A DNA stretch of 64,000 nt, taken from NCBI RefSeq assembly GCF_024398015.1, contig NZ_CP073747.1, positions 310,001 through 374,000 on the forward strand, read 5' to 3'. Position 1 is the stretch's first letter; every line of letters begins with the position of its first letter. This DNA comes from Kordiimonas sp. SCSIO 12610 (GTDB lineage: Bacteria; Pseudomonadota; Alphaproteobacteria; Sphingomonadales; Kordiimonadaceae). Below, piece after piece: positions 1 through 64,000 of the stretch. A model generated the notes under the pieces. That model saw nothing but the letters and a program-made list of their open reading frames with translations. It searched no databases and was not told where the DNA came from. A program made the translations under genes and the position numbers.

Positions 1-668
1 CGGTTCGTCTAGGCAAGCAAAGTTGGTGTGCCCCTGATGTTTCGTATAGTGAAACTAATGTTTACGGTTTGGAGTTATGGTTTACAGAGGAAGGTAAATC
101 ACCCGTGCGGTTCATCTTTGAGGATCAACCGCGCGCTGACGCCAAGGATGTTGTAGAGACGATCCATAAACTTGGTATTGCTACACATCTGGTTTCTGGC
201 GACCGTGAGGGTATTGCCGCAAAAATGGCAACTGAACTTGGAATTGACACAGCCTATGGTCAGGTGTCGCCGATAGAGAAAACACAGTATATACAAAAGC
301 TAAAGGATGCTGGCTTAAAAGTTGCCATGATTGGTGATGGGCTTAATGACGCGCCAGCACTTGCGAGCGCTGATGTATCATTATCACCATCGAGCGCTGT
401 AGATATTAGCCAAAACACGGCTGATATTGTCTTTCAAGGGAATGAATTGGCCCCGATAATTGAAGCAATTAGGGTAGCAAAATTTTCGACAAAACTGGTT
501 CATCAAAACTTTGGGTTGGCGGTGCTGTATAATTTGGTGGCCATCCCGCTTGCAATTCTTGGGTATGTAACTCCGCTGGTTGCTGCTATTGCGATGTCAG
601 GGTCATCATTGGTAGTGATCTTTAATGCCTTCAGGCTTAATTTGATGCGCGCTTATAAAGGAAAATAA
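1..668 (+). CDS. fixI: Cation-transporting P-type ATPase FixI/CcoI, C-terminal part (5' end outside window)
   Basis: Copper-type P1B ATPase that supplies copper for cbb3 cytochrome oxidase assembly in the inner membrane. The reading frame is open from base 3, so only the last 221 residues are present and the phosphorylation site lies outside. Visible are the nucleotide-binding and hinge part, including the VSGDRE region and the hinge motif MIGDGLNDAPALASADVS, followed by two C-terminal membrane segments with an AMSGSSLVVIFNA stretch typical of copper P-type pumps. The stop codon is two bases from the start of ccoS, as in ccoGHIS operons. Assignment to FixI rather than a general CopA pump rests mainly on that ccoS neighbour. 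Confidence 0.9.
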   Translation, partial: VRLGKQSWCAPDVSYSETNVYGLELWFTEEGKSPVRFIFEDQPRADAKDVVETIHKLGIATHLVSGDREGIAAKMATELGIDTAYGQVSPIEKTQYIQKLKDAGLKVAMIGDGLNDAPALASADVSLSPSSAVDISQNTADIVFQGNELAPIIEAIRVAKFSTKLVHQNFGLAVLYNLVAIPLAILGYVTPLVAAIAMSGSSLVVIFNAFRLNLMRAYKGK

Positions 669-670
669 TT

Positions 671-814
671 ATGGATGCTTTGGTATATTTAATTCCACTC
701 GCACTTGGCCTTGGCGGTTTAGGCCTTGGGGCATTCCTTTGGAGCATGAAAAACGGTCAGTACGAAGATTTAGACGGCGCAGCACACCGTATATTGCTGG
801 ACGATGACGAATAG
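671..814 (+). CDS. ccoS: Cytochrome oxidase maturation protein CcoS, cbb3-type
   Basis: A 47-residue single-span membrane protein needed for cofactor insertion into the cbb3 oxidase. The N-terminal helix (residues about 4-24) is rich in Leu and Gly, then comes the family pattern FLWSMKNGQYEDLDGAAHRIL, in which a Trp-Ser/Ala-x-x-x-Gly-Gln-Tyr/Phe-Asp-Asp-Leu motif is diagnostic. The tail is acidic (DDDE). The start follows the fixI stop by two bases, so the two are translationally linked. The gene is too short for most ORF callers but length and motif match the family well. Confidence 0.93.
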   Translation: MDALVYLIPLALGLGGLGLGAFLWSMKNGQYEDLDGAAHRILLDDDE

Positions 815-829
815 AGGCGTTTCTTTACC

Positions 830-1582
830 TTAGGCGTGATCGCCGCAGGGAAATTCACCAGCGCAAGCGTTACAAGTATATGTGGACAAAGCTTCGACAC
901 TCGGGATTGATACAGTCTTGCCAGAAACAGAAATACCCGTTTCATTTTTAAGTGTTTTTAAAGCACGGGAAAATGTTTCTCCCTTCATGCTCAGGTTTGA
1001 AGCAATCAGTGATTTATCATAGGGCAGGAATATATCTTGTTCGTCATTCGCGTCCTGATCGCATAATTTCAGCATAAAACATCCAATACGCTGCGACGCG
1101 GTTTGAAAATTAATATGCTCTTTTTCCGTCAGCTGTTGCTTGTATTTGTTCGACATTGAAAGAATAACATTCAAAGCCGTTTTATGATCGTTTTGAATAA
1201 TATCGACCCACATATCATTGGGCAGCCGGACCATTTTGGTCTCAGTGGTTGTTGTAGCGGAATAGCTATAGGTTTCCTGCTGAAGGCCCGCAACATCACC
1301 AAAAGTGCGACCAACACTAACCATGTCAAGTGTTGCTTCATCGCCGTCTTCCGTTATTCGGCTCAGGCGCACCCACCCGTCCAGAATAAAGTAAAAATTC
1401 TCAGCTTCTTCACCGTGTAAAAAGAGGGTTTCCCCTTTTTTCGCTTTGATACCAACACACGCAACCCAAAGCTTCTTAAAAGTTTCTTCGCTTAAATCCT
1501 TAAAGAGCACATGGGTGCTTAGGGTGTTACGAATATCAGCGGTTAGTGATTGAAGTTGCATGAATTTTGACCCCAAATTCAA
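830..1582 (-). CDS. Crp/Fnr-family transcriptional regulator (FixK/Dnr-like)
   Basis: 250 residues: an N-terminal cyclic-nucleotide-binding fold (about 25-145, with GETLFLHGEEAENFYFILDG), a dimerisation helix, and a C-terminal winged helix. The recognition helix reads MKGETFSRALK, keeping the E-x-x-S-R pattern that in FNR/FixK proteins reads TTGAT half sites. The N-terminal cysteines that hold the FNR iron-sulfur cluster are absent, but the last 20 residues carry Cys-x2-Cys-x5-Cys (CNACAGEFPC). It sits tail-to-tail with ccoS, so a role in microaerobic control of respiration is a reasonable inference. An alternative start is Met8. A second cysteine pair lies in CFMLKLC. Confidence 0.88.
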   Translation of the reverse strand: MNLGSKFMQLQSLTADIRNTLSTHVLFKDLSEETFKKLWVACVGIKAKKGETLFLHGEEAENFYFILDGWVRLSRITEDGDEATLDMVSVGRTFGDVAGLQQETYSYSATTTTETKMVRLPNDMWVDIIQNDHKTALNVILSMSNKYKQQLTEKEHINFQTASQRIGCFMLKLCDQDANDEQDIFLPYDKSLIASNLSMKGETFSRALKTLKNETGISVSGKTVSIPSVEALSTYTCNACAGEFPCGDHA

Positions 1583-1703
1583 ACTGTAAAAGATATGTTT
1601 CCATACAATAATATTTGGCTATTGTAACAAATTCGAATGTATCTTGCCAAGAGACATATGACCGCAATGACGATCGCGGCGAAAACCCGAGAGGATTGAG
1701 AGT

Positions 1704-2918
1704 ATGACATCAACCAATGAAGCCTTTATTTGCGATGGTATACGGACACCTATTGGCCGATATGGGGGAAGCCTTTCGGGAATTCGGGCGGATGATCTTG
1801 CGGCTATCCCGTTAAGGGCGCTAATGGAGCGAAACCCCAACATTGATTGGTCGCGGGTTGATGATGTGATCATGGGTGCTGCTAATCAATCAGGTGAAGA
1901 CAACCGCAATGTTGCGAGGATGGCATCGCTTTTGGCCGGGATGGATACTTCGGTTCCTGGTTGTACGATTAATCGTTTGTGCGGGTCGGGAATGGATGCG
2001 GTTTCGATCGCCGCAAGGTCGATCAGGTCTGGCGAACACGATCTCGTAGTTGCAGGGGGTTCGGAAAGTATGTCCCGAGCACCTTTTGTTGTCGGTAAGG
2101 GTACAACAGCCTTTGCACGTGATGTAAATATGTATGACACAACAATGGGTTGGCGGTTTGTGAATAAACTTTTAGACGCACAATACGGTGTCGAGAGTAT
2201 GCCTGAAACCGCAGAAAATGTTGCACAAGACTATAATATCTCAAGAGAAGATCAGGATAAATTTGCACTCAGAAGCCAGGAACGTGCTGCAAAAGCTCAG
2301 AAAAAAGGTTTCTTTGATGGAGAGATTGCACCCGTTGAAGTACGCGTTAGCCGTAAGGAAACACGTATGTTTGAAAAGGATGAACATCCAAGGGCTGGCT
2401 CTACACTAGAGAAAATGGCGGCCCTTCCCACACCCTTCAGAAGTGGTGGAACTGTAACGGCGGGCAATGCTTCAGGCATTAATGATGGTGCCTGTGCCAT
2501 GATTGTTGCGTCTTCTGATGCTGTTAAACACTATGATATGAAGCCGCTTGCGCGTGTAGTTGGCACTGCCGTGGCTGGTGTTGAACCGCGCGTGATGGGC
2601 ATCGGCCCTGTGCCCGCCACACAGAAGCTTTTGGAACGTACCGAGCTATCGATTGAAGATATTGCAGTGGTTGAATTGAATGAAGCGTTTGCAGCACAGG
2701 GGCTTGCTGTCATGCGTGAATTGGGTCTTCCGGATGACGCGGAACACGTTAATCCCAACGGCGGCGCCATTGCGCTTGGTCACCCTCTTGGTATGAGCGG
2801 AGCACGGCTTGTCTTAACGGCTGCACGTGAATTACAAAATCGCCAACAACAATATGCACTATGTACGATGTGTATCGGCGTTGGTCAGGGTATCGCCATG
2901 GTAATAGAGCGGGTCTAA
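1704..2918 (+). CDS. Acetyl-CoA acyltransferase, 3-oxoadipyl-CoA thiolase (PcaF) type
   Basis: 404-residue thiolase. The nucleophilic Cys lies in [12 protein letters not shown] (about residue 93), the catalytic His in [16 protein letters not shown], and the second Cys in [10 protein letters not shown]. These three blocks and the full length indicate an active degradative thiolase. The sequence is closest in style to PcaF/PaaJ enzymes that cleave 3-oxoadipyl-CoA, but no other aromatic-degradation gene is nearby, so the substrate could be another 3-oxoacyl-CoA. Start ATG has the purine-rich GAGGATTGAGAG ahead of it. It is divergent from the Crp/Fnr gene with about 120 bases between. Confidence 0.88.
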
Positions 2919-2989
2919 TGTGAACGAGGCTAGGAATACCTGCCTTTAGGTCAGGTTATTCAAAGATATCTGCCCGATTATTCAAGAAG

Positions 2990-3066
<77 letters not shown>

Positions 3067-3403
3067 TTGATTCGCTTAATCAGCGCGGACATTACACATA
3101 ACAGGTGAGTCTCGCAAGTCAGAACCGATTTAGGCTGTTTATTTGTTAATATTTAGCCGAAAAAATGCCGATCTAGTGTAAACTGGCACGCTAAATCCCA
3201 TCAAAAACATTAGAAATTTAAAATTTTTAATCATTTAACTTCAATTACTTAATAAAAAACCATGCCAATTGGTTAAAATTTTACTGAGTTGATTACCAGC
3301 CATTAACAGCGCCGCCCCTATAACTTGATCAACGACGCAGCGTAGTCAAATGTTCGAGAGCTACCGCGTACGGAGTAAAACACACATTAGGTGGATGGGA
3401 ACT
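3067..3403. other. Intergenic region between tRNA-Arg and the TonB-domain gene
   Basis: About 340 bases without a convincing gene. Bases 3130-3300 are strongly AT-rich with several TTTAA/TTAAT runs and probably hold promoters for the tRNA (leftwards) and for the secreted TonB-domain gene (rightwards). An upstream in-frame ATG at 3350 would extend that gene by 18 residues, but the added sequence is not signal-peptide-like, so I treat it as untranslated. No perfect CtrA box or clear regulator site was found. Confidence 0.4.
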
Positions 3404-3772
3404 ATGTTTAAAAAAGTAAATACAATTATCGCCGCTGCTCTTGCTTGTTCATTTGCGTTTGGCATTGCAACAACATCAGTAAGCGCTGACGATATGTCAG
3501 GTTGGAAGAAAGCTGTAGCTAAGAAAGTAGCGAAGAAACAAAAATATCCTCGCTCTGCAATTAGTAAAGAAATTGAAGGCCGTGCAAAAATCCGTCTAAC
3601 GATTGCTGCTGATGGCGCCATTACTTCACACGAAATTCTTGAGCCGACAGGCGAGAAGGTGTTGGACCGTGAAATTCCTAAGCTGGTAAACAGATTGAAC
3701 CCGCTTCCTGCGCTTCCTGCAGGTCAAACAGAATTCTCTTTGGTTCTTCCGCTTAACTGGCGTCTGGACTAA
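3404..3772 (+). CDS. Small secreted protein with TonB C-terminal domain
   Basis: 122 residues. A signal peptide is evident (MFKKVNTIIAAALACSFAFG, cleavage probably near VSADD). The mature part is a single TonB-C-like domain: YPRSAISKEIEGRAKIRLTI followed by DGAITSHEILEPTGEKVLD matches the YP..A...g..G.v.v.f.vd.dG.v pattern. The long proline-rich periplasmic spacer and stable N-terminal anchor of classical TonB are missing, so this is unlikely to be the main energy transducer. No exbB/exbD is nearby. The start at 3404 is chosen because it begins the signal peptide. A hairpin terminator follows at about 3815. Confidence 0.75.
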   Translation: MFKKVNTIIAAALACSFAFGIATTSVSADDMSGWKKAVAKKVAKKQKYPRSAISKEIEGRAKIRLTIAADGAITSHEILEPTGEKVLDREIPKLVNRLNPLPALPAGQTEFSLVLPLNWRLD

Positions 3773-3813
3773 TCAATATAAAAATTTTGTATTGAGTAAT
3801 CTGTTTCGAGTAC

Positions 3814-3848
3814 AAACCGGCTTGCATATAGTGCGAGCCGGTTTTGTT
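3814..3848 (+). terminator. Rho-independent terminator after the TonB-domain gene
   Basis: Inverted repeat AACCGGCTTGCA / TGCGAGCCGGTT with one mismatch, small loop, followed by TTTGTTTT on the plus strand. It lies between two convergent genes and may also help stop transcription from nadB. Confidence 0.75.
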
Positions 3849-3872
3849 TTGGCTTGGCAAAATATTACTCTA

Positions 3873-5501
3873 TTAGGCCACCCGGTCTGATACTGCCCGA
3901 CCAAACGGTATCAAGACTGTATCCGATGTTTTTTCTAAAAGGTCAGTATAATCGGCGGTGTAATGCAGGCCTCGTGATTCTTTTCTAAGGAGTGCAGAGC
4001 GAACGATCAAATCCGCTACAGTTAACAGGTTACGCATTTCAAGCAGGTTTGGTGTTACCCGGAAATTTCCATAATATTCTTGGATTTCAATATTCAAGAG
4101 GTCTACGCGCCGTTTCGCGCGCTCTAAGCGTTTATCAGTACGAACAATTCCGACATAGTCCCACATAAACTGCCGAAGTTCTTTCCAGTTATGGCTGACG
4201 ACAATTTCCTCGTCCGAATCGGTCACCTGACTTTCGTCCCAGTTTCTCGCAATTGCGGCGGGCGGTAAATCTTCTATTGTTTCTAAAATATCTTCCGCCG
4301 CGGCTCTGCCAAAAACCAGGCACTCTAGAAGACTATTGGAAGCCATGCGATTCGCACCGTGCAATCCTGTGTGCGCGCATTCACCAATTGCATAAAGGCC
4401 GTTCAAGTCAGTTCGTGCCTTAAGGTCAACCTGGATGCCACCACACGTGTAATGAGCGGCAGGCACCACTGGAATTGGGTTGGTTGTGATGTCTATACCC
4501 AGTTTTAGGCAGTGACGATAGATGTTTGGGAAATGCGATACGATGAAATCGGCATCTTTGTGTGTAATATCAAGCCAAACACATTCAACACCAAGGCGCT
4601 TCATTTCATTGTCGATAGCGCGGGCAACAATATCGCGCGGCGCCAGTTCAGCACGTTCATCATACGCAGGCATAAAGCGGGTACCGTCCTTGTGTGTAAG
4701 GTACGCACCTTCGCCGCGCATGGCTTCAGTTATCAAGAAGGTTTTTGCATCCGGATGATACAGGCATGTGGGATGAAACTGGTTAAATTCCATATTTGTA
4801 ACGCGGCACCCTGCCCGCCATGCCATGGCTATACCATCGCCGGTGCTCGCATCCGGGTTGGAGCTATAAAGATAGACGCGGCTCGAGCCGCCAGTGGCGA
4901 TGATGGTTGCGCGTGCAGAAAAGGTTTCAACCCGATTTTTTTTGATATTTAAAGCATACACGCCGTGCGCATGATCGTTATAGGAACCAGGCTTTGTAAG
5001 ATGTTTATTCGTAATGACGTCGATTGCCGCGTGATGCTCGAAAACATCGATATTATGTTCTTCTTTAACTCGTTCATTCAATGTTTTCTGAACTGCCATA
5101 CCTGTGGCATCCGCGGCGTGAATGATCCGTCTATGGCTGTGGCCCCCTTCGCGCGTCAGATGATAATCGTACCCGTCTTCATTCTGATGGGAGGCTTTAT
5201 CAAAGGCGACACCGAGGTTAATCAGGTCTTCTATGGCGTTTCGACCACGTTCTACAACGAACTGAACCGCGTCTTTGTCGCACATATCTGCGCCTGCGAT
5301 CAGCGTGTCTTCAATATGGCTTGTGAGCGAGTCGGTTGCTTCCAGCACTGCAGCAATGCCGCCTTGTGCCCATTTGGTTGAACCACCATCCATTGACCCT
5401 TTGGACAGAACGGCAACGCGGGCATATTGTGATAATTTCAGTGCTGCGGTCAGCCCTGCAGCGCCGCTACCAACAATCACTATGTCATAGGTTCGCCGCA
5501 T
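3873..5501 (-). CDS. nadB: L-aspartate oxidase
   Basis: 542-residue flavoprotein that oxidises L-aspartate to iminoaspartate, the first step of de novo NAD synthesis, in the cytoplasm. The N-terminal Rossmann motif is [16 protein letters not shown]. Family-typical blocks follow: [12 protein letters not shown], the active-site region [23 protein letters not shown], and [10 protein letters not shown] near residue 350, then [21 protein letters not shown]. The C-terminal helical domain is complete. It is 12 bases downstream of an ABC ATPase gene on the same strand, so they are probably cotranscribed. nadA and nadC, its usual partners, are not in the window. Confidence 0.96.
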
Positions 5502-5513
5502 AATACTGCCTCT

Positions 5514-6449
5514 TTATTGTTTGGAGCTTGTCAACTGTAGGAATATGTCCTCAAGGTCGGTCTCATTGGTCGAAATATCCTGTATTGTCAGGTCTGCCTT
5601 TTGTACCGCGGCCAAAACCTGAGCAACGTTTGCAGACTCTTGTGAAATTTGAACGGCGAGTTTACTTGGTGTTTTCAGGTCACTCTTGAACTCTTTTAGA
5701 CTATCGGGAATTTCACTTAATGTTTCTGCAATATCGATCACAATCTCTTTTTCATCGATACGTTTCAGCAATTGCTCGGTGGGTTCACATGCAACAACTT
5801 CGCCGTGATTAATAATGGCAATTGTATCACACAGTTCCTCAGCTTCTTCCAAATAATGTGTTGTTAGCACAATTGTTGTCCCTCGGGCATGAAGCTCGCG
5901 AACATATTCCCAAAGCTGCTGTCTGAGTTCGATATCCACACCCGCGGTTGGCTCATCGAGAATAAGAATTGGCGGGGTGTGGACCAAAGCTTTTGCCACT
6001 AAAAGACGGCGCTTCATTCCGCCAGAAAGTGTGCGGGAATAGGCATCGGCTTTGTCATAAAGGTGCACAGCCTTCAGCAACTCATCGGTTTTACGGTCGT
6101 CTTTCGCCACCCCGTACATGCCTGCCTGTACTTCCAGCATTTCACGCGGTGTGAAAAACGCATCAAACATTAACTCTTGTGGCACTACACCGATATTTGC
6201 ACTGGCATTCCTCGGGTTTTTGTCGATATCAAAACCCCAGATCTTAGCACTGCCCGCTGTTTTATTAACGAGGCCCGCGAGGATATTAATTGTTGTGGAC
6301 TTTCCAGCACCGTTTGGCCCGAGCAAACCAAACATCGATCCTTTTGGGATGGTAAGGTCAATATTGTTGAGCGCGAGCTTGTCAGGCGCACCCTTTTGGC
6401 CTTTGTAAACTTTCCTAAGACCAGATATTTCAATCGCGGCGTCGTTCAC
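5514..6449 (-). CDS. ABC transporter ATP-binding protein, YadG-like (ABC-2 exporter type)
   Basis: 311-residue ATPase with Walker A GLLGPNGAGKST, signature LSGGMKRRLLVAKAL, Walker B ILILDEPTAGVD and switch His in TTHYLEEAEEL. The MKRRL and DEPTAGVDIELR blocks are like E. coli YadG. The last 80 residues form an extra C-terminal domain common in ABC-2 exporter ATPases. It starts with GTG, preceded by AAAGGACAG. YadG normally pairs with an ABC-2 permease (YadH), but no permease gene is next to it; the following gene is nadB. The permease must be elsewhere, or be a lost partner. Confidence 0.88.
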   Translation of the reverse strand: MNDAAIEISGLRKVYKGQKGAPDKLALNNIDLTIPKGSMFGLLGPNGAGKSTTINILAGLVNKTAGSAKIWGFDIDKNPRNASANIGVVPQELMFDAFFTPREMLEVQAGMYGVAKDDRKTDELLKAVHLYDKADAYSRTLSGGMKRRLLVAKALVHTPPILILDEPTAGVDIELRQQLWEYVRELHARGTTIVLTTHYLEEAEELCDTIAIINHGEVVACEPTEQLLKRIDEKEIVIDIAETLSEIPDSLKEFKSDLKTPSKLAVQISQESANVAQVLAAVQKADLTIQDISTNETDLEDIFLQLTSSKQ

Positions 6450-6579
6450 AAACTGTCCTTTCCTCGCTTTAATTCAAGACGGGTAACACTTCCTATTACA
6501 GAAAGTCAAATCGTGCCGCTTGTGGTACTTCTCTGCCTCAGTTATATAGAGGAAAATCTAATATTTGTAAGGAAGAGAA

Positions 6580-6765
6580 ATGTCTATTACAGCCCCAGAG
6601 ATTGTCCGTGTGGATACAAAGAAAGTCGCTTGTGACGGCGATGAAGGTGCATTAGGCCATCCACGCGTATATTTGACAATGGATCAAGACGGCAAAGTTG
6701 AGTGTCCATATTGTGATCGTTTGTATCTTTTAATCGGCAGTGAAGCCGATAAAGCACACGGTTAA
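6580..6765 (+). CDS. Zinc-finger protein, zf-CHCC / NDUFS6-like
   Basis: 61 residues. The pattern VACDGDEGALGHPRVYLTM followed by VECPYCDRLYLL supplies Cys, His and a Cys-x2-Cys, the CHCC zinc site shared with the mitochondrial complex I subunit NDUFS6. Alphaproteobacterial members are thought to be complex I accessory or assembly proteins, which is family knowledge and not shown here. SD AAGGAAGAGAA precedes the ATG. It is divergent from the ABC ATPase and lies 51 bases before polA. Confidence 0.85.
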   Translation: MSITAPEIVRVDTKKVACDGDEGALGHPRVYLTMDQDGKVECPYCDRLYLLIGSEADKAHG

Positions 6766-6816
6766 CCAAACTAATATTTCACCCTACAATAACGACTGCG
6801 ATTTGAAGGAATATAT

Positions 6817-9594
6817 ATGTCTGATCCTCATTCGGTGACTCCGCACCTCTATTTGATTGATGGATCAGGATACATATTCCGAGCCTATCATGCACTTCCG
6901 CCTATGTCGCGCGGGGACGGTACGCCTGTAAATGCGGTTTATGGCTTTTCCAACATGCTGTTCAAATTATTGCAGGACTTGGCAGATACTGAAAAGCCAA
7001 CCCACCTCGCAGTGATTTTTGACACCGCCCGCAAGACATTCAGAAATGATTTTTATACGGAATATAAAGCACACCGCCCACCAGCGCCTGAGGATTTGGT
7101 GCCACAATTCTCGTTGATCAGAGATGCCGTAAAAGCGTTTGGTCTGCCATCAATTGAAATGGATGGATATGAGGCTGATGACCTGATCGCAACCTATGCA
7201 AAGCAAGCGCGCGCAAAAGACTGGCAGGTTACGATTGTAAGCTCGGATAAGGATTTAATGCAGCTGGTTGACGAGAAAACCAGTATGTTTGATTCGATGA
7301 AAAGCAAGCGTATTGGGCCTGACGGTGTGGTAGAAAAATTTGGCGTTGGCCCGGAACGCGTGGTTGATGTGCAATCACTAGCAGGAGACAGTGTTGATAA
7401 TGTCCCTGGTGTGCCGGGGATCGGCATTAAAACTGCGGCGCAATTGATTAATGAATATGGTGACCTTGATGCGCTTCTGGAGCGCGCGCATGAGATTAAG
7501 CAGCCAAAGCGCCGAGAAAACCTTATTGAACACGCCGATATGGCGCGGATCAGCCGTGATTTGGTGCGACTAGCCCAGGATGCTCCCGTCACAGTGGCGC
7601 TTGATCAGATGGAATTGAAAGACCCTGATACATCTCAGTTGATTTCCTTTGTTGAAGAACAGCAATTCAGGTCGCTAAAGGTTAAACTGGTTCATCATTA
7701 TAATGTTGTTTTGGATGAACTTGATCCCGTTAGTGATGCAGTAGAAGTAACAGAACGCAAGTATGAATGCGTAACCGACATGGACACCCTTAACCGCTGG
7801 ATCGAGGAAGCCTACAAGGCTGGTCAGGTGACTGTAGACACAGAAACAACAGGGCTGGATGCAACGGCAGCGGATCTTGTTGGTGTATGTTTGTCAATCA
7901 ACCCGGGCCACGCTTGTTATATCCCTGTTGGTCATACGGGTGACGGTGATGGCTTACTGGCTGAACGCCCTGATCAGTTGGATAAGGCGGCTGTGGTTGC
8001 GGCTCTTAAACCGTTATTTGAAGATCCGAGCGTTCTAAAAATTGGTCAAAACCTCAAGTATGATATGTCTATATTGGCGCGTGTTGGAATTGATCTGTCG
8101 CCGATAGAAGACACGATGTTAATGTCTTATGCGCTTGATGCAGGCAATCATGGTCACGGTATGGACGAATTATCCGGTATTCATCTGGATATCACGCCAA
8201 TTCCCTTCAAGGATATCGCAGGTACCGGCAAAAATCAGCTAACCTTTGATAAAATCGCCCTCGATAGAGCCACGGAATATGCAGCAGAAGACGCAGACAT
8301 CACGGGCCGTCTTGCCCGCGTTTTAAAGCCTCGTTTAGCGAGTGAGGGTGCAACAACCGTTTATGAAACATTGGAACGCCCACTTGCCCCGATCCTTGCG
8401 GCCATGGAACGCAATGGTATTAAGGTTGATGTCAGTATCTTGCAGAAATTGTCCAATGAATTCGCAATTGGTATTGAGCGATTAGACAAGGAAATTCAGA
8501 CCCTCGCGGGGAGGCCTTTTAATGTGGCGTCACCCAAGCAACTAGGCGAAATTCTTTTTGAAGACCTAGGCCTTAAAGGGGGCAAAAAGTCGGCGAAAAC
8601 CGGTGCATGGACAACGAACGCCGATGTTCTTGAAAAGCTTGCGGCTGAGGGCCATGAACTACCCAAAAAAGTAATTGAGTTCAGGCAATTTTCTAAACTG
8701 AAAAGCACCTATACAGACGCACTTGTTGGTCAGGTAAATCCGAAAACGGGCAGGGTCCATACAAGTTATCACATGGCATCCACCTCTACTGGACGTCTTT
8801 CTTCCAATGATCCAAATCTACAGAATATTCCTATTCGAACAGAAGAAGGGCGCAAGATCAGGCAAGCGTTTATCGCTGAACCGGGCAATACCCTAATTGC
8901 AGCCGACTATAGCCAGATCGAACTTCGCGTTTTGGCACATATGGCAGAGATTGATGCCCTTAAGGATGCCTTTGCAAATGGTGTTGATATTCATGCGATG
9001 ACAGCGAGTGAGGTCTTTGGTGTGCCGATTGAAGGGATGGACCCAATTGTCCGAAGGCAAGCCAAAGCTATTAACTTTGGGATCATTTATGGTATCTCTG
9101 CATTTGGTTTGGCCCGTCAGTTGGATATTGGCCGCAAGGAAGCACAAAACTATATCGATGCGTATTTCGAACGGTTCCCGGGTATTCGCGCCTATATGGA
9201 TCGCACCATAGAATTTGCAAAAGAACATGGGTATGTAGAAACCTTGTTTGGCCGTAAATGCCATATGCGGAGTATCAAGGACAAAAACCCAATGAAACGC
9301 TCCTTTGGTGAGCGCGCTGCTATCAATGCACCTATTCAAGGAACTGCGGCGGATATTATCAGACGGGCCATGATTAAGATGCCAAATGCTCTCACGTCAA
9401 ATGGATTGGAGAGCATCCGGATGCTATTGCAAGTTCATGATGAACTTGTCTTTGAAGTTGAAGATGGTTTGGTAGATCAGGCAATCCCGGTTATTCGAGC
9501 ATGCATGGAAGAAGCCTGTAAACCAGCACTTGACCTTAGTGTTCCCCTTATTGTCGATTGCGGTATTGGGAAAAACTGGGACGATGCCCATTAG
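6817..9594 (+). CDS. polA: DNA polymerase I
   Basis: 925 residues, full length. Domains in order: 5' nuclease (1-290, beginning DGSGYIFRAYHALPP), 3'-5' exonuclease (about 330-510), and polymerase (520-925). The exonuclease keeps the DxE motif in VTVDTETTGLDA, so proofreading is probably active. Polymerase motif A is AADYSQIELRVLAH, motif B RRQAKAINFGIIYGIS, motif C LLQVHDELVFE. It fills gaps in replication and repair. SD AAGGAATA precedes the ATG. It ends tail-to-tail with the phosphate transporter; a short TGGCCT/AGGCCA hairpin spans 9662-9681. Confidence 0.98.
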   Translation: MSDPHSVTPHLYLIDGSGYIFRAYHALPPMSRGDGTPVNAVYGFSNMLFKLLQDLADTEKPTHLAVIFDTARKTFRNDFYTEYKAHRPPAPEDLVPQFSLIRDAVKAFGLPSIEMDGYEADDLIATYAKQARAKDWQVTIVSSDKDLMQLVDEKTSMFDSMKSKRIGPDGVVEKFGVGPERVVDVQSLAGDSVDNVPGVPGIGIKTAAQLINEYGDLDALLERAHEIKQPKRRENLIEHADMARISRDLVRLAQDAPVTVALDQMELKDPDTSQLISFVEEQQFRSLKVKLVHHYNVVLDELDPVSDAVEVTERKYECVTDMDTLNRWIEEAYKAGQVTVDTETTGLDATAADLVGVCLSINPGHACYIPVGHTGDGDGLLAERPDQLDKAAVVAALKPLFEDPSVLKIGQNLKYDMSILARVGIDLSPIEDTMLMSYALDAGNHGHGMDELSGIHLDITPIPFKDIAGTGKNQLTFDKIALDRATEYAAEDADITGRLARVLKPRLASEGATTVYETLERPLAPILAAMERNGIKVDVSILQKLSNEFAIGIERLDKEIQTLAGRPFNVASPKQLGEILFEDLGLKGGKKSAKTGAWTTNADVLEKLAAEGHELPKKVIEFRQFSKLKSTYTDALVGQVNPKTGRVHTSYHMASTSTGRLSSNDPNLQNIPIRTEEGRKIRQAFIAEPGNTLIAADYSQIELRVLAHMAEIDALKDAFANGVDIHAMTASEVFGVPIEGMDPIVRRQAKAINFGIIYGISAFGLARQLDIGRKEAQNYIDAYFERFPGIRAYMDRTIEFAKEHGYVETLFGRKCHMRSIKDKNPMKRSFGERAAINAPIQGTAADIIRRAMIKMPNALTSNGLESIRMLLQVHDELVFEVEDGLVDQAIPVIRACMEEACKPALDLSVPLIVDCGIGKNWDDAH

Positions 9595-9671
9595 ATGTCT
9601 GCTTGTACCTATCGTTCTTTGTGGCGGGCATTCATTGAGAAAAGTTTGGTAGTTAGGTTTTTGGCCTTATT

Positions 9672-11150
9672 TTAGAGGCCATTAAATATTGTGAACACAA
9701 GCGCTGATAACAGGCCTGAAGCCGGTACAGTAATCACCCAAGCTGCAATGATCGTAAGGAGTGCCTGACGACGCACCAGCCTTCTTTTGACAAGTGCTGG
9801 TATGTTTGCTGGGTCTTCCGGGAAGCGGCGTTTGAGGCGATCTTCCTTGGTTTTATGATTTAAATATTCACGTAGGAAACCTACGCCAAATACACCGCCA
9901 ACAGCAATATGGGTTGATGATACAGGTTGGCCGAGCCAGCTTGCAGCAATAACGGTAATTGCAGCACTTAAGGCAACACAGAACGCCCTTGCCTGATTAA
10001 GTTTCGTAATCTGACTTCCGACAGTTTTGATCAATTTGGGGCCGAAGAGCATTAACCCAATTGAAATGCCAACGGCGCCAATAATCATTACCCATAATGG
10101 CAGGGATATTTTACCGCTGGAAATGGAATTCTCGCTGGCAACACTTACAATTGCGGCGAGTGGGCCAACTGCATTTGCAACATCATTGGCGCCGTGTGCA
10201 AACGACAATAACGCGGCAGAGCAAATTAGCGGGATTGTGAATAATTTGGCAACGGCCTGCTTACTATTTCCAAGTTTCTGTGAAGCCTTGAAAACATAAG
10301 GTTTGGTAATAAACCAGAAGATAACGCCGCTTACTACGCCCAGAGCGATAATTGCAATCAAATCCAGCTTGATGATTTTTGATAAGCCCTTGATGCCCAG
10401 ATACATACTGAAGGCAGCGGCCATAATACCAACGAGAACTGGCACCCATTTATTGGAAGCGGCAATTCTGTCTTCGACATAAAGAATGTTTCTATGAATA
10501 AAGAACAAAAACCCAGCGGCGATGATACCCCCCATCATTGGGGATACGACCCAACTGCCCATAATAGCAAACAATCCGGGCCAGTTTACGCTTGAGGTGC
10601 CGGCGGCTGTGATACCTGCACCAACAATACCACCAACAACGGAGTGTGTTGTTGAAACAGGGGCGCCTAGCCATGTAGCAAGATTTAGCCAGAGGGCAGC
10701 CGACAATAAGGCTGACATCATAACCCATATAAATGTGTTGGCATCGGTTATGGTTGATGGATCAATAATGCCCTTCCTGATCGTGGATACCACGTCGCCG
10801 CCAGCGATCAGTGCCCCTGCTGCTTCAAATATAGCGGCAATCAATAAGGCTCCAAGCATTGTCAGGGCCTTTGATCCAACAGCAGGACCAATATTATTAG
10901 CAACATCGTTTGCGCCGATGTTCATAGCCATATAAGCGCCAATGACAGCCGCAACAACGATATACATATTAACAGGGGCACCACCCTGAACTACATATGT
11001 ATAGAGGAAAACAGCAACCATGAAAACAAAGGCAATACCAATATTGGTATAGGCTTTATTGTTACCAATCACACCATCGGAAAATTTATTGATTTTCTTT
11101 AAATCACCATCAACTTTGTGCTTTTGCATAAACGATGTCTTCCTAACCAC
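9672..11150 (-). CDS. Inorganic phosphate transporter, PiT family
   Basis: 492 residues with about ten membrane helices in two related halves. The duplicated PiT signature is visible as MNIGANDVANNIGPAVGSKA (about residue 75) and SFAHGANDVANAVGPLAAIV (about residue 315). The paired GAPVSTTHSVVGGIVGAG and GQPVSSTHIAVGGVFGVG motifs are also present. Length matches E. coli PitA. It would import phosphate, usually as a metal-phosphate complex, using the proton gradient. No PhoU-like partner gene is adjacent. Confidence 0.93.
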   Translation of the reverse strand: MVRKTSFMQKHKVDGDLKKINKFSDGVIGNNKAYTNIGIAFVFMVAVFLYTYVVQGGAPVNMYIVVAAVIGAYMAMNIGANDVANNIGPAVGSKALTMLGALLIAAIFEAAGALIAGGDVVSTIRKGIIDPSTITDANTFIWVMMSALLSAALWLNLATWLGAPVSTTHSVVGGIVGAGITAAGTSSVNWPGLFAIMGSWVVSPMMGGIIAAGFLFFIHRNILYVEDRIAASNKWVPVLVGIMAAAFSMYLGIKGLSKIIKLDLIAIIALGVVSGVIFWFITKPYVFKASQKLGNSKQAVAKLFTIPLICSAALLSFAHGANDVANAVGPLAAIVSVASENSISSGKISLPLWVMIIGAVGISIGLMLFGPKLIKTVGSQITKLNQARAFCVALSAAITVIAASWLGQPVSSTHIAVGGVFGVGFLREYLNHKTKEDRLKRRFPEDPANIPALVKRRLVRRQALLTIIAAWVITVPASGLLSALVFTIFNGL

Positions 11151-11307
11151 AGGGCGGTGTACGCAAACTTAGTCTGCCATGTCAGTACTGAATTATTTCA
11201 TGGGTAGCAATAGCGGTTTTTTTAAAAAGTGCGAAGCACAAACCAAACATGTCATAAAAATGTAATCAATCTAACCGTTAAGGCTTGTTTGATTGAGGTC
11301 AGGGCAT

Positions 11308-11336
11308 AAAAAAACGGGGCAATGCCCCGTTTTTAT
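11308..11336 (-). terminator. Rho-independent terminator after the first TonB-dependent receptor
   Basis: Perfect hairpin ACGGGGC-AAT-GCCCCGT (11314-11330) flanked by an A run on the left and T run on the right, so it can work on both strands. The run of seven A on the left gives the T tract for the minus-strand receptor gene. Confidence 0.85.
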
Positions 11337-11357
11337 CTAACTATATTCTATTAAGAA

Positions 11358-13874
11358 CTAGAATCTAAATCTAACCGTTGCACCATAAGTACGAGGTTGG
11401 CTTGGGTATCCAGAGACGGTCCCTGCTTGAGCAACACCGTCAAAGACAGTAGTGAGGAACTGCGAATCTGTAAGGTTCCTACCCCAAATACTAAGCTCCA
11501 CACCGCTTGTGAGGCGAAGTGTTAGCGCAGCATTCAAAAGGTTCACCTCACGCTGGAATATTTCAGTATTACCCAAAGCTGTGTTGAACGTTGGCAGACC
11601 GTTATTGATGTCTACGTTGCTTTCATGGTTATAATCAACGCGCGCAATCAATTCCGCCCCGCTATCAAACTCATGTGTATATGTTGCAGATGTAGCAATA
11701 TTCCACTCGGCAACACCACCAACAGGCTGACCTGTTAAGTCACCCGTTGGTGAACCAGGGAACGAGTCGAATTCAGCGTCAAGATATGTTACCGCAAATG
11801 TCAACACGAGTGGTGGTGTTGGGTTCCATGTTGAATCGAATTCGAAACCGCGTGTTGATTGCTCACCAGCGTTTGCGAGTGCAAAACCTGTTCCTGTAAA
11901 GGCATTTGATTGGAAGCCATCAACCGTTTGATCAAACAATGCTACGTTGAAATTGAAATAGTCAAACTGTGCCTTGAAACCAAGCTCAAATACTTCCGCG
12001 TCTTCTGGACCTGCAAAGCGTGTACCTGTGGCTAGGTTTGGAACCGCTAGACCAGCATTAAGGATGTTAGAAGCAGGTGCTAATAGCGTACTTCCGAACG
12101 GACCAGGTGTGAAATCAGCCACAGTCGGACGCGAGTCCCGTGATAAGTTTACGGATGAGGCTTTAAAACCAGTCGCATACGTGAAGTAGGTATTAAAGTT
12201 ATCATTGATTTCATACGTAGCACGTAATGTGTAGGAGAAATCATCATCATCAGTTTCACCAGACTCAACAGCATTTGGAATATTTACAAATGGGGGTTGG
12301 AACTGGAATGGCTGTAAAGCAAGCAATGGATTAAGCGCAGGGTTAGTGGCCGCAGCGACAAGGGGTGCTGCTGCAGGGCTATTGACAAACTGGCGCAGAG
12401 CGACAGGATCAGCAGCGGCAGCGCCGATAAACTGAGCAGCCTGACCAGCAAGGAAAACATCAACTAAGTTAACGTTCGCCAGTGGATCAAGGGCGTTGAG
12501 ATTGATCGCAAAATCTTTTTGATCAGTTGTGTAGTTAAAACCAGCTGTAAGTGTTAAGCGATCTGTTACTTCAAAATCTACTGTACCGAAGATGGACAGC
12601 GCTTCATTGTCCAACGTAAGAGTTTCATCTGTCAGCAGACCAGGGCTAAAGATACTATTGTTCGGGAAGCCAAGCAATGCTTCCACACCAGCAAAAGTAC
12701 CCGGAGCACCAGTTAATAGTTCAAAGAATTGACGCGCTTGTGAGCCAGTTGTTAAAGAACTTTCCTGATCGACGCTTTCATTAAAATAAAAGCCACCAAG
12801 AAGGAAATTAAACGGCCCGTCAAATTCTGACGCAACACGGAATTCCTGAGTAAAGGTTTTGAGATCCTGATCTGTTAACTGGTCAACAACATCAGCATTT
12901 GAGAAGTCAACATCTTGATTACCAAATGACTCAAGCTTTCTGTATGATGTGATCGACGTGAAGGTTAGAGTTTCAGTGCTATAATCACCTTGTAACGAGA
13001 TACCATAGTTATCAATCTCGTTCTCTGGCAGGGTATTCAGTCCAGTATTAAATGTGAACGGATCGTTGACATCAATCGTTGCCCCTAATGCCTGGAGAGC
13101 TGGTACAGTTGGTCCAGCAAAAACATTTCCGGCAAAGCAACAAATTTCATCAATCTTCGAATAATCACCAATTAAACGGAATTTAAGATCGTCACTAGGT
13201 GTCCAAAGTAACTGACCACGTGCGTTCCAGCGATCACGATTATTCAGGTCTTCGTTGAGGTTTACAATAGTTGCATACCCATCACGGCGGTTGTAGCTAC
13301 CATCCACTGAGAAGGCCACTGTATCACTAATAGGACCAGTAACATCACCTTCAACCACGACTGCATCAAAATTACCATAGGTAATCCCAAAAGAGCCCCC
13401 GTATTCAAACTGAGGTTCTTGCGTCACAATGTTGATGACACCAGCAGACGCATTTTTACCGAACAATGTTGATTGTGGGCCGCGCAAAATTTCAACTCGG
13501 GCTACGTTTGCTAAATCGCTAATTTGTCCTGCTGAGCGGGAGCGGAATACACCGTCAATGAATACGCCTACTGACGGTTCCACACCAACATTGTTGGCAC
13601 CGTTACCAAATCCGCGAATGATGAATGTGGTATTTGCAGAACTCTGTAATTGGCTAACACGTAGGGATGGCGCAACAGTTTGCAAATCAAGCAGGTCACG
13701 AATCTGCGCCTGTTCAATGGTTGCTTCACTTGTAACAGATACCGACACAGGTAGTTCTTTTAGGGTTTGTTCCCGTTTTTGTGCGGTAATCACAATCTCT
13801 TCGATTTGTGCCATTGCTGGCGCTGAGGCCAAAAGCGCTGTGAGCGCTGTACCCGCTAATAAGGTAGCTTTCAT
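11358..13874 (-). CDS. TonB-dependent receptor (outer membrane)
   Basis: 838 residues. Signal peptide MKATLLAGTALTALLASAPAM with cleavage after MAQ, a TonB box EEIVITAQKR directly after it, then a plug domain (about 35-155, with RVEILRGPQSTLFGKNASAGVINI) and a 22-strand barrel ending in the outer-membrane signature aromatic residue (ATVRFRF). It takes up an unidentified ligand using energy from TonB. The extracellular loops are rich in Asn, Ala and Phe. SD GGGAGAG precedes the ATG. No transporter or regulator is adjacent to suggest the ligand. Confidence 0.93.
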   Translation of the reverse strand: MKATLLAGTALTALLASAPAMAQIEEIVITAQKREQTLKELPVSVSVTSEATIEQAQIRDLLDLQTVAPSLRVSQLQSSANTTFIIRGFGNGANNVGVEPSVGVFIDGVFRSRSAGQISDLANVARVEILRGPQSTLFGKNASAGVINIVTQEPQFEYGGSFGITYGNFDAVVVEGDVTGPISDTVAFSVDGSYNRRDGYATIVNLNEDLNNRDRWNARGQLLWTPSDDLKFRLIGDYSKIDEICCFAGNVFAGPTVPALQALGATIDVNDPFTFNTGLNTLPENEIDNYGISLQGDYSTETLTFTSITSYRKLESFGNQDVDFSNADVVDQLTDQDLKTFTQEFRVASEFDGPFNFLLGGFYFNESVDQESSLTTGSQARQFFELLTGAPGTFAGVEALLGFPNNSIFSPGLLTDETLTLDNEALSIFGTVDFEVTDRLTLTAGFNYTTDQKDFAINLNALDPLANVNLVDVFLAGQAAQFIGAAAADPVALRQFVNSPAAAPLVAAATNPALNPLLALQPFQFQPPFVNIPNAVESGETDDDDFSYTLRATYEINDNFNTYFTYATGFKASSVNLSRDSRPTVADFTPGPFGSTLLAPASNILNAGLAVPNLATGTRFAGPEDAEVFELGFKAQFDYFNFNVALFDQTVDGFQSNAFTGTGFALANAGEQSTRGFEFDSTWNPTPPLVLTFAVTYLDAEFDSFPGSPTGDLTGQPVGGVAEWNIATSATYTHEFDSGAELIARVDYNHESNVDINNGLPTFNTALGNTEIFQREVNLLNAALTLRLTSGVELSIWGRNLTDSQFLTTVFDGVAQAGTVSGYPSQPRTYGATVRFRF

Positions 13875-14148
13875 ATTTCTCTCCCAAGATCAATAGTGTT
13901 GATCAGACAACTCTCCATCCTCAGTTTCACTTGGTTGGGCAAAGACGTCAAGAAATTCATTATCTTATCAGGGCTTATGAAAGTGATCTTTTATCGAGTG
14001 TTGTAATTTTACGTTACGAAACCCTGAAAATATAAAGTGATCGAATATTTCATGTTTTTTAGGATAAATTGCCAAAAATAACAGAGGTCCGGACTGTTGC
14101 TGTATATATTGTGCGTTTGGACCAGCAAAAATGATTCACAACTGATAT
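13875..14148. promoter_or_regulatory. Upstream region of the first TonB-dependent receptor
   Basis: Non-coding region between the two receptor genes. An inverted repeat GATCAA-TAGTG-TTGATC (13888-13904) ends 13 bases before the start codon, against the Shine-Dalgarno sequence, where a bound protein or RNA stem could block translation. AAGTGATC occurs twice further out (near 13981 and 14035). No clear Fur or RirA iron box could be recognised by eye. Confidence 0.35.
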
Positions 14149-14187
14149 ACAAAAAAGCGAGAGAAAGAATGATCTTTCCCTCGCTTG
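14149..14187 (-). terminator. Rho-independent terminator after the second TonB-dependent receptor
   Basis: Minus-strand hairpin AAGCGAGGGAAAG / CTTTCTCTCGCTT with one mismatch, followed by a T run (TTTTTTG). It starts 28 bases past the receptor stop codon. Confidence 0.85.
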
Positions 14188-14214
14188 ATAATGATTGATT
14201 GAATAACGAGCTGC

Positions 14215-16914
14215 TTAGAAATTAAGCCCTAGTTCAAAATATACTACGCGTCCGCGTGGATCATGAAGTCTTGATTCAAAACCACCGTTTGTCGCAACAA
14301 ATGGAGGATCCTGATCAAACAGATTGATCGCACCAACAGTCAAGCGTGTATCCCCGAAGCTTTCGAAGACTTGACCAAGGTTCAAAGCGTATTGAACATC
14401 AACAGTTGTCTGACTGTCAATTGTTGAACCAGGGTTTTGGTTGTCATCAATTCCATCGATGAAGCGAACGAAAACGCGTGCTTCATGTGTGTCGTTTACA
14501 AAGGATATACCTGTGTTGAAACGAAACTCTGGTGTTGGTCGGCTACCCACACCCAGTAGTGCAAAGTTTCTGCTTCCTAGACCATCAACCTCAGTACCCG
14601 CACCGGTTACAAAGTCATAGCCAAGCACCCATGTACCATCGAAGAATGGCTGGAACACACCATAATCAGTGTCGATGTCATATTTGATACTAAGGTCAAG
14701 ACCATCGGTATCGATGCTTGATGCGTTAACAAAGTCATTATTAACAATAACAATCTGCCCTGGGTTGGCTGCAGTACCATCGCCGCCAGCGCGGATTACA
14801 GCAGAACCAAGTGGATCGTTGTTAACAATCTCTTGGAAACTGGTCGTAATGATCGCATCAGTGAAGCTGTAATTGAAATAATCAATATCAATGCTTAGTC
14901 CATCAACTGGACGCCATGAAGCGCCAAAGTTCAGTGCTTCAGACTGCTCAGGATTAAGTGGTCGGCCGTTGCCGCCAGCAGGAACATCAGTTCTAACCGC
15001 AGCAAATACCGTAGACCCTGTGAGAGGATCACTGATCTGGTTCAAGCTTGTGTTAACACCAAACTGTTGGAATACGGACGGTGCTCGGAAACTTGTAGAA
15101 TAGGTTCCGCGAAGTGTAAGCGTATCCGTTGGACGCCAGAGTAACTGGAACTTAGGATCTAATGTATCGCCAATAGTTCCGCCATAATCTTCAAAACGTA
15201 GCGCGCCTGAGAACTCTAACGTGTCAGTAAGCGGAACTGCAACCTCAGCAAAGAAGGCATAAGGTGAACGACTATCAGAGAAGTCAGGGTTACCAATTAA
15301 GAAACCAAAACCATCGTTGTTAGAAATTTCGTCAAATTCAGAATCGAGTGATTCATCCCTGTACTGGAAACCAACAGCAAGTCCGATTTCGCCGGCCGGT
15401 ACTTCTCCAACGGTTCCTGATACTACCGCATCAATAACGGTCAGCTCAGAAACAGCATTGTTTATAGATTCGCCAATAATAAAGTCGAGTACGGCATCGC
15501 TGTTTGGTGCTGTAGTGAAGCTGGTAGCAAACGGGTTGAAGAATTCACCAGATGGTGTGTTACCAAATAAGGCTGCCTGGAAATTATCTGTGATCGTGTC
15601 TTCTGTGCTTCGGAAGTGATCGTTGCGGGCATATGTAACACCCAAATCATAATTCCAGTTTCCATCAGCTCCAAAATCACCCTGCAAGGAACCTGAGATA
15701 CGGAATGTTTCATTTCGTGTAATCTGAGGTGAAACATCACCGCCGTTACCAATAGCACGGCCGAAGAAGATCGCTGTGGTTCCAAACACGTTATTTGGGT
15801 TGGTGGTCGGTATCACAGCACTGCCAGTTTGCAAAAATGGGAACGTTGGTGAGTTACCCCGAATGGCTTCATTGTCTGCGTAGGCCGCTTCTAAGTGGAA
15901 TTTGGTTGTGTCATTAATATCGTAATTAATCGCGCCATATACTTGAATGCGCTCTTCCTCAGGAACGAGATTAAAGAAATCACCAAAGTCAAATTGACAA
16001 ACGCCTGGTGTAAAACCAGCTACAGGAACAGGGGCTCCTGCTGGTGTGCCGCCAAATTCCGCACAACCTGTTGGGTCAATAAAGAAGCTTGGGAATGTAC
16101 CAGCTGGTAACCCTAAGGCGGTTTCTGTTGCACGAATTTGCGGGATAAGGGCCGGTACGATAAATGCACCAGGATTACCGAGCGATGATGTGTCATTCTC
16201 AGGCAAGCTTAAGCGGCGCTCTTCGGTTGTAAGAGGTGTGCGATCAAAATAGCTACCTGCTAACAAAACATGGAGACGGTCATTACCCCAACCAAATTTC
16301 GCTTGTAAGAGCAGGTCATCTTGGCTGCCTTCATCTGTTACAAAGCCATAGCGGCCTGTTGTTGTGAAGCCTTCGAATTTATCATCTGTGTATAGATTGA
16401 CCACGCCGGCTACTGCGTCTGAACCATAAATAGCTGCCGCGCCGTCTTTTAGAATTTCTACGCGTTGGATAGCGATTTGCGGGACAAGGGAATTGGTGTC
16501 TACAAACTGTAGGCCGTCATTTGTATTCGATGCGGTCACCACTTGCCTGCGACCGTTCAATAGAACAAGGGTAGAGGCTACGCCTAGTCCGCGAAGGTTA
16601 AAGTTTGCTGTACCTGTTGTTGCGCCTTGTGTGAAGGCGTCAGGATTGTTTTGTGATCCATTGTTGATTGTCAGCGTTTGGACCAGATCAGCAATTTGAG
16701 TTGCACCGATGGCATTTAAGTCATTTGCATTTACAACTGAAATAGGTGATGCGCTATTTTCCTGTGACCGGCCTCTGATATACGAACCAGTTACAACCAC
16801 TTCTTCAATGGTTTCATCCTCGCTCGCTTGCTGCGCGGAAACATTTGCGGAAAACAAAACTGAAACACCACTAAGTGTCAGTGCGGTAGATGCTAGAAAT
16901 TTAGATATCTGCAT
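14215..16914 (-). CDS. TonB-dependent receptor (outer membrane), second type
   Basis: 899 residues with signal peptide (MQISKFLASTALTLSGVSVL, cleavage after NVSAQ), TonB box IEEVVVTGSYIRG, a plug with the pattern LNGRRQVV and RVEILKDGAAAIYGSDAVAGVVNL, and a barrel ending YFELGLNF. The GSYIRG and GRR..DGAAAIYGSDA signatures mark the large proteobacterial receptor group distinct from the first receptor, so the two are not a recent duplication. Ligand unknown; members of this group often import carbohydrates or peptides. Strong SD AGGAGG precedes the ATG. Confidence 0.93.
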   Translation of the reverse strand: MQISKFLASTALTLSGVSVLFSANVSAQQASEDETIEEVVVTGSYIRGRSQENSASPISVVNANDLNAIGATQIADLVQTLTINNGSQNNPDAFTQGATTGTANFNLRGLGVASTLVLLNGRRQVVTASNTNDGLQFVDTNSLVPQIAIQRVEILKDGAAAIYGSDAVAGVVNLYTDDKFEGFTTTGRYGFVTDEGSQDDLLLQAKFGWGNDRLHVLLAGSYFDRTPLTTEERRLSLPENDTSSLGNPGAFIVPALIPQIRATETALGLPAGTFPSFFIDPTGCAEFGGTPAGAPVPVAGFTPGVCQFDFGDFFNLVPEEERIQVYGAINYDINDTTKFHLEAAYADNEAIRGNSPTFPFLQTGSAVIPTTNPNNVFGTTAIFFGRAIGNGGDVSPQITRNETFRISGSLQGDFGADGNWNYDLGVTYARNDHFRSTEDTITDNFQAALFGNTPSGEFFNPFATSFTTAPNSDAVLDFIIGESINNAVSELTVIDAVVSGTVGEVPAGEIGLAVGFQYRDESLDSEFDEISNNDGFGFLIGNPDFSDSRSPYAFFAEVAVPLTDTLEFSGALRFEDYGGTIGDTLDPKFQLLWRPTDTLTLRGTYSTSFRAPSVFQQFGVNTSLNQISDPLTGSTVFAAVRTDVPAGGNGRPLNPEQSEALNFGASWRPVDGLSIDIDYFNYSFTDAIITTSFQEIVNNDPLGSAVIRAGGDGTAANPGQIVIVNNDFVNASSIDTDGLDLSIKYDIDTDYGVFQPFFDGTWVLGYDFVTGAGTEVDGLGSRNFALLGVGSRPTPEFRFNTGISFVNDTHEARVFVRFIDGIDDNQNPGSTIDSQTTVDVQYALNLGQVFESFGDTRLTVGAINLFDQDPPFVATNGGFESRLHDPRGRVVYFELGLNF

Positions 16915-17065
16915 ATAAATCCTCCTATCGTGACATGCGTCACGCCTCTATTAATACTCCCCATTAATTATAGGACAGATTTTTTGCCTTGAGGTCAAGG
17001 GTTTATCGTATCTGGCATGCTGAAAATGCATATTAAAGTTGCTGCTAAGCAACAATGTAAACTTC

Positions 17066-17467
17066 TTAAACTGGGTTTATCGTTGCTTGTACGACGAAGA
17101 TATTAACTTTCTCACCGTCAAGCCGCCTTGCAGCAAAAGGTTTCAGGTAACCTGCGATAAGGTCCGCCTGAAGTGGTTTATTCACGTCAAAATAATGCTT
17201 GGATAAAGCAATTAATGCAGAGACAAAATCCGACTTTATCTGCGGAAGGCGCTCTTTTATAGGCTCCACATCACTGGGGTCCAAAACTTCGAGAACCAAT
17301 TGTATAGTCACTTGTCCGGTAATACGCCCACGTTGATACAACGAGAATTGAATTGGATCGACCTGTATCTCTGTGGAGAAATCTTCGGCTGACTGAGCAA
17401 AGATGGTTTCATTGCCTTCGAGCAACAAATACATCGACGTAACCAATATAAGTATAAACCTGATCAT
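17066..17467 (-). CDS. Small secreted protein, possibly FliL-like
   Basis: 133 residues from the chosen ATG, which opens a hydrophobic signal or anchor (MIRFILILVTSMYLLLEGNE). The rest has the pattern VDPIQFSLYQRGRITGQVTIQLVLEV, then a helix ending in SDFVSALIALSKHYFD, and FVVQATINPV. This layout resembles alphaproteobacterial proteins loosely related to the FliL C-terminal domain, found near flagellar genes, but the match is weak and by eye. The frame is open upstream to 17569, yet those codons just translate a heptamer repeat (HIAF, HIAI), so I exclude them. Its neighbour at 17814 has flagellin-like ends. Confidence 0.55.
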   Translation of the reverse strand: MIRFILILVTSMYLLLEGNETIFAQSAEDFSTEIQVDPIQFSLYQRGRITGQVTIQLVLEVLDPSDVEPIKERLPQIKSDFVSALIALSKHYFDVNKPLQADLIAGYLKPFAARRLDGEKVNIFVVQATINPV

Positions 17468-17514
17468 GCGTAGATCATGATTGAAAGTGAAGGCTATGGC
17501 AAGAAGGCTATTTA

Positions 17515-17570
17515 TTGCAATATGCAATTTAAATGCAATATGCAATAAAAAATCAAATGCAATATGCAAT
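17515..17570. repeat. Six ATGCAAT heptamers in three tandem pairs
   Basis: Heptamers start at 17515 (TTGCAAT), 17522, 17533, 17540, 17557 and 17564; the other five are exact ATGCAAT. Each pair is back to back; pair starts are 18 and 24 bases apart. They lie just upstream of the chosen start of the small secreted protein, where a multi-site regulator would bind. Confidence 0.8.
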
Positions 17571-17643
17571 AAAAGTTAATCTATAATTCTATCCATACAA
17601 AAATAATCCACTAAGTATCTGTTTTTAATAGATAATTATATTT

Positions 17644-17790
17644 CATGCCTGTTTGGCATGGTACTTGTAAACAATCAAGTACCTCTCGAGCAGGGGTGTG
17701 GGAATAGGTTATTATTTTACTCGACCCCCAATCGTGCACCTATTCCCGCAAACCCCGCGAGAAAAAGCTACACACCCGTGTAGCTTTTTT
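17644..17790 (+). ncRNA. Candidate structured small RNA
   Basis: Four hairpins follow one another: CATGCC/GGCATG (17644-17660), GGTACTTG/CAAGTACC (17660-17683), a long imperfect helix between 17685-17709 and 17738-17761 whose core is GGGAATAGGT/ACCTATTCCC, and a terminator hairpin with six T at 17785-17790. Upstream is AT-rich with a -10-like GATAAT at 17631. No reading frame fits. I do not recognise it as 6S, SRP, tmRNA or a known riboswitch. The strand is uncertain because hairpins look alike on both; the plus strand has the better T tract. It could instead be only a terminator region. Confidence 0.35.
17762..17790. terminator. Bidirectional rho-independent terminator
   Basis: Perfect 12-base-pair stem AAAAAGCTACAC / GTGTAGCTTTTT with loop ACCC. 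It ends the 1019-residue protein gene on the minus strand and could end a small RNA on the plus strand. Confidence 0.88.
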
Positions 17791-17813
17791 CATTTCGTGA
17801 ATAATTAGCGTTT

Positions 17814-20800
17814 TTAAATTAGGAGTCCGGAGCTAGGGTTGCCAGCTTGTAAACGCGCCAACGCGGTTTGGAAGTTTGCAATTTGGCTTAATGTTCTTGG
17901 GTTTACAGGACCGTCGGCATTTGCGCCTAGGCCACTTGTTAGGAGGTCACGGAAGGGGTTGAATTCTAACGAGCGATCTGCGCGCTGAATCTCGCTAATG
18001 GCGTTATCCAATTGTGAAAGTACAAACCGAGCTGTTGCCGCGTCGCGAATATTTAATGCACCATCAATGCCTAGGCCAAATGCGCCGCCTAACTCTTCTT
18101 CAGGTGATTGACTATCATCATCTGATGAATCGCCAAAAATTTCGTTTTGAGGTAACAATCGCCCTTCTGGAATTCCTAAGCGTTCAAGAGCATTTTGCCC
18201 ATCAGTACCGGCAATAAGCGTCACCGCGCGTGCATCACGTATTGTTTCAATTCGCAGCCCTTCACCTTCACTGCCACGACGTACGCTCACATCTAGGTCC
18301 CGAAAAGCTGAAATACGTATTCTGCGAGCAAGATCGTCAAAAGTATCTCCCGCTTGGATTTCAATGCGCCTTCGGGGCTCTCCTTCGACTTCGATAAAGA
18401 AGAAATCGCCTTCACGTGCAGAGGTTTGTGTTGTTATATCCCGTTGCTGAGGGGCATTAACCGTTCCTTGGGTCAACCCCAAAGTATCGAGTACTGAACT
18501 GCCTTGCTGGGTGAATGCGACACCACTAACGGCACTATCCGCTCCTGCATTAACACCGAATTGCTCTTGATCTTCAATAGCACCAGTGGATGCGTTAATG
18601 CGGGCAACAAATCCATCGTCTGCACCAATAGATGCTTCACCGCTTAATGTTCCAGCTGTAGTTCCAGCAACAAAAACATTGCCCCCTGAAATGGTTACGT
18701 CGGCTATATTATCTGTACCAGTCGTTGAAATGAATGTCGTGAAGTTTGGGTTTAACGATGTTCCGTCGTCACTAAGTCCAATTACAAAGCCATCAAGGCC
18801 TCCGGTTGTTGACCCAACAACAGTGCCAGCATTTAATCCATTTCCCTGTACTGTTCCAGAGATGACGATAGTATTCCCGTCAACTGCGATGCCAGAAATG
18901 CTGCCGCCAGCACCAAGTGCTCCCAAGTTGATAGAGCTTAATTCATTGGTCAGATTACTTGCGTCAAAACGGCGTATTACTGCTTCACCGTTTTCTTCCG
19001 AGGCGATAAGGATATTACCGTTACTGTCTGTAGTAACAGCGCTTATCTGTTCGTTAGTTGCACCGCCTATCAGATTTGAATCTTGTACTGACCCTGTTGT
19101 ACCATCCAGTCTTAGTAATAAACCATCGCGGCCGCCCCCAAAGCTTGTAGAAGCGTTGATGCTTGAGCGGGCAAAGCCACCTAAGATAATATCATTATTA
19201 CTATCCGTCGTTACAGTAAGACCGCTGGTTTCACTGAATGTATCCAATTGGAAACGAAAATTTTCTGTTCCCTGATTGGTAAAGCTGGCAACGAAAGCAT
19301 CGCCAGCGCCGTCAAAGATGTCATTTTCGACCAAGGCATTATCGGTTTGGCCAGCAATAATTACATTGTCATTACTATCAATTGTAATAGCAAAGGCATC
19401 AGCGTCCTCAGAAGAACCAAGAAGTCTGGAGAAAACAACGTTGCCCGCTTGATCAAAGCGGGTCAGAAAAACATCATTTTCTGATGCGGTATTGATTTGA
19501 TTACCAAATGACCCCGAAGAAGTGCCAACTGTAAAAATATTACCTTCACTGTCGACGGCAATACGATTGGCAGACGTTTCAGCATTAACGCGCACATCGC
19601 TATTGATATTCGTAATATCAAATATGTTTGTATCATCATCTGAATCAGCTTCTTCTGCGTCAAGCCTGTCGACCTCGTCTTGTCCCAGAACATCAATGCG
19701 AGCTTGTGCAAGGATTTCATCCCGCTGTGCTGCAATGGCGGGATCAATCTCATCTCCATCCTCATCCAAATCAGCGGTTAATTCCTGAATTTCTGTTGCG
19801 GCCAGATCAGTCGCTGCAAATGCAATCGTGTTATCTGTAGTGATTGAGCCACTAAGATTGGTAAATTCTGTAATTCGAGCGGTTGATATATCATCCCCTG
19901 CTTGTGTAACTGAAGAGCTTACAAACAGGCTGGGGGTGTTTACTGCAGCACTAAAGCGAACATCTTCGAGTAATATACCGTCAATTTCGATACCAAACCT
20001 ACCGCCTTCGCTGTTGACTTGAAAACGTGTCTGATTGTCAGAAATCGGATTGCCATCACTATCAAACGCTGGGTTCCCGTCTGAATCCAGTTGGGGTATG
20101 GCTTCGATTTGCTGGTTAATAAAGTCGACAATATTATTTAACGATAGCGTGCCAGAAACGTTTGATAGATCAATTGTAATATCGTTGGTATCAAGAATGC
20201 TATTGTTGGCTGCTGACCGCGTGCTTATCGAAACGGTAAATATTTCATTCCCGGTCAGGCCTTCAATGGCGGTATCGGGGTCGGATGCAACTAAACTCCC
20301 TTCGAAGTCACGATTGTCTGTGCCCAGGCGCGCAGTACTATCTGCCCGAAACTCACGGTCGCCCACAAAGAGATCAAGCTGATCAAGTTCGGCGGCGTTA
20401 ATAAAATTACGAACTTCGCTCAAACCTTGTTGAAATTGTTCATCAAGCCTTGCGAGTGTAACCTCTGGCGTATCTTCATCTGCTGCAAATTCTGCGAGTG
20501 TTCTCAGTCGATCAAGAGCGATAAAGGTTGCGAAGGTTGCTTGACGGTCCGGGTTGTTTTCCACGGCTTCCAGGCGGTCATCATTCAGATCAATAAACTC
20601 ACTTAACTCACGAACTTCACGAATCCTTTGGCTAAGTGATCGGGTATCTTCCTGATCAAATGGGGTTGCAATATTTTCTTCTGATATATCGAGATTTACA
20701 GCGGGTGTATTTGTATTACTAAAACGAACTGCTGCACTTAAAATATCGGCGTTAATACTTTGACCGAGAAGGTTGGCACCGATACCGATGATTGGCCGTG

Positions 20801-20873
20801 GTGCAGGGCCATTGGTATTTCCACCAAGTCCTCCAAGGAGTCCTCCTCCACCTGACAAACCAAAAAAGGCCAT
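17814..20873 (-). CDS. Large acidic protein with flagellin/hook-like ends and beta-propeller-like repeats
   Basis: 1019 residues, very acidic, almost no Cys, no signal peptide; starts with a Gly-rich stretch. Residues about 60-170 are helical with heptad character. About 195-265 and 835-915 look like flagellin hook-IN modules (for example EIQAGDTFDDLARRIRIS and RGSEGEGLRIETIRD). Between about 430 and 790 six repeats of the kind AVDSEGNIFTVG, TIDSNDNVIIAG, TTDSNNDIILGG, TTDSNGNILIAS match SBBP-type propeller blades. The C-terminal helix (ARFVLSQLDNAISEIQRADR) resembles the flagellin end. A secreted flagellum-associated protein is inferred; function is unknown. It lies upstream of the FliL-like gene on the same strand, but terminator and repeats separate them. 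Confidence 0.7.
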   Translation of the reverse strand: MAFFGLSGGGGLLGGLGGNTNGPAPRPIIGIGANLLGQSINADILSAAVRFSNTNTPAVNLDISEENIATPFDQEDTRSLSQRIREVRELSEFIDLNDDRLEAVENNPDRQATFATFIALDRLRTLAEFAADEDTPEVTLARLDEQFQQGLSEVRNFINAAELDQLDLFVGDREFRADSTARLGTDNRDFEGSLVASDPDTAIEGLTGNEIFTVSISTRSAANNSILDTNDITIDLSNVSGTLSLNNIVDFINQQIEAIPQLDSDGNPAFDSDGNPISDNQTRFQVNSEGGRFGIEIDGILLEDVRFSAAVNTPSLFVSSSVTQAGDDISTARITEFTNLSGSITTDNTIAFAATDLAATEIQELTADLDEDGDEIDPAIAAQRDEILAQARIDVLGQDEVDRLDAEEADSDDDTNIFDITNINSDVRVNAETSANRIAVDSEGNIFTVGTSSGSFGNQINTASENDVFLTRFDQAGNVVFSRLLGSSEDADAFAITIDSNDNVIIAGQTDNALVENDIFDGAGDAFVASFTNQGTENFRFQLDTFSETSGLTVTTDSNNDIILGGFARSSINASTSFGGGRDGLLLRLDGTTGSVQDSNLIGGATNEQISAVTTDSNGNILIASEENGEAVIRRFDASNLTNELSSINLGALGAGGSISGIAVDGNTIVISGTVQGNGLNAGTVVGSTTGGLDGFVIGLSDDGTSLNPNFTTFISTTGTDNIADVTISGGNVFVAGTTAGTLSGEASIGADDGFVARINASTGAIEDQEQFGVNAGADSAVSGVAFTQQGSSVLDTLGLTQGTVNAPQQRDITTQTSAREGDFFFIEVEGEPRRRIEIQAGDTFDDLARRIRISAFRDLDVSVRRGSEGEGLRIETIRDARAVTLIAGTDGQNALERLGIPEGRLLPQNEIFGDSSDDDSQSPEEELGGAFGLGIDGALNIRDAATARFVLSQLDNAISEIQRADRSLEFNPFRDLLTSGLGANADGPVNPRTLSQIANFQTALARLQAGNPSSGLLI

Positions 20874-21127
20874 TTATCGTTTCTTTCTAAACCTTAAGTA
20901 TTTAATCAATCTCTAGAAACGAACTGTAGGAAAAAAATACCCAATTAGGGCATAAATTGCCTAGCAAGAGGTACACACCTTTGATTCGAATCGTTTTTAC
21001 TCGGCAAATTTTGCCAAGAGATTGTAATTACACTTCAAACTCCTTACATAATCTGCAAATATCATGACAAAACAGGCGGGGCTTATTGCTCCGTCAATGA
21101 ACGGCTTTACTGATAGGTAGAAATATA

Positions 21128-21430
21128 ATGTTGGCTATATTTTGGTTAATTGATGCGGCGCTTGGAATATATTGGTTTTTTGTAATTGCTAGTGTAATTT
21201 TAAGTTGGCTCGTAGCTTTCAATGTTATCAATACGTATCAGCCATTTGTGCAAACGGCTACGCGTTTCTTATATAATGTAACCGAGCCGGTTGTCGGTAA
21301 GATTCGCCGTTTTATGCCTGATTTAGGCGGTGTTGACTTGTCACCTTTGGTGTTGTTGCTGTTAATCCACTTCACTCGAATTCTTCTTCGTACGTCGATT
21401 GCGCCAGTCTTTGGTGTTTACGGGTACTGA
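21128..21430 (+). CDS. YggT family membrane protein
   Basis: 100 residues with two hydrophobic helices (about 4-28 and 72-92). The conserved YggT core is present: ASVILSWLVAFNVIN, then ATRFLYNVTEPVVGKIRRFMPDLGGVDLSPLVLLLL. The family acts at the inner membrane and is linked to ion balance and cell shape, but its role is not settled. It overlaps the following DUF167 gene, an arrangement kept in many proteobacteria (yggT-yggU). Confidence 0.93.
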   Translation: MLAIFWLIDAALGIYWFFVIASVILSWLVAFNVINTYQPFVQTATRFLYNVTEPVVGKIRRFMPDLGGVDLSPLVLLLLIHFTRILLRTSIAPVFGVYGY

Positions 21431-21758
21431 TTTTATCAGACTAACCGATAATGGCTGCATTCTTAAAATACACTTGACGCCCAACGCATCCAGAAATGCT
21501 TTGGGTCGTGTAGACAGGGATTCTGGTGGCAACCAAAGATGGCGTATTTCCGTCACATCAGTTCCTGAAAAGGGACGAGCTAATAAGTCCTTGATAGAGC
21601 TGCTATCGAAAAAACTCAGGTTGCCCAAAAGCTCTATACACCTTATAGCTGGCGAACACATACGTCAGAAAACAATTCTGATTAAGGGTGATGGCAAATA
21701 TCTATGTGAAGTCATGGAAAAAATTACAGGCATTGTTGTCAGTGTTGGTTGTGGCTAA
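21399..21758 (+). CDS. DUF167 family protein (YggU)
   Basis: 119 residues with the DUF167 core: LKIHLTPNASRNALG, WRISVTSVPEKGRANKSLIELLSKKL, and IHLIAGEHIRQKTILIKG. The fold is small alpha/beta; molecular function is unknown. The start is uncertain: TTG at 21399 gives a 32-base overlap with yggT, while an in-frame GTG at 21414 gives a 17-base overlap. Both keep the whole domain. Confidence 0.87.
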   Translation: MRQSLVFTGTDFIRLTDNGCILKIHLTPNASRNALGRVDRDSGGNQRWRISVTSVPEKGRANKSLIELLSKKLRLPKSSIHLIAGEHIRQKTILIKGDGKYLCEVMEKITGIVVSVGCG

Positions 21759-21827
21759 ACCGTTCTAAAAACGATCTGCTGATGCAATGATTTTCATGCT
21801 TCTCTGTTAGTGGAAGGGTAATCGTAT

Positions 21828-22721
21828 ATGACCGCTCAAGTGATCGATGGTAAAGCATTTTCGGCCAAAATCAGAGAAAAAGTGGCATCAGATGTCACAG
21901 CATTACAAGACAAACATGGTATTAAGCCAGGGTTGGCAGTCGTTATCGTTGGCGAAGATGCTGCAAGTACAATTTATGTAAATAGCAAAATTAAGCAAAC
22001 GTCAGAAGCAGGCATGGAAAGCTTCCATTTTGCTCTGCCTGATACCATTTCAGAGGCTGATTTGGTCGCGAAAGTGCATGAATTAAATGCGGATGATCGT
22101 GTGAACGGTATTCTGGTTCAATTGCCACTTCCAAAGCATATCCATGAATCCGCGGTGATTGAAGCAATTGCACCTGAAAAGGATGTTGATGGCTTCCACG
22201 TCATTAATTCTGGTCTGCTCGCTACGGGCGGTAAAGGAATGGTTCCCTGTACACCGCTTGGGTGCCTTTTGATGTTGAAGGATACGCTTGGCGATTTAAG
22301 CGGTATGAAGGCAGTTGTTATCGGCAGGTCAAATATTGTCGGAAAACCAATGGCGCAATTGTTGTTGCAGGAAAATTGTACGGTAACACTCGCTCATAGT
22401 CGAACCCGTGATTTAGCAGGCGAAGTTAAGCAAGCTGATATTGTCGTAGCGGCCGTTGGTGTATCAGAGCTTGTCAAAGGTGACTGGATTAAAAAGGGTG
22501 CAACAGTTATTGATGTCGGGATGAACCGTATCCCCGCACCTGAACGCGGTGAAGGCAAGGTTCGCCTGACCGGTGATGTTGCCTATGATGAAGCGGCTCA
22601 AAACGCGGCTTACATAACGCCTGTACCGGGCGGGGTTGGTCCGATGACAATTGCTTGTTTGCTTAGGAACACAGTAACCGCAGCCTGCCGTCAGGCTGGT
22701 CTTGATGATAACGACCTTTAA
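21828..22721 (+). CDS. folD: Bifunctional methylenetetrahydrofolate dehydrogenase / methenyltetrahydrofolate cyclohydrolase
   Basis: 297 residues, cytoplasmic, interconverting methylene-, methenyl- and formyl-tetrahydrofolate in one-carbon metabolism. Seen are the substrate motif [17 protein letters not shown] with the catalytic Tyr and Lys, [12 protein letters not shown], the [13 protein letters not shown] block, the NADP site [17 protein letters not shown], and the signature [27 protein letters not shown] precedes the ATG. It lies between the yggT/yggU pair and marC in one rightward run. Confidence 0.97.
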
Positions 22722-22749
22722 AATTTCGCAAACTTGATGGGGAATAAAA

Positions 22750-23373
22750 ATGTACGATGCTTTCATTGCTGCGTTTATTGCGCTTTTTGTTATCGTTGAC
22801 CCGGTTGGGATTGCGCCAGTGTTCGCTGGCCTTACGCAAGGGTCGACACGTGAACATCAACGAAAAATGGCAATTAAGGGCACCATTATTGGTACCTTGA
22901 TATTGATATTTTTTGCAAGTGTGGGACAGCCTTTTTTCAAAGTCCTCGGTATCTCACTGGATGCCTTGCGGGTCGCGGGCGGCGTGATGCTCTTTATCAT
23001 TGCCGTTGAAATGGTTTTTGAAAAACGGACCGAGCGCAAACAGGAAACGGCTGAAAAGCTTGATGAGCACTTTGAAGATATTTCAGTATTTCCTATTGCA
23101 CTTCCCTTGCTCGCTGGGCCCGGGGCCATTGCTACAGTGATGCTTTTAATGGCGAACTACAAAGGGGACATTGCAGCCCAAGGGGCTATTGTTGGCGCAC
23201 TTATTCTGGTGATGCTTATTACAGTTATCACCTTCTTCATGGCGGGTAAGGTAATGGAATGGATGGGTCCATCGGTGAATGCCGTTTTAACTCGTGTACT
23301 TGGTGTTATTTTGGCGGCTCTTGCCTCACAGTATATATTAGACGGCATCAAAGGCACATTTTTTACTGCTTAA
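22750..23373 (+). CDS. MarC family integral membrane protein
   Basis: 207 residues with six predicted helices. The N-terminal half begins FIALFVIVDPVGIAPVFAGLT, and the motif FPIALPLLAGPGAIATVMLL near the middle is the MarC signature (PLxAGPGAI). Despite its name the family is not a proven drug transporter and the role is unknown. It begins 28 bases after folD. Confidence 0.92.
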   Translation: MYDAFIAAFIALFVIVDPVGIAPVFAGLTQGSTREHQRKMAIKGTIIGTLILIFFASVGQPFFKVLGISLDALRVAGGVMLFIIAVEMVFEKRTERKQETAEKLDEHFEDISVFPIALPLLAGPGAIATVMLLMANYKGDIAAQGAIVGALILVMLITVITFFMAGKVMEWMGPSVNAVLTRVLGVILAALASQYILDGIKGTFFTA

Positions 23374-23457
23374 TAGATTGACAGCTTCGGCGATAATCTG
23401 GAAACTTCTGTAAAGTTTTGCATCAAACTAAGGATTTTGATGCCTTAGGGAGTTTCT

Positions 23458-25116
23458 ATGAAAAATATAATTGCTTTGTGCCTTACGTCCAGCCTTTTGG
23501 TTGCCTGTAATAATGGTGAAACTGATAATCCGCCCAATACTCACGCGCCTTATGAAATGAACGTGGAAGCCTTGTCTGAACATGTGCAAATTCTGGCATC
23601 CGATGAATTTGGCGGTCGTGCTCCCGGGTCTGAAGGTGAAGAGTTAACCGTTGCGTACCTCACAAAATCTTTCAAGGAAGCAGGGCTCGCCCCGGCAAAC
23701 GGTGATAGCTACACACAAGATGTGCCGCTGGTTTCTATTACGGCAAAAGGAACACCAACATTAAATATCAGCGGTGAAGGCCAATCGTTCGATTTGGCAT
23801 ACCGCAGTGATCAGGTTGTTTGGACGCGCAGGCAGGAAGCATCATCATCAGTTTCGGATAGTGAACTTGTGTTTGTTGGGTACGGCATTAACGCACCAGA
23901 GCGCGGTTGGAACGATTATGAAGGCGTTGATGTAACAGGCAAAACAGTTGTCATGCTGATCAATGACCCTGGTTTTGCAACACAGAACCCTGATCTGTTT
24001 TCTGGTAATACCATGACTTATTATGGCCGGTGGGACTATAAGTTCGATGAAGCCTCGCGCCAAGGTGCGGCGGGTGCGATCATTATTCATGAAACCAAGG
24101 CGGCGGCTTATGGTTGGCCCACTGTTGATGCCAGCTGGACAGGCGCACAGTTTGATACGGTCCGTGCGGACAAGGGGGCTGACCTTGCGGGCTTTGAAGC
24201 ATGGATCACTGGTGAAAATGCTACCAAATTGTTTGCGGTAAGCGGTTTGGATTTGGATGATTTAATGGCCGCAGCTACAAAACCTGACTTTAAGGCTGTT
24301 CCTATGCCATTGAGGGCATCGGTACAGATTGCAAATGATGTTGCAACAGTTCAGACCCGTAATGTTGCCGGTATTTTAGAAGGCAGTGAAAACCCGGATG
24401 ATGTTTTTATCTATATGGCACACTGGGACCATATTGGTACGGACCCAACAGCTGAAGGCGATGGCATTTATAACGGTGCCCTTGATAATGCCACTGGAAC
24501 AGCAGCCCTGATTGAGCTTGCTAAATCCTTTAAGACGATGGATGAAGCCCCCAAACGTTCTATTATGTTTCTGGCAGTAACAGCCGAAGAACAAGGGCTC
24601 TTGGGCTCATCTTACTATGCCACACACCCACTTGTTCCGCTCGATCAAACAGTTGGCGGTATTAATATGGACGGCCTGAACATTATTGGGCCAACACGTG
24701 ACGTGACGGTAATTGGCCTTGGAAATTCAGAACTTGATGCGTATTTGGAAAAAGCTGCGAAAGCACAAGATAGAGTTTTGGTCGCTGATCAGGAGCCGGA
24801 AAAAGGGTATTTCTATCGCTCTGATCATTTTGAGCTCGCAAAACTTGGCGTGCCCATGCTGTACCCCAACGCTGGTTATGATCACCGTGAACTTGGCCGT
24901 GAATATGGGGACGCGAAAGCGGCAGAATATATCAAAAAGCATTATCATGGGCCAAGCGATGAGTATGACCCTAACTGGGATTTTTCAGGCGCCATCGAGG
25001 ACCTAGAGCTATATAAAGCAACGGGTTTGATGATCATTAATTCGAATGATTGGCCAAACTGGAATGAGGGCACCGAATTTAAGGCGGCGCGCGATGCACA
25101 GCGGACAGCTAAATAA
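23458..25116 (+). CDS. M28 family metallopeptidase, lipoprotein with PA domain
   Basis: 552 residues. The N-terminus is a lipoprotein signal (LTSSLLVACNN, lipobox LVAC, Cys17). Residues about 140-250 form a PA domain inserted in the peptidase. The zinc site is complete: His in MAHWDHIG, bridging Asp in GALDNATG, the catalytic Glu pair in TAEEQG, Asp in GINMDG and a late His in RSDHFEL. It is likely an aminopeptidase held on the outer side of a membrane. It starts 84 bases after marC; an independent promoter is possible. Confidence 0.92.
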   Translation: MKNIIALCLTSSLLVACNNGETDNPPNTHAPYEMNVEALSEHVQILASDEFGGRAPGSEGEELTVAYLTKSFKEAGLAPANGDSYTQDVPLVSITAKGTPTLNISGEGQSFDLAYRSDQVVWTRRQEASSSVSDSELVFVGYGINAPERGWNDYEGVDVTGKTVVMLINDPGFATQNPDLFSGNTMTYYGRWDYKFDEASRQGAAGAIIIHETKAAAYGWPTVDASWTGAQFDTVRADKGADLAGFEAWITGENATKLFAVSGLDLDDLMAAATKPDFKAVPMPLRASVQIANDVATVQTRNVAGILEGSENPDDVFIYMAHWDHIGTDPTAEGDGIYNGALDNATGTAALIELAKSFKTMDEAPKRSIMFLAVTAEEQGLLGSSYYATHPLVPLDQTVGGINMDGLNIIGPTRDVTVIGLGNSELDAYLEKAAKAQDRVLVADQEPEKGYFYRSDHFELAKLGVPMLYPNAGYDHRELGREYGDAKAAEYIKKHYHGPSDEYDPNWDFSGAIEDLELYKATGLMIINSNDWPNWNEGTEFKAARDAQRTAK

Positions 25117-25133
25117 TGCTATAATAGTCCTAT

Positions 25134-25163
25134 ACAGAGCGGTAATCACTATTATCGCTCTGT
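25134..25163. repeat. Stem-loop between the M28 peptidase and SnoaL-like genes
   Basis: ACAGAGCGGTAAT-CACT-ATTATCGCTCTGT pairs over 13 positions with one G-T. There is no T tract on either strand, so it is not a standard terminator; it may be an operator or an RNA processing stem. Confidence 0.5.
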
Positions 25164-25183
25164 AAAATAAGGTTAAAAATTCA

Positions 25184-25624
25184 ATGACAACAGAACAACT
25201 CCGTAAATTTATGGAGAATTTCATATTTGATATCCGCGCAGGCAATAACTTGGACCGCGTTTCAGATTATATGGCTGAAGAGGTTTTTGCCCACCAGATC
25301 ATGGCAGAAGGTGGTGAGACAGTAAAGCGGTCACCAGCAAACTATCGTGAGCATATCGAGGAGTTTCAAAAGTTTTTTGGACCGTTTGAAATAACAATCG
25401 AAGATATGCTCGTTGATAGCGACAAGGTTTTGGTGCGCTGGTGCCAGAAGGGTTGCCATAATATATCCCTCGAGGGGGAAGAGCCAACTAAAAGGCCTCT
25501 GACGGAAGTGACAAGTACGATATATCGAATACAAGATGGCAAAATCGTAGAGTACTGGCTGCAAACGGACAGAGCGGGTATGTCTAACCAGCTAAAAGCT
25601 TTTAACGCGGACACACTTACGTGA
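25184..25624 (+). CDS. SnoaL/NTF2-like protein
   Basis: 146 residues. The layout is that of a nuclear-transport-factor-2-like fold: an N-terminal helix (LRKFMENFIFDIRAGNNLDRVSDYMAEEVFAHQ), FGPFEITIEDMLVDSDKVLVRW, and TSTIYRIQDGKIVEYWLQTDR. This is the SnoaL-like polyketide-cyclase/ester family, whose many members have no known function. The last bases overlap the end of the convergent AEC transporter gene by eight bases. Confidence 0.82.
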   Translation: MTTEQLRKFMENFIFDIRAGNNLDRVSDYMAEEVFAHQIMAEGGETVKRSPANYREHIEEFQKFFGPFEITIEDMLVDSDKVLVRWCQKGCHNISLEGEEPTKRPLTEVTSTIYRIQDGKIVEYWLQTDRAGMSNQLKAFNADTLT

Positions 25625-26555
25625 TTGTTCGCAAGACAAAGAGTAAAAATGATAGTGTAAAAGCTGATAATGCAGTTGAAAGCAAAACCGTCGTTGCTGC
25701 GCGCCGCGGTGCAACGCCCTGTTTGTCGGCAAAACTATAGGCAATCATACCAGTTGGCAACGCCCCCATCAGCGTCGCGGTGCCAACCCAAATATCCGGT
25801 AAATCCAGAACTTGCTTCGTGATAATATATGCACCAATTGGCAGCATTATCAGTTTTAGAAACGTTGAAGCAGTTGCTTGAGCAAGGTCACCTGAAATTT
25901 TTACATAGCTTAATGCCATGCCAGCAGCGAACAATCCCACTGGTGCTGCGGCCTGCGCCGGGAACGCGAGAAAGCGATCCAGCCATGCGGGTACAGGGAT
26001 ATGAAACGCCGACCAGCATAAGCCGATGATAAGCGCAATAAGAATGGGGTTTTGCCGAATACTTGCAAAGGTTCTGACAATAAGTCCTGTGCTATTACCT
26101 TTTGTTTTTGCCCGTTCGACGATAAAAGTCGTAATCGGGATCAATGTAAGCGTATGGAAGGATAATAGAACCAATAGCATTCTGACACCTTCGTTGCCGT
26201 AAGCACCATCAATGATGGGAATACCGATAAAGGCACCGTTTGCAAAACAGGTAGACAGCCCGAAAACACCAGCTTCCGCTGTGCTTTGAGTGAATATCAA
26301 TTTTCCAATATAAAACGCACTGAAATAAATAAGATAAAGTGCTGAGTAATATCCAAGTACAAGCGTAAGCTCGCTATAGCTTGGTAGTTCACTACTCGCA
26401 ATCGCCCGGAATAACAGTGATGGTATGCCGACCCACCAGACGAATGTGATAAGGATATGCGATGATCCCTCAGGAAACAAGCTGGTACGGCCAAGGGCGT
26501 AACCCAGTATCATCAGCATAAAAACCGGTGCAATTATTGTTAGAATTTCGATCAT
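25617..26555 (-). CDS. AEC family transporter (auxin efflux carrier type)
   Basis: 312 residues with about ten membrane helices in two halves. Seen are the N-terminal APVFMLMILGYALG, the FANGAFIGIPIIDGAYGNEG block in helix 4, and PVGLFAAGMALSY in the second half, which together are typical of the AEC family. Bacterial members export or import small carboxylates such as malate, or unknown substrates. It lies 39 bases downstream of argG on the same strand and may be read through from it. Confidence 0.88.
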   Translation of the reverse strand: MIEILTIIAPVFMLMILGYALGRTSLFPEGSSHILITFVWWVGIPSLLFRAIASSELPSYSELTLVLGYYSALYLIYFSAFYIGKLIFTQSTAEAGVFGLSTCFANGAFIGIPIIDGAYGNEGVRMLLVLLSFHTLTLIPITTFIVERAKTKGNSTGLIVRTFASIRQNPILIALIIGLCWSAFHIPVPAWLDRFLAFPAQAAAPVGLFAAGMALSYVKISGDLAQATASTFLKLIMLPIGAYIITKQVLDLPDIWVGTATLMGALPTGMIAYSFADKQGVAPRRAATTVLLSTALSAFTLSFLLFVLRTIT

Positions 26556-26594
26556 CTGTTTTTATCGCACCGGTTCTTTAGGTTGGTTTTGAAC

Positions 26595-27827
26595 TTAATC
26601 GTGGCTTGGCGGCTCGGTAATTTTACCGCGTTGCTTCAACAATTGAAGGCGAAGCGCATTCAGTTTGATAAAGCCTTGAGCATCGCGTTGATCGTAAACG
26701 CTATCTTCTTCAAAGGTAACGTGTTCCATTGAATAAAGGCTGTTTTGGCTCTTGCGACCCACCACGTGAACACCGCCTTTAAACAGCATCAGGCGAACAG
26801 TGCCCGCGACAAATTCCTGGCTCTTGTCGATAAGGGCCTGCATCATTTCGCGCTCTGGCGAGAACCAGAAGCCGTTATAGATCACTTCGGCATATTTTGG
26901 CATGATCTCGTCCTTCAGGTGCATCGCACCTTTATCGAGTGTAACCTGCTCTATACCGCGGTGTGCTGCAAGCAGGATTGTCCCACCTGGTGTTTCATAG
27001 ATACCGCGTGATTTCATGCCGACAAACCGGTTTTCAAGAAGGTCCAGGCGGCCAATTCCGTGACGTTTGCCGTAGGTATTTAAGGCTTCCAAAAGTGTCG
27101 CTGGTGACATTGCAACGCCGTTGATGGCAACAGGGTCACCTTTTTCAAATTCTACTTCTATATATTCAGGTTCATCTGGCGCGTTAAGAGGGCTGTCGGT
27201 GCGCGAATATACATATTCCTCGGCCATTTCCCACGGGTCTTCGAGCGCTTTGCCCTCGCTTGATGTATGCAACAGGTTGGCATCAACGCTAAAGGGTGAT
27301 TCGCCGCGCTTATCCTTAGGGATAGGAATTTGATGCTTTTCCGCGAACTCAATCAGTTTTGTACGGCTTGAGAGGTCCCATTCGCGCCATGGGGCTATTA
27401 CCTTAATTTGTGGGTTTAGCGCATAGTAACCAAGCTCGAAGCGAACCTGATCATTGCCCTTGCCTGTAGCGCCGTGACAAACAGCATCGCCGCCCACCTC
27501 GCGTGCAATTTCTATCTGACGTTTTGCGATTAACGGCCGAGCGATCGAGGTGCCCAAAAGATATTGGCCTTCATAAACGGTATTAGCCCGGAACATCGGA
27601 AATACATAATCGCGAACAAACTCTTCACGCAGGTCTTCGATGAAGATTTCCTTGATACCAAGCATCTCGGCTTTTCGTCGTGCTGGCTCTAACTCTTCTC
27701 CCTGACCAAGGTCTGCTGTAAAGGTAACAACCTCACAGTTATATACTTCCTGCAACCATTTCAGAATGATTGAGGTGTCAAGGCCGCCAGAGTAGGCAAG
27801 CACTACTTTTTTAATATCCGCCGACAT
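26595..27827 (-). CDS. argG: Argininosuccinate synthase
   Basis: 410 residues; joins citrulline and aspartate using ATP in arginine synthesis. The ATP loop is [19 protein letters not shown]. Citrulline and aspartate contacts lie in [19 protein letters not shown] and [16 protein letters not shown]. Other conserved blocks are [16 protein letters not shown] and [17 protein letters not shown]. Full length, nothing missing. No other arg gene is adjacent. Confidence 0.98.
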
Positions 27828-28017
27828 GATGTCTCCGTATCCAAGAATATAGGTTAATAATCAAAACTCGCTTCAAAATTTGAAAGCTGACGGAGTATAG
27901 AAAAAGCCTAAGGAAGGTCAAACGGTTAAGCGTTTTGAAGCGTAAAAAGCAATAATGTGATCGCTTTTTATCTGAAAATCAGATTCTATGGCACTGAATT
28001 GGCGAAGGGGAATTGAA

Positions 28018-28689
28018 ATGTCGGTGGGTAAACTTCTGGAAACGCGTAAATCGGTCAGAGCATATCTGGATAAACCAGTCTCTAGTGACCTGCTGGTAAA
28101 TATTCTGGAGCAGGCAAAACAAAGCCCATCAGGGGGCAATGTGCAGCCATGGCATGTTCATGTTGTCAGCGGTGAAGTGCTCTATAAGTTGAAATTGATT
28201 GTGCAAAAGAAGCTCTCTGAAAACCCGATGGGGGATGGGATGGAATATCATATCTATCCGGAAAGTTTGAAAGAACCCTATCGTACACGTCGATATGAAT
28301 GCGGTGAGGCATTATACAAAACAATTGGAATAGAGCATGATAACAAATTTGGCCGCCTGATGCATGTCGCTAGAAATTTCGAATTTTTCGGCGCGCCAGT
28401 TGGGATGTTTTTCACCATAGACCGTGCAATGGGGCGGCCACAATGGGTGCATTTGGGTATGTTCATGCAAACATTTATGCTGCTTGCAGAAGAAAATGGA
28501 TTGGCGACTTGCCCGCAAGAAGCCTGGACCATGATGCACAAAACAGTGGCTGACTTTCTGAACTTACCGGATGAGCAGATGCTTTATGCGGGGATGGCGC
28601 TCGGATACGAAGACACCAAGCATCCAATCAATAGTCTCCGGACAGATCGTGCAAAATTGGAAGAATTCACTGTATTTCATGAAAATTGA
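28018..28689 (+). CDS. Nitroreductase family protein
   Basis: 223 residues from ATG at 28018, chosen because AAGGGG sits at the right distance; an upstream ATG at 27988 would add ten poor residues. The FMN-binding pattern is present: ETRKSVRAYLDKPV, then AKQSPSGGNVQPWHVHVV, and late ENGLATCPQEAW with GMALGYED. These are oxygen-insensitive NAD(P)H-dependent reductases of nitro compounds and quinones; the true substrate is unknown. A MerR/TipA-type regulator follows on the same strand with its own operator, so joint control is not shown. Confidence 0.9.
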   Translation: MSVGKLLETRKSVRAYLDKPVSSDLLVNILEQAKQSPSGGNVQPWHVHVVSGEVLYKLKLIVQKKLSENPMGDGMEYHIYPESLKEPYRTRRYECGEALYKTIGIEHDNKFGRLMHVARNFEFFGAPVGMFFTIDRAMGRPQWVHLGMFMQTFMLLAEENGLATCPQEAWTMMHKTVADFLNLPDEQMLYAGMALGYEDTKHPINSLRTDRAKLEEFTVFHEN

Positions 28690-28708
28690 TGACTGCCCAA
28701 AAAAGTGC

Positions 28709-28745
28709 TTGCCCCTTACGTAACGTCAGGCCTTAGGCGTATCTC
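28709..28745 (+). promoter_or_regulatory. MerR-type promoter/operator
   Basis: The 17-base imperfect palindrome CCTTACGTAACGTCAGG (28714-28730; CCT-n-ACGT-n-ACGT-n-AGG) overlaps a -35-like TTGCCC at 28709. This has the form of operators of SkgA/TipAL-type MerR regulators, which sit in a stretched promoter spacer. It lies about 45 bases before the MerR gene and suggests autoregulation. The -10 is not clear. Confidence 0.6.
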
Positions 28746-28775
28746 CAGTGGAAAGATCAGAAGAACGGAATATCG

Positions 28776-29540
28776 ATGAAAATGCTTGCTATTGGTGATC
28801 TTGCAAAAAAAGCCGGGGTTAGTGTTCGGACCCTGAGGTATTATGACACCCGGGGCTTGTTGAACCCAATACGGTCTGAGTCAGGACAGCGATTTTACAC
28901 CTTTAAGGATGTTGTTAGATTAGGGCACATCCAGCTTCTGAAACGTACCGGGTTTTCGCTCAATCAAATTTATAAAATGATTGAAGAGAAAACCATCGAC
29001 GGTGATCGATTGCTTAAAATGAATCACGCTCTTCTCGTGAAAGAACGGGATGATTTAAATAAGGCAATTGGTATCTTGGACGAAGCAATCAAAAACCTGG
29101 ACGGGCAAGCAGAAACTGATCTCTCCACGCTTTGTAATCATATCAAATTAGGAGAGCAATCAATGAGTAGCGAAGAAGACTGGCAAAAAGTATGGGACAC
29201 TTATTATACGCCTGAAGAGAATGCGAAATGGGCCGCGGCTAAATCAAACGTTTCGATGGATAATTGGAAGGAGATCGAACAGGCTTGGCCCGATGTACTT
29301 GCACGGACGGAAAAGCTTGTAGGGTCAGATCCGGCGTCCCCTGAGGCACAAGCCCTTCTCAAAGAATGGAATGCCTTATCACAACCCATTTACGATATTG
29401 ACCCATCGCTCGCGGGCAGCGTGACCAAGATGTATGATAATCTGGACAGCTGGCCACAGGATGGCCCGCAAATGCCATTTTCCAAAGAAGTTTGGGAATT
29501 TATCAAGGCAGCTGGCGAAGCCGCAAAGCAATTAAATTGA
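28776..29540 (+). CDS. MerR family regulator with TipAS domain
   Basis: 254 residues. The N-terminal MerR helix-turn-helix reads IGDLAKKAGVSVRTLRYYDTRGLLNP, with the second wing SGQRFYTFKDVVRLGHIQLLKR; a long dimerisation helix runs to about residue 110. The C-terminal part (about 130-250) is a TipAS-like antibiotic/ligand-binding domain with the WAAAKSNVS and DPASPEAQALLKEWN pattern. This architecture is that of TipAL, SkgA and AlbA relatives that bind thiopeptides or peptides. Target genes are unknown; an ACGT-type palindrome lies just upstream. Confidence 0.9.
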   Translation: MKMLAIGDLAKKAGVSVRTLRYYDTRGLLNPIRSESGQRFYTFKDVVRLGHIQLLKRTGFSLNQIYKMIEEKTIDGDRLLKMNHALLVKERDDLNKAIGILDEAIKNLDGQAETDLSTLCNHIKLGEQSMSSEEDWQKVWDTYYTPEENAKWAAAKSNVSMDNWKEIEQAWPDVLARTEKLVGSDPASPEAQALLKEWNALSQPIYDIDPSLAGSVTKMYDNLDSWPQDGPQMPFSKEVWEFIKAAGEAAKQLN

Positions 29541-29566
29541 TACCACTGGTGCCCTAGATAAAAGAA

Positions 29567-29624
29567 AGCCTGACGATTACCCGCGAATAATAGCTGGGAA
29601 GCGATTAATGGGAATTGTCAGGCT
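29567..29624. repeat. Inverted repeat between MerR and the acidic protein gene
   Basis: Arms AGCCTGAC (29567-29574) and GTCAGGCT (29617-29624) are perfect, and pairing may go on inward through GATTACCC / GGGAATT with mismatches. It lies between convergent genes, 28 bases after the acidic protein stop on the minus strand, without a clear T tract; it may be a weak terminator. Confidence 0.45.
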
Positions 29625-29652
29625 GCGCAGATACAAGATAGTAGGGCATTAA

Positions 29653-30291
29653 TTAGCCAGTTGGGTCACTATCCTGCGCGGGAGAAACTAAACCTGTAAA
29701 CAATGCTGATAGGCTATTGAAATTGTTATCAGGTGCTGTGCTCAAATTGCTTTGGAAAAGATTGATCAGGTTCCGTTCAATGCCTCGCGCTCTACCGTTA
29801 CCGCGGGCGAGGCCCGGTGGAAGGTCCCGGTTTGCTTCACTGTCAATTGCACTTTCTAGTCCTGTGCCTTCAAGAGCGCGACTTAGGACTGCGCGCTCTG
29901 GCCTTGAAAGGTTGCTTGTTTCTATGATGTTTGCGATTTCGGTGCGGAATTGATCAAGCCGTGAAGGCTCATTATCAGCCTCTGTGACGTTAATAGTTGG
30001 ATCATCGTTATCGATTGGTGCAGTGACCACTCCATCAGGCGCGCTTTCAATCGCGACAACATCAGGTTCATCCACAGGGGGCTGTGTGATTGTTGAAGTA
30101 TCAGTGTCCTCTGTAATTGCCGTTTGTGCGTCTTCAGACAATGATACGACGACGGCTGGTGAGGCTTCTGTTGTTTCAGTTGCGGGCTCATCTTCTGGTG
30201 TGTTTTGGCTTTGATTCGGAAACGAAACATTTGTAACATTGATCAAAGGAGCGTTTGTAAACGGACCAAATGAAATACCGTTAAATGCCAT
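29653..30291 (-). CDS. Acidic protein of unknown function
   Basis: 212 residues. The start at 30291 has a near-perfect Shine-Dalgarno sequence (AAGGAGG, nine bases away); an earlier start would not. Begins MAFNGISFGPF. Residues about 30-110 are low complexity, rich in Thr, Glu, Asp, Val and Pro, and likely disordered. The C-terminal 90 residues are helical and include LSRPERAVLSRALEGTGLES and a DLPPGLARGNGRARG motif, ending LFTGLVSPAQDSDPTG. No Cys, no signal peptide. Its upstream region shares sequence with that of the 1019-residue gene. Function unknown; secretion by a non-Sec route is possible. Confidence 0.65.
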   Translation of the reverse strand: MAFNGISFGPFTNAPLINVTNVSFPNQSQNTPEDEPATETTEASPAVVVSLSEDAQTAITEDTDTSTITQPPVDEPDVVAIESAPDGVVTAPIDNDDPTINVTEADNEPSRLDQFRTEIANIIETSNLSRPERAVLSRALEGTGLESAIDSEANRDLPPGLARGNGRARGIERNLINLFQSNLSTAPDNNFNSLSALFTGLVSPAQDSDPTG

Positions 30292-30400
30292 GATGTGATC
30301 CTCCTTATTTTTGCTTATGATAGAGATCAGCAAAAACTGTTCCAGTTTGGAACAAAGAATCACATATTCGACTCATCGTGAATCACATTAAATAGGCAGG

Positions 30401-30458
30401 TTATGCCTATTTAGGTAAAATTTGCCATAGCTATGGTAAAAAATTGCCTAGCTATGAC
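30401..30458. promoter_or_regulatory. Repeated TGCC palindromes upstream of the acidic protein gene
   Basis: Three related units follow one another on the plus strand: ATGCCTATTTAGGTAA, TTGCCATAGCTATGGTAA (core CCATAGCTATGG is a perfect 12-base palindrome), and TTGCCTAGCTATG. The 12-mer AAATTGCCTAGC at 30441 recurs at 20954 ahead of the 1019-residue gene. This looks like a set of protein-binding sites, or a terminator-like region after rlmN. Confidence 0.45.
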
Positions 30459-30468
30459 TTTTGAAAGG

Positions 30469-31647
30469 TTATGCAGAAACTTGCTCGGTTTCGCGTAATA
30501 TCTGTGCTTTGGACTTTTTCTCTGATGCAGATTTTAGTTGCCCACAGGCTGCCATAATATCTCGTCCGCGCGGTGTACGAATAGGTGCAGAGATACCGCC
30601 CTTGTATACAATATCGGAAAACTTCTGGATTTGATCCCATTCACTGCATTCGTATGGTGTGCCGGGCCATGGGTTAAATGGAATGAGGTTAACCTTGGCA
30701 GGTAATTTGTATTTTCGGATCAAACGAACCAGTTCCTTTGCGTCTTCTGCGCTATCGTTCACATCTTTGAGCATGGTATACTCGAACGTTATACGACGGG
30801 CGTTATGAGCACCAGGATAATTTGCACATGCCTGTAAGACCTGTTCAAGATTATATTTTTTGTTAATTGGCATGATTTCGGAGCGCACATCATCACGAAC
30901 GGCGTGCAGAGATACAGCAAGATTAACACCGATTTCCTCGCCGCAGCGTTCCATATGCGGAACCACACCACTGGTGGATAAGGTGATCCGACGACGTGAT
31001 AATTGAATACCTTCTTCGTCCATAATAATTTCCAATGCTTTTTTCACATTATCGAAATTATATAAAGGCTCCCCCATTCCCATCATTACTATGTTGGTTA
31101 CGCTTCGGCCCTCTGTTGGGTTTTCCCATTCACCGAGGTCATCACGAGCAATCATCATCTGCGCTACGATCTCGGCTGCAGTGAGGTTGCGCACAAGCCG
31201 CATGGTGCCCGTGTGACAGAACTTACAATTCAGCGTACACCCAACCTGGCTAGAGACGCACAGTGTTCCCCGATCTTCCTCAGGGATATATACGGCTTCC
31301 GCTTCACTGCCATCTTCGAATTTGATTAGGTATTTACGGGTACCATCCTCGGAATATTGTGCTTCAGTGATCTCTGGGCGTTCGATAATGAAATGATTTT
31401 CCAGTTTTGCCCGAACGTCTTTTGAGACATTTGTCATGGCATCGAAAGATGACACGCCGCGGTGATAAACCCAATGCCAAAGTTGCTGGGCGCGCATTTT
31501 AATCTGCTTTTCTGCAACACCAATTTCCCGAAGAGCATTCTTAAGTTCGTCACGGTCAAGACCAAGAAGATTGATCTTTCCACTTGCAAGCGTTGGATCA
31601 AGGCGCGGTTGGATAATGGGCTCTTGGCCCGATGGGGTAATTTGCAT
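30469..31647 (-). CDS. rlmN: 23S rRNA (adenine2503-C2)- / tRNA (adenine37-C2)-methyltransferase
   Basis: 392-residue radical SAM enzyme. The iron-sulfur motif Cys-x3-Cys-x2-Cys is in [11 protein letters not shown]. Other blocks are [18 protein letters not shown] with an early Cys, [27 protein letters not shown], and LAVSLHA; the late mechanistic Cys is in [11 protein letters not shown] at 31647 is preferred because GAGGTG lies seven bases ahead; a GTG 24 bases upstream is also open. It tunes ribosome accuracy by methylating A2503 and certain tRNAs. The gene stands alone on the minus strand. Confidence 0.96.
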
Positions 31648-31800
31648 AATGGTCACCTCTGCCTTTTGCACCGTCTTAGTCGTGAGAGTGCGCCAGGTTG
31701 CTTAAATTCTGCTGGGCGTTCCACCCATCAGTTGGTTAATGTGACGGGGTCTTTACCGATAAAACCCAAGAAAGTAAAGCGAAACTGACCAATGTATCTA

Positions 31801-32340
31801 TTAGCGGCATGCTTTGTTGATCGCGTTCAAGGCCGCTGTAAAGCCCGAGAGCGAATAGGTGTCTGTTGTGCGTGTCCCGCGCGCAGAGGTGCCTGTTACC
31901 ACTAACCGGCTACCCGCTTTCATTGCAGCGGCTAATTTCGCATCGTCTTTGCCGTCATAGGCCCAGGCTGTGCTGCCTTCTGTGAATAGTCTTTGTGCCC
32001 TTTTCCCGTCAATTTGAAAACTTACTTCGCTGTTGGGGCGAAGGGGATACCCCATAACGGCATTGACCTCAGTCTTTACCCCCACATTTGGGCGGTTTGT
32101 AACCGTGATATAAATATCCCCGCGCCGAACATTCTTTTTATTTGCTGTGCTGCGCTTGGGTGTTGAGATCATATAACAGGTTTTGGTATTGCCTTCTTTG
32201 ATCAAGAGGGCATCCCAATCACGGAAACTACCGATAATATCGCGTTTTTGGGCATGAGCGAATGGCGCTACGGTACATATTGCAACGATAGCCAGTAAAA
32301 GCTTGGTTGTGATTTTGGAAATGCTTTTTCGTGTCGTCAT
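31801..32340 (-). CDS. Invasion-associated locus B (IalB) family protein
   Basis: 179 residues from MTTRKSISKI. A signal peptide (KLLLAIVAICTVAPFAHAQ) is followed by the IalB-like pattern FRDWDALLIKEGNTKTCYMIS, DIYITVTNRP, and GKRAQRLFTEGSTAWAYDGKDDAKLAAAMKAGSRLVVTGTSARGT. The family is periplasmic and widespread in alphaproteobacteria; most are not invasion factors. It begins 17 bases after the end of the SpoU methyltransferase gene, so they are probably cotranscribed. Confidence 0.88.
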   Translation of the reverse strand: MTTRKSISKITTKLLLAIVAICTVAPFAHAQKRDIIGSFRDWDALLIKEGNTKTCYMISTPKRSTANKKNVRRGDIYITVTNRPNVGVKTEVNAVMGYPLRPNSEVSFQIDGKRAQRLFTEGSTAWAYDGKDDAKLAAAMKAGSRLVVTGTSARGTRTTDTYSLSGFTAALNAINKACR

Positions 32341-32356
32341 CACTCTGGTCCTGTTT

Positions 32357-32926
32357 TTAACTCTCTGTCTTTGATGCCTTTGATGCACGGCGGTTACGGG
32401 GGCCACCATGCACATGAGCTTTCTTGGCGTCGGGCTTTTGACCTGCCATCAACGGCCGATCTGGAAACCCTCCAAGCAAACGCTGTCTATCATACATAAC
32501 AATAGCACCAGCGGTGGCAACATTAAGAGAAAATTTTGTCGGGATTTTGATCATCATGTCACATCGGTCAGCCATGGCTGAACTTAAGGATGTTCGTTCT
32601 CCGCCAAGTACATACACAGCACGGGTTGGGTGCCGGAAACTCGGTAGGTCAATCGCATCATCACTTATCTCTACGCCAACCAGTTGGCATCCTTTGGGCA
32701 CAACTAAATCTTCGACGGTATCATATTGGTAAAACGGGATCTGGTCTGTTGAATTGCTAGTATCGGTCAAAAAGGGTTTTGTAATAGGTTCGCCGGTATG
32801 TGCCACAATTTTGGGATTGACAGCAAAGGCAAAGCTGGCACCAAAGGCATGGCCTGTACGGATTAGATTTCCCATATTTCCGGTTTTAGAGATTCCATCA
32901 ATACCGATACCAAAATATCCACGCAT
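32357..32926 (-). CDS. RNA methyltransferase, TrmH/SpoU family
   Basis: 189 residues with a SpoU knot: an N-terminal NMGNLIRTGHAFGASFAFAV (motif 1), VYVLGGERTSLSSAMADRCD (motif 2) and IPTKFSLNVATAGAIVMYDR (motif 3), the last two building the SAM-binding trefoil knot. The basic C-terminus (GPRNRRASKASK) may bind RNA. It would 2'-O-methylate a tRNA or rRNA ribose. Target unknown. Followed 17 bases on by the IalB gene. Confidence 0.9.
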   Translation of the reverse strand: MRGYFGIGIDGISKTGNMGNLIRTGHAFGASFAFAVNPKIVAHTGEPITKPFLTDTSNSTDQIPFYQYDTVEDLVVPKGCQLVGVEISDDAIDLPSFRHPTRAVYVLGGERTSLSSAMADRCDMMIKIPTKFSLNVATAGAIVMYDRQRLLGGFPDRPLMAGQKPDAKKAHVHGGPRNRRASKASKTES

Positions 32927-32957
32927 CGCGCTTACACTACCTTCTTGTCAATGATGA

Positions 32958-34244
32958 TTATGGTGTTGCTGTAACCCGTTTGGCATCAGGGTGCAAGGCT
33001 GTGATTAAACAGGAGATAATGATGAAAAGCGACGCGCCCATCATCGAGGCAATAATATTCCACTCAAATAAAAGCCCCATAACCGCATTGGCAACAGGAA
33101 GAAGACCAATTGCAAGGAGCATCAACAGGCTCATGACCCGTCCCATCATATGATCGGGGGTTACCTTCTGGAGCCACGCCATAAAATGTACCCAGATAAA
33201 ACTGTCACCAAGGCCCGCAGTGATAAAGAAAAACATCGCAAGCAGATAAGATTCGGATAGTGCAACCAAGCCTAGGCAAAGGCCTGAATAGGCAAAAATA
33301 AAGAACATTGTTCTCGCAATGTTTTCAGGTGCTATAGGTGTCGACATGCCTGCGGTAATACCGCCAACCAGCGCACCAATTCCATACGCACCGACAATTA
33401 TGCCATATACAAAGGAACCGTTTGCATAACGCATATCTGCTAGCACGGGCAGGCCAACAAAGACGGGTGCCATATAGAAGAAATTTAATATTGCAATCGC
33501 GATGAAGCAGAGCTTGAAAGCAGGAATTGACCAAATGAAAGCAATAGCTTTCTTAAATTCATCCAGAAAATTTCCAGATGCGTCAGACGGGTCTTTATCT
33601 TCTTTCAGCGATCTTACTTTGACTAAACTGAGTGTAAGAATTGAAAGTGCAAATGTACCTGCATCTGCAAAGAAGGCACGTGCCAAGCCAATCCGATCAG
33701 TTTCAAAACTTGATTGAATAGCACTAGCGTCACCATGCCCGGCCACGCTTATTTCACCAGCAATGATTAACCCGGCGATCATCGGGCCAAAAATGATGGC
33801 TAGTTGGTTGGTGCTTTGAACAATTGCATTGCCGGATTGCAGGTCTTTTTCTTCAACAATGCTAGGCAGGAACGACGTGGTAGCCGGATAAAAGAAGGCA
33901 TCCGCAATACCAAATGCAGCAGCAAGGGCAAAAACCCCAATAACATTTATCGAATCGTACAAGAGCAAAAACCCAAGGACGACAACCAATAATAATCTGA
34001 TAATGTTAGTGTTCACCATTACGCCGCGAGGACTATAGCGGTCCACAATTGCGCCGCCCCACAGCATCAAAACCGCACGCGGTATTCCCTGTACAGCTAA
34101 AACAAACCCTGTCATGGCCGCACTACCTGTCATTTTTAAAATGAGCCAGGGGAATGCAATGATCGAAATATGGTCTCCAATAACTGAAACACATTCACCG
34201 ATCCAAAACAGAAAAAAATTGCGGTCTTTAAAAAGATTAAGCAT
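32958..34244 (-). CDS. MFS transporter
   Basis: 428 residues with twelve predicted helices. The loop 2-3 signature appears as MLWGGAIVDRYSPRGVMV. The start LNLFKDRNFFLFWIGECVSVIGDHISIIAFPWL and the long loop between helices 6 and 7 (about 185-225) fit the enterobactin-exporter-like (MFS_3) group. Probably an exporter; substrate unknown. The upstream 118 bases separate it from divergent YciB. Confidence 0.88.
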   Translation of the reverse strand: MLNLFKDRNFFLFWIGECVSVIGDHISIIAFPWLILKMTGSAAMTGFVLAVQGIPRAVLMLWGGAIVDRYSPRGVMVNTNIIRLLLVVVLGFLLLYDSINVIGVFALAAAFGIADAFFYPATTSFLPSIVEEKDLQSGNAIVQSTNQLAIIFGPMIAGLIIAGEISVAGHGDASAIQSSFETDRIGLARAFFADAGTFALSILTLSLVKVRSLKEDKDPSDASGNFLDEFKKAIAFIWSIPAFKLCFIAIAILNFFYMAPVFVGLPVLADMRYANGSFVYGIIVGAYGIGALVGGITAGMSTPIAPENIARTMFFIFAYSGLCLGLVALSESYLLAMFFFITAGLGDSFIWVHFMAWLQKVTPDHMMGRVMSLLMLLAIGLLPVANAVMGLLFEWNIIASMMGASLFIIISCLITALHPDAKRVTATP

Positions 34245-34362
34245 TGCGCTTGGAACACCAATGAAAACATTATAGAAAATATACTATACACATAATCGGT
34301 TCCTATTTCGTACCAGCAATATACTTAAATTGCTATCATGTGCGCCTTGAAAGTGAAGCTTT

Positions 34363-34965
34363 ATGCAGAATGAAACCAATCAAAGTGATGAGAATGCAAC
34401 TCAGTCACCCGCAAATCAGCCAGGCTGGATTAAAATGGCGCTTGATTTTGGCCCTTTGATTGTTTTCTTTACAGCGTTTAAGCTTGGTGATCTCTTTGTT
34501 GCGACGGGTGTTTTCATGGCAGCCAGTATTCTTGCGATGATTACGTCTAAAATCGTTTTTGGTAAAATTGCCGCAATGCTGAAGTTTAATGTGGTTGTCG
34601 TCATGATTATGGGCGGACTGACATTATATTTACAGGATGAAACCTTCGTCAAAATGAAGCTAACCATCATTAATTCGGTTATGGCTTTGATTTTATTATT
34701 TGGTATGTTGCGCGGCAAATTATACCTCAAAATGGTAATGGAAATGGCCATCGAGATGGATGATGCTGGATGGAAGGTTTTTTCGCGCAACTGGATTATC
34801 TATATGTTTGTAATGGCCGGTGTGAACGAATTGATTTGGCGAACGCAAAGCACAGAGTTCTGGGTTAATTTCAAAACTTTTGGCTATATGGGCGCGACTA
34901 TGGTTTTTATGATTGGCCACGCTCCCTTGTTTATGAAATACCTACCGGAAGATAACGTTAAATAA
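34363..34965 (+). CDS. Inner membrane protein YciB / septation protein A
   Basis: 200 residues with five helices. Family blocks are ALDFGPLIVFFTAFK, ITSKIVFGKI, GGLTLYLQDETFVKMKLTIIN, and a late RNWIIYMFVMAGVNELIWR with WVNFKTFGYMG. The N-terminal 24 residues are a hydrophilic extension. In gammaproteobacteria YciB affects the envelope and division; in alphaproteobacteria it is sometimes called ispZ. Ends six bases from the convergent methyltransferase gene. Confidence 0.93.
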   Translation: MQNETNQSDENATQSPANQPGWIKMALDFGPLIVFFTAFKLGDLFVATGVFMAASILAMITSKIVFGKIAAMLKFNVVVVMIMGGLTLYLQDETFVKMKLTIINSVMALILLFGMLRGKLYLKMVMEMAIEMDDAGWKVFSRNWIIYMFVMAGVNELIWRTQSTEFWVNFKTFGYMGATMVFMIGHAPLFMKYLPEDNVK

Positions 34966-34970
34966 ATACG

Positions 34971-35726
34971 CTAGTGCATATTTACACGTAAATTTCTTAA
35001 TATCCTTTTATATAAGGATTGTTTTTGTTTTGGCATAGATGGCTGCGATAATCGAGCCCGAAAGCTGGGTAAGATGCCCCCATCAGCTAAAAGGAATGGT
35101 TTGTCGGCTTCTGTGCGACGTTGATTATAATTCTGTTCCCACCAGTGGTCACCAAGTTCGGGAAATGTATTTGCTGATGTTCGCTTAAATATAGCTGTGT
35201 TTTGGGATATTTTAACCAAGTCCCACATTGCGTCTTCTTGTATAATATCCGCCATTCGGCCAATAGATGCGATTTGAATATCATCTATTATTAATAAGCC
35301 ACCTTCTTTAATCCAAGGGTAGAAATAATAGTATTCCATGTCGGGAAATGGGTAACCGTGAGGACCATCAATCAAAACACAGTCATATTTTTCTGTATGC
35401 GTATAATTTTTTAACGTTTCCTGAGTAGGCCCGAAAACACACTCAATATTTTCTTTATTGGTAAGTTGTGAGTGCATGAAGTAATTCACACTGGACGTTT
35501 CCCCAAGTGACCGGTCATCAAGGCAAAAAACAGTATGGTGTGATGACTTTTGTGAGAACAGGATGGTCGACCTACCGCATCCTGTTTCAGCCGTTCGAAG
35601 CATATTGTCGGGCAACAAATCCTCAATGGCACTTAGGGTATCATACGTTAAACTGCCCGCAGCGTGTGTTTTTGATTGTTCAATAGCTTTTATATGGTCA
35701 GTAAATGACCGTATTTCTGTATTCAC
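34971..35726 (-). CDS. Class I SAM-dependent methyltransferase-like protein
   Basis: 251 residues from GTG at 35726, which has GGGGGAC seven bases ahead; a TTG 24 bases upstream is also open. Motif I is RTAETGCGRSTILFS and the motif IV/V part is YDCVLIDGPHGYPFPDMEYYY followed by IKEGGLLIIDDI. This is the methyltransf_24-type layout. The C-terminal third has no match I recognise and ends in a basic stretch (RILRNLRVNMH). Substrate unknown; such genes often modify sugars or lipids. No related genes are adjacent. AT content is a little higher than in neighbours. Confidence 0.7.
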   Translation of the reverse strand: MNTEIRSFTDHIKAIEQSKTHAAGSLTYDTLSAIEDLLPDNMLRTAETGCGRSTILFSQKSSHHTVFCLDDRSLGETSSVNYFMHSQLTNKENIECVFGPTQETLKNYTHTEKYDCVLIDGPHGYPFPDMEYYYFYPWIKEGGLLIIDDIQIASIGRMADIIQEDAMWDLVKISQNTAIFKRTSANTFPELGDHWWEQNYNQRRTEADKPFLLADGGILPSFRARLSQPSMPKQKQSLYKRILRNLRVNMH

Positions 35727-35817
35727 TTGATTGTCCCCCAATAATGACAATATTATCTTATTGAGGGTATTTTGTTCCTAAATAAACGTCAAGGTGTCAT
35801 TAAAACTATCATAAAAT

Positions 35818-36354
35818 TTACACATCTTTCCATTTCTCAGGATTGGTGTGTGGAGCGATCGTGTTTTGATCCATACTTTCCTTGTAGTGGGTGAGTGCCC
35901 AATGAACACTTGGAAATGCCAGTTCATCCCATGGAATGTCATCCCAGCTGAAAAGTTTAACCTCCAGACTTTCAGGGCCTGGTTCAAAAACAGGTTCATC
36001 GAGGGATGCTCTGTACATCATATGAACTTGGGAAATCCTTTTTACAGTGTATATGGCAAGGAGATCATGAACTTTAATCTTGGCCCGGGCCTCTTCCCAT
36101 GCCTCTCTTGCTGCGCCTTCGGCTGGGGTTTCGCCGAGTTCCATAAAGCCAGCAGGAATGGTCCAGAACCCTTTTCTGGGCTCGATAGCCCTGCGGCAGA
36201 GTAGGATTTGATCATTATATGCTACGACACTACCTGCAATTATTTTAGGGTTTTCGTAGGCAATGAAACCACAGTCACCACACACCGCGCGCGTATGGTC
36301 ATCCCCTTCGGGAATTTCCTGTGAGAAGTTGTTTGGATAGATAATTGTACTCAT
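35818..36354 (-). CDS. Nudix hydrolase
   Basis: 178 residues. The Nudix box reads [25 protein letters not shown], matching G-x5-E-x7-R-E-U-x-E-E but with Arg where the last Gly normally stands. N-terminally, [15 protein letters not shown] is half of the zinc ribbon seen in NudC-like hydrolases; the second Cys pair is missing. [14 protein letters not shown] and an acidic C-terminal segment suggest an ADP-ribose or NADH-type pyrophosphatase. Substrate unproven. Confidence 0.88.
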
Positions 36355-36416
36355 TCACATAGAATGTATGGATTGAGCGCAAGCGTCCAGTTTTAATTGA
36401 GGAATTGGATTAGTTT

Positions 36417-36788
36417 TTAAACACGAATATCGACAATTTGCCCAAGTGGTACATCACGCGTATCGCTTTCCTGGCTCGATAATCGGCCAATCGGTGCTTC
36501 GCGAAGGTTACTATTGAAGGCGGCAACACGGTCCTGCGCTTCTTCAAGCTCGTCAGCCGAGGAAACATCGTCTGTTTGGCGTGTATTTCGCGCCAGCAGG
36601 CGGTTGCGTCGGTCGGCGGCAACGCTTTGGGTGTCGAGCGCATCATCTTGCTCGTCGACAGGGGTTTCTGGTCGGCGAACAGTATTGGTCAACCGTGCCG
36701 CATCACTACGGTTCGATTGCCGCCCTGCTTGCAATTGTGCCTGAATTTGGCTTTGCAGCGGATTGGTATTGGGATTGATACCGGTCAT
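36417..36788 (-). CDS. Small hydrophilic protein of unknown function
   Basis: 123 residues from the ATG; a TTG two codons earlier is possible. Gln-, Asn-, Arg- and Asp-rich and probably disordered, with a helical part at about residues 15-55 (QIQAQLQAGRQSNRSDAARL) and an acidic helix SSADELEEAQDRVAAF. Ends VPLGQIVDIRV. No Cys, signal or membrane segment. The style resembles small alphaproteobacterial proteins encoded near flagellar genes, an impression only. Its upstream bases include TTATGCCGATTTTCGGC, similar to the 30.4 kb elements. Confidence 0.55.
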   Translation of the reverse strand: MTGINPNTNPLQSQIQAQLQAGRQSNRSDAARLTNTVRRPETPVDEQDDALDTQSVAADRRNRLLARNTRQTDDVSSADELEEAQDRVAAFNSNLREAPIGRLSSQESDTRDVPLGQIVDIRV

Positions 36789-36916
36789 ACCCAAAGACCC
36801 TAGTTATATAATTATGCCGATTTTCGGCTTGCCCAAGAACAACGATTTTCTTCGTGTTCCCTAGCCACCAGGGAATTGGTTCCTGTGGAAACGCAACTCT
36901 TATACTTTATATATCT

Positions 36917-38038
36917 TTAGAAATCGTTATTTTCGACTAAATTGTCAAGGATTTGACGCACATTTTCTTGATTTTCTTCGTGAACGGCTGTGATTGCACC
37001 CTCAAGGGCTTGAATTGCTTCGCTTTTTTTCCCTTGTTGAACCAGAGCACGCGCAAGCATTCGCCAGCCATCAATATCATTCGGGTTCTCAGATAATTTG
37101 TTTTTCAGTCGGTCTATCATTGAATTGATGAAAGCTTCTCTGTCTTCGGCAGAAAGGTTGGCTACTGCTTCAATATCGGCTCTGGAAGGACCGCTAGGGG
37201 AGGTTTTGTTTAACTGTGGGCCAATTTCTTCCAGTTGCTGTTGTACAATAGCGTACCACGGTGCATTTGGTTGAGAATTTTGAAGTAAGGCCTGCCAAAC
37301 CTGATAGGCGCCCTCTAGTTGGTTTGATTGCTTGTATGCAAGGCCTAGGTAAAATTGCCCGGCAGGATGCTCTGGCGAAAGATCGATAATATTGCTGAGT
37401 AGTAAATTAGCAGCCGGTGTAATTTGGCCATTTGCCATACCGATATAGGCTTCCAGTCGCTTAATATACCAATCTATATTGTCGGGTTGCAGGCGAATTA
37501 ATTGATTATAAGCGGCGATTGATCTGGCATGATCGCCGACAGCTCGTGTGGATGTTGTTAACACCTCCCAGCCGGTAGCATCATCAGGATTCTTTGCCAG
37601 GTGCGTTTCAATTTGCTCTATCGCTTGACCAAGTGTTGGTCCCCCTTCGGCTACAGTTCGTTCCCTTAGGTTTGCACGAGCTGCTGTTGCTGATTCGACC
37701 TCAGGTGATCCAAAAGTGGTATAAAGCGCAAACGATCCGACGAGGATCATAAGAATTATCACAAGCTCAAATCTATAGCTTTTGGATGTGCTCTGATTAT
37801 CATTATCAGCGTTATGGGGATTAGCCGCATTGGCCCGTAAAATACGCCTTTCAATTTCCAGCTTTGCGGACGCAACTGTAGCTGGGTCGATTAGTCCTCT
37901 TTCAATATCAGCGTCCAGTTCTTTTAATTGGTTTTTATAGTAATCCAGTGGATTGGCAGCTTTATCCCGCCTTGCTCCGACAAAGAAAATGGAACCGATA
38001 GCCACGAGGAGCACTGCACATATCAATAACCAGATCAT
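36917..38038 (-). CDS. ccmI: Cytochrome c-type biogenesis protein CcmI
   Basis: 373 residues. The N-terminus has one helix (MIWLLICAVLLVAIGSIFFV), a short cytoplasmic coiled region (YYKNQLKELDADIERGLID), a second helix near residue 95 and a periplasmic TPR domain (about 130-373). CcmI delivers apocytochrome c to the haem ligation complex. Last gene of the ccm operon; its ATG overlaps the ccmH stop by four bases. Tandem TPR-like units such as GWEVLTTSTRAVGDHARSIAAY and GWRMLARALVQQGKKSEAI are seen. Confidence 0.95.
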   Translation of the reverse strand: MIWLLICAVLLVAIGSIFFVGARRDKAANPLDYYKNQLKELDADIERGLIDPATVASAKLEIERRILRANAANPHNADNDNQSTSKSYRFELVIILMILVGSFALYTTFGSPEVESATAARANLRERTVAEGGPTLGQAIEQIETHLAKNPDDATGWEVLTTSTRAVGDHARSIAAYNQLIRLQPDNIDWYIKRLEAYIGMANGQITPAANLLLSNIIDLSPEHPAGQFYLGLAYKQSNQLEGAYQVWQALLQNSQPNAPWYAIVQQQLEEIGPQLNKTSPSGPSRADIEAVANLSAEDREAFINSMIDRLKNKLSENPNDIDGWRMLARALVQQGKKSEAIQALEGAITAVHEENQENVRQILDNLVENNDF

Positions 38039-38520
38039 CCGTCGGTGCCCTTCTTGGTACTCATGATATCATCTAGCTGTTTGCGTTCATCATCTGACAA
38101 ACGTTCAGGAGCGTGAGGGGCTGATTGTGAGCGTCTGAATAGCGCGAATGCCCCCAAACCAATGAAAAGGATAGGGGATGCCCACAAGAATAGTGTTCCG
38201 GTGTTGAAAGGTGGTTTTAGCAATACCCAATCGCCGTATCGCTCTACTAAAAATGCTTTGGTTTCTTCGGGCGACTTGCCAGCATTAACCTGTTCACGAA
38301 CTATCTTTCTAAGGTCTTTTGCCAAATCTGCGTTAGAGTCCTCAATTGATTGGTTCTGACACACAAGACAGCGAATTTCCTTCATTAGTTCCCGCGCTAT
38401 TTTTTCTTTGCTCGGGTCCTCTAAGGGTAGATCATTCGCACTGACGTTAAAGGCTAGCAGCAATAGAATTGCAAAGCTTTTGACGAAACCCGTTAATGTG
38501 CAGCGTATGCTTTGTGTCAT
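38035..38520 (-). CDS. ccmH: Cytochrome c-type biogenesis protein CcmH
   Basis: 161 residues. Signal peptide, then the redox motif in EIRCLVCQNQSIEDSNADLA (the LRCxxC-type site), a helical periplasmic domain with GDWVLLKPPF, and a C-terminal membrane helix (FLWASPILFIGLGAFALF). It reduces the CXXCH motif of apocytochrome c for haem attachment. ATGA overlaps join it to ccmG upstream and ccmI downstream. It is the short form without a fused TPR domain. Confidence 0.97.
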   Translation of the reverse strand: MTQSIRCTLTGFVKSFAILLLLAFNVSANDLPLEDPSKEKIARELMKEIRCLVCQNQSIEDSNADLAKDLRKIVREQVNAGKSPEETKAFLVERYGDWVLLKPPFNTGTLFLWASPILFIGLGAFALFRRSQSAPHAPERLSDDERKQLDDIMSTKKGTDG

Positions 38521-39047
38521 TTGGATACCTTCAGGAATTCAGGTAGTACTTTTTGTGCCAAAGCATCGCCAACAATTGGCCCATAATGGTGATATCTGAT
38601 ACGTCCATTTCCGTCGACTATGAATGTTTCGGGTACTCCGGTTACGCCCCATTCGAAGCCAACAACACCGTCAAGATCACCCCCATAGACTTCAAAGGGG
38701 TTTCCTAGTTCTTCGAGAAAAGCGCGTGAATCCTCAGGCTTGTCTTTGTATGCGATCCCTATGATTTTAATATTGTGGGTGTTGGCAAGTTCCATAAGGC
38801 TATCGTGTTCCGCCCGGCATGGAACACACCAGCTTGCAAAAAAATTAACCAGAACTGGGGAGCCACTTTTTAAAATGGTTTCGTCGATATCGCCGTCAGA
38901 ACCGCCAATATCGGCTAAGGAGAATTCAGGGGCCGGTTCACCCACATGAATATTCTTTATTTCGCTTGGGTTGCGACCATCACGTAGCATATATGCAAAC
39001 AATCCAACCAAGCCGATGACAATCAAAAGAGGAAGAAAACGCTGCAT
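38517..39047 (-). CDS. ccmG: Thiol:disulfide oxidoreductase CcmG (DsbE)
   Basis: 176 residues, a membrane-anchored periplasmic thioredoxin-like protein. One N-terminal helix, then PEFSLADIGG, the active site FFASWCVPCRAEHDSL, the acidic GYKDKPED-like stretch (IAYKDKPEDSRAFLEELGNPF) and the cis-Pro loop GVTGVPETFIVDGNG. It passes electrons to apocytochrome c and CcmH. The start shares one base with the ccmF stop. Confidence 0.97.
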   Translation of the reverse strand: MQRFLPLLIVIGLVGLFAYMLRDGRNPSEIKNIHVGEPAPEFSLADIGGSDGDIDETILKSGSPVLVNFFASWCVPCRAEHDSLMELANTHNIKIIGIAYKDKPEDSRAFLEELGNPFEVYGGDLDGVVGFEWGVTGVPETFIVDGNGRIRYHHYGPIVGDALAQKVLPEFLKVSK

Positions 39048-41035
39048 TATGAAGCCTCCGCCTGATCAGGGTTTGATTTTACGGTTTTTTTCTTGGCCGA
39101 AGGAACACCCAATCGTAACCGCCTGTCAGATAAGGATAGCAAGCCCCCGATCATCATAAATCCGGCACCAAGCCATAGACCAGATATAAAGGGCTTGAAA
39201 TATAGTCTTACCGACCATTTTCCGCCGCGCCCTGCTTCACCAATAACGGCATAAAGGTCACCGCTGATCAGTGGGTGAATACCGGCTTCCGTGGTGTTGG
39301 TTACAGGGTCCGTATAAACGCGGTCTTCAGGGTATAAAGTCGCGATCTTCGTACCGTTGTCCATAACGGAAAACTGGGCTCTAATTCCTGTGTAATTGGG
39401 GCCAGCAAACGGTGTGACACTATCAAAAGTAAATTCAAACGGACCGACTTGCTCGGATTGACCGGGGGCCATAAAGGCGAGTTTCTCAGATGTCCATGCC
39501 TCACTGATCGTAATGCCGAAAAGGATGATGGCAAGTCCGAGGTGGGCAAAATGCATTCCAACCGTTGCGCGCGGAAGGTTACGCAGCCGATTTAAGGATT
39601 TAGCGGGCTTTTTAAACAGTTGGATTTTCTCGGTGATATCAAAAATAATTGCCACCAATAACCATGTCGCCAAAGCAAGCCCTAACCCGGTCATCACCAA
39701 TCCGCTAATGTTTGACCATACTGCCATAACAAATATCGCCAAGGATATGATGGCAGCAGGAAGGGTAATCTGGAATGCTTTCGAAAGCCTGCCGCGTTTC
39801 CATGCCAGTAATGGTGCCACCCCAAGGGCAACGATAAGGGGTGTCATTAATAGTTTTGTACCAAATTCGAAAAATGGTGGGCCCACAGAAATTTGGCTAC
39901 CAAGGAAGGCCTCGTAGAACAAAGGGTACAGCGTACCGATTAAAACGACAGCGGCGAATGTTGAAAGCAAGATATTGTTTAATACAAGGGCGCTCTCGCG
40001 GCTGACGAGCCCAAATATCCCGCTTGGCGCTAGTCTGGGTGCGCGCCATGCATACAAGCTAAAAGCGCCGCCAATGACAAACGCAAGGAACGCAAGAATA
40101 AAAATACCGCGCTCTGGATCAACGGCGAAGGCATGAACGGACGTCATGACGCCTGACCTGATCAGGAATGTGCCAAGCAGGCTTAGCGAAAAGGCAACAA
40201 TTGCAAGGAGTATGGTCCAGCTTTTGAGGGCGTCACGTTTCTCGACAACGATTGCGGAATGTAACAGTGCGGTAGCGGCAAGCCACGGCATGAAGCTCGC
40301 GTTTTCCGCGGGGTCCCAGAACCACCATCCACCCCAGCCAAGTTCGTAATAGGCCCACCAGGAACCAAGGGCAATCCCCCCTGTTAGGAATATCCAAGCA
40401 ACCAGCGTCCAAGGGCGTACCCAGCGTGCCCACATTGGGGTGATTTCACCTTCAATTAAAGCGGCAATTGAAAAGGAAAAAGCAACACTGAGACCAACAT
40501 AACCCAAATATAACATAGGTGGATGAAAGGCGAGCCCAGGGTCCTGAAGCAAAGGGTTTAATCCATTTCCCTCAAACGCAGCAGGGACAAGGCGTTCGAA
40601 AGGATTGCTGGTTAAGAGAATGAATAAAAGAAAACCGAGAATGAGAAGGCTTTGAACGCCGAGCACTCTTGCTTTAAAGCGGAGAGGCAGATTTTTACCA
40701 AATCCAACGGCTGCTCCGAAAAGTGTCAGGATCAAAACCCAAAACAGCATACTTCCTTCGTGGTTTCCCCATGTGCCGGAAATTTTATATAAAAGAGGTT
40801 TAAGCGAATGCGAATTGGCCGCGACATTCAATACTGAGAAGTCTGAAATAATGTAGGAATACATTAAGGATGCAAACGCGACAGCAGCCATCAAAAACTG
40901 ACCGATGACTAACCCGGTGGACCGCCTCATGAGCTGTGAATTATGTGTGGTCGCCCCAACATGTGGTAAAACAGCACCAATGGCCGCCATGACAAGCGCT
41001 ACAATCAGCGCAAAATGTCCTACTTCAATGATCAT
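39047..41035 (-). CDS. ccmF: Haem lyase CcmF
   Basis: 662 residues with about fifteen membrane helices. The WWD haem-handling domain is GWGGWWFWDPAENASFMPWL, and conserved His residues lie in the flanking parts such as WGNHEGSMLFWVL and LLHSAIVVEKR. Together with CcmH and CcmI it attaches haem to apocytochrome c in the periplasm. Full length. Stop and start overlaps tie it to ccmE and ccmG. Confidence 0.97.
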   Translation of the reverse strand: MIIEVGHFALIVALVMAAIGAVLPHVGATTHNSQLMRRSTGLVIGQFLMAAVAFASLMYSYIISDFSVLNVAANSHSLKPLLYKISGTWGNHEGSMLFWVLILTLFGAAVGFGKNLPLRFKARVLGVQSLLILGFLLFILLTSNPFERLVPAAFEGNGLNPLLQDPGLAFHPPMLYLGYVGLSVAFSFSIAALIEGEITPMWARWVRPWTLVAWIFLTGGIALGSWWAYYELGWGGWWFWDPAENASFMPWLAATALLHSAIVVEKRDALKSWTILLAIVAFSLSLLGTFLIRSGVMTSVHAFAVDPERGIFILAFLAFVIGGAFSLYAWRAPRLAPSGIFGLVSRESALVLNNILLSTFAAVVLIGTLYPLFYEAFLGSQISVGPPFFEFGTKLLMTPLIVALGVAPLLAWKRGRLSKAFQITLPAAIISLAIFVMAVWSNISGLVMTGLGLALATWLLVAIIFDITEKIQLFKKPAKSLNRLRNLPRATVGMHFAHLGLAIILFGITISEAWTSEKLAFMAPGQSEQVGPFEFTFDSVTPFAGPNYTGIRAQFSVMDNGTKIATLYPEDRVYTDPVTNTTEAGIHPLISGDLYAVIGEAGRGGKWSVRLYFKPFISGLWLGAGFMMIGGLLSLSDRRLRLGVPSAKKKTVKSNPDQAEAS

Positions 41036-41517
41036 GAATTATAAGGCTTTTCGGCATCTGGGTGCGTACAGGCATCTGCGTTTGTCGGTAAGGTACCGGG
41101 CGGCGCATAATTTTCATCGTGTTTTGCGAGCACCGTATCGGCTGTGAAAGTGCCAGTTTCGTCCAATTGCCCTTCTGTGACGACGCCCTGACCTTCTCTA
41201 AACAAATCCGGTAGAATACCTTTGAAATGAACAGGAATTGTAGTTGCACAGTCGGTAATGCTGAAAACGTAAGTCAAACCATCATCCTGGCGGCTAAAAG
41301 ACCCAGTTTCCACAAGGCCGCCTAATCGAAATCGTTGCTTGAGTTGTAGCTCACCAGAGGCTTGTTTTTCCTTAACTAGGGATGGTTGCAAGAATAAGCT
41401 CAAGCTATCACCGCCCAAGGCAAATAAGACAAGAAAAACAGCAACCGACAGGCTTGCCAGTAAACCAATAATAATGGTTAGGCGCTGGTGTTTTCGGGTT
41501 TTAAGGCCTTTCGACAT
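41032..41517 (-). CDS. ccmE: Haem chaperone CcmE
   Basis: 161 residues: short basic N-terminus, one membrane helix (IIIGLLASLSVAVFLVLFAL), then an OB fold. The haem-binding motif is the His in LAKHDENYAPP, the family H-x3-Y site. It carries haem from CcmC to CcmF. GLVETGSFSRQDDGLTYVFS and VVTEGQLDETGTFTADTVL are typical. Four-base overlap with ccmF; one-base overlap with ccmD. Confidence 0.97.
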   Translation of the reverse strand: MSKGLKTRKHQRLTIIIGLLASLSVAVFLVLFALGGDSLSLFLQPSLVKEKQASGELQLKQRFRLGGLVETGSFSRQDDGLTYVFSITDCATTIPVHFKGILPDLFREGQGVVTEGQLDETGTFTADTVLAKHDENYAPPGTLPTNADACTHPDAEKPYNS

Positions 41518-41726
41518 TATGGTGTTCCTGATGGTTCTTGATCTGACGGGCTGTTATTTTGTCTTTGGTTTTTGGATGGTCTTAATTGAGCGATTTTATG
41601 TTCTGTGTTTCGCTGTTTTAAGAATGATAATAACCCCATAATAAAAAGCGCCAGAAAAGCAACCCCATATGAGAGCCAGATAAAACTACCATGACCATTC
41701 ATGTGCAAAAATTCAGCCATGAGCAT
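41517..41726 (-). CDS. ccmD: Haem exporter protein CcmD
   Basis: 69 residues, one membrane helix (FIWLSYGVAFLALFIMGLLS) after the typical LHMNGHGSFIWLSYG. It stabilises the CcmABC-CcmE haem-loading complex. It starts within the last bases of ccmC. An in-frame ATG two codons later is also possible. The C-terminal tail is longer than in E. coli and Gln/Asn-rich. Confidence 0.93.
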   Translation of the reverse strand: MLMAEFLHMNGHGSFIWLSYGVAFLALFIMGLLSFLKQRNTEHKIAQLRPSKNQRQNNSPSDQEPSGTP

Positions 41727-42444
41727 TCACCATATTCATTTGAATTACAGCGAGTTTGCGCTTGTTAATTTCAAGCTTCATACGCCATAGGAATGTCACG
41801 ATGAAATAGGCTTTCATAGCAACCGCCATCCACAAGAGGGGACCTAAAAGGTCTGCGTGAATGGTTGGGCCGTCCAGGCGTATTACGCTGGCAGGCTGAT
41901 GAAGTGTGTTCCACCAGTCGACCGAAAACTTAATAATCGGAAGGTTGACAACACCCACGAGCGCGAGGATTGAAGCGGCCCGTCCGGCTGTTTCCTCATC
42001 ATCCATTGCCTGCCAGATTGCCATATATCCGAGGTAAAGAAAAAATAAGATAAGTACGGAAGTTAACCTGCCATCCCAAACCCAATATGTCCCCCACATT
42101 GGCTTACCCCAAAGCGCGCCAGTTATGAGGGCGAGGGCTGTAAAAACCGCACCTATTGGTGCTGCTGCTTTGCCTGCTACGAGTGCAAGTGGATGCCGCC
42201 AAACAAGTGCTGCAAGACTAGCTGATGCCATCACCATATAGGTGAACATTGCCATCCATGCACTTGGCACGTGTATGTACATAATGCGGACACTATCACC
42301 TTGCTGATAATCCGGTGGACTAGCAATAAGCGCAAGATATAGGCCATAGGGCAATGTGAGCGCCATAATAGCAATGGCCCACGGTAATATTTGATTTGCT
42401 AAACGCACAAAGCGTGCTGGATTCGCGAAAATATGCATGCCCAT
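41713..42444 (-). CDS. ccmC: Haem exporter protein CcmC
   Basis: 243 residues with six helices. The WWD-type haem motif is GKPMWGTYWVWDGRLTSVLIL, and MYIHVPSAWMAMFTYMV holds the first conserved His; the second is in WWNTLHQPASVIR. It binds haem and loads it on CcmE. It begins 65 bases after ccmB, the only gap of note in the operon. Confidence 0.97.
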   Translation of the reverse strand: MGMHIFANPARFVRLANQILPWAIAIMALTLPYGLYLALIASPPDYQQGDSVRIMYIHVPSAWMAMFTYMVMASASLAALVWRHPLALVAGKAAAPIGAVFTALALITGALWGKPMWGTYWVWDGRLTSVLILFFLYLGYMAIWQAMDDEETAGRAASILALVGVVNLPIIKFSVDWWNTLHQPASVIRLDGPTIHADLLGPLLWMAVAMKAYFIVTFLWRMKLEINKRKLAVIQMNMVNAHG

Positions 42445-42509
42445 TTCCTATATCAAACTATAGAGAACGGCAAGTGTGGCCTTGTGTCTCAGGCGATGAT
42501 TTGGGCAAA

Positions 42510-43193
42510 TTATTCTAATGCCAGCCTAAGGGCGGCGGCGGACGCAAATGGTGAAATGATCAGGGCAACCAAAGTAACCGCACCGGTAAGTGCAAGATGC
42601 GGCGCCGGATCCGTTAGGGTTATACTTGCTTCAATTGCGCCTACGCCGAAGATTAATGTTGGTATATAAAGCGGTAAAACAAGTAATGTCAGCAAGACCC
42701 CACCGCGCCTTAAGGCAACGGTCAAAGCAGCGCCAATACTGCCGATTAAACTGAGGGCGGGTGTTCCTATCAGTAACGATATAAGCAGCATTTTATACCC
42801 GACTTCTGGCATGTTTAATAAAGCGGCTAATAAAGGCGCGAAAATGATGATGGGTAAAATAGTTGCCGACCAGTGTGCAATGGCTTTGGCGATAACAATC
42901 AGTTCAAAGTTGATCGGCGATAATGACAAGTCATCGAGGGTGCCGTCTTCAAAGTCAGCTTGGAACAGGCGATCTAGGCTTAGTAAACACGCCAGCAATG
43001 CAATAACCCAAATGACACCAGAACTGATTTTAGCAAGTGTTGATGCTTCCGGCCCTATTCCCAGCGGGAACAAAGATATCGCAATCAGAAAGAAACCTAA
43101 TGTCATGCCACCGGCACCACCTTGGGACCAGGCCAGTTTTATATCGCGCTGAATTAAAGCGGTAAAAATCGTCAACAGGGAAGGACTTGTCAT
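42510..43193 (-). CDS. ccmB: Haem exporter protein CcmB
   Basis: 227 residues, six membrane helices; the membrane subunit of the CcmAB ABC transporter that frees holo-CcmE. Typical parts are RLFQADFEDGTLDDLSLSP and LLISLLIGTPALSLIGSIGAALTVALRRGGVLLTLLVLPLYIP. The ATG at 43193 forms an ATGA overlap with the ccmA stop, which decides the start over a TTG six bases upstream. Confidence 0.96.
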   Translation of the reverse strand: MTSPSLLTIFTALIQRDIKLAWSQGGAGGMTLGFFLIAISLFPLGIGPEASTLAKISSGVIWVIALLACLLSLDRLFQADFEDGTLDDLSLSPINFELIVIAKAIAHWSATILPIIIFAPLLAALLNMPEVGYKMLLISLLIGTPALSLIGSIGAALTVALRRGGVLLTLLVLPLYIPTLIFGVGAIEASITLTDPAPHLALTGAVTLVALIISPFASAAALRLALE

Positions 43194-43873
43194 GACCAAT
43201 ACCCTCCGTATTGCATCTTCGGTGTATATTGATCCAGATTGATAACTTCACCTTCTACGCCGATGTCATCATGCGTTGCGACAATAGCCGCGCCGCCTTT
43301 TTTTATATGCCGTTTCAGCATATCCGCTAAGGCCGCACGGTTTTCCGCGTCCACACCCACTGTTGGCTCATCCATAAGCCAGATGGGGCGGTCAACCAGC
43401 AGAAAGCGTAAAAGCGCCGCCCGCCGCCGCTGACCACTTGAGAAATACTTAATTGGCTGGTTGATAAGGTGCTGGAGTTTTAGCGTCTCTAGGCATTGTT
43501 CGATATGATGCTTCTCGGGTTTTTCACCGTTTAGAAGGGTCGAAAAATACGAGCAGTGTTCCAACAGGGTAAATGTATTTTTAAGGCCATTAGAATGATC
43601 GAGCACCATTAGGTTCTGAGAGATTTCAGCATATTCCCCGTCGATTTGCAGGCTAATGTCGCCTGAAATTGGGGTTAATCGCTCGCTTAGGGTGCGGATC
43701 AGTGTTGATTTTCCTGATCCGTTTGTACCGTGAAGATATTGGATAGAATGGTTCGTGAGCGATATTGATATATCCTCAAAAACATGCCGTCCACCGCGCC
43801 TAACGTTCAACTTTTGAGCGGTTAGTGTTATGTCAGGATATGTCGTTTGCGTATTTTTAGATGTTTCGACCAT
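43190..43873 (-). CDS. ccmA: Haem exporter ATP-binding protein CcmA
   Basis: 227-residue ABC ATPase. Walker A is HGTNGSGKSTLIRTL, signature FSSGQRRRAALLRFL, Walker B IWLMDEPTVGVD, and switch His in ATHDDIG. First gene of the ccm operon. In E. coli CcmA hydrolyses ATP to release haem-loaded CcmE. The first Gly of the P-loop consensus is kept, and the residue before the Asn is Thr where Pro is usual. Confidence 0.97.
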   Translation of the reverse strand: MVETSKNTQTTYPDITLTAQKLNVRRGGRHVFEDISISLTNHSIQYLHGTNGSGKSTLIRTLSERLTPISGDISLQIDGEYAEISQNLMVLDHSNGLKNTFTLLEHCSYFSTLLNGEKPEKHHIEQCLETLKLQHLINQPIKYFSSGQRRRAALLRFLLVDRPIWLMDEPTVGVDAENRAALADMLKRHIKKGGAAIVATHDDIGVEGEVINLDQYTPKMQYGGYWS

Positions 43874-44033
43874 GTTGGCAAGCTAGTGAAAGACACTGAC
43901 GGATACAAGCGAAGAAAGTGATTTACGTTCTTGATTTCGACTTCTGGTTTCCCATTATAAGATTGTAGCGTGATGGACAAAACTTGTTTGGGGCGGGGCA
44001 ATCTTATCCCAAACAATATGGTACGGGGCTGTT

Positions 44034-45521
44034 TTGCAAGAACCACATGACAATCTCTTTGGGCTGATATTGCCAGATGGTCTGATTTTGGCGTTTGTGG
44101 TTTTGTGCGCGCAAATTTTAACCAGCATCCACATTTTATCGACTAAAGACCAGGTTCGATCAGCGATAGCCTGGATTGGGCTTGTATGGCTTGCGCCTGT
44201 TTTTGGCCTTTTTGCCTATTTTTTATTTGGAATTAGCCGGATTCGGCGAAGGGCAAAACTCGCGCGTGAGAAAAGAGGATTGCCGCCACGTACCGGCGCT
44301 TTGGCTGACCCGGCGGGAATATCGCTCGCAGGCTTAAATGCCAACACATCAAAACGCTGGATTGCGCATGACCGCCTGGCCGGGCGTTTAACAGGTATGC
44401 CCTTAGCTGCAAACAACCAGATTGCGCCACTGCGCGGTGGCCGCGAAGCCTATAATGCGATGATCGAAGCCATTGAAAATGCTGAGCGATCGATTGCGCT
44501 AACAACCTATATTTTTCAGGCTGACCAAGCTGGCCGTCGATTCGTAAGGGCACTTGTGCGCGCGAAAGAACGCGGTGTCGAGGTGCGTGTGTTGGTTGAT
44601 GCGGTGGGGAATTGGTATGGCTTTAAGCCCGTTTCCAATTTGCTTAGGCGCCACAATATTGCTGTTGGCGTGTTTAATCCCGCGAGACTGTCCTGGCGAC
44701 TGGCCTTTTTTAACTTAAGAACGCACCGGAAGCTTCTAATAGTTGATGGTAGGCAGGGGTTCGCCGGTGGTATGAATATCCGAAAACATCATTTAGAGCG
44801 AAGTGATGGGAGACCACGGGTAAGGGATACTCACTTCAGCTTAAAAGGGCCTATTGTAAACCAGATGATGGAGGCTTTCGCTGACGATTGGATTTTTACA
44901 ACAGGCGAAAGTTTACAGGGTAATCTTTGGTTTGCTCTGCATGACTTATGGTCTAGTGGTGAAGGCTGTAATTTTATGATTGCACGCGCTATTGCTGATG
45001 GCCCGGACGAACCTCGGCAAAAAACGGCGATGATTATTGAGAGCGCGCTCGCTGCTGCCAGAAGAAATATCAAAATTGTCACCCCCTATTTCCTGCCAAA
45101 CGAAGCGCTTTTGGCAGCCCTTGAACAAGCGGCCCTTCGAGGGGTGGAGGTGCAAGTTTTAATACCCGAAAAAAGCAACTTACCTCTTTTCGGATTAGCA
45201 GCTTTCGCTTCATTGAAACCTTTGATCCGTTCTGGTTGCAAGATCTTTGCTGGTAAAGCGCCGTTCGATCATACCAAATTGATGATCGTGGATGAAGATT
45301 GGGTGCTGTTAGGTTCCAGCAATTGGGACGCGAGGTCATTGAAGTTGAATTTTGAATTCAATATTGAGTGTTATGATGCTTGCTTTGCAAAAAATATGAA
45401 TAAAAAAGTCGATGCAAAACTCCTAGGCTCAAAGCCTGTGACTATTCCTAATCTAAATAAACGCGGGTTCTTTAAACGTTTATTTGGAAGAATTCTGTGG
45501 CTCGCGACCCCTTATTTATAA
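44034..45521 (+). CDS. Cardiolipin synthase (phospholipase D family)
   Basis: 495 residues. Two N-terminal helices (about 12-30 and 40-65), then two phospholipase D HKD motifs: THRKLLIVDGRQGFAGGMNI and DHTKLMIVDEDWVLLGSSNWD. It joins phosphatidylglycerol molecules to make cardiolipin at the inner membrane. The chosen start is TTG with a GGGG sequence nine bases ahead; no ATG is available nearby. Divergent from ccmA with about 160 bases of AT-rich sequence between. Confidence 0.92.
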   Translation: MQEPHDNLFGLILPDGLILAFVVLCAQILTSIHILSTKDQVRSAIAWIGLVWLAPVFGLFAYFLFGISRIRRRAKLAREKRGLPPRTGALADPAGISLAGLNANTSKRWIAHDRLAGRLTGMPLAANNQIAPLRGGREAYNAMIEAIENAERSIALTTYIFQADQAGRRFVRALVRAKERGVEVRVLVDAVGNWYGFKPVSNLLRRHNIAVGVFNPARLSWRLAFFNLRTHRKLLIVDGRQGFAGGMNIRKHHLERSDGRPRVRDTHFSLKGPIVNQMMEAFADDWIFTTGESLQGNLWFALHDLWSSGEGCNFMIARAIADGPDEPRQKTAMIIESALAAARRNIKIVTPYFLPNEALLAALEQAALRGVEVQVLIPEKSNLPLFGLAAFASLKPLIRSGCKIFAGKAPFDHTKLMIVDEDWVLLGSSNWDARSLKLNFEFNIECYDACFAKNMNKKVDAKLLGSKPVTIPNLNKRGFFKRLFGRILWLATPYL

Positions 45522-45539
45522 GCGTGGCTGCCCTTTAGC

Positions 45540-46067
45540 TTATGAAGTGGCTTCTTTGCCCTGCGGAAGGTATTTATCAATGCGGGCCGCAATTTCTTCC
45601 TCAAGGTGATTTTGCAGTTTTAAGGTGAAGAGAATTTCTGCAATCAAGAACGCCGGGGCCATAAAGATTTGTAAGAGATTATCAAATAATGCAGGTTTAC
45701 GCCCCTCAAAGCCATGACCAATAAACTGAATAATCCAGCCGCCAACAAAACAAGTAGCAAAAATCAAATAGGGTGAGTCGTTTGGCCCGAATTGCTCAGC
45801 AATATAGAGGAGAACCATATATACGAATGTGGCGATGATACCCACCATTGGAACTGCTATTATATAAACGAGCAATAGAATTGATATTAACGCCCCCGCA
45901 AGCGTTAGCGGACCAATCGCTAATGTCACTAAGGGAACTTGTGCCGCTAATACAAGTATTGAGAAAACAATCAAAGGGACGCCGATATGGTGTGTGGCCT
46001 GATTTCTACCATCGCGATGATACGCTGAATACATAGCCATTTGCTCAAAAAACCAATTGCGCATCAT
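45540..46067 (-). CDS. Mpo1-like (DUF962/YGL010w) membrane protein
   Basis: 175 residues. The family start WFFEQMAMYSAYHRDGRNQATHHIGVPLIVF carries the conserved His residues, and GGWIIQFIGHGFEGRKPAL holds the second His pair. The yeast member is a 2-hydroxy fatty acid dioxygenase that binds iron with these His residues. Four to five helices. A function in lipid turnover is inferred only. SD GGGAGAAA precedes the ATG. Confidence 0.9.
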   Translation of the reverse strand: MMRNWFFEQMAMYSAYHRDGRNQATHHIGVPLIVFSILVLAAQVPLVTLAIGPLTLAGALISILLLVYIIAVPMVGIIATFVYMVLLYIAEQFGPNDSPYLIFATCFVGGWIIQFIGHGFEGRKPALFDNLLQIFMAPAFLIAEILFTLKLQNHLEEEIAARIDKYLPQGKEATS

Positions 46068-46384
46068 TTTCTCCCACCGATTGACCTATGTGACTAGCTA
46101 ATATCTTTCCTTATATGCTGACTTATCAAGCGCAGAAAGAAAAAAGGGTAGATAAACCAAGGTTGAGCACCAAAGTGGGTAAATCATAGGCATTTTTATT
46201 ACCCTAAAAATTGTATTTGTTAATTTTTCGTTAATTTTTATGGTTAATTTCTGTTAACTATATTTAAAACGCACTATTAATATTTTAGTCAGGAATTATG
46301 GCTATCTACTGAGTCAGGGGGCCGAATATAGGTTTCGCTTTGAAGCAGGTTCAGGCGATAGTTGTATTGGTAAGGGAATTAATA
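46068..46384. promoter_or_regulatory. AT-rich upstream region with CtrA-like half sites
   Basis: Intergenic between divergent Mpo1-like and GGDEF genes. Four TTAA units preceded by G start at 46220, 46231, 46244 and 46254. The first two are TTAA-N7-TTAA, the consensus spacing of the alphaproteobacterial cell-cycle regulator CtrA; the last is TTAAC. Other parts are AT-rich without a clear gene. Confidence 0.5.
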
Positions 46385-47413
46385 ATGCAGTTTATGACTT
46401 CAGATAATCAAGCAAGCGCGTATGCTAAACGGGCATTTGGTTTGATGGAAGAGTTGAATGTTCCACCTATCCCCCAAAATTATGAAATTTGGTTTGGTTA
46501 TGCGAGTGATCAAATTCCAAGTTTAAACAAGGCCTTGGATAAAATTATTGCCGAAAAAGGTGGATTTACTATCGATATATCGTCCGAAATCTATCGGCGA
46601 TTTTTCAGTAATGTTGAAAATGCAGAAATTATCAACGAAACGAGCGCAAAGATAGAGAATGAAGTATCGGGTGTACTCGATATTTTGGGGACTGCATCTG
46701 ATGAATTTGCAGGGTTTCAGGATACTATAAAATCCAATTTACAAGACTTTACATCGGTTGAAAAACCCGTTGATTTTGAAGAATTTATCCAGAATGTCGT
46801 AAAAGAAACCTGGAAAATGCAGGATACGAACGAAAAACTGCAATCGCAGCTTCATAAGTCATCCAGTGAAATCAGTACACTGCGCGAGTCCCTCGAGGAA
46901 ACTAGAAAAGAATCGCTGACCGATGCCCTAACAGGCATATCCAACCGGAAAATGTTTGACAGCTTCCTCGCCCGTGTTTCAGAAGAAGCAGTGGCCGAAG
47001 ATACCCCGCTTAGTTTGGTTATCGCTGATATTGATCATTTCAAGAAGTTTAATGATACATTTGGTCACCAGGTCGGAGATCAGGTACTTAAACTAGTGGC
47101 CGCTGATTTGAGTAATAATGTGAAAGGGCAGGATCTGGCCGCGCGTTATGGCGGTGAGGAATTTGCAATTGTCTTGCCGAACACGAAAAGTAATAATGCG
47201 TTAATCCTCACTGAGCAGATTCGCAAATCAATATCTTCAAAGAAAATCCGTAACCGCCAAACAAACACAGACTTTGGCGCTGTTACCATGTCATTTGGTA
47301 TTGCCGAGTTTCGATCTGGTGAAGCAATAGAGCGTTTTATCCAACGTGCGGATGAGGCTCTTTATAAAGCTAAAGAAGCGGGCAGAAATCAGTGTATGTT
47401 AGCTGAAAATTGA
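46385..47413 (+). CDS. Diguanylate cyclase (GGDEF domain)
   Basis: 342 residues from ATG at 46385, which has AAGGGA eight bases ahead; an upstream TTG (46340) is unlikely. Residues 1-165 are helical without a known sensor domain, with a coiled coil at about 145-175. The GGDEF domain (about 175-340) is intact: DALTGISNRKMFD, IADIDHFKKFNDTFGHQVGD, ARYGGEEFAIVLP. The inhibitory I-site is KGQD in place of RxxD. It makes cyclic-di-GMP. A CtrA-like site lies upstream and a terminator directly after. Confidence 0.93.
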   Translation: MQFMTSDNQASAYAKRAFGLMEELNVPPIPQNYEIWFGYASDQIPSLNKALDKIIAEKGGFTIDISSEIYRRFFSNVENAEIINETSAKIENEVSGVLDILGTASDEFAGFQDTIKSNLQDFTSVEKPVDFEEFIQNVVKETWKMQDTNEKLQSQLHKSSSEISTLRESLEETRKESLTDALTGISNRKMFDSFLARVSEEAVAEDTPLSLVIADIDHFKKFNDTFGHQVGDQVLKLVAADLSNNVKGQDLAARYGGEEFAIVLPNTKSNNALILTEQIRKSISSKKIRNRQTNTDFGAVTMSFGIAEFRSGEAIERFIQRADEALYKAKEAGRNQCMLAEN

Positions 47414-47420
47414 CCCAGAT

Positions 47421-47457
47421 ATAGTAAAAAGCCGATTTTAGATCGGCTTTTTACTAT
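47421..47457. terminator. Bidirectional rho-independent terminator
   Basis: Perfect 16-base-pair stem ATAGTAAAAAGCCGAT / ATCGGCTTTTTACTAT with loop TTTAG between the convergent GGDEF and DUF3126 genes. T tract within the stem on both strands. Confidence 0.92.
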
Positions 47458-47468
47458 GACCATATAGT

Positions 47469-47684
47469 CTATTCTTGTGGAAGATCTTCTTCAAGAATAG
47501 TCATATGGAACTGATAGGAAATCTCCCCTTCATCCTCATCGCGGTAAACGATACCGATAAATTCGTTATCGAGCATTACCTCTAACGAGTCCGTTGCCTT
47601 GGGGCGTCTCATTAATTTTAAATTATCGTTGCTGAATGTATTTTGTAGATATTCTTGTACTTTGACAATCTCGCCGGGGCCCAT
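47469..47684 (-). CDS. DUF3126 family protein
   Basis: 71 residues starting MGPGEIVKVQEYLQNTF; this ATG has GAGGAG six bases ahead, better than an ATG seven codons upstream. The body MRRPKATDSLEVMLDNEFIGIVYRDEDEGEISYQFHM is the whole DUF3126 domain, a small protein almost confined to alphaproteobacteria. Function unknown. Confidence 0.92.
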   Translation of the reverse strand: MGPGEIVKVQEYLQNTFSNDNLKLMRRPKATDSLEVMLDNEFIGIVYRDEDEGEISYQFHMTILEEDLPQE

Positions 47685-47847
47685 ATTTTGCTCCTCATTA
47701 ACCATCGGTGCGAAAAATCTGTTTAGAGTTTATAAAGCTTGATTCCAAAAAAGAAACTGAAATCACGAATTTGCGACAATCTCGATTTTCTTTAAGGTCC
47801 GTTATAAAGTTACTAAATCTTTATAATTTATCGGATAAGTATATTGG

Positions 47848-48255
47848 ATGATTGATTCACACGATAGCGATATATTTGCGGACGACGAGCTGTTTAACCA
47901 GTATCTGAACTGGACAGCTGATGCCATTAAAGACATGAAAGCCCTTTTTGATAGCTTTGATGCTATGGCAGATAAAATGTCTGAAATGTCAGATCAGTTT
48001 TACAGCCTGTCTCATAATATTAAGGGTATGGGGGGTAGTTTTAACTTCATCCTTATGACAGAGGTTGGAACATCATTATGTACATACCTAAAAGCAAAAA
48101 ATGCTGAATCGCCGCTATCTAAGAAAGTACTAAATGCCCATATCAGGGCGTTTGAAGTTGTGCTCAACAATCGTATTTTGGGAGATGGCGGCGACAAAGG
48201 TAGGGCCTTGTTATCACGCCTGAGCGATATTGTGTCAGAAGAAAGCAATAACTAA
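47848..48255 (+). CDS. Histidine phosphotransfer (Hpt) domain protein
   Basis: 135 residues, all helical. The phosphorylatable His is His56 in LSHNIKGMGGSFNF, with the H-x2-K-G pattern of Hpt domains. The first 25 residues hold an acidic stretch. It would relay phosphate between response-regulator domains. No kinase or receiver gene adjoins it, so the partners are distant. It stands between the GGDEF and HD-GYP-like genes. Confidence 0.85.
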   Translation: MIDSHDSDIFADDELFNQYLNWTADAIKDMKALFDSFDAMADKMSEMSDQFYSLSHNIKGMGGSFNFILMTEVGTSLCTYLKAKNAESPLSKKVLNAHIRAFEVVLNNRILGDGGDKGRALLSRLSDIVSEESNN

Positions 48256-48289
48256 CTTCCAGACGATTTTTGCCGTTGTCTAAACTTGT

Positions 48290-50332
48290 CTACTCGTCTG
48301 TTTGATCCACCGTTTCTGTATAATGGCCCCATTCCTGACGTCCGTCACGATTTTCTAGAATATTTTGTAATGCTGCAACTGCTCTACGATCAAATTTGCT
48401 ACCGCTTTCATTCTGTAAAATATCAATTGTTTTATCAAAGCCCAGGCTTTTACGGTGTGCCCTGCTTGAAACCATTCCGACAAAGGCATTTGCGACGGTA
48501 AGAATTCTTGCTCCAGCTTCGATCTCTTCTGCCTTACGACCGTCGGGTTCGCCAGAACCATCCCAATTCTCTTGAATTTGCTCCATCATTTCTGCGACAG
48601 GACCATCGAAATCTATACCTTTCACAAGGTTAGCAGCACGCTGCATGCTGTGCCTGACTAAATCCAACTCATCATCACTCAAGGGTGTTTCTTTTGTAAG
48701 AATATTTGATGGGACAAATATTTTACCCAAATTCACCAGCTGACCTGCAATGGATAAGGATTCAATTTCCTTGTCGCTCCATCCTATTTCTTGGGCGATT
48801 GCGCATGCAACATCAGAAACTCTCGCTGAATGATGTTTGGCCCACGGATCACGGGCATCGATAATTTCGGTTAAGCTGGCAACAAGTTGACGGAGTAATA
48901 ACTCTGTTTTTTCCTGTGCTTTTACAAGCTCAGTTACATCCTGCATAACCAATAGAACAGAAGCGTCATACTCTTTTGAGGTGTTTAAACTCAGTGATTG
49001 TACATGATAAAGGCGCTTAGTGTCTTGCCCGTATGACATTGTGAACTCACTTGGGGCGCCATTTGCGGCCTTGTCTATTGCTTCGCGGAATTTTTCCGCA
49101 TTCTCGATTGGAAACACTGAATCAAATCGACTGTTTGTAACAGCTTCCTCGTCAATACCGAGGAGATTACACATACCGCGGTTGGCAAAATGAATTTTAA
49201 AATCTTTATTTAAGGCCGCAATTGCTGTTGGCTGGCTGTCGCTTAGCGTTTTCAGAAACACACTCAGGGCGGCGTTGGTTGCACTCAGTCGAGATTGCTC
49301 TTCAAAGGCAACTTCCAGTTTTCTGGAAACACTAATACGCCAAATTAATACCAGGGCGGTTACAATCACAGCGATGAATAGGGATAGAGTAACAATCAGG
49401 TTGTTATACCGGCGATCAATATCAGCAGACACTTCAGTTGAAGAAATAGAGCGCACGAGTATCCATGGCACCGGGGCAGTAAACTCGCGCCCTGTAACAA
49501 GAACGCTATTGCCTGTGGTGTCCGTGTCGAATGTATAGAGGCCCGGGTTTTTCAAGGCGAATAATGAGGCATTGTCAGTGAGTGTATCATTGCTTTGTAA
49601 GCTGGCGCCAATAGGGGTAATTGCTGTTATATTTTGGTCATTGTTGACGGCAGGGCTTACGACATATGTTTTTGCACTATTACTCACAGCCCCTGGCTGC
49701 TCCAGTGTTTTTAGAAAGTCACTATCGAGGGGTTTTGCGCCAATAAGCCATATGTTCCCGATGTCACCAATCGGCGCACCAAACAACACCAATTTTGTTT
49801 TATCGCTTAACTGAGGGCCAAGCATAATGAAGGGTTTTCTGGCTTTTTCTTTCGCGAGGCTTGGGTGGCTGATTTGTGGCATTCCGGTAGTGGTTACAAG
49901 CCCGTTTCCATCCCCATCGATGAGCGCGATGCCTGCGCGCCTTGGCCGCCTGATATTGGCTCCGATCGGATCAATAGCGCGGACTTCATGAAAACCAGAC
50001 CGCTCGGCTTCTGCAGATAGTAATGAAAATACAAACCCTCGCTGAGCTTCAGCCAGAACTTCATCATCGTCTGAAATAATCTGGGACGCATAGAGCTGTA
50101 GCGAAGCATCTGTCGAGAGGTCTTCTATTGTTTTTAAATGTCGGTTTAGCCATGCAGATGCATCCGATACTCTGCTATCAGCAACAAGGCCTAACCTGTC
50201 TTCCCATTGTTTAAGGTTTTGACGCGATTCGTTATTTGCGAAGCGTGTGATAAGTATAAATCCAAAAACAGCGACAGCAGTAATAATAATACCTGCAATA
50301 AGAAAAGATTGACGCGAAGTCCGTTCAGCCAT
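48290..50332 (-). CDS. Membrane sensor with PAS and degenerate HD-GYP domain
   Basis: 680 residues. Helix 1 (about 12-32), a large periplasmic CACHE-like domain to about 320, helix 2 (about 325-350), a short coiled coil, a PAS domain (about 370-470), then an HD-GYP-like domain (about 485-655). The last is recognised by DPWAKHHSARVSDVACAIA, AGQLVNLGKIFVPSNIL, QENWDGSGEPDG and ARILTVANAFVGMVSSR. The metal-binding HD is VN and GYP is GEP, so hydrolysis of cyclic-di-GMP is doubtful. It is convergent with the Hpt gene and divergent from the LapG-like gene. Confidence 0.88.
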   Translation of the reverse strand: MAERTSRQSFLIAGIIITAVAVFGFILITRFANNESRQNLKQWEDRLGLVADSRVSDASAWLNRHLKTIEDLSTDASLQLYASQIISDDDEVLAEAQRGFVFSLLSAEAERSGFHEVRAIDPIGANIRRPRRAGIALIDGDGNGLVTTTGMPQISHPSLAKEKARKPFIMLGPQLSDKTKLVLFGAPIGDIGNIWLIGAKPLDSDFLKTLEQPGAVSNSAKTYVVSPAVNNDQNITAITPIGASLQSNDTLTDNASLFALKNPGLYTFDTDTTGNSVLVTGREFTAPVPWILVRSISSTEVSADIDRRYNNLIVTLSLFIAVIVTALVLIWRISVSRKLEVAFEEQSRLSATNAALSVFLKTLSDSQPTAIAALNKDFKIHFANRGMCNLLGIDEEAVTNSRFDSVFPIENAEKFREAIDKAANGAPSEFTMSYGQDTKRLYHVQSLSLNTSKEYDASVLLVMQDVTELVKAQEKTELLLRQLVASLTEIIDARDPWAKHHSARVSDVACAIAQEIGWSDKEIESLSIAGQLVNLGKIFVPSNILTKETPLSDDELDLVRHSMQRAANLVKGIDFDGPVAEMMEQIQENWDGSGEPDGRKAEEIEAGARILTVANAFVGMVSSRAHRKSLGFDKTIDILQNESGSKFDRRAVAALQNILENRDGRQEWGHYTETVDQTDE

Positions 50333-50439
50333 TTTTTGATCCCTTGTTGCTGTATTAAGAAATTCTGTCCTTGAAACAATGAATTCGCTTTTTTGTTCAG
50401 CTACTCATGCTATGTTGAAACATAATGGTGGTTCGCTCA

Positions 50440-51198
50440 ATGAAAATTTTCTCGCTTATATGTATTTGGATAGTATCGGCTAATGTTTATGCCTATAACC
50501 CGGATATCATTCGCTTACGCCCTGATGATACACAAGATCAAGAGGCGCCAGATTCAACACCGATAGGTCAAACCAGATCATCGCCATTCTTAGGGTTATC
50601 GAAGGGGTTGTTTCAAAGTAGAGAAATCCATTCGGCTAACATCCAGCGATTTACAAAATGGGTTGATTTGTGGCGTCGTCACAATCTAAATTCAGAGAAA
50701 ATCATTGAACCGACGTTGCCTGAAAATGTGCGTTGCATCGGCTTAATGCGCGCGCGTTGTAATCGTCAGGCGTGGGAAACTTTTATCAGTGAAACGGCGT
50801 CGAAACCTTCGTTTGATATGTTGGCCAAGGTTAATCGGTATATGAACCGGTCCCCTTATATTGTTGATCCAGTGAATTGGGGGGTGCCTGATTATTGGGC
50901 GACACCGCAAGAGTTTTTTTTCAAAGATGGTGACTGTGAAGACTATGCGATCAGCAAGTATGTAACCTTGCTGCGATTGGGTTTCGATGCTGGGCAAATG
51001 CGTCTTGTAATATTGCAGGATGAAAACCTACGCGCTGCCCACGCTGTTCTCGCAGTTTTGGTTGATGGTGAGCAATATATTCTGGATAACCAGATCGATC
51101 AGGTTGTGTCCCATGATAGTATCTTGCATTACCGTCCAGTTTATTCGATCAACAAGGATGGATGGTGGCTGCACCAACGGCAATATAAGCGCCGTTAG
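50440..51198 (+). CDS. Transglutaminase-like cysteine peptidase (BTLCP, LapG-like)
   Basis: 252 residues. Signal peptide MKIFSLICIWIVSANVYA, then a papain/transglutaminase fold: the Cys in FKDGDCEDYAISKYVTLLRLG (about residue 170), the His in AAHAVLAVLV and the Asp in YILDNQIDQV. WGVPDYWATPQEFF is typical. LapG enzymes cut surface adhesins and are held by a cyclic-di-GMP-binding LapD. No lapD or adhesin gene is in the window, but several cyclic-di-GMP-related genes surround it. Met five codons upstream is less likely as start. Confidence 0.9.
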   Translation: MKIFSLICIWIVSANVYAYNPDIIRLRPDDTQDQEAPDSTPIGQTRSSPFLGLSKGLFQSREIHSANIQRFTKWVDLWRRHNLNSEKIIEPTLPENVRCIGLMRARCNRQAWETFISETASKPSFDMLAKVNRYMNRSPYIVDPVNWGVPDYWATPQEFFFKDGDCEDYAISKYVTLLRLGFDAGQMRLVILQDENLRAAHAVLAVLVDGEQYILDNQIDQVVSHDSILHYRPVYSINKDGWWLHQRQYKRR

Positions 51199-51298
51199 AT
51201 ATCTTGATGATATTTAAGAAATTTTTATAGATTTCGTGTTTTAAATTTAGAGAGTAAAAACTGGCCAATGGGGGGGCTGTTAAACAGAGATTATACCA

Positions 51299-52549
51299 AT
51301 GTCGTCTACAGATGAATCATTTAGCAAGTTAAGAGACTTTTTACGCCAGTTAGAAAGGCATACGGAAGGCCGCAAAGCTTTGCACATTAAAATGTCACGG
51401 CTTGAGCGTCACTTGAAAGATGGTCATTTTAAACGCGCTGCGGGCGCGGCCCTAAGACCATTGGTGGAAAAACATGGTTCAACGATGTTTCCTCTGCCGA
51501 GTAGCGATATTATTCTGATTACGAAAACGGCAGATATATACGATATGGCGACAGCGCTTGCGAACGTATATAAAGAATTGAAATCATCTGCAGTGATCCC
51601 GACTAACCCTGTTGAACCTGGTGTCGCAGACAATTTTACAACCTGGTATGATCTGGAGAAAGATTACCAGCGCCTTGTTGATGATGTAGACGCACTTGAG
51701 GCGACTGGTGTCGCGGTAACACAAGCAGCCCCTGTATCGGTTGGAACCTCTTCAAACAATAATACGTCATCAACGCCAAAATCACGCGTGCAATATGTAG
51801 ATGTAAAAATGCCCACTACAGAGGCTAAACGCCGTGACCTCGACCCTGAGATGTTGTTGGCTTTAACGAATGTGCTCAAAAGCGCTGATGTAACATCCTT
51901 TATCCAACAGCAAGCGATTATGGCAGTCATTGAAGGTCATGGTTCGGTTCCTGTAATGTTTCATAAGTTCATATCAAATGATGCAATATTTGATCATTTG
52001 TTGAAAGAAACAAAGCTAAAGGCAAATCCATGGTTTGATGGCTACTTGGCTGATTTAATTGCTGATCGAATTCTACGATCAGACATTAATATGAAGAATA
52101 CTCAGTCGTTAGCATCCAGTATCAAAGTTACGGTTAACGCTGTGATGAGCGATGCATTTGATGGCTTTAATCATGGCCTTGCAGATGTTGCACGTTCGAA
52201 AGTGATTCTTGATTTTTCTTTGGGTGATCTTTTCGCGAATTCTAGTCTGTTTTTGTCAGCTCAAGATAAAATTAAAGAGCTCGGGTTCAAATATTCTATC
52301 AGTAATATGGACTTAATCTCGTTCGGTTGGGCGAACAAGGAATTACTGGCTGCCGATTTTGTGAAAATACGCTACCCTAATGACGTGTCCAATTACTGGC
52401 TGGATAGTAAGCGAGCACTGTTCTTAAAAACACGACTAAAGGATATGGGTATTGCCAAATTTATCTTAGAAGATTGCCGTGACAAGGAAACAATCGCACG
52501 CGGACAATCGCTTGGCTTTACTATGTTCCAGGGAAGCGCCGTCGGTTAA
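51299..52549 (+). CDS. Protein with degenerate EAL domain
   Basis: 416 residues. Residues 1-180 are mostly helical with a Ser/Thr/Asn-rich linker (about 145-165). From about 190 to the end a cryptic EAL fold can be followed: VILDFSLGDLF, ELGFKYSISNMDLISFGW, ADFVKIRYPND, MGIAKFILEDCRDKETIARGQSLGFTMFQG. The EAL motif, the DDFG metal site and the catalytic Glu are not kept, so it is not expected to cleave cyclic-di-GMP and might bind it or a protein. The start has few alternatives. Convergent with the nucleoside transporter. Confidence 0.72.
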   Translation: MSSTDESFSKLRDFLRQLERHTEGRKALHIKMSRLERHLKDGHFKRAAGAALRPLVEKHGSTMFPLPSSDIILITKTADIYDMATALANVYKELKSSAVIPTNPVEPGVADNFTTWYDLEKDYQRLVDDVDALEATGVAVTQAAPVSVGTSSNNNTSSTPKSRVQYVDVKMPTTEAKRRDLDPEMLLALTNVLKSADVTSFIQQQAIMAVIEGHGSVPVMFHKFISNDAIFDHLLKETKLKANPWFDGYLADLIADRILRSDINMKNTQSLASSIKVTVNAVMSDAFDGFNHGLADVARSKVILDFSLGDLFANSSLFLSAQDKIKELGFKYSISNMDLISFGWANKELLAADFVKIRYPNDVSNYWLDSKRALFLKTRLKDMGIAKFILEDCRDKETIARGQSLGFTMFQGSAVG

Positions 52550-52572
52550 TGAAACGGATAGTTATATTCTTC

Positions 52573-53805
52573 TTAGGTTGGCGATATTAATAATCCTGCT
52601 AGCGCAGCACTCATCAAATTCGACAAAGATGCTGCGAGGACAGCCCGCAATCCAAGCGCTGCGATATCTGACATCCGGTCTTTGATCAAAGAACCAAGTG
52701 CACCTAGCATAATGGCAATCGAGCTTAGATTTGCAAAGCCACACAGCGCAAATGTTGTAATTGCCGCTGTGCGGGGGCTAAGGGTATCCTGAATTTCACC
52801 CAAACTTATATAGGCAACAAATTCATTCAGAATAAGCTTTTCGCCAAAGATTGCCCCTGCTGTTTGAGCTTCATTCCATGGGATGTCGAGCATAAACATG
52901 ACGGGTGCAAAAATGTATCCGAGAACCATTTCGACGCTTAGATTATCAATGCCAACCAGCCCGCCAGCATAACCGACAATCCCGTTTAGCAGCGCAATTA
53001 AGGATACAAAGGCAATAAGCATCCCTCCAATGTTGACTGCGAGCATTAATCCGTCTTGAGCGCCAACGGCCGCCGCCATAATGACATTGGAATGTTCTGT
53101 TTTCGCGTCCTTAAGGTTAACCAAGTCCTTATTATCTACCTTAGACGCGTTATCATCGGGCATAATGATTTTTGCCATCAATAACCCGCCAGGTGCGGCC
53201 ATGAAACTTGCGATCAATAAATATTCGATATTGATTCCAAACTGAGCATAGGCTGCGAGCACAGAACCAGACACTGAAGCCATACCAGAGACCATAATAG
53301 CAAATAATTGCGGTTTGCTAAGGCTGGATAGATAGGGTTTAATCACAAACGGAGCCTCTGTTTGGCTAACAAAGATATTTGCCGTTGCGTTTAAAGACTC
53401 GACAGGAGCTGTTCCTATTGTCTTTTGTAAGGCACCGCCAACCCATGCGACAACACGTTGCATAATTCCGACATGATAAAGTACAGCGACAAGAGAAGAA
53501 AAGAATATGAGAATCGGTAACACTCTGACGGCAAAAATAACACCCATATTGTCACTTGCGAGCGGGCCGAAAACCATATTTATTCCAGCTTGAGAATATC
53601 CAAGAAGCGCAGAAACCCCGCTAGACATGCTCTCGATCGCTGTTCGTCCGAATGGTACATAAAAAACGAACACAGCAATTGCAATTTGAAGAGCAAAGGC
53701 ACTACCAACCACTCGAAGGCTGATGGCTTTTCTATTGGTAGACGCAAGGTAGGCAATCAATAGGATGAGGCCAATTCCTGCAAGGCTTGTGATCCAATAC
53801 GGCAT
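52573..53805 (-). CDS. Concentrative nucleoside transporter (NupC/CNT family)
   Basis: 410 residues, about ten helices. Family motifs are [37 protein letters not shown] (with the GMxSVSGSV pattern), [19 protein letters not shown], and [17 protein letters not shown] with [13 protein letters not shown]. These are substrate- and cation-binding hairpins of CNT proteins, which import nucleosides using protons or sodium ions. Confidence 0.94.
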
Positions 53806-53860
53806 AGTTTTCTGCTTTATGTATCAAGAACGGACTTGATTATATGGTGTCTTAACGAAT

Positions 53861-53893
53861 AAGGCACCGCAAGTTCTAGCCTGACGGTGCCTT
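53861..53893 (-). terminator. Hairpin between TerB-like gene and nucleoside transporter
   Basis: Perfect 9-base-pair arms AAGGCACCG and CGGTGCCTT. The following minus-strand sequence is only TTATTCG-like, so termination may be weak. Confidence 0.5.
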
Positions 53894-53916
53894 ATGTGTG
53901 ATCTGTGAATTGCGGC

Positions 53917-54378
53917 TTATTCTAAACCAGCAACTTGTGCTGAACTTAGGCCCATTGCTTTTACAACAGAATTGAAAAATTCAATTTCGGTTGGGCGCAC
54001 TTCACCATCTGTTTTGATTACTTCTGCAAGCGATTCTACGATCATAATGCAGTCGTCCTGACCCAGTTTACCGCTCATTTTCGATAGGTAGCGCGGCAGT
54101 GGCGCAGATTCGTACAATTCAGACAATGCAGCAACACGTACATCCTTCGTGCTGACCTCTTCGCCAGTTCTAGCTTTGAAGATATTTTGTACGGTTTCAA
54201 CTTCCAGATTATCAATGTTTGAGTCGCTGCTGGTTGCCCGCGCCAGTACCATTAATAAAACTTCTTTGATCAATTGTTCTTTTTCTTCGCCTGAAGGCAT
54301 TTCGCTACCTTCAAAAAAGCGAAACACATTTTTAAGCTGCGCCAATACCATTGTTTCGTCCCCTAGGTCACTTGACAT
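53917..54378 (-). CDS. TerB-like (tellurite resistance B domain) protein
   Basis: 153 residues from ATG at 54378; an upstream TTG is less likely. All helical, with the TerB-like pattern LIKEVLLMVLARATSSDSNIDNLEVETVQNIF and LAEVIKTDGEVRPTEIEFFNSVVKAMGLS. Two acidic loops may bind divalent metal. Despite the name, a role in tellurite resistance is not implied without the ter operon, which is absent. Function unknown. Confidence 0.82.
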   Translation of the reverse strand: MSSDLGDETMVLAQLKNVFRFFEGSEMPSGEEKEQLIKEVLLMVLARATSSDSNIDNLEVETVQNIFKARTGEEVSTKDVRVAALSELYESAPLPRYLSKMSGKLGQDDCIMIVESLAEVIKTDGEVRPTEIEFFNSVVKAMGLSSAQVAGLE

Positions 54379-54533
54379 TAATATATTCAAACCTGATAGC
54401 AGCCCAAACTCGACAGAAGGTCAAGCAAATGTTTGCAAAAGGTTCAGTTTTTTACGGTGAATGCTTTATGAGGCCAGATAGCGATCAAGTCTATCTAAAA
54501 TCCTAGAACAGCTGTGTGCTTAGAATATATTTC

Positions 54534-54621
54534 TGGCGGAGCGACAGGGATTCGAACCCTGGAGGGCTTGCGCCCAACACGCTTTCCAGGCGTGCGCCTT
54601 AAACCGCTCGGCCACCGCTCC
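54534..54621 (-). tRNA. tRNA-Ser (anticodon GGA)
   Basis: On the minus strand: acceptor GGAGCGG pairs with TCGCTCC (one G-T), D arm GCCGAGCGGTTTAAGGC, anticodon arm CACGC-CTGGAAA-GCGTG giving GGA, a long variable arm TTGGGCGCAAGCCCTC, T arm CAGGGTTCGAATCCCTG. 3' CCA is encoded. It reads UCC and UCU serine codons. Confidence 0.97.
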
Positions 54622-54690
54622 TGATCAGAAATAAGCCCGAATGGGCTTGGTGCCGCGCAATATAGCTATCCCTAGCTGATACGCAAGAAA

Positions 54691-54716
54691 AAAGGGACCT
54701 AAATGCAGGTCCCTTT
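54691..54716 (-). terminator. Rho-independent terminator after the chemotaxis receptor gene
   Basis: Hairpin AAAGGGACCT-AAATGC-AGGTCCCTTT, perfect 10-base-pair arms; the minus strand goes on into a T run (TTTTTTCTTG). It lies about 26 bases past the receptor stop. Confidence 0.9.
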
Positions 54717-54741
54717 CTATTGTTGTTATGTAACAGGCTGA

Positions 54742-56964
54742 TTAGCTGCGAATTGTATCCAGGAAATTCTCTACCTGACCTCTCAGGTCATTTGATTGTT
54801 GCGTGAGCAGCTGGGCAGCAGACAGAACCTGTGTCGCTGCTGCGCCAGTAGAGCTGGCGCCTGTGCTAACCTCGTTAATGTTTGAGGTCACTTCTTCAGT
54901 ACCTGTTGATACTTCTGCGACGTTTCTTGCGATCTCCTGCGTAGAGGCGTCCTGTTCTTCTACCGCTGATGCGATAGAAACAGCAGTGGAATCGATTTCC
55001 CCAATGATTGATTTAATCTGGTCAATGGCTTCTACGGCTGTATTGGTTGCTGTTTGCATGCCACTAACCTGATCACTAATTTCCTGTGTCGCATTAGCAG
55101 TTTGGTTCGCAAGGCTTTTCACTTCGCTCGCTACCACGGCGAAACCTTTGCCTGCGTCACCGGCGCGTGCGGCTTCAATCGTTGCATTAAGTGCTAGTAG
55201 GTTTGTTTGCTCAGCGATATCGTTAATAAGATTGACAACGTCACCAATTTTTTGGGCGGCACTAACAAGTTCAGCAATATCCTTACCCGCTTCCTCTGTA
55301 CGGGTAACTGCATTTCTTGCTGCGGCACTTGATTGGTTGGTTTGACCCGTAATTTCACGAACAGACGCAGATAACTCTTCGGCTGCACTTGCCACCATCT
55401 GTGCGTTTCCGCTTGCTTGCTGCGCAGCCATAGAAACGATTTCTGATTGCTTTGATGTATCGTCGGCTGTTTGGGTCAGGCCTGTTGCAGCATGTTCCAT
55501 ATCGCTTGCTGATTGGCCGACGCTTTCCACAACCTCCATAACTGATGCTTCAAACTTGTCTGCAAGATCGAGCATAGCCTGACGGCGCTCTTTTCTGGCT
55601 TCTTCAGCTTGTTGCTCTTCGCGAACCCGGCGTTCTTCCTCTGCTTCACGGGCCAGGCGTTCTTCCTCGGCTTTGCGTTCACGCTCAGCTTCTTCGCGCT
55701 CACGCTGCTCAGCCTCGAGGCGGCGACGTTCTAGCGCATTTTCCTTAAAGATCTGAACGGAGCCTGCCATCGTGCCAACTTCGTCAGTGCGGTCACCATA
55801 GGGAACTTCTACTTCAAGATTGCCATCGGCGAGAACAATCATAGTGTCAGAAATGGCGTTGATTGGTTTGGTTACACGTGAAAGAACGATAAAGATCGCT
55901 CCTGCTGCGATAACCAAAACAGCAACCAAAATGAGTATTGCTGTTGTCAAGCTTGTACTTGCTGAAGCAACAGCTTCCTCGTTTAATTCTCGACCTAGTT
56001 TATCTGCGAGATCGCCCATTTTTTGTATGGGTGAGGCAGCCGCCGCCGCAGTTTCAATCCATGTTTCAGCGGTTAGTTCATAATCTGGTTCTTCGTCATC
56101 TTCAACTTCACCAGCAGCATATATTTCGTCTTTTGTTTCAACGAACTCTTCAAAGAAGCTAGTTTCTATCGCGGCTACTTGTGCTTTAATCTCAGGATTA
56201 ATCCATTCAGAGGCAACAATTGATTTTGCTTGTGACCAAGCACTTGCTACAAAACCCCCATACCTTGAAATTGCTTGCAGTTTAAAGGGGTCCATTGCTT
56301 GGTTGCCTGCGATATTGGTCCCGATTGCGGCTGATTCTTGTGCAGCATATTCTGTCATCAGCCACAATTTTTGTTTTAATTGAGTAATGGAATATAATTT
56401 GCTGTTTCCGAGATCGAAGCCATTTTCGATTGCACCCCTCAGGTCCGCTGCTTTATCGATAAGATCATTCAGGGGGGTGAGAGCTTTTCGGGCTCTTAAT
56501 TCTCTATCATCTGATGACAAACGGATTTCTTGTAATAGTTTGGGACCGATTTCGTCATAAGCTTTAAAGGCTGCTCGGAATTCGCGTAACTTGTCCCCAC
56601 TTCCGGTAAATTCGCCTAAAACTGTTATCGATTGTAGCACAGCTGTATAAGCACCATTTGCAGAGCGGCGATTATTTTCAACAGTGTTGATGAAACTAGG
56701 GGGGGCTGCACTTTCGAATCCGTATGCTGTCGATACGGCAGTGCGTTCAAGCGCTACAGAGTTTTTCAGTTGGGTCAATTCATCAATTGTCGAATTGATC
56801 GCTAAAGACCGATCTGCTGCTTCACTCTTCTTCAAAGCGTCGCTGATCTGTACCGCGGTCATTGTCATAATGATCAAAGTAAGCACAGCAGTGATGCTGA
56901 TTAAGAAGTTTTGTATACTAAAAATAGTCTTGGTGTTTGTGTTCCCAGTGGAAGACATGATCAT
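54742..56964 (-). CDS. Methyl-accepting chemotaxis protein
   Basis: 740 residues. Helix 1 (about 15-40), a periplasmic helical sensor (about 45-335), helix 2 (about 340-362), HAMP (about 363-415), then a very charged Glu/Arg-rich coiled coil (about 415-462) and a receptor signalling domain. The tip sequence [30 protein letters not shown] is exactly the CheA/CheW contact region. The sensor recalls nitrate-sensing-like helical bundles but the ligand is unknown. No CheRBAW gene is near. No CheR-tethering pentapeptide is seen at the C-terminus. Confidence 0.95.
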
Positions 56965-57163
56965 AAGACCCCATGTTCTTATCGTTAAATTTAGCTGCTC
57001 ACAAATGTGACATTGCGTATATTTCGCATACGGCAGTTAACGAAACATAAAAACCAGGTAGTTTTTTTGGAAAATTGTGTAAATGTGACCAATGGTGATT
57101 GAATTTGTGCGTCTCAGCGCATAATCAGTCGATTTATTATGCGACTATACTGGTAGGGTTTTG

Positions 57164-58345
57164 ATGCAATCATATGATGTTATCGTTATTGGAGCCGGGG
57201 CAGCAGGTTTAATGTGCGCCCTTACAGCGGGCCAGCGCGGTAAAACAGTATTGCTGTTAGAGCATGGTAAAAAGGCAGGTGCAAAAATCCTGATATCAGG
57301 GGGTGGGCGCTGTAATTTTACCAACGAAGACGTTAAGCCTGAGAACTATATCAGCAGGAATCCCCATTTCGCGAAATCAGCATTGGCGCGTTACACTCCT
57401 TGGGACTTTATGGGACTATTGGCGTCGCACGGTGTTACCTGGCATGAAAAGAAGCTCGGGCAATTATTTTGTGACCAGGGTGCCAAACGGATTTTGAAGG
57501 TTTTGCTGGATGAATGCCAAAAGGCGCACGTGCAGTTACGCACGGAAATGAGTGTGAAATCTATAAAGCGGGATGCTGACCACCATTTTATTCTTGAAAC
57601 ATCTAGTGGCAATGTTGGTGCGAAAAACCTTATCATCGCAACGGGTGGCCCCTCTATTCCGAAAATGGGAGCAACGGGGTTCGCTTATGAGGTCGCTGAG
57701 CAATTTGAACTTGCCCTCGTTAAGCCAGAACCTGCTTTGGTTCCATTTGTTTTTGACGCTGAAGATAAAGAATTTATGAAGTCTATGGCGGGTGTGGCTG
57801 TTGACGCTAATGTTTTTAATGAACGCACCGGATTTCGGGAGAATATTCTCTTTACCCATCGCGGTTTAAGTGGCCCTGCAATTTTGCAAATTTCTTCTTA
57901 TTGGCAATCTGGTGAAGCAGTCAGCGTAAATTTACTTCCTACTATTGCTGATGGGCATGGTTGGTTGGTCTCGCAGAAAAAACAACATCCCAAACAAAAA
58001 TTGAAATCTATTCTGGAAGCGTATTTACCTGCGCGGCTTAATGAGGCACTGGTTGGCGAATTCAAAAGGCCTATCGGTGAAATTTCCAACATGACAATAA
58101 GCACTCTCGCTGATCAGTTAACCCGCTGGCACTTAAGCCCTACCGGAACTGAAGGCTACGCCAAGGCCGAGGTTACCAAGGGTGGCATTGACACTGATGC
58201 TTTAAGTTCGCGTACAATGGAATGTAAAACGGTTCCCGGTTTATATTTTATTGGCGAAGCGGTGGATGTCACAGGTTGGTTGGGCGGCTATAATTTCCAG
58301 TGGGCTTGGGCGAGCGGACACGCAGCCGGTCAGGCGGTAATATGA
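57164..58345 (+). CDS. NAD(P)/FAD-dependent oxidoreductase, BaiN/YhiN family
   Basis: 393 residues. FAD motif VIVIGAGAAGLMCALTAGQRGK, then HGKKAGAKILISGGGRCNFTN, NLIIATGGPSIPKMGATGFAY, and the late GLYFIGEAVDVTGWLGGYNFQWAWASGHAAG. These are the blocks of the HI0933-like flavoproteins, whose physiological substrate is unknown in most bacteria. ATG at 57164 has AGGG ahead; the TTG one codon upstream is an alternative. Confidence 0.93.
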   Translation: MQSYDVIVIGAGAAGLMCALTAGQRGKTVLLLEHGKKAGAKILISGGGRCNFTNEDVKPENYISRNPHFAKSALARYTPWDFMGLLASHGVTWHEKKLGQLFCDQGAKRILKVLLDECQKAHVQLRTEMSVKSIKRDADHHFILETSSGNVGAKNLIIATGGPSIPKMGATGFAYEVAEQFELALVKPEPALVPFVFDAEDKEFMKSMAGVAVDANVFNERTGFRENILFTHRGLSGPAILQISSYWQSGEAVSVNLLPTIADGHGWLVSQKKQHPKQKLKSILEAYLPARLNEALVGEFKRPIGEISNMTISTLADQLTRWHLSPTGTEGYAKAEVTKGGIDTDALSSRTMECKTVPGLYFIGEAVDVTGWLGGYNFQWAWASGHAAGQAVI

Positions 58346-58447
58346 CGGGTTGCTAGACTATAGAAACAGTGTTTGACCAAACATGCACCCTATCAACATA
58401 GACTACGTACTATTGATTTATGGACTATATGCTGAACATGGGAATTT

Positions 58448-59491
58448 CTAAGTCCTAATCATATCAACATTATTATTTATATTGCGAAGCCTTACTTTGC
58501 CAGGTGTTCGGCCATACTTTTTGCTGAAAGCGCGAATAAATGCCGCTGGTTCTGTATAGCCAACACGCCATGATACAGCCTCTACGCTTAACTTCACTGT
58601 TTCAAGGAGTTCAGTCGCGATACCCATCCTGACGTCCGTATATATCTCCCTGAAATTTGTTCCTTCCGCGTCTAGTCGACGGCGCAGCGTGCGTTCACTC
58701 ATAGAAAGTTTACTCGAAATATCCTCTATCTTAATTTCTTTACCAATAAGAGGGATAATTGCATCCTGAACTTGTTGAGACCATTTTGGCAAAGCGCCTG
58801 TTTGTTCAGCCAAAAGTGTGTTGCATTGCGCCAAGCAATATTCAAGTGTCACAGGGTCCGACTTAGGCAGGGGGGCGTCCAATTGATAAGGAGCAAGGAG
58901 TAACCCGTTTAAGGTCTCATTATACTGAACGGTTACACCCAGCGCTTTGGCTAATATCGCCTGATATGATGTATCTGCATTTGTTGTGTAAACAATAAAA
59001 TCATCTACGTTGAAGCTTGGTACAACCTCTTTAACAAAAGTCATCGTAACTGTAACATGTCTTTCGAGCGCATAATTATGAATAGAGTGTGGTAGCTGTG
59101 ACATATCGAATGTAACGAGTGGCGTGCTATCAACATTAGAGAGTTGCATGTCCGCGAGAATGAGTGACACCGCTGTGAAGTCGACGCCTGTTTGGATGGC
59201 GGTTCTCAATGTGGGGCTACTTAGCATTGCAAATCCCCAAATCCCGAATGCATGAACATTGTATTTGCGCCCAACATAGACGCCAGGGCATTGCTCTTTC
59301 TTTAGATTTGCGATTGCATTCTCGGTTACAGCGACTTCTTGGGCCAAAGTGATCATAGTACCAGGTGTCAGCAAATCCTGTTCTGATATGCCTGTATTGG
59401 TGAGGCAGGTATGCGCGGTCACGCCCAACTCACTTACGGCATCCAGTAAAATACGAACACTCGCAGTTGTCCTTCTGGAATGCATGTCCAT
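58448..59491 (-). CDS. AraC family transcriptional regulator
   Basis: 347 residues from ATG at 59491, with AAAAGGG ahead; a longer frame to 59581 adds 30 doubtful residues. An N-terminal arabinose-binding-like domain (about 20-205, with YNVHAFGIWGFAMLSSPTLR) is followed by an AraC helix-turn-helix pair (about 240-340): IEDISSKLSMSERTLRRRLDAEG and VEAVSWRVGYTEPAAFIRAFSKKYGRTPGKVR. It is divergent from the efflux operon, which it may control. This layout is that of OruR/ArgR-like proteins. Confidence 0.9.
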   Translation of the reverse strand: MDMHSRRTTASVRILLDAVSELGVTAHTCLTNTGISEQDLLTPGTMITLAQEVAVTENAIANLKKEQCPGVYVGRKYNVHAFGIWGFAMLSSPTLRTAIQTGVDFTAVSLILADMQLSNVDSTPLVTFDMSQLPHSIHNYALERHVTVTMTFVKEVVPSFNVDDFIVYTTNADTSYQAILAKALGVTVQYNETLNGLLLAPYQLDAPLPKSDPVTLEYCLAQCNTLLAEQTGALPKWSQQVQDAIIPLIGKEIKIEDISSKLSMSERTLRRRLDAEGTNFREIYTDVRMGIATELLETVKLSVEAVSWRVGYTEPAAFIRAFSKKYGRTPGKVRLRNINNNVDMIRT

Positions 59492-59648
59492 TGCTTGGCC
59501 CTTTTGCAAATTTGACAGAGTGTAACCTATCATGTTGACCGAAAATATCAATACATTGACCGTTTCGGACATGGTTTTCAAGCCGGCGGTCAGACATAAC
59601 GCCCTCCAACAATTATTATGAACAGCATTTATTAAACAGGGCCTTCAA

Positions 59649-59873
59649 ATGTCACTACTGTATACCATCAAGGGCATGACGTTATCAGCGTATGAACAAA
59701 TACGGTTTGTTGGAAAATTCTACCGTAAATACATCGTGCAAGACGCTTACTTTTGGAAAGAGTCCACCGAGACTAATGCTCCAGTAGAGCGGCAAAAGAA
59801 AAAAACTGTTGAGACAAGGGCACGCTCAGGCGCGATCCCTGCCAATACCCAGCCAATTCATTTTAACCTGTAA
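59649..59873 (+). CDS. Small protein of unknown function ahead of the RND operon
   Basis: 74 residues, basic, no signal or membrane segment, with aromatic-rich N-terminal part (YEQIRFVGKFYRKYIVQDAYFW) and a Lys/Arg/Thr-rich tail. A weak CAGGGCC Shine-Dalgarno-like site precedes the ATG. It sits 27 bases ahead of the adaptor gene on the same strand and may be the first gene of the efflux operon. I do not recognise it, and it could be a chance frame. Confidence 0.4.
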   Translation: MSLLYTIKGMTLSAYEQIRFVGKFYRKYIVQDAYFWKESTETNAPVERQKKKTVETRARSGAIPANTQPIHFNL

Positions 59874-59900
59874 TACCAGAGTTTGATTAAGGATCCCCCT

Positions 59901-60974
59901 ATGTCACATAAAGTGAAAAAGTCATTTATTGCAATTCTGTGCGCATCATCATTTCTAATTTCGGCTTGCTCGAATGAACAACAAGATTCGGACTCGGCAA
60001 ATATAGCGAGGCCAGTGAAAATGATTGAGATTAAAGCCTCATCCGATATCAGGAAGGTTTCATTTCCAGCAATTGTTGAAGCAAACGAGTCCGTTAATCT
60101 GACCTTTGAAGTTAATGGTGAACTCACCAAACTAGAGGTCCTTGAGGGCGATATAGTCAAGAAAGGTCAGATTATAGCGCAACTTGATCAACGCAATTTC
60201 TTTAATAACCTTAGGGCTGCACAAGCAGAGTTTAACACGGCTGAACTAGAGTTTGATCGCGGCGAGCTTCTTGTTTCCCGAGGCGCTCTCGCTCAAAGTA
60301 TTCAGGATCAACGTAAGGCAAGGCTTGATATCGCGCGCGCCAATCTTGACATCGCTCAAAAAGCGCATGAAGACACCGTACTGCGCTCGCCTTTTGAAGG
60401 TAGTATTGCTGCAGTTCATGTTGTGAATTTCGAAAGCATAACAGCACAAACTCCCATCATTACACTTCAAACTATGGGGGCAGCCGAAGCCAAGGTCCAA
60501 ATCCCTGCTACATTGGTTGCAAATTCTGGTCGGATCGAAATTCTTGAAAACACCATCACGCTTGATGCTGCACCTGATCAAGCTATCCCTACGCATATTT
60601 CAGAACGTGCTCGTCAAGCGGATCCGCGCACACAGACTTTCGAGATGGCATTCGCATTTAACCCGCCGGAAGGTCTAAATATTCTGCCTGGAATGACAGG
60701 CCATGTTGATGGTGTTCTTAGAGTTGTTAGCGAAACGGGTGGTACTGAAAGAATGGAAATTCCTGTTCATGCAATCCTCGCGAAAGGTGGCAAAACTTTT
60801 GTCTGGGTTGTCAATCCAGAAACTATGACTGTCTCAAAACGTGAGGTGATCACCAGTACCGATTTTGGTGAAACTCTAAGAATAGAAAGTGGTCTGGAAG
60901 CTGGTGAACAGATTGTTGGTGCTGGAGCAGCATTTCTTCATGACGGCATGCAAGTCCGTCGCTTCGAACCGTAA
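59901..60974 (+). CDS. RND efflux periplasmic adaptor subunit (lipoprotein)
   Basis: 357 residues. ATG at 59901 has AAGGAT ahead. Lipoprotein signal: FLISACSN, acyl Cys about residue 23. The membrane-fusion layout is seen: barrel-sandwich half FEVNGELTKLEVLEGDIVKKGQIIAQLD, a helical hairpin (about 90-155), the other half ARANLDIAQKAHEDTVLRSPFEGSIAAV, then a beta barrel and membrane-proximal domain. It links the pump to an outer membrane channel. 11 bases before the pump gene. Confidence 0.93.
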   Translation: MSHKVKKSFIAILCASSFLISACSNEQQDSDSANIARPVKMIEIKASSDIRKVSFPAIVEANESVNLTFEVNGELTKLEVLEGDIVKKGQIIAQLDQRNFFNNLRAAQAEFNTAELEFDRGELLVSRGALAQSIQDQRKARLDIARANLDIAQKAHEDTVLRSPFEGSIAAVHVVNFESITAQTPIITLQTMGAAEAKVQIPATLVANSGRIEILENTITLDAAPDQAIPTHISERARQADPRTQTFEMAFAFNPPEGLNILPGMTGHVDGVLRVVSETGGTERMEIPVHAILAKGGKTFVWVVNPETMTVSKREVITSTDFGETLRIESGLEAGEQIVGAGAAFLHDGMQVRRFEP

Positions 60975-60985
60975 AGGAGGCATCA

Positions 60986-63900
60986 ATGAATCCTGCAGAA
61001 TTTTCAATTAAGAATCGCCTCATTTCATTTATCATTATGATTTGTGCCCTCGTTGGCGGGTGGCTAGCGTACGAGAGTATGGCACGTTTCGAAGATCCGG
61101 AATTTGTTATTCGAGAGGCCCGGATCATTACTCAATATCCTGGTGCTTCTCCAAAAGAGGTTGCAGAAGAAGTGACGGAAACCTTGGAGACCGCACTTCA
61201 GGAAATGCAAGAAGTAAAAGAGCTACGTTCAATTTCTTCGAATGGCCTATCGATTATTACTGTAGAAATTAAATTCGAGTTCGCGCCCGATAAGCCCGCT
61301 TTGCAGGCAATTTGGACCAAAATGCGGAACAAGGTAACAGATAACATTGATAATCTTCCACCCGGTGCCATCAAGCCTATTATCAATGACGATTTTGGTG
61401 ACGTATTTGGCTTATATTACGTTCTTACAGGGCCTGGCTATTCAGATAAGGAATTACATGAATACGCAAAGGACTTAAGACTAGAGCTTCTTAGAGGCGA
61501 CGGGGTTGGCAAAGTTAATATCCTGGGTGCTCAGCGCGAGGTTATTTATGTAGAAATTGGCCGCGAACGCGCTACTCGTCTTGGCGTTTCATTGCAACAG
61601 GTCTATGCAGATCTTGCGCAACAGAATGCGGTTGTGTCTTCTGGCGATGTGGTTATTGGCAATCAGCGTCTGATTATCACCCCTAGTGGAAATTTGGACA
61701 GCGTTGAGGCTATAAAAAACATTAAAGTTTCTACAGCAACCGACGGCACGACACTCTATTTGCGTGATATTGCAAATGTAGAACGAAGCTATCTTGACCC
61801 GTCTCGTCAAATCGTTCGTTATAATGGCGATCCAGCTATTGCTATCGGTGTTGCCAATGTAACGGGTGCCAATGTGGTGAAAATGGGTGCCTCCATCGAC
61901 CAAATTCTTCTAAAAACAGAAGCATCGCGCCCGATCGGTATGGAACTGCATGAGTATTACCATCAGGGCAAGATCGTTGATGTTGCGGTAACTGATTTTG
62001 CTCTCAATGTGGTTGCAGCACTTGTTATTGTTCTTGTAACACTCGTCATTTTCATGGGCCCGCAGTCTTCACTGATTATCGGTATTGTTCTTGTTGTTAC
62101 AATTGCTGCAACACTCGCAACCATGCAGGTTGCCGGTATCCCGATGCATCGTGTATCGCTTGGAGCCCTGATTATTGCACTAGGGATGTTAGTTGATAAT
62201 GCGATTGTTGTAACGGAAGGGTTACTGGTTGGTATCAAAGCTGGTCGCAAAAAGCTTGAGTTGGCAAAAGAAGTCGTCGGCCAAGCCAAGTGGCCTTTGC
62301 TCGGTGGTACTATCGTTGGAATTTTGGCGTTTGCCCCGATTGGCTTCGCGCCAGGGCGCACAGCAGAATTCACTAACCACCTATTCTGGGTGATTTTAAT
62401 CTCACTTTTCTATAGTTGGGTATTTGCTATCACAACCGTACCGTTCCTTGCCGATTTGCTTTTCAAAGATCCGATTGGCGCATTGGCTCCGGACCTTCGT
62501 GTAGAAGGGCGAGGTCTTCGCATTTATAAGAATTTTATGCGGAAAACGCTTAATCATAAGAGTGTTCCGGTTGGCATCGCGGTTATCATGTTCGCAGCTG
62601 CGATTTGGGGTTTCCAGTTTATGAAACCCGGTTTCTTCCCAAATTCGACCAGTCCTCAGATTGTTATCGACTTCTGGATGCCGGAGGGCACTGATATAAA
62701 TGCGACTGATACGGAAATGGCAAAGCTCGAAAGTGAGTTAGGTGCAATTGATGGTATTACAGATGTGCAAACGGTTATTGGTGCAGGGACACTGCGTTAC
62801 ATGCTGGTTTATATCCCAGAGGTTCCGAATGGCGCTTACGGGCAATTCCTTCTTAAAGTAGAGAGCCTGGATAAGATCGAACCTCTTCTGAAGAAAGTTC
62901 AAAGCCATATTGATAGTAACTATCCAATTGCACAGGCTGAGGTGAAACGTTTCAAGCTTGGCCCTGGAGACGGGTCTAAGATTGAAGCAGCTTTCAAAGG
63001 GCCAGATCCCGTAATATTGCGTGACCTCGCTGACAAGGCCAAAGCGATTATGGCTGCAGACGCTGGTGCAACTTCCGTGAAAGACGATTGGCGCCAACCA
63101 ACAAGCATTATTCGCCCGCTTTATTCAGAAGCAAGAGGCAGAAGGCTGGGAGTTTCCCGCGAAGCGTTCTCGAACGCTCTCGCTGTAAATTATTCGGGTC
63201 GAGCTGTAGGGATTTACCGTGAAGCAGACACGCTTATTCCAATTATTGCACGCGCCCCGACAGAAGAGCGGTTGGACGCGCGTGGCTTGGCTGCAATTCA
63301 AATCACCAGCCCGACTACCGGCCAAATTATTCCGGCTATTGAACTAATGGACGGTATTGAGCGCGTATGGCGTGACGCTAATCTAAGGAAAGAAAATCGT
63401 ATCTACACGATTAAAGCACAAGCAGACCCTGTCCACGGAGAGCTGGCAGGTAAAGTTTTTGAACGGGTGCGTCCGGCAATTGAAGCGATTGAACTTCCGG
63501 CAGGCTATACCCTTGAGTGGGACGGAGAATACGGCGATAGCACTGAGGCGCAATCAGAGCTGGCGACTACTATCCCGTTCGGTCTCGTCGCGATGGTTCT
63601 AACTGTTGTGCTGCTTTTTAATGCCTTGAAGCAGCCGCTTGTTATCTGGGCGGTGGTGCCACTCTCGCTCATTGGCGTTGTTGCAGGGCTTTTGGTCACC
63701 GATACACCTTTTGAGTTTCTTGCTATTCTTGGTCTGCTTTCGCTTTCAGGTCTTTTAATCAAGAACGCAATTGTTCTGGTGGACCAAATGGATTTGGAGA
63801 TTAGTCAAGGTAAAGCCCGTTTTGATGCGGTGGTTGATAGTGCTGCCAGCCGTATTCGACCTGTCATGATGGGGTCCCTTACGACTGTGCTGGGTGTTAT

Positions 63901-64000
63901 TCCACTCTATTTTGATGCTTTCTTCAAATCGATGGCGGTGGTTCTAATGTTTGGATTAACCTTTGCTACACTCCTGACACTTGTCCTCATCCCGGTTCTG
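60986..64000 (+). CDS. RND efflux transporter permease subunit (3' end outside window)
   Basis: 1005 codons present with no stop, so only about 20 residues are missing. A strong SD, AAGGAGG, precedes the ATG by six bases. Twelve helices and two large periplasmic loops; helix 1 FIIMICALVGGWLAYESM, RFEDPEF, helix 4 GALIIALGMLVDNAIVVTEG, and the second-half helix LGLLSLSGLLIKNAIVLVDQ. In helix 4 the usual Asp-Asp of AcrB is Asp-Asn. Proton-driven export of toxic or hydrophobic compounds is likely. The outer membrane channel gene may follow outside. Confidence 0.94.
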   Translation, partial: MNPAEFSIKNRLISFIIMICALVGGWLAYESMARFEDPEFVIREARIITQYPGASPKEVAEEVTETLETALQEMQEVKELRSISSNGLSIITVEIKFEFAPDKPALQAIWTKMRNKVTDNIDNLPPGAIKPIINDDFGDVFGLYYVLTGPGYSDKELHEYAKDLRLELLRGDGVGKVNILGAQREVIYVEIGRERATRLGVSLQQVYADLAQQNAVVSSGDVVIGNQRLIITPSGNLDSVEAIKNIKVSTATDGTTLYLRDIANVERSYLDPSRQIVRYNGDPAIAIGVANVTGANVVKMGASIDQILLKTEASRPIGMELHEYYHQGKIVDVAVTDFALNVVAALVIVLVTLVIFMGPQSSLIIGIVLVVTIAATLATMQVAGIPMHRVSLGALIIALGMLVDNAIVVTEGLLVGIKAGRKKLELAKEVVGQAKWPLLGGTIVGILAFAPIGFAPGRTAEFTNHLFWVILISLFYSWVFAITTVPFLADLLFKDPIGALAPDLRVEGRGLRIYKNFMRKTLNHKSVPVGIAVIMFAAAIWGFQFMKPGFFPNSTSPQIVIDFWMPEGTDINATDTEMAKLESELGAIDGITDVQTVIGAGTLRYMLVYIPEVPNGAYGQFLLKVESLDKIEPLLKKVQSHIDSNYPIAQAEVKRFKLGPGDGSKIEAAFKGPDPVILRDLADKAKAIMAADAGATSVKDDWRQPTSIIRPLYSEARGRRLGVSREAFSNALAVNYSGRAVGIYREADTLIPIIARAPTEERLDARGLAAIQITSPTTGQIIPAIELMDGIERVWRDANLRKENRIYTIKAQADPVHGELAGKVFERVRPAIEAIELPAGYTLEWDGEYGDSTEAQSELATTIPFGLVAMVLTVVLLFNALKQPLVIWAVVPLSLIGVVAGLLVTDTPFEFLAILGLLSLSGLLIKNAIVLVDQMDLEISQGKARFDAVVDSAASRIRPVMMGSLTTVLGVIPLYFDAFFKSMAVVLMFGLTFATLLTLVLIPVL

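Follow-up and report, generated by a model that had tools for sequence, protein, structure and literature searches.

A propeller-bearing protein with flagellin-like ends as a candidate filament cap in Alphaproteobacteria without FliD

Results

An acidic protein with a seven-bladed propeller

The window analysed here is a stretch of 64,000 nucleotides from Kordiimonas sp. SCSIO 12610. Positions 17814..20873 hold an uninterrupted open reading frame on the minus strand, single copy in this genome, that encodes a protein of 1019 residues; the plus-strand frame at the same positions is closed by many stops. A small FliL-like gene with a signal-like N-terminus lies directly downstream (17066..17467, minus strand). 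As a first-pass annotation of the sequence had said, the 1019-residue protein is very acidic (pI 4.05; 162 Asp plus Glu against 58 Arg and no Lys) and has no signal peptide visible by eye or in its hydropathy. Searches of the protein alone with Pfam and NCBIfam gave an SBBP match (Pfam, E = 4.6e-7), no flagellar match and no DNA- or RNA-binding domain; a match to XopO (E 0.23) was treated as noise.

Structure prediction for the whole protein, which the first-pass annotation had proposed, placed a propeller at its centre. The AlphaFold model, built from 42 sequences (pLDDT 82.2, pTM 0.76), begins with a weakly predicted N-terminus (residues 1-66; 20676..20873; pLDDT < 50) containing a possible helix at 33-52. 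Helices running up to residue 160 and a hairpin follow; next comes the propeller, preceded and followed by a beta module that contains a single helix, and further helices form the C-terminus. The propeller comprises opening strands at about residues 313-356 (19806..19937) and the remainder at 431-792 (18498..19583), and its first blade is split by an acidic helical stretch (357-430; 19584..19805) which, in the family alignment, is longest in members from the window's GTDB family. At least six SBBP blades had been proposed from the sequence, and our own count on the model gave 29 strands from 313 to 792, that is, seven blades. VIA aligned the propeller with CylK at Z 41.7 (rmsd 2.2 over 362 residues, span 313..770), and CylK was also a PDB sequence match (E 1.1e-22). 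The titles of CylK entries in the PDB name mutated Tyr37 and His391, neither of which can be kept in the Kordiimonas protein as it has no His or Tyr. Among the best 50 Foldseek matches listed for the whole model most were propellers; the match at rank 30, to a chain of the Geovibrio flagellum (E 9.8e-6, TM 0.13-0.16), was excluded as evidence. In the wider family 40 of the 43 members had a Pfam SBBP match at E <= 1, and the LipL53-type SBBP model of NCBIfam matched 41 of the 43 (best 3.2e-41) but not the 1019-residue protein. We know of no CylK, SBBP repeat protein or protein of the Leptospira LipL53 model that has flagellin ends.

Hook-IN modules and flagellin-like helices flank the propeller

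Hook-IN-like modules had been proposed near both ends (residues 195-265 and 835-915). Flagellin_IN had no Pfam match in the 1019-residue protein, and the proposal was borne out by profile-profile comparison (HHalign) against 30 Flagellin_IN loci with 30 column-shuffled controls. Residues 816-890 (module 2; 18204..18428) scored 57.5 (E 3e-10; best shuffled control 14.0), and residues 211-311 scored 35.1 (E 6e-6; best control 13.2), lying within module 1 (residues 186-312; 19938..20318). Both detected regions overlap the proposed ranges, and the propeller slice was negative against the same profile (12.8, control 13.5). In one homologue (L088) Pfam found Flagellin_IN at 0.008 in the part corresponding to module 2. 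The two modules did not match each other significantly (HHalign, Prob 3%), so no internal duplication is claimed.

The helical ends were compared by HHalign with a 37-row flagellin alignment, using 30 shuffled and reversed controls. Residues 115-172 (20358..20531), predicted to form D1-like helices and a hairpin, scored 44.5 (E 3.7e-6; shuffled <= 14.2, reversed 13.0). The flagellin-like C-terminal helix of the first-pass annotation also scored above its controls, at 25.9 for residues 933-970 (17964..18077; shuffled <= 15.1, reversed 13.9), although this D1-like match is the weaker one (Prob 14%). A last helix in the model (992-1010; 17844..17900) would be D0-like by its position. Flagellin_N and Flagellin_C had no Pfam match in the 1019-residue protein, and Flagellin_N matched one of the 43 family members weakly (0.01).

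When residues 66-312 were modelled alone (pLDDT 89.8, pTM 0.52), the first 13 ranks of the VIA search were all flagellar (FlgK, FliD of several species, flagellins, and junction and cap complexes; Z 7.0-8.4), with FliD chains at ranks 2-11 (Z 7.1-7.8). Foldseek with this fragment gave no match at E <= 0.001, the best being FlgK at 0.0093. Z values of 7-8 for a predicted fragment are modest and can arise by chance; their weight lies in all leading rows coming from one kind of machine. FliD_N and FliD_C had no Pfam match at E <= 10 in the 1019-residue protein. Profile comparison with FliD recovered the IN motif (E 9.3e-6), the only part found in a search for end-to-end homology, and because the helical ends were not significant against 10 FliD sequences we do not claim homology with FliD.

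The composition is that of an exported protein

The 1019-residue protein contains no Lys, Cys, Trp, Tyr or His and a single Met. Two flagellins of the same genome likewise lack these five residues; FlgK (704 residues), the FlgL-like protein and FlgD are lysine-free and FlgE and FlgG have one lysine each, as against 13-22 in FliF, FliG and FlhA. Exceptions to the loss of lysine are FlgF (five), FliK as called (eight) and a third flagellin when read from an upstream start (three). In a background sample of 237 open reading frames of at least 200 residues, taken from 20 stretches, none was lysine-free and none lacked all five residues. The lowest lysine contents in this sample belonged to RTX-like repeat proteins, presumably secreted, so low lysine marks an exterior location and not the route by which it is reached. 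Extracellular proteins tend to avoid costly residues, and the Kordiimonas protein is an extreme case: its mean amino-acid cost is 19.9, where the background frames average 23.4 and one of the 237 lies lower.

Over 21 genomes the lysine fraction of the family protein correlated with that of FlgD (rho 0.88, p 1e-7) and FlgE (rho 0.63, p 0.002) but not with that of cytoplasmic FliG (rho 0.04), and FliF, which is not axial, fell in between (0.40, p 0.07). When only the window's family was considered (13 genomes), the values were 0.92 for FlgD, 0.70 for FlgE and 0.30 for FliG. The 21 were the window's genome and 20 of the 70 genomes of its order with both genes, picked from proteins already retrieved, and before the test the composition of the family protein was known whereas that of FlgD and FlgE was not. 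The protein is thus very probably exported, in keeping with the first-pass annotation, which had also named a flagellar route; the lysine composition supports the export, and the flagellar apparatus would be its likely path. We consider it highly probable that the protein leaves the cell as an axial component of the flagellum.

A conserved family, near flagellar genes in some relatives

The first-pass annotation had regarded a propeller carried as cargo between flagellin ends as unusual. A one-off did not emerge: within the window's order 77 of 147 genomes had a match and, with one diverged member as query, matches were found in 38 of 385 genomes of the class, of which 25 were strong (E of 1.3e-27 or less). 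The 13 weaker rows, most spanning the propeller or a short part, were dropped, although two of them with matches over several parts (G401, 1.6e-20; G368, 2.5e-14) are probably true members; both genomes have fliF and neither has a FliD row. A full-length relative from the same genus is 75% identical, others in the same family are 46-53% identical, and the sole find of a scan of genome contigs was a homologue in Kordiimonas sediminis (51%). Domain order is kept over about 880-1045 residues in the aligned members (alignments of 43 and 42 sequences). By these sequence comparisons, the protein is a member of a family conserved across Alphaproteobacteria and no local chimera.

The same annotation had suggested looking for flagellar genes near homologues, and these were found in part. 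In searches of plasmids, matches extending beyond the propeller occurred only in Sphingobium V4 (1.25-Mb plasmid) and Erythrobacter aureus. In both, fliG and flgB flank the gene, which in the latter runs across the start of the record. Seven of 20 class loci had flagellar genes in the fetched stretch (L059, L062, L066, L067, L069, L075 and L077), the neighbours being fliG/flgB, flgJ/flgI or flagellins; flagellin genes adjoin the family gene in L075 and L077. G147 and G150 have a flagellin at a distance of roughly 13-16 kb, G150 being the genome of L069 and so included in the seven. In the window's order, by contrast, 31 Erythrobacter queries found flagellar genes at none of 20 loci, the window included, and in the window's genome they lie at about 1.49, 2.18 and 2.57 Mb. 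Directly downstream in 13 of the 20 order loci is the small FliL-like gene, from one neighbour cluster; at a threshold of E <= 1 six of these 13 were matched by PF03748 (best 2.5e-4) but the window's own was not, and the profile of the cluster matched FliL of the window's genome at 2e-7. No canonical sigma-54 promoter was found within 250 bp upstream of the propeller gene, where flagellins and FlgK score 10-11 of 12 matches.

Most carriers have fliF, which is present in 70 of the 77 order genomes and 23 of the 25 strong class genomes, against 225 of 385 in the class overall. Seven of the 77 lack fliF; six of these also lack flhA and one has it. G174, with neither gene, nevertheless has flagellins, and G084, also with neither, has an intact copy. 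Decayed copies were seen in two further genomes without fliF or flhA, G051 (a frameshift and two stops) and G101 (a frameshift).

The family and FliD are almost mutually exclusive

Among 112 genomes of the order with fliF, 70 had the family protein and 37 had FliD; none had both and five had neither. Among the 225 such genomes of the class the corresponding counts were 23, 78, none and 124 (P 2.9e-5), the last being an upper bound since there are probably true members among the dropped rows. Of 123 GTDB families of the class, 14 had the family protein, 51 had FliD and none had both (P 3e-4); beyond this family-level count neither the exclusion tests nor the lysine correlations are corrected for phylogeny. 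Outside these counts one draft genome (G103, 69% complete and without fliF) had both proteins, and when all 38 class rows were counted FliD was also present in G012 and G209, where the family match covers only about 66-146 residues. Of the 38 FliD genomes of the order, 37 belong to a single family (f5), so the contrast at this level is largely one of f5 against the rest, close to one event, and may in part reflect lineage history. One f5 genome (G053) has the family protein and no FliD_C match; a match of the FliD profile at 0.0036 to a 114-residue frame at its locus (L091) was set aside as noise.

In the window's genome the rod proteins, FlgD, FlgE, FlgK, the FlgL-like protein and flagellins are present and FliD_C had no match; because the other axial parts are accounted for, the filament cap is by elimination the vacant post. 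The FliD profile found nothing in the Erythrobacter stretches or the 42.6-kb Sphingobium stretch (L022-L024, L175 and L176), having matched 22 of 30 positive-control loci, and the examined parts of the Erythrobacter plasmid, whose gene table is incomplete, carried no fliD annotation. In Caulobacter vibrioides, taken as a control genome, fliF was present and FliD_C had no match. Loss of FliD does not require the family protein, as the 124 class genomes with neither demonstrate. The literature describes FliD as a requirement for flagellum formation (PMC5072837) and reports its absence from Rhizobiaceae and Phaeobacter (PMC6913195, PMC12363192), while a Brucella review lists a fliD gene (PMC8781033).

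Discussion

A constant domain order, an export-type composition, flagellar gene context in relatives and near-exclusion with FliD have to be accommodated by any account of this family. In the account that we favour the protein would leave the cell in unfolded form by way of the flagellar type III apparatus, and its flagellin-like helical ends would assemble it onto the filament. The two hook-IN modules, with the fold of the outer domains of FliD, FlgK and flagellin, would hold the seven-bladed propeller as a head, and the protein would sit at the filament tip, doing the job of the cap FliD that is absent from these genomes. A cap role accounts most economically for both the exclusion of FliD and the FliD/FlgK-like module, and since the distribution of the family nearly excludes that of FliD we prefer a structural role in the filament to the carriage of a cargo. 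We put the probability of the cap role at about one half, a figure held down by ends that resemble flagellin and not FliD, by the 124 class genomes in which neither protein was matched, by the lack of a sigma-54 promoter and by the copies in genomes without fliF.

The closest competitor would have the protein exported as an axial component other than the cap, either a specialised minor flagellin or a junction-zone subunit, with a propeller that serves as a filament decoration or attaches to a surface or glycan. Flagellinolysin-type flagellins, whose flagellin-type ends flank a large insertion in the outer region, offer a precedent for such a design. The Kordiimonas protein shares that plan in outline but holds a propeller and has no metallopeptidase match in Pfam, and its family is a widespread one of its own, with flagellin ends too divergent for Pfam. 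The likeness of its N-terminal D1 region to flagellin and not to FliD, together with the adjoining flagellin genes at two loci and the existence of enzymatic flagellins with inserted domains (PMC5595980), makes this reading possible. We nevertheless consider it less likely than a cap: Flagellin_N and Flagellin_C had no Pfam match in the protein and Flagellin_N matched one of 43 family members, the gene is single copy, a separate FlgK and FlgL-like protein already exist in the genome, and decoration would not predict near-exclusion with FliD.

A regulatory role must also be weighed. The propeller family may be the one named FlaEY, a possibility suggested by a comparison of gene-cluster settings. 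FlaEY is called a possible regulatory protein in PMC8921679, where its gene shares a Sphingomonas cluster with those of FlbD, FliX and FlbT, a sphingomonad flagellar setting similar to those in which the propeller family is found, and a FlaQ mutant is cited as altering fliC expression. By analogy with these proteins of Caulobacter and Sphingomonas, the family could tune flagellin expression, its export being part of a checkpoint. This seems unlikely to us, as no DNA- or RNA-binding domain was among the Pfam and NCBIfam matches, composition and domains fit an external axial protein, and a change in expression could arise indirectly from faulty assembly. The same passages give FlaEY a regulatory role and contain no description of the present architecture (PMC8921679). 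Least likely of all is that the protein is an extracellular SBBP propeller with no part in the flagellum, whose flagellin-like ends were acquired as a signal for export. Although in the window's order no flagellar genes lie near the gene and G084 keeps an intact copy without fliF or flhA, fliF is commoner among carriers than in the class overall and the frameshifted copies are in genomes (G051, G101) that lack both genes.

A cap built in this way would resemble FliD (HAP2) in its hook-IN-type outer module and in a genome distribution complementary to that of FliD, but would differ in lacking FliD_N and FliD_C, in having ends unlike those of FliD and in bearing a propeller. Neither the architecture nor the cap role was described among the matches listed in the open-licence PMC literature. 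The broader proposal, that many Alphaproteobacteria have swapped FliD for a flagellin-scaffold cap topped by a seven-bladed propeller, is put forward tentatively.

Should only the weaker reading hold, the family would still be an exported flagellar component that is modelled as such by neither Pfam nor NCBIfam, and the lysine-free signature offers a cheap means of spotting further exported proteins in the lineage. If the family takes the place of FliD in motile lineages, filament capping there becomes directly testable, and a cap role, if true, would explain how filaments are completed in relatives of Caulobacter that lack FliD.

A further candidate flagellar protein and the neighbour of the propeller gene

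An acidic protein of 212 residues, encoded at window positions 29653-30291 on the reverse strand, is built from the same 15-letter amino acid alphabet as the propeller protein, with K, C, W, Y and H absent and a single M. The sequence 5' of its gene contains a sigma-54-like site with 9/12 matches, a score of 9 being reached by 8 of 232 control genes. This protein is a candidate exported flagellar protein. Searches against Pfam gave nothing at E <= 0.01 for it, nor for a lysine-free protein of 425 residues encoded near the main flagellar genes of the same genome (locus L098, 18626-19903).

The propeller gene itself is adjoined by a gene for a FliL-like protein (window 17066-17467, reverse strand), which is conserved beside it in 13 of the 20 loci of the order and whose product has an N-terminus that, judged by eye, is signal-like.

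Second copies, plasmids and lysine depletion

Several genomes of genus g26 (family f8) have a diverged second copy of the propeller protein, of about 1020-1077 residues (genome G021, with loci L085 and L086, is an example), and some of these genomes are without fliF and flhA. On sphingomonad plasmids (loci L022, L023, L024 and L175) the propeller gene is carried with extensive flagellar gene clusters; in the Erythrobacter record it spans the record start, and the annotation holds only a fragment, labelled hypothetical.

Three RTX-like repeat proteins encoded side by side in locus L206 (2346-14634) contain just 0.14-0.25% lysine and, because these are nearly lysine-free, low lysine here extends past the flagellar proteins.
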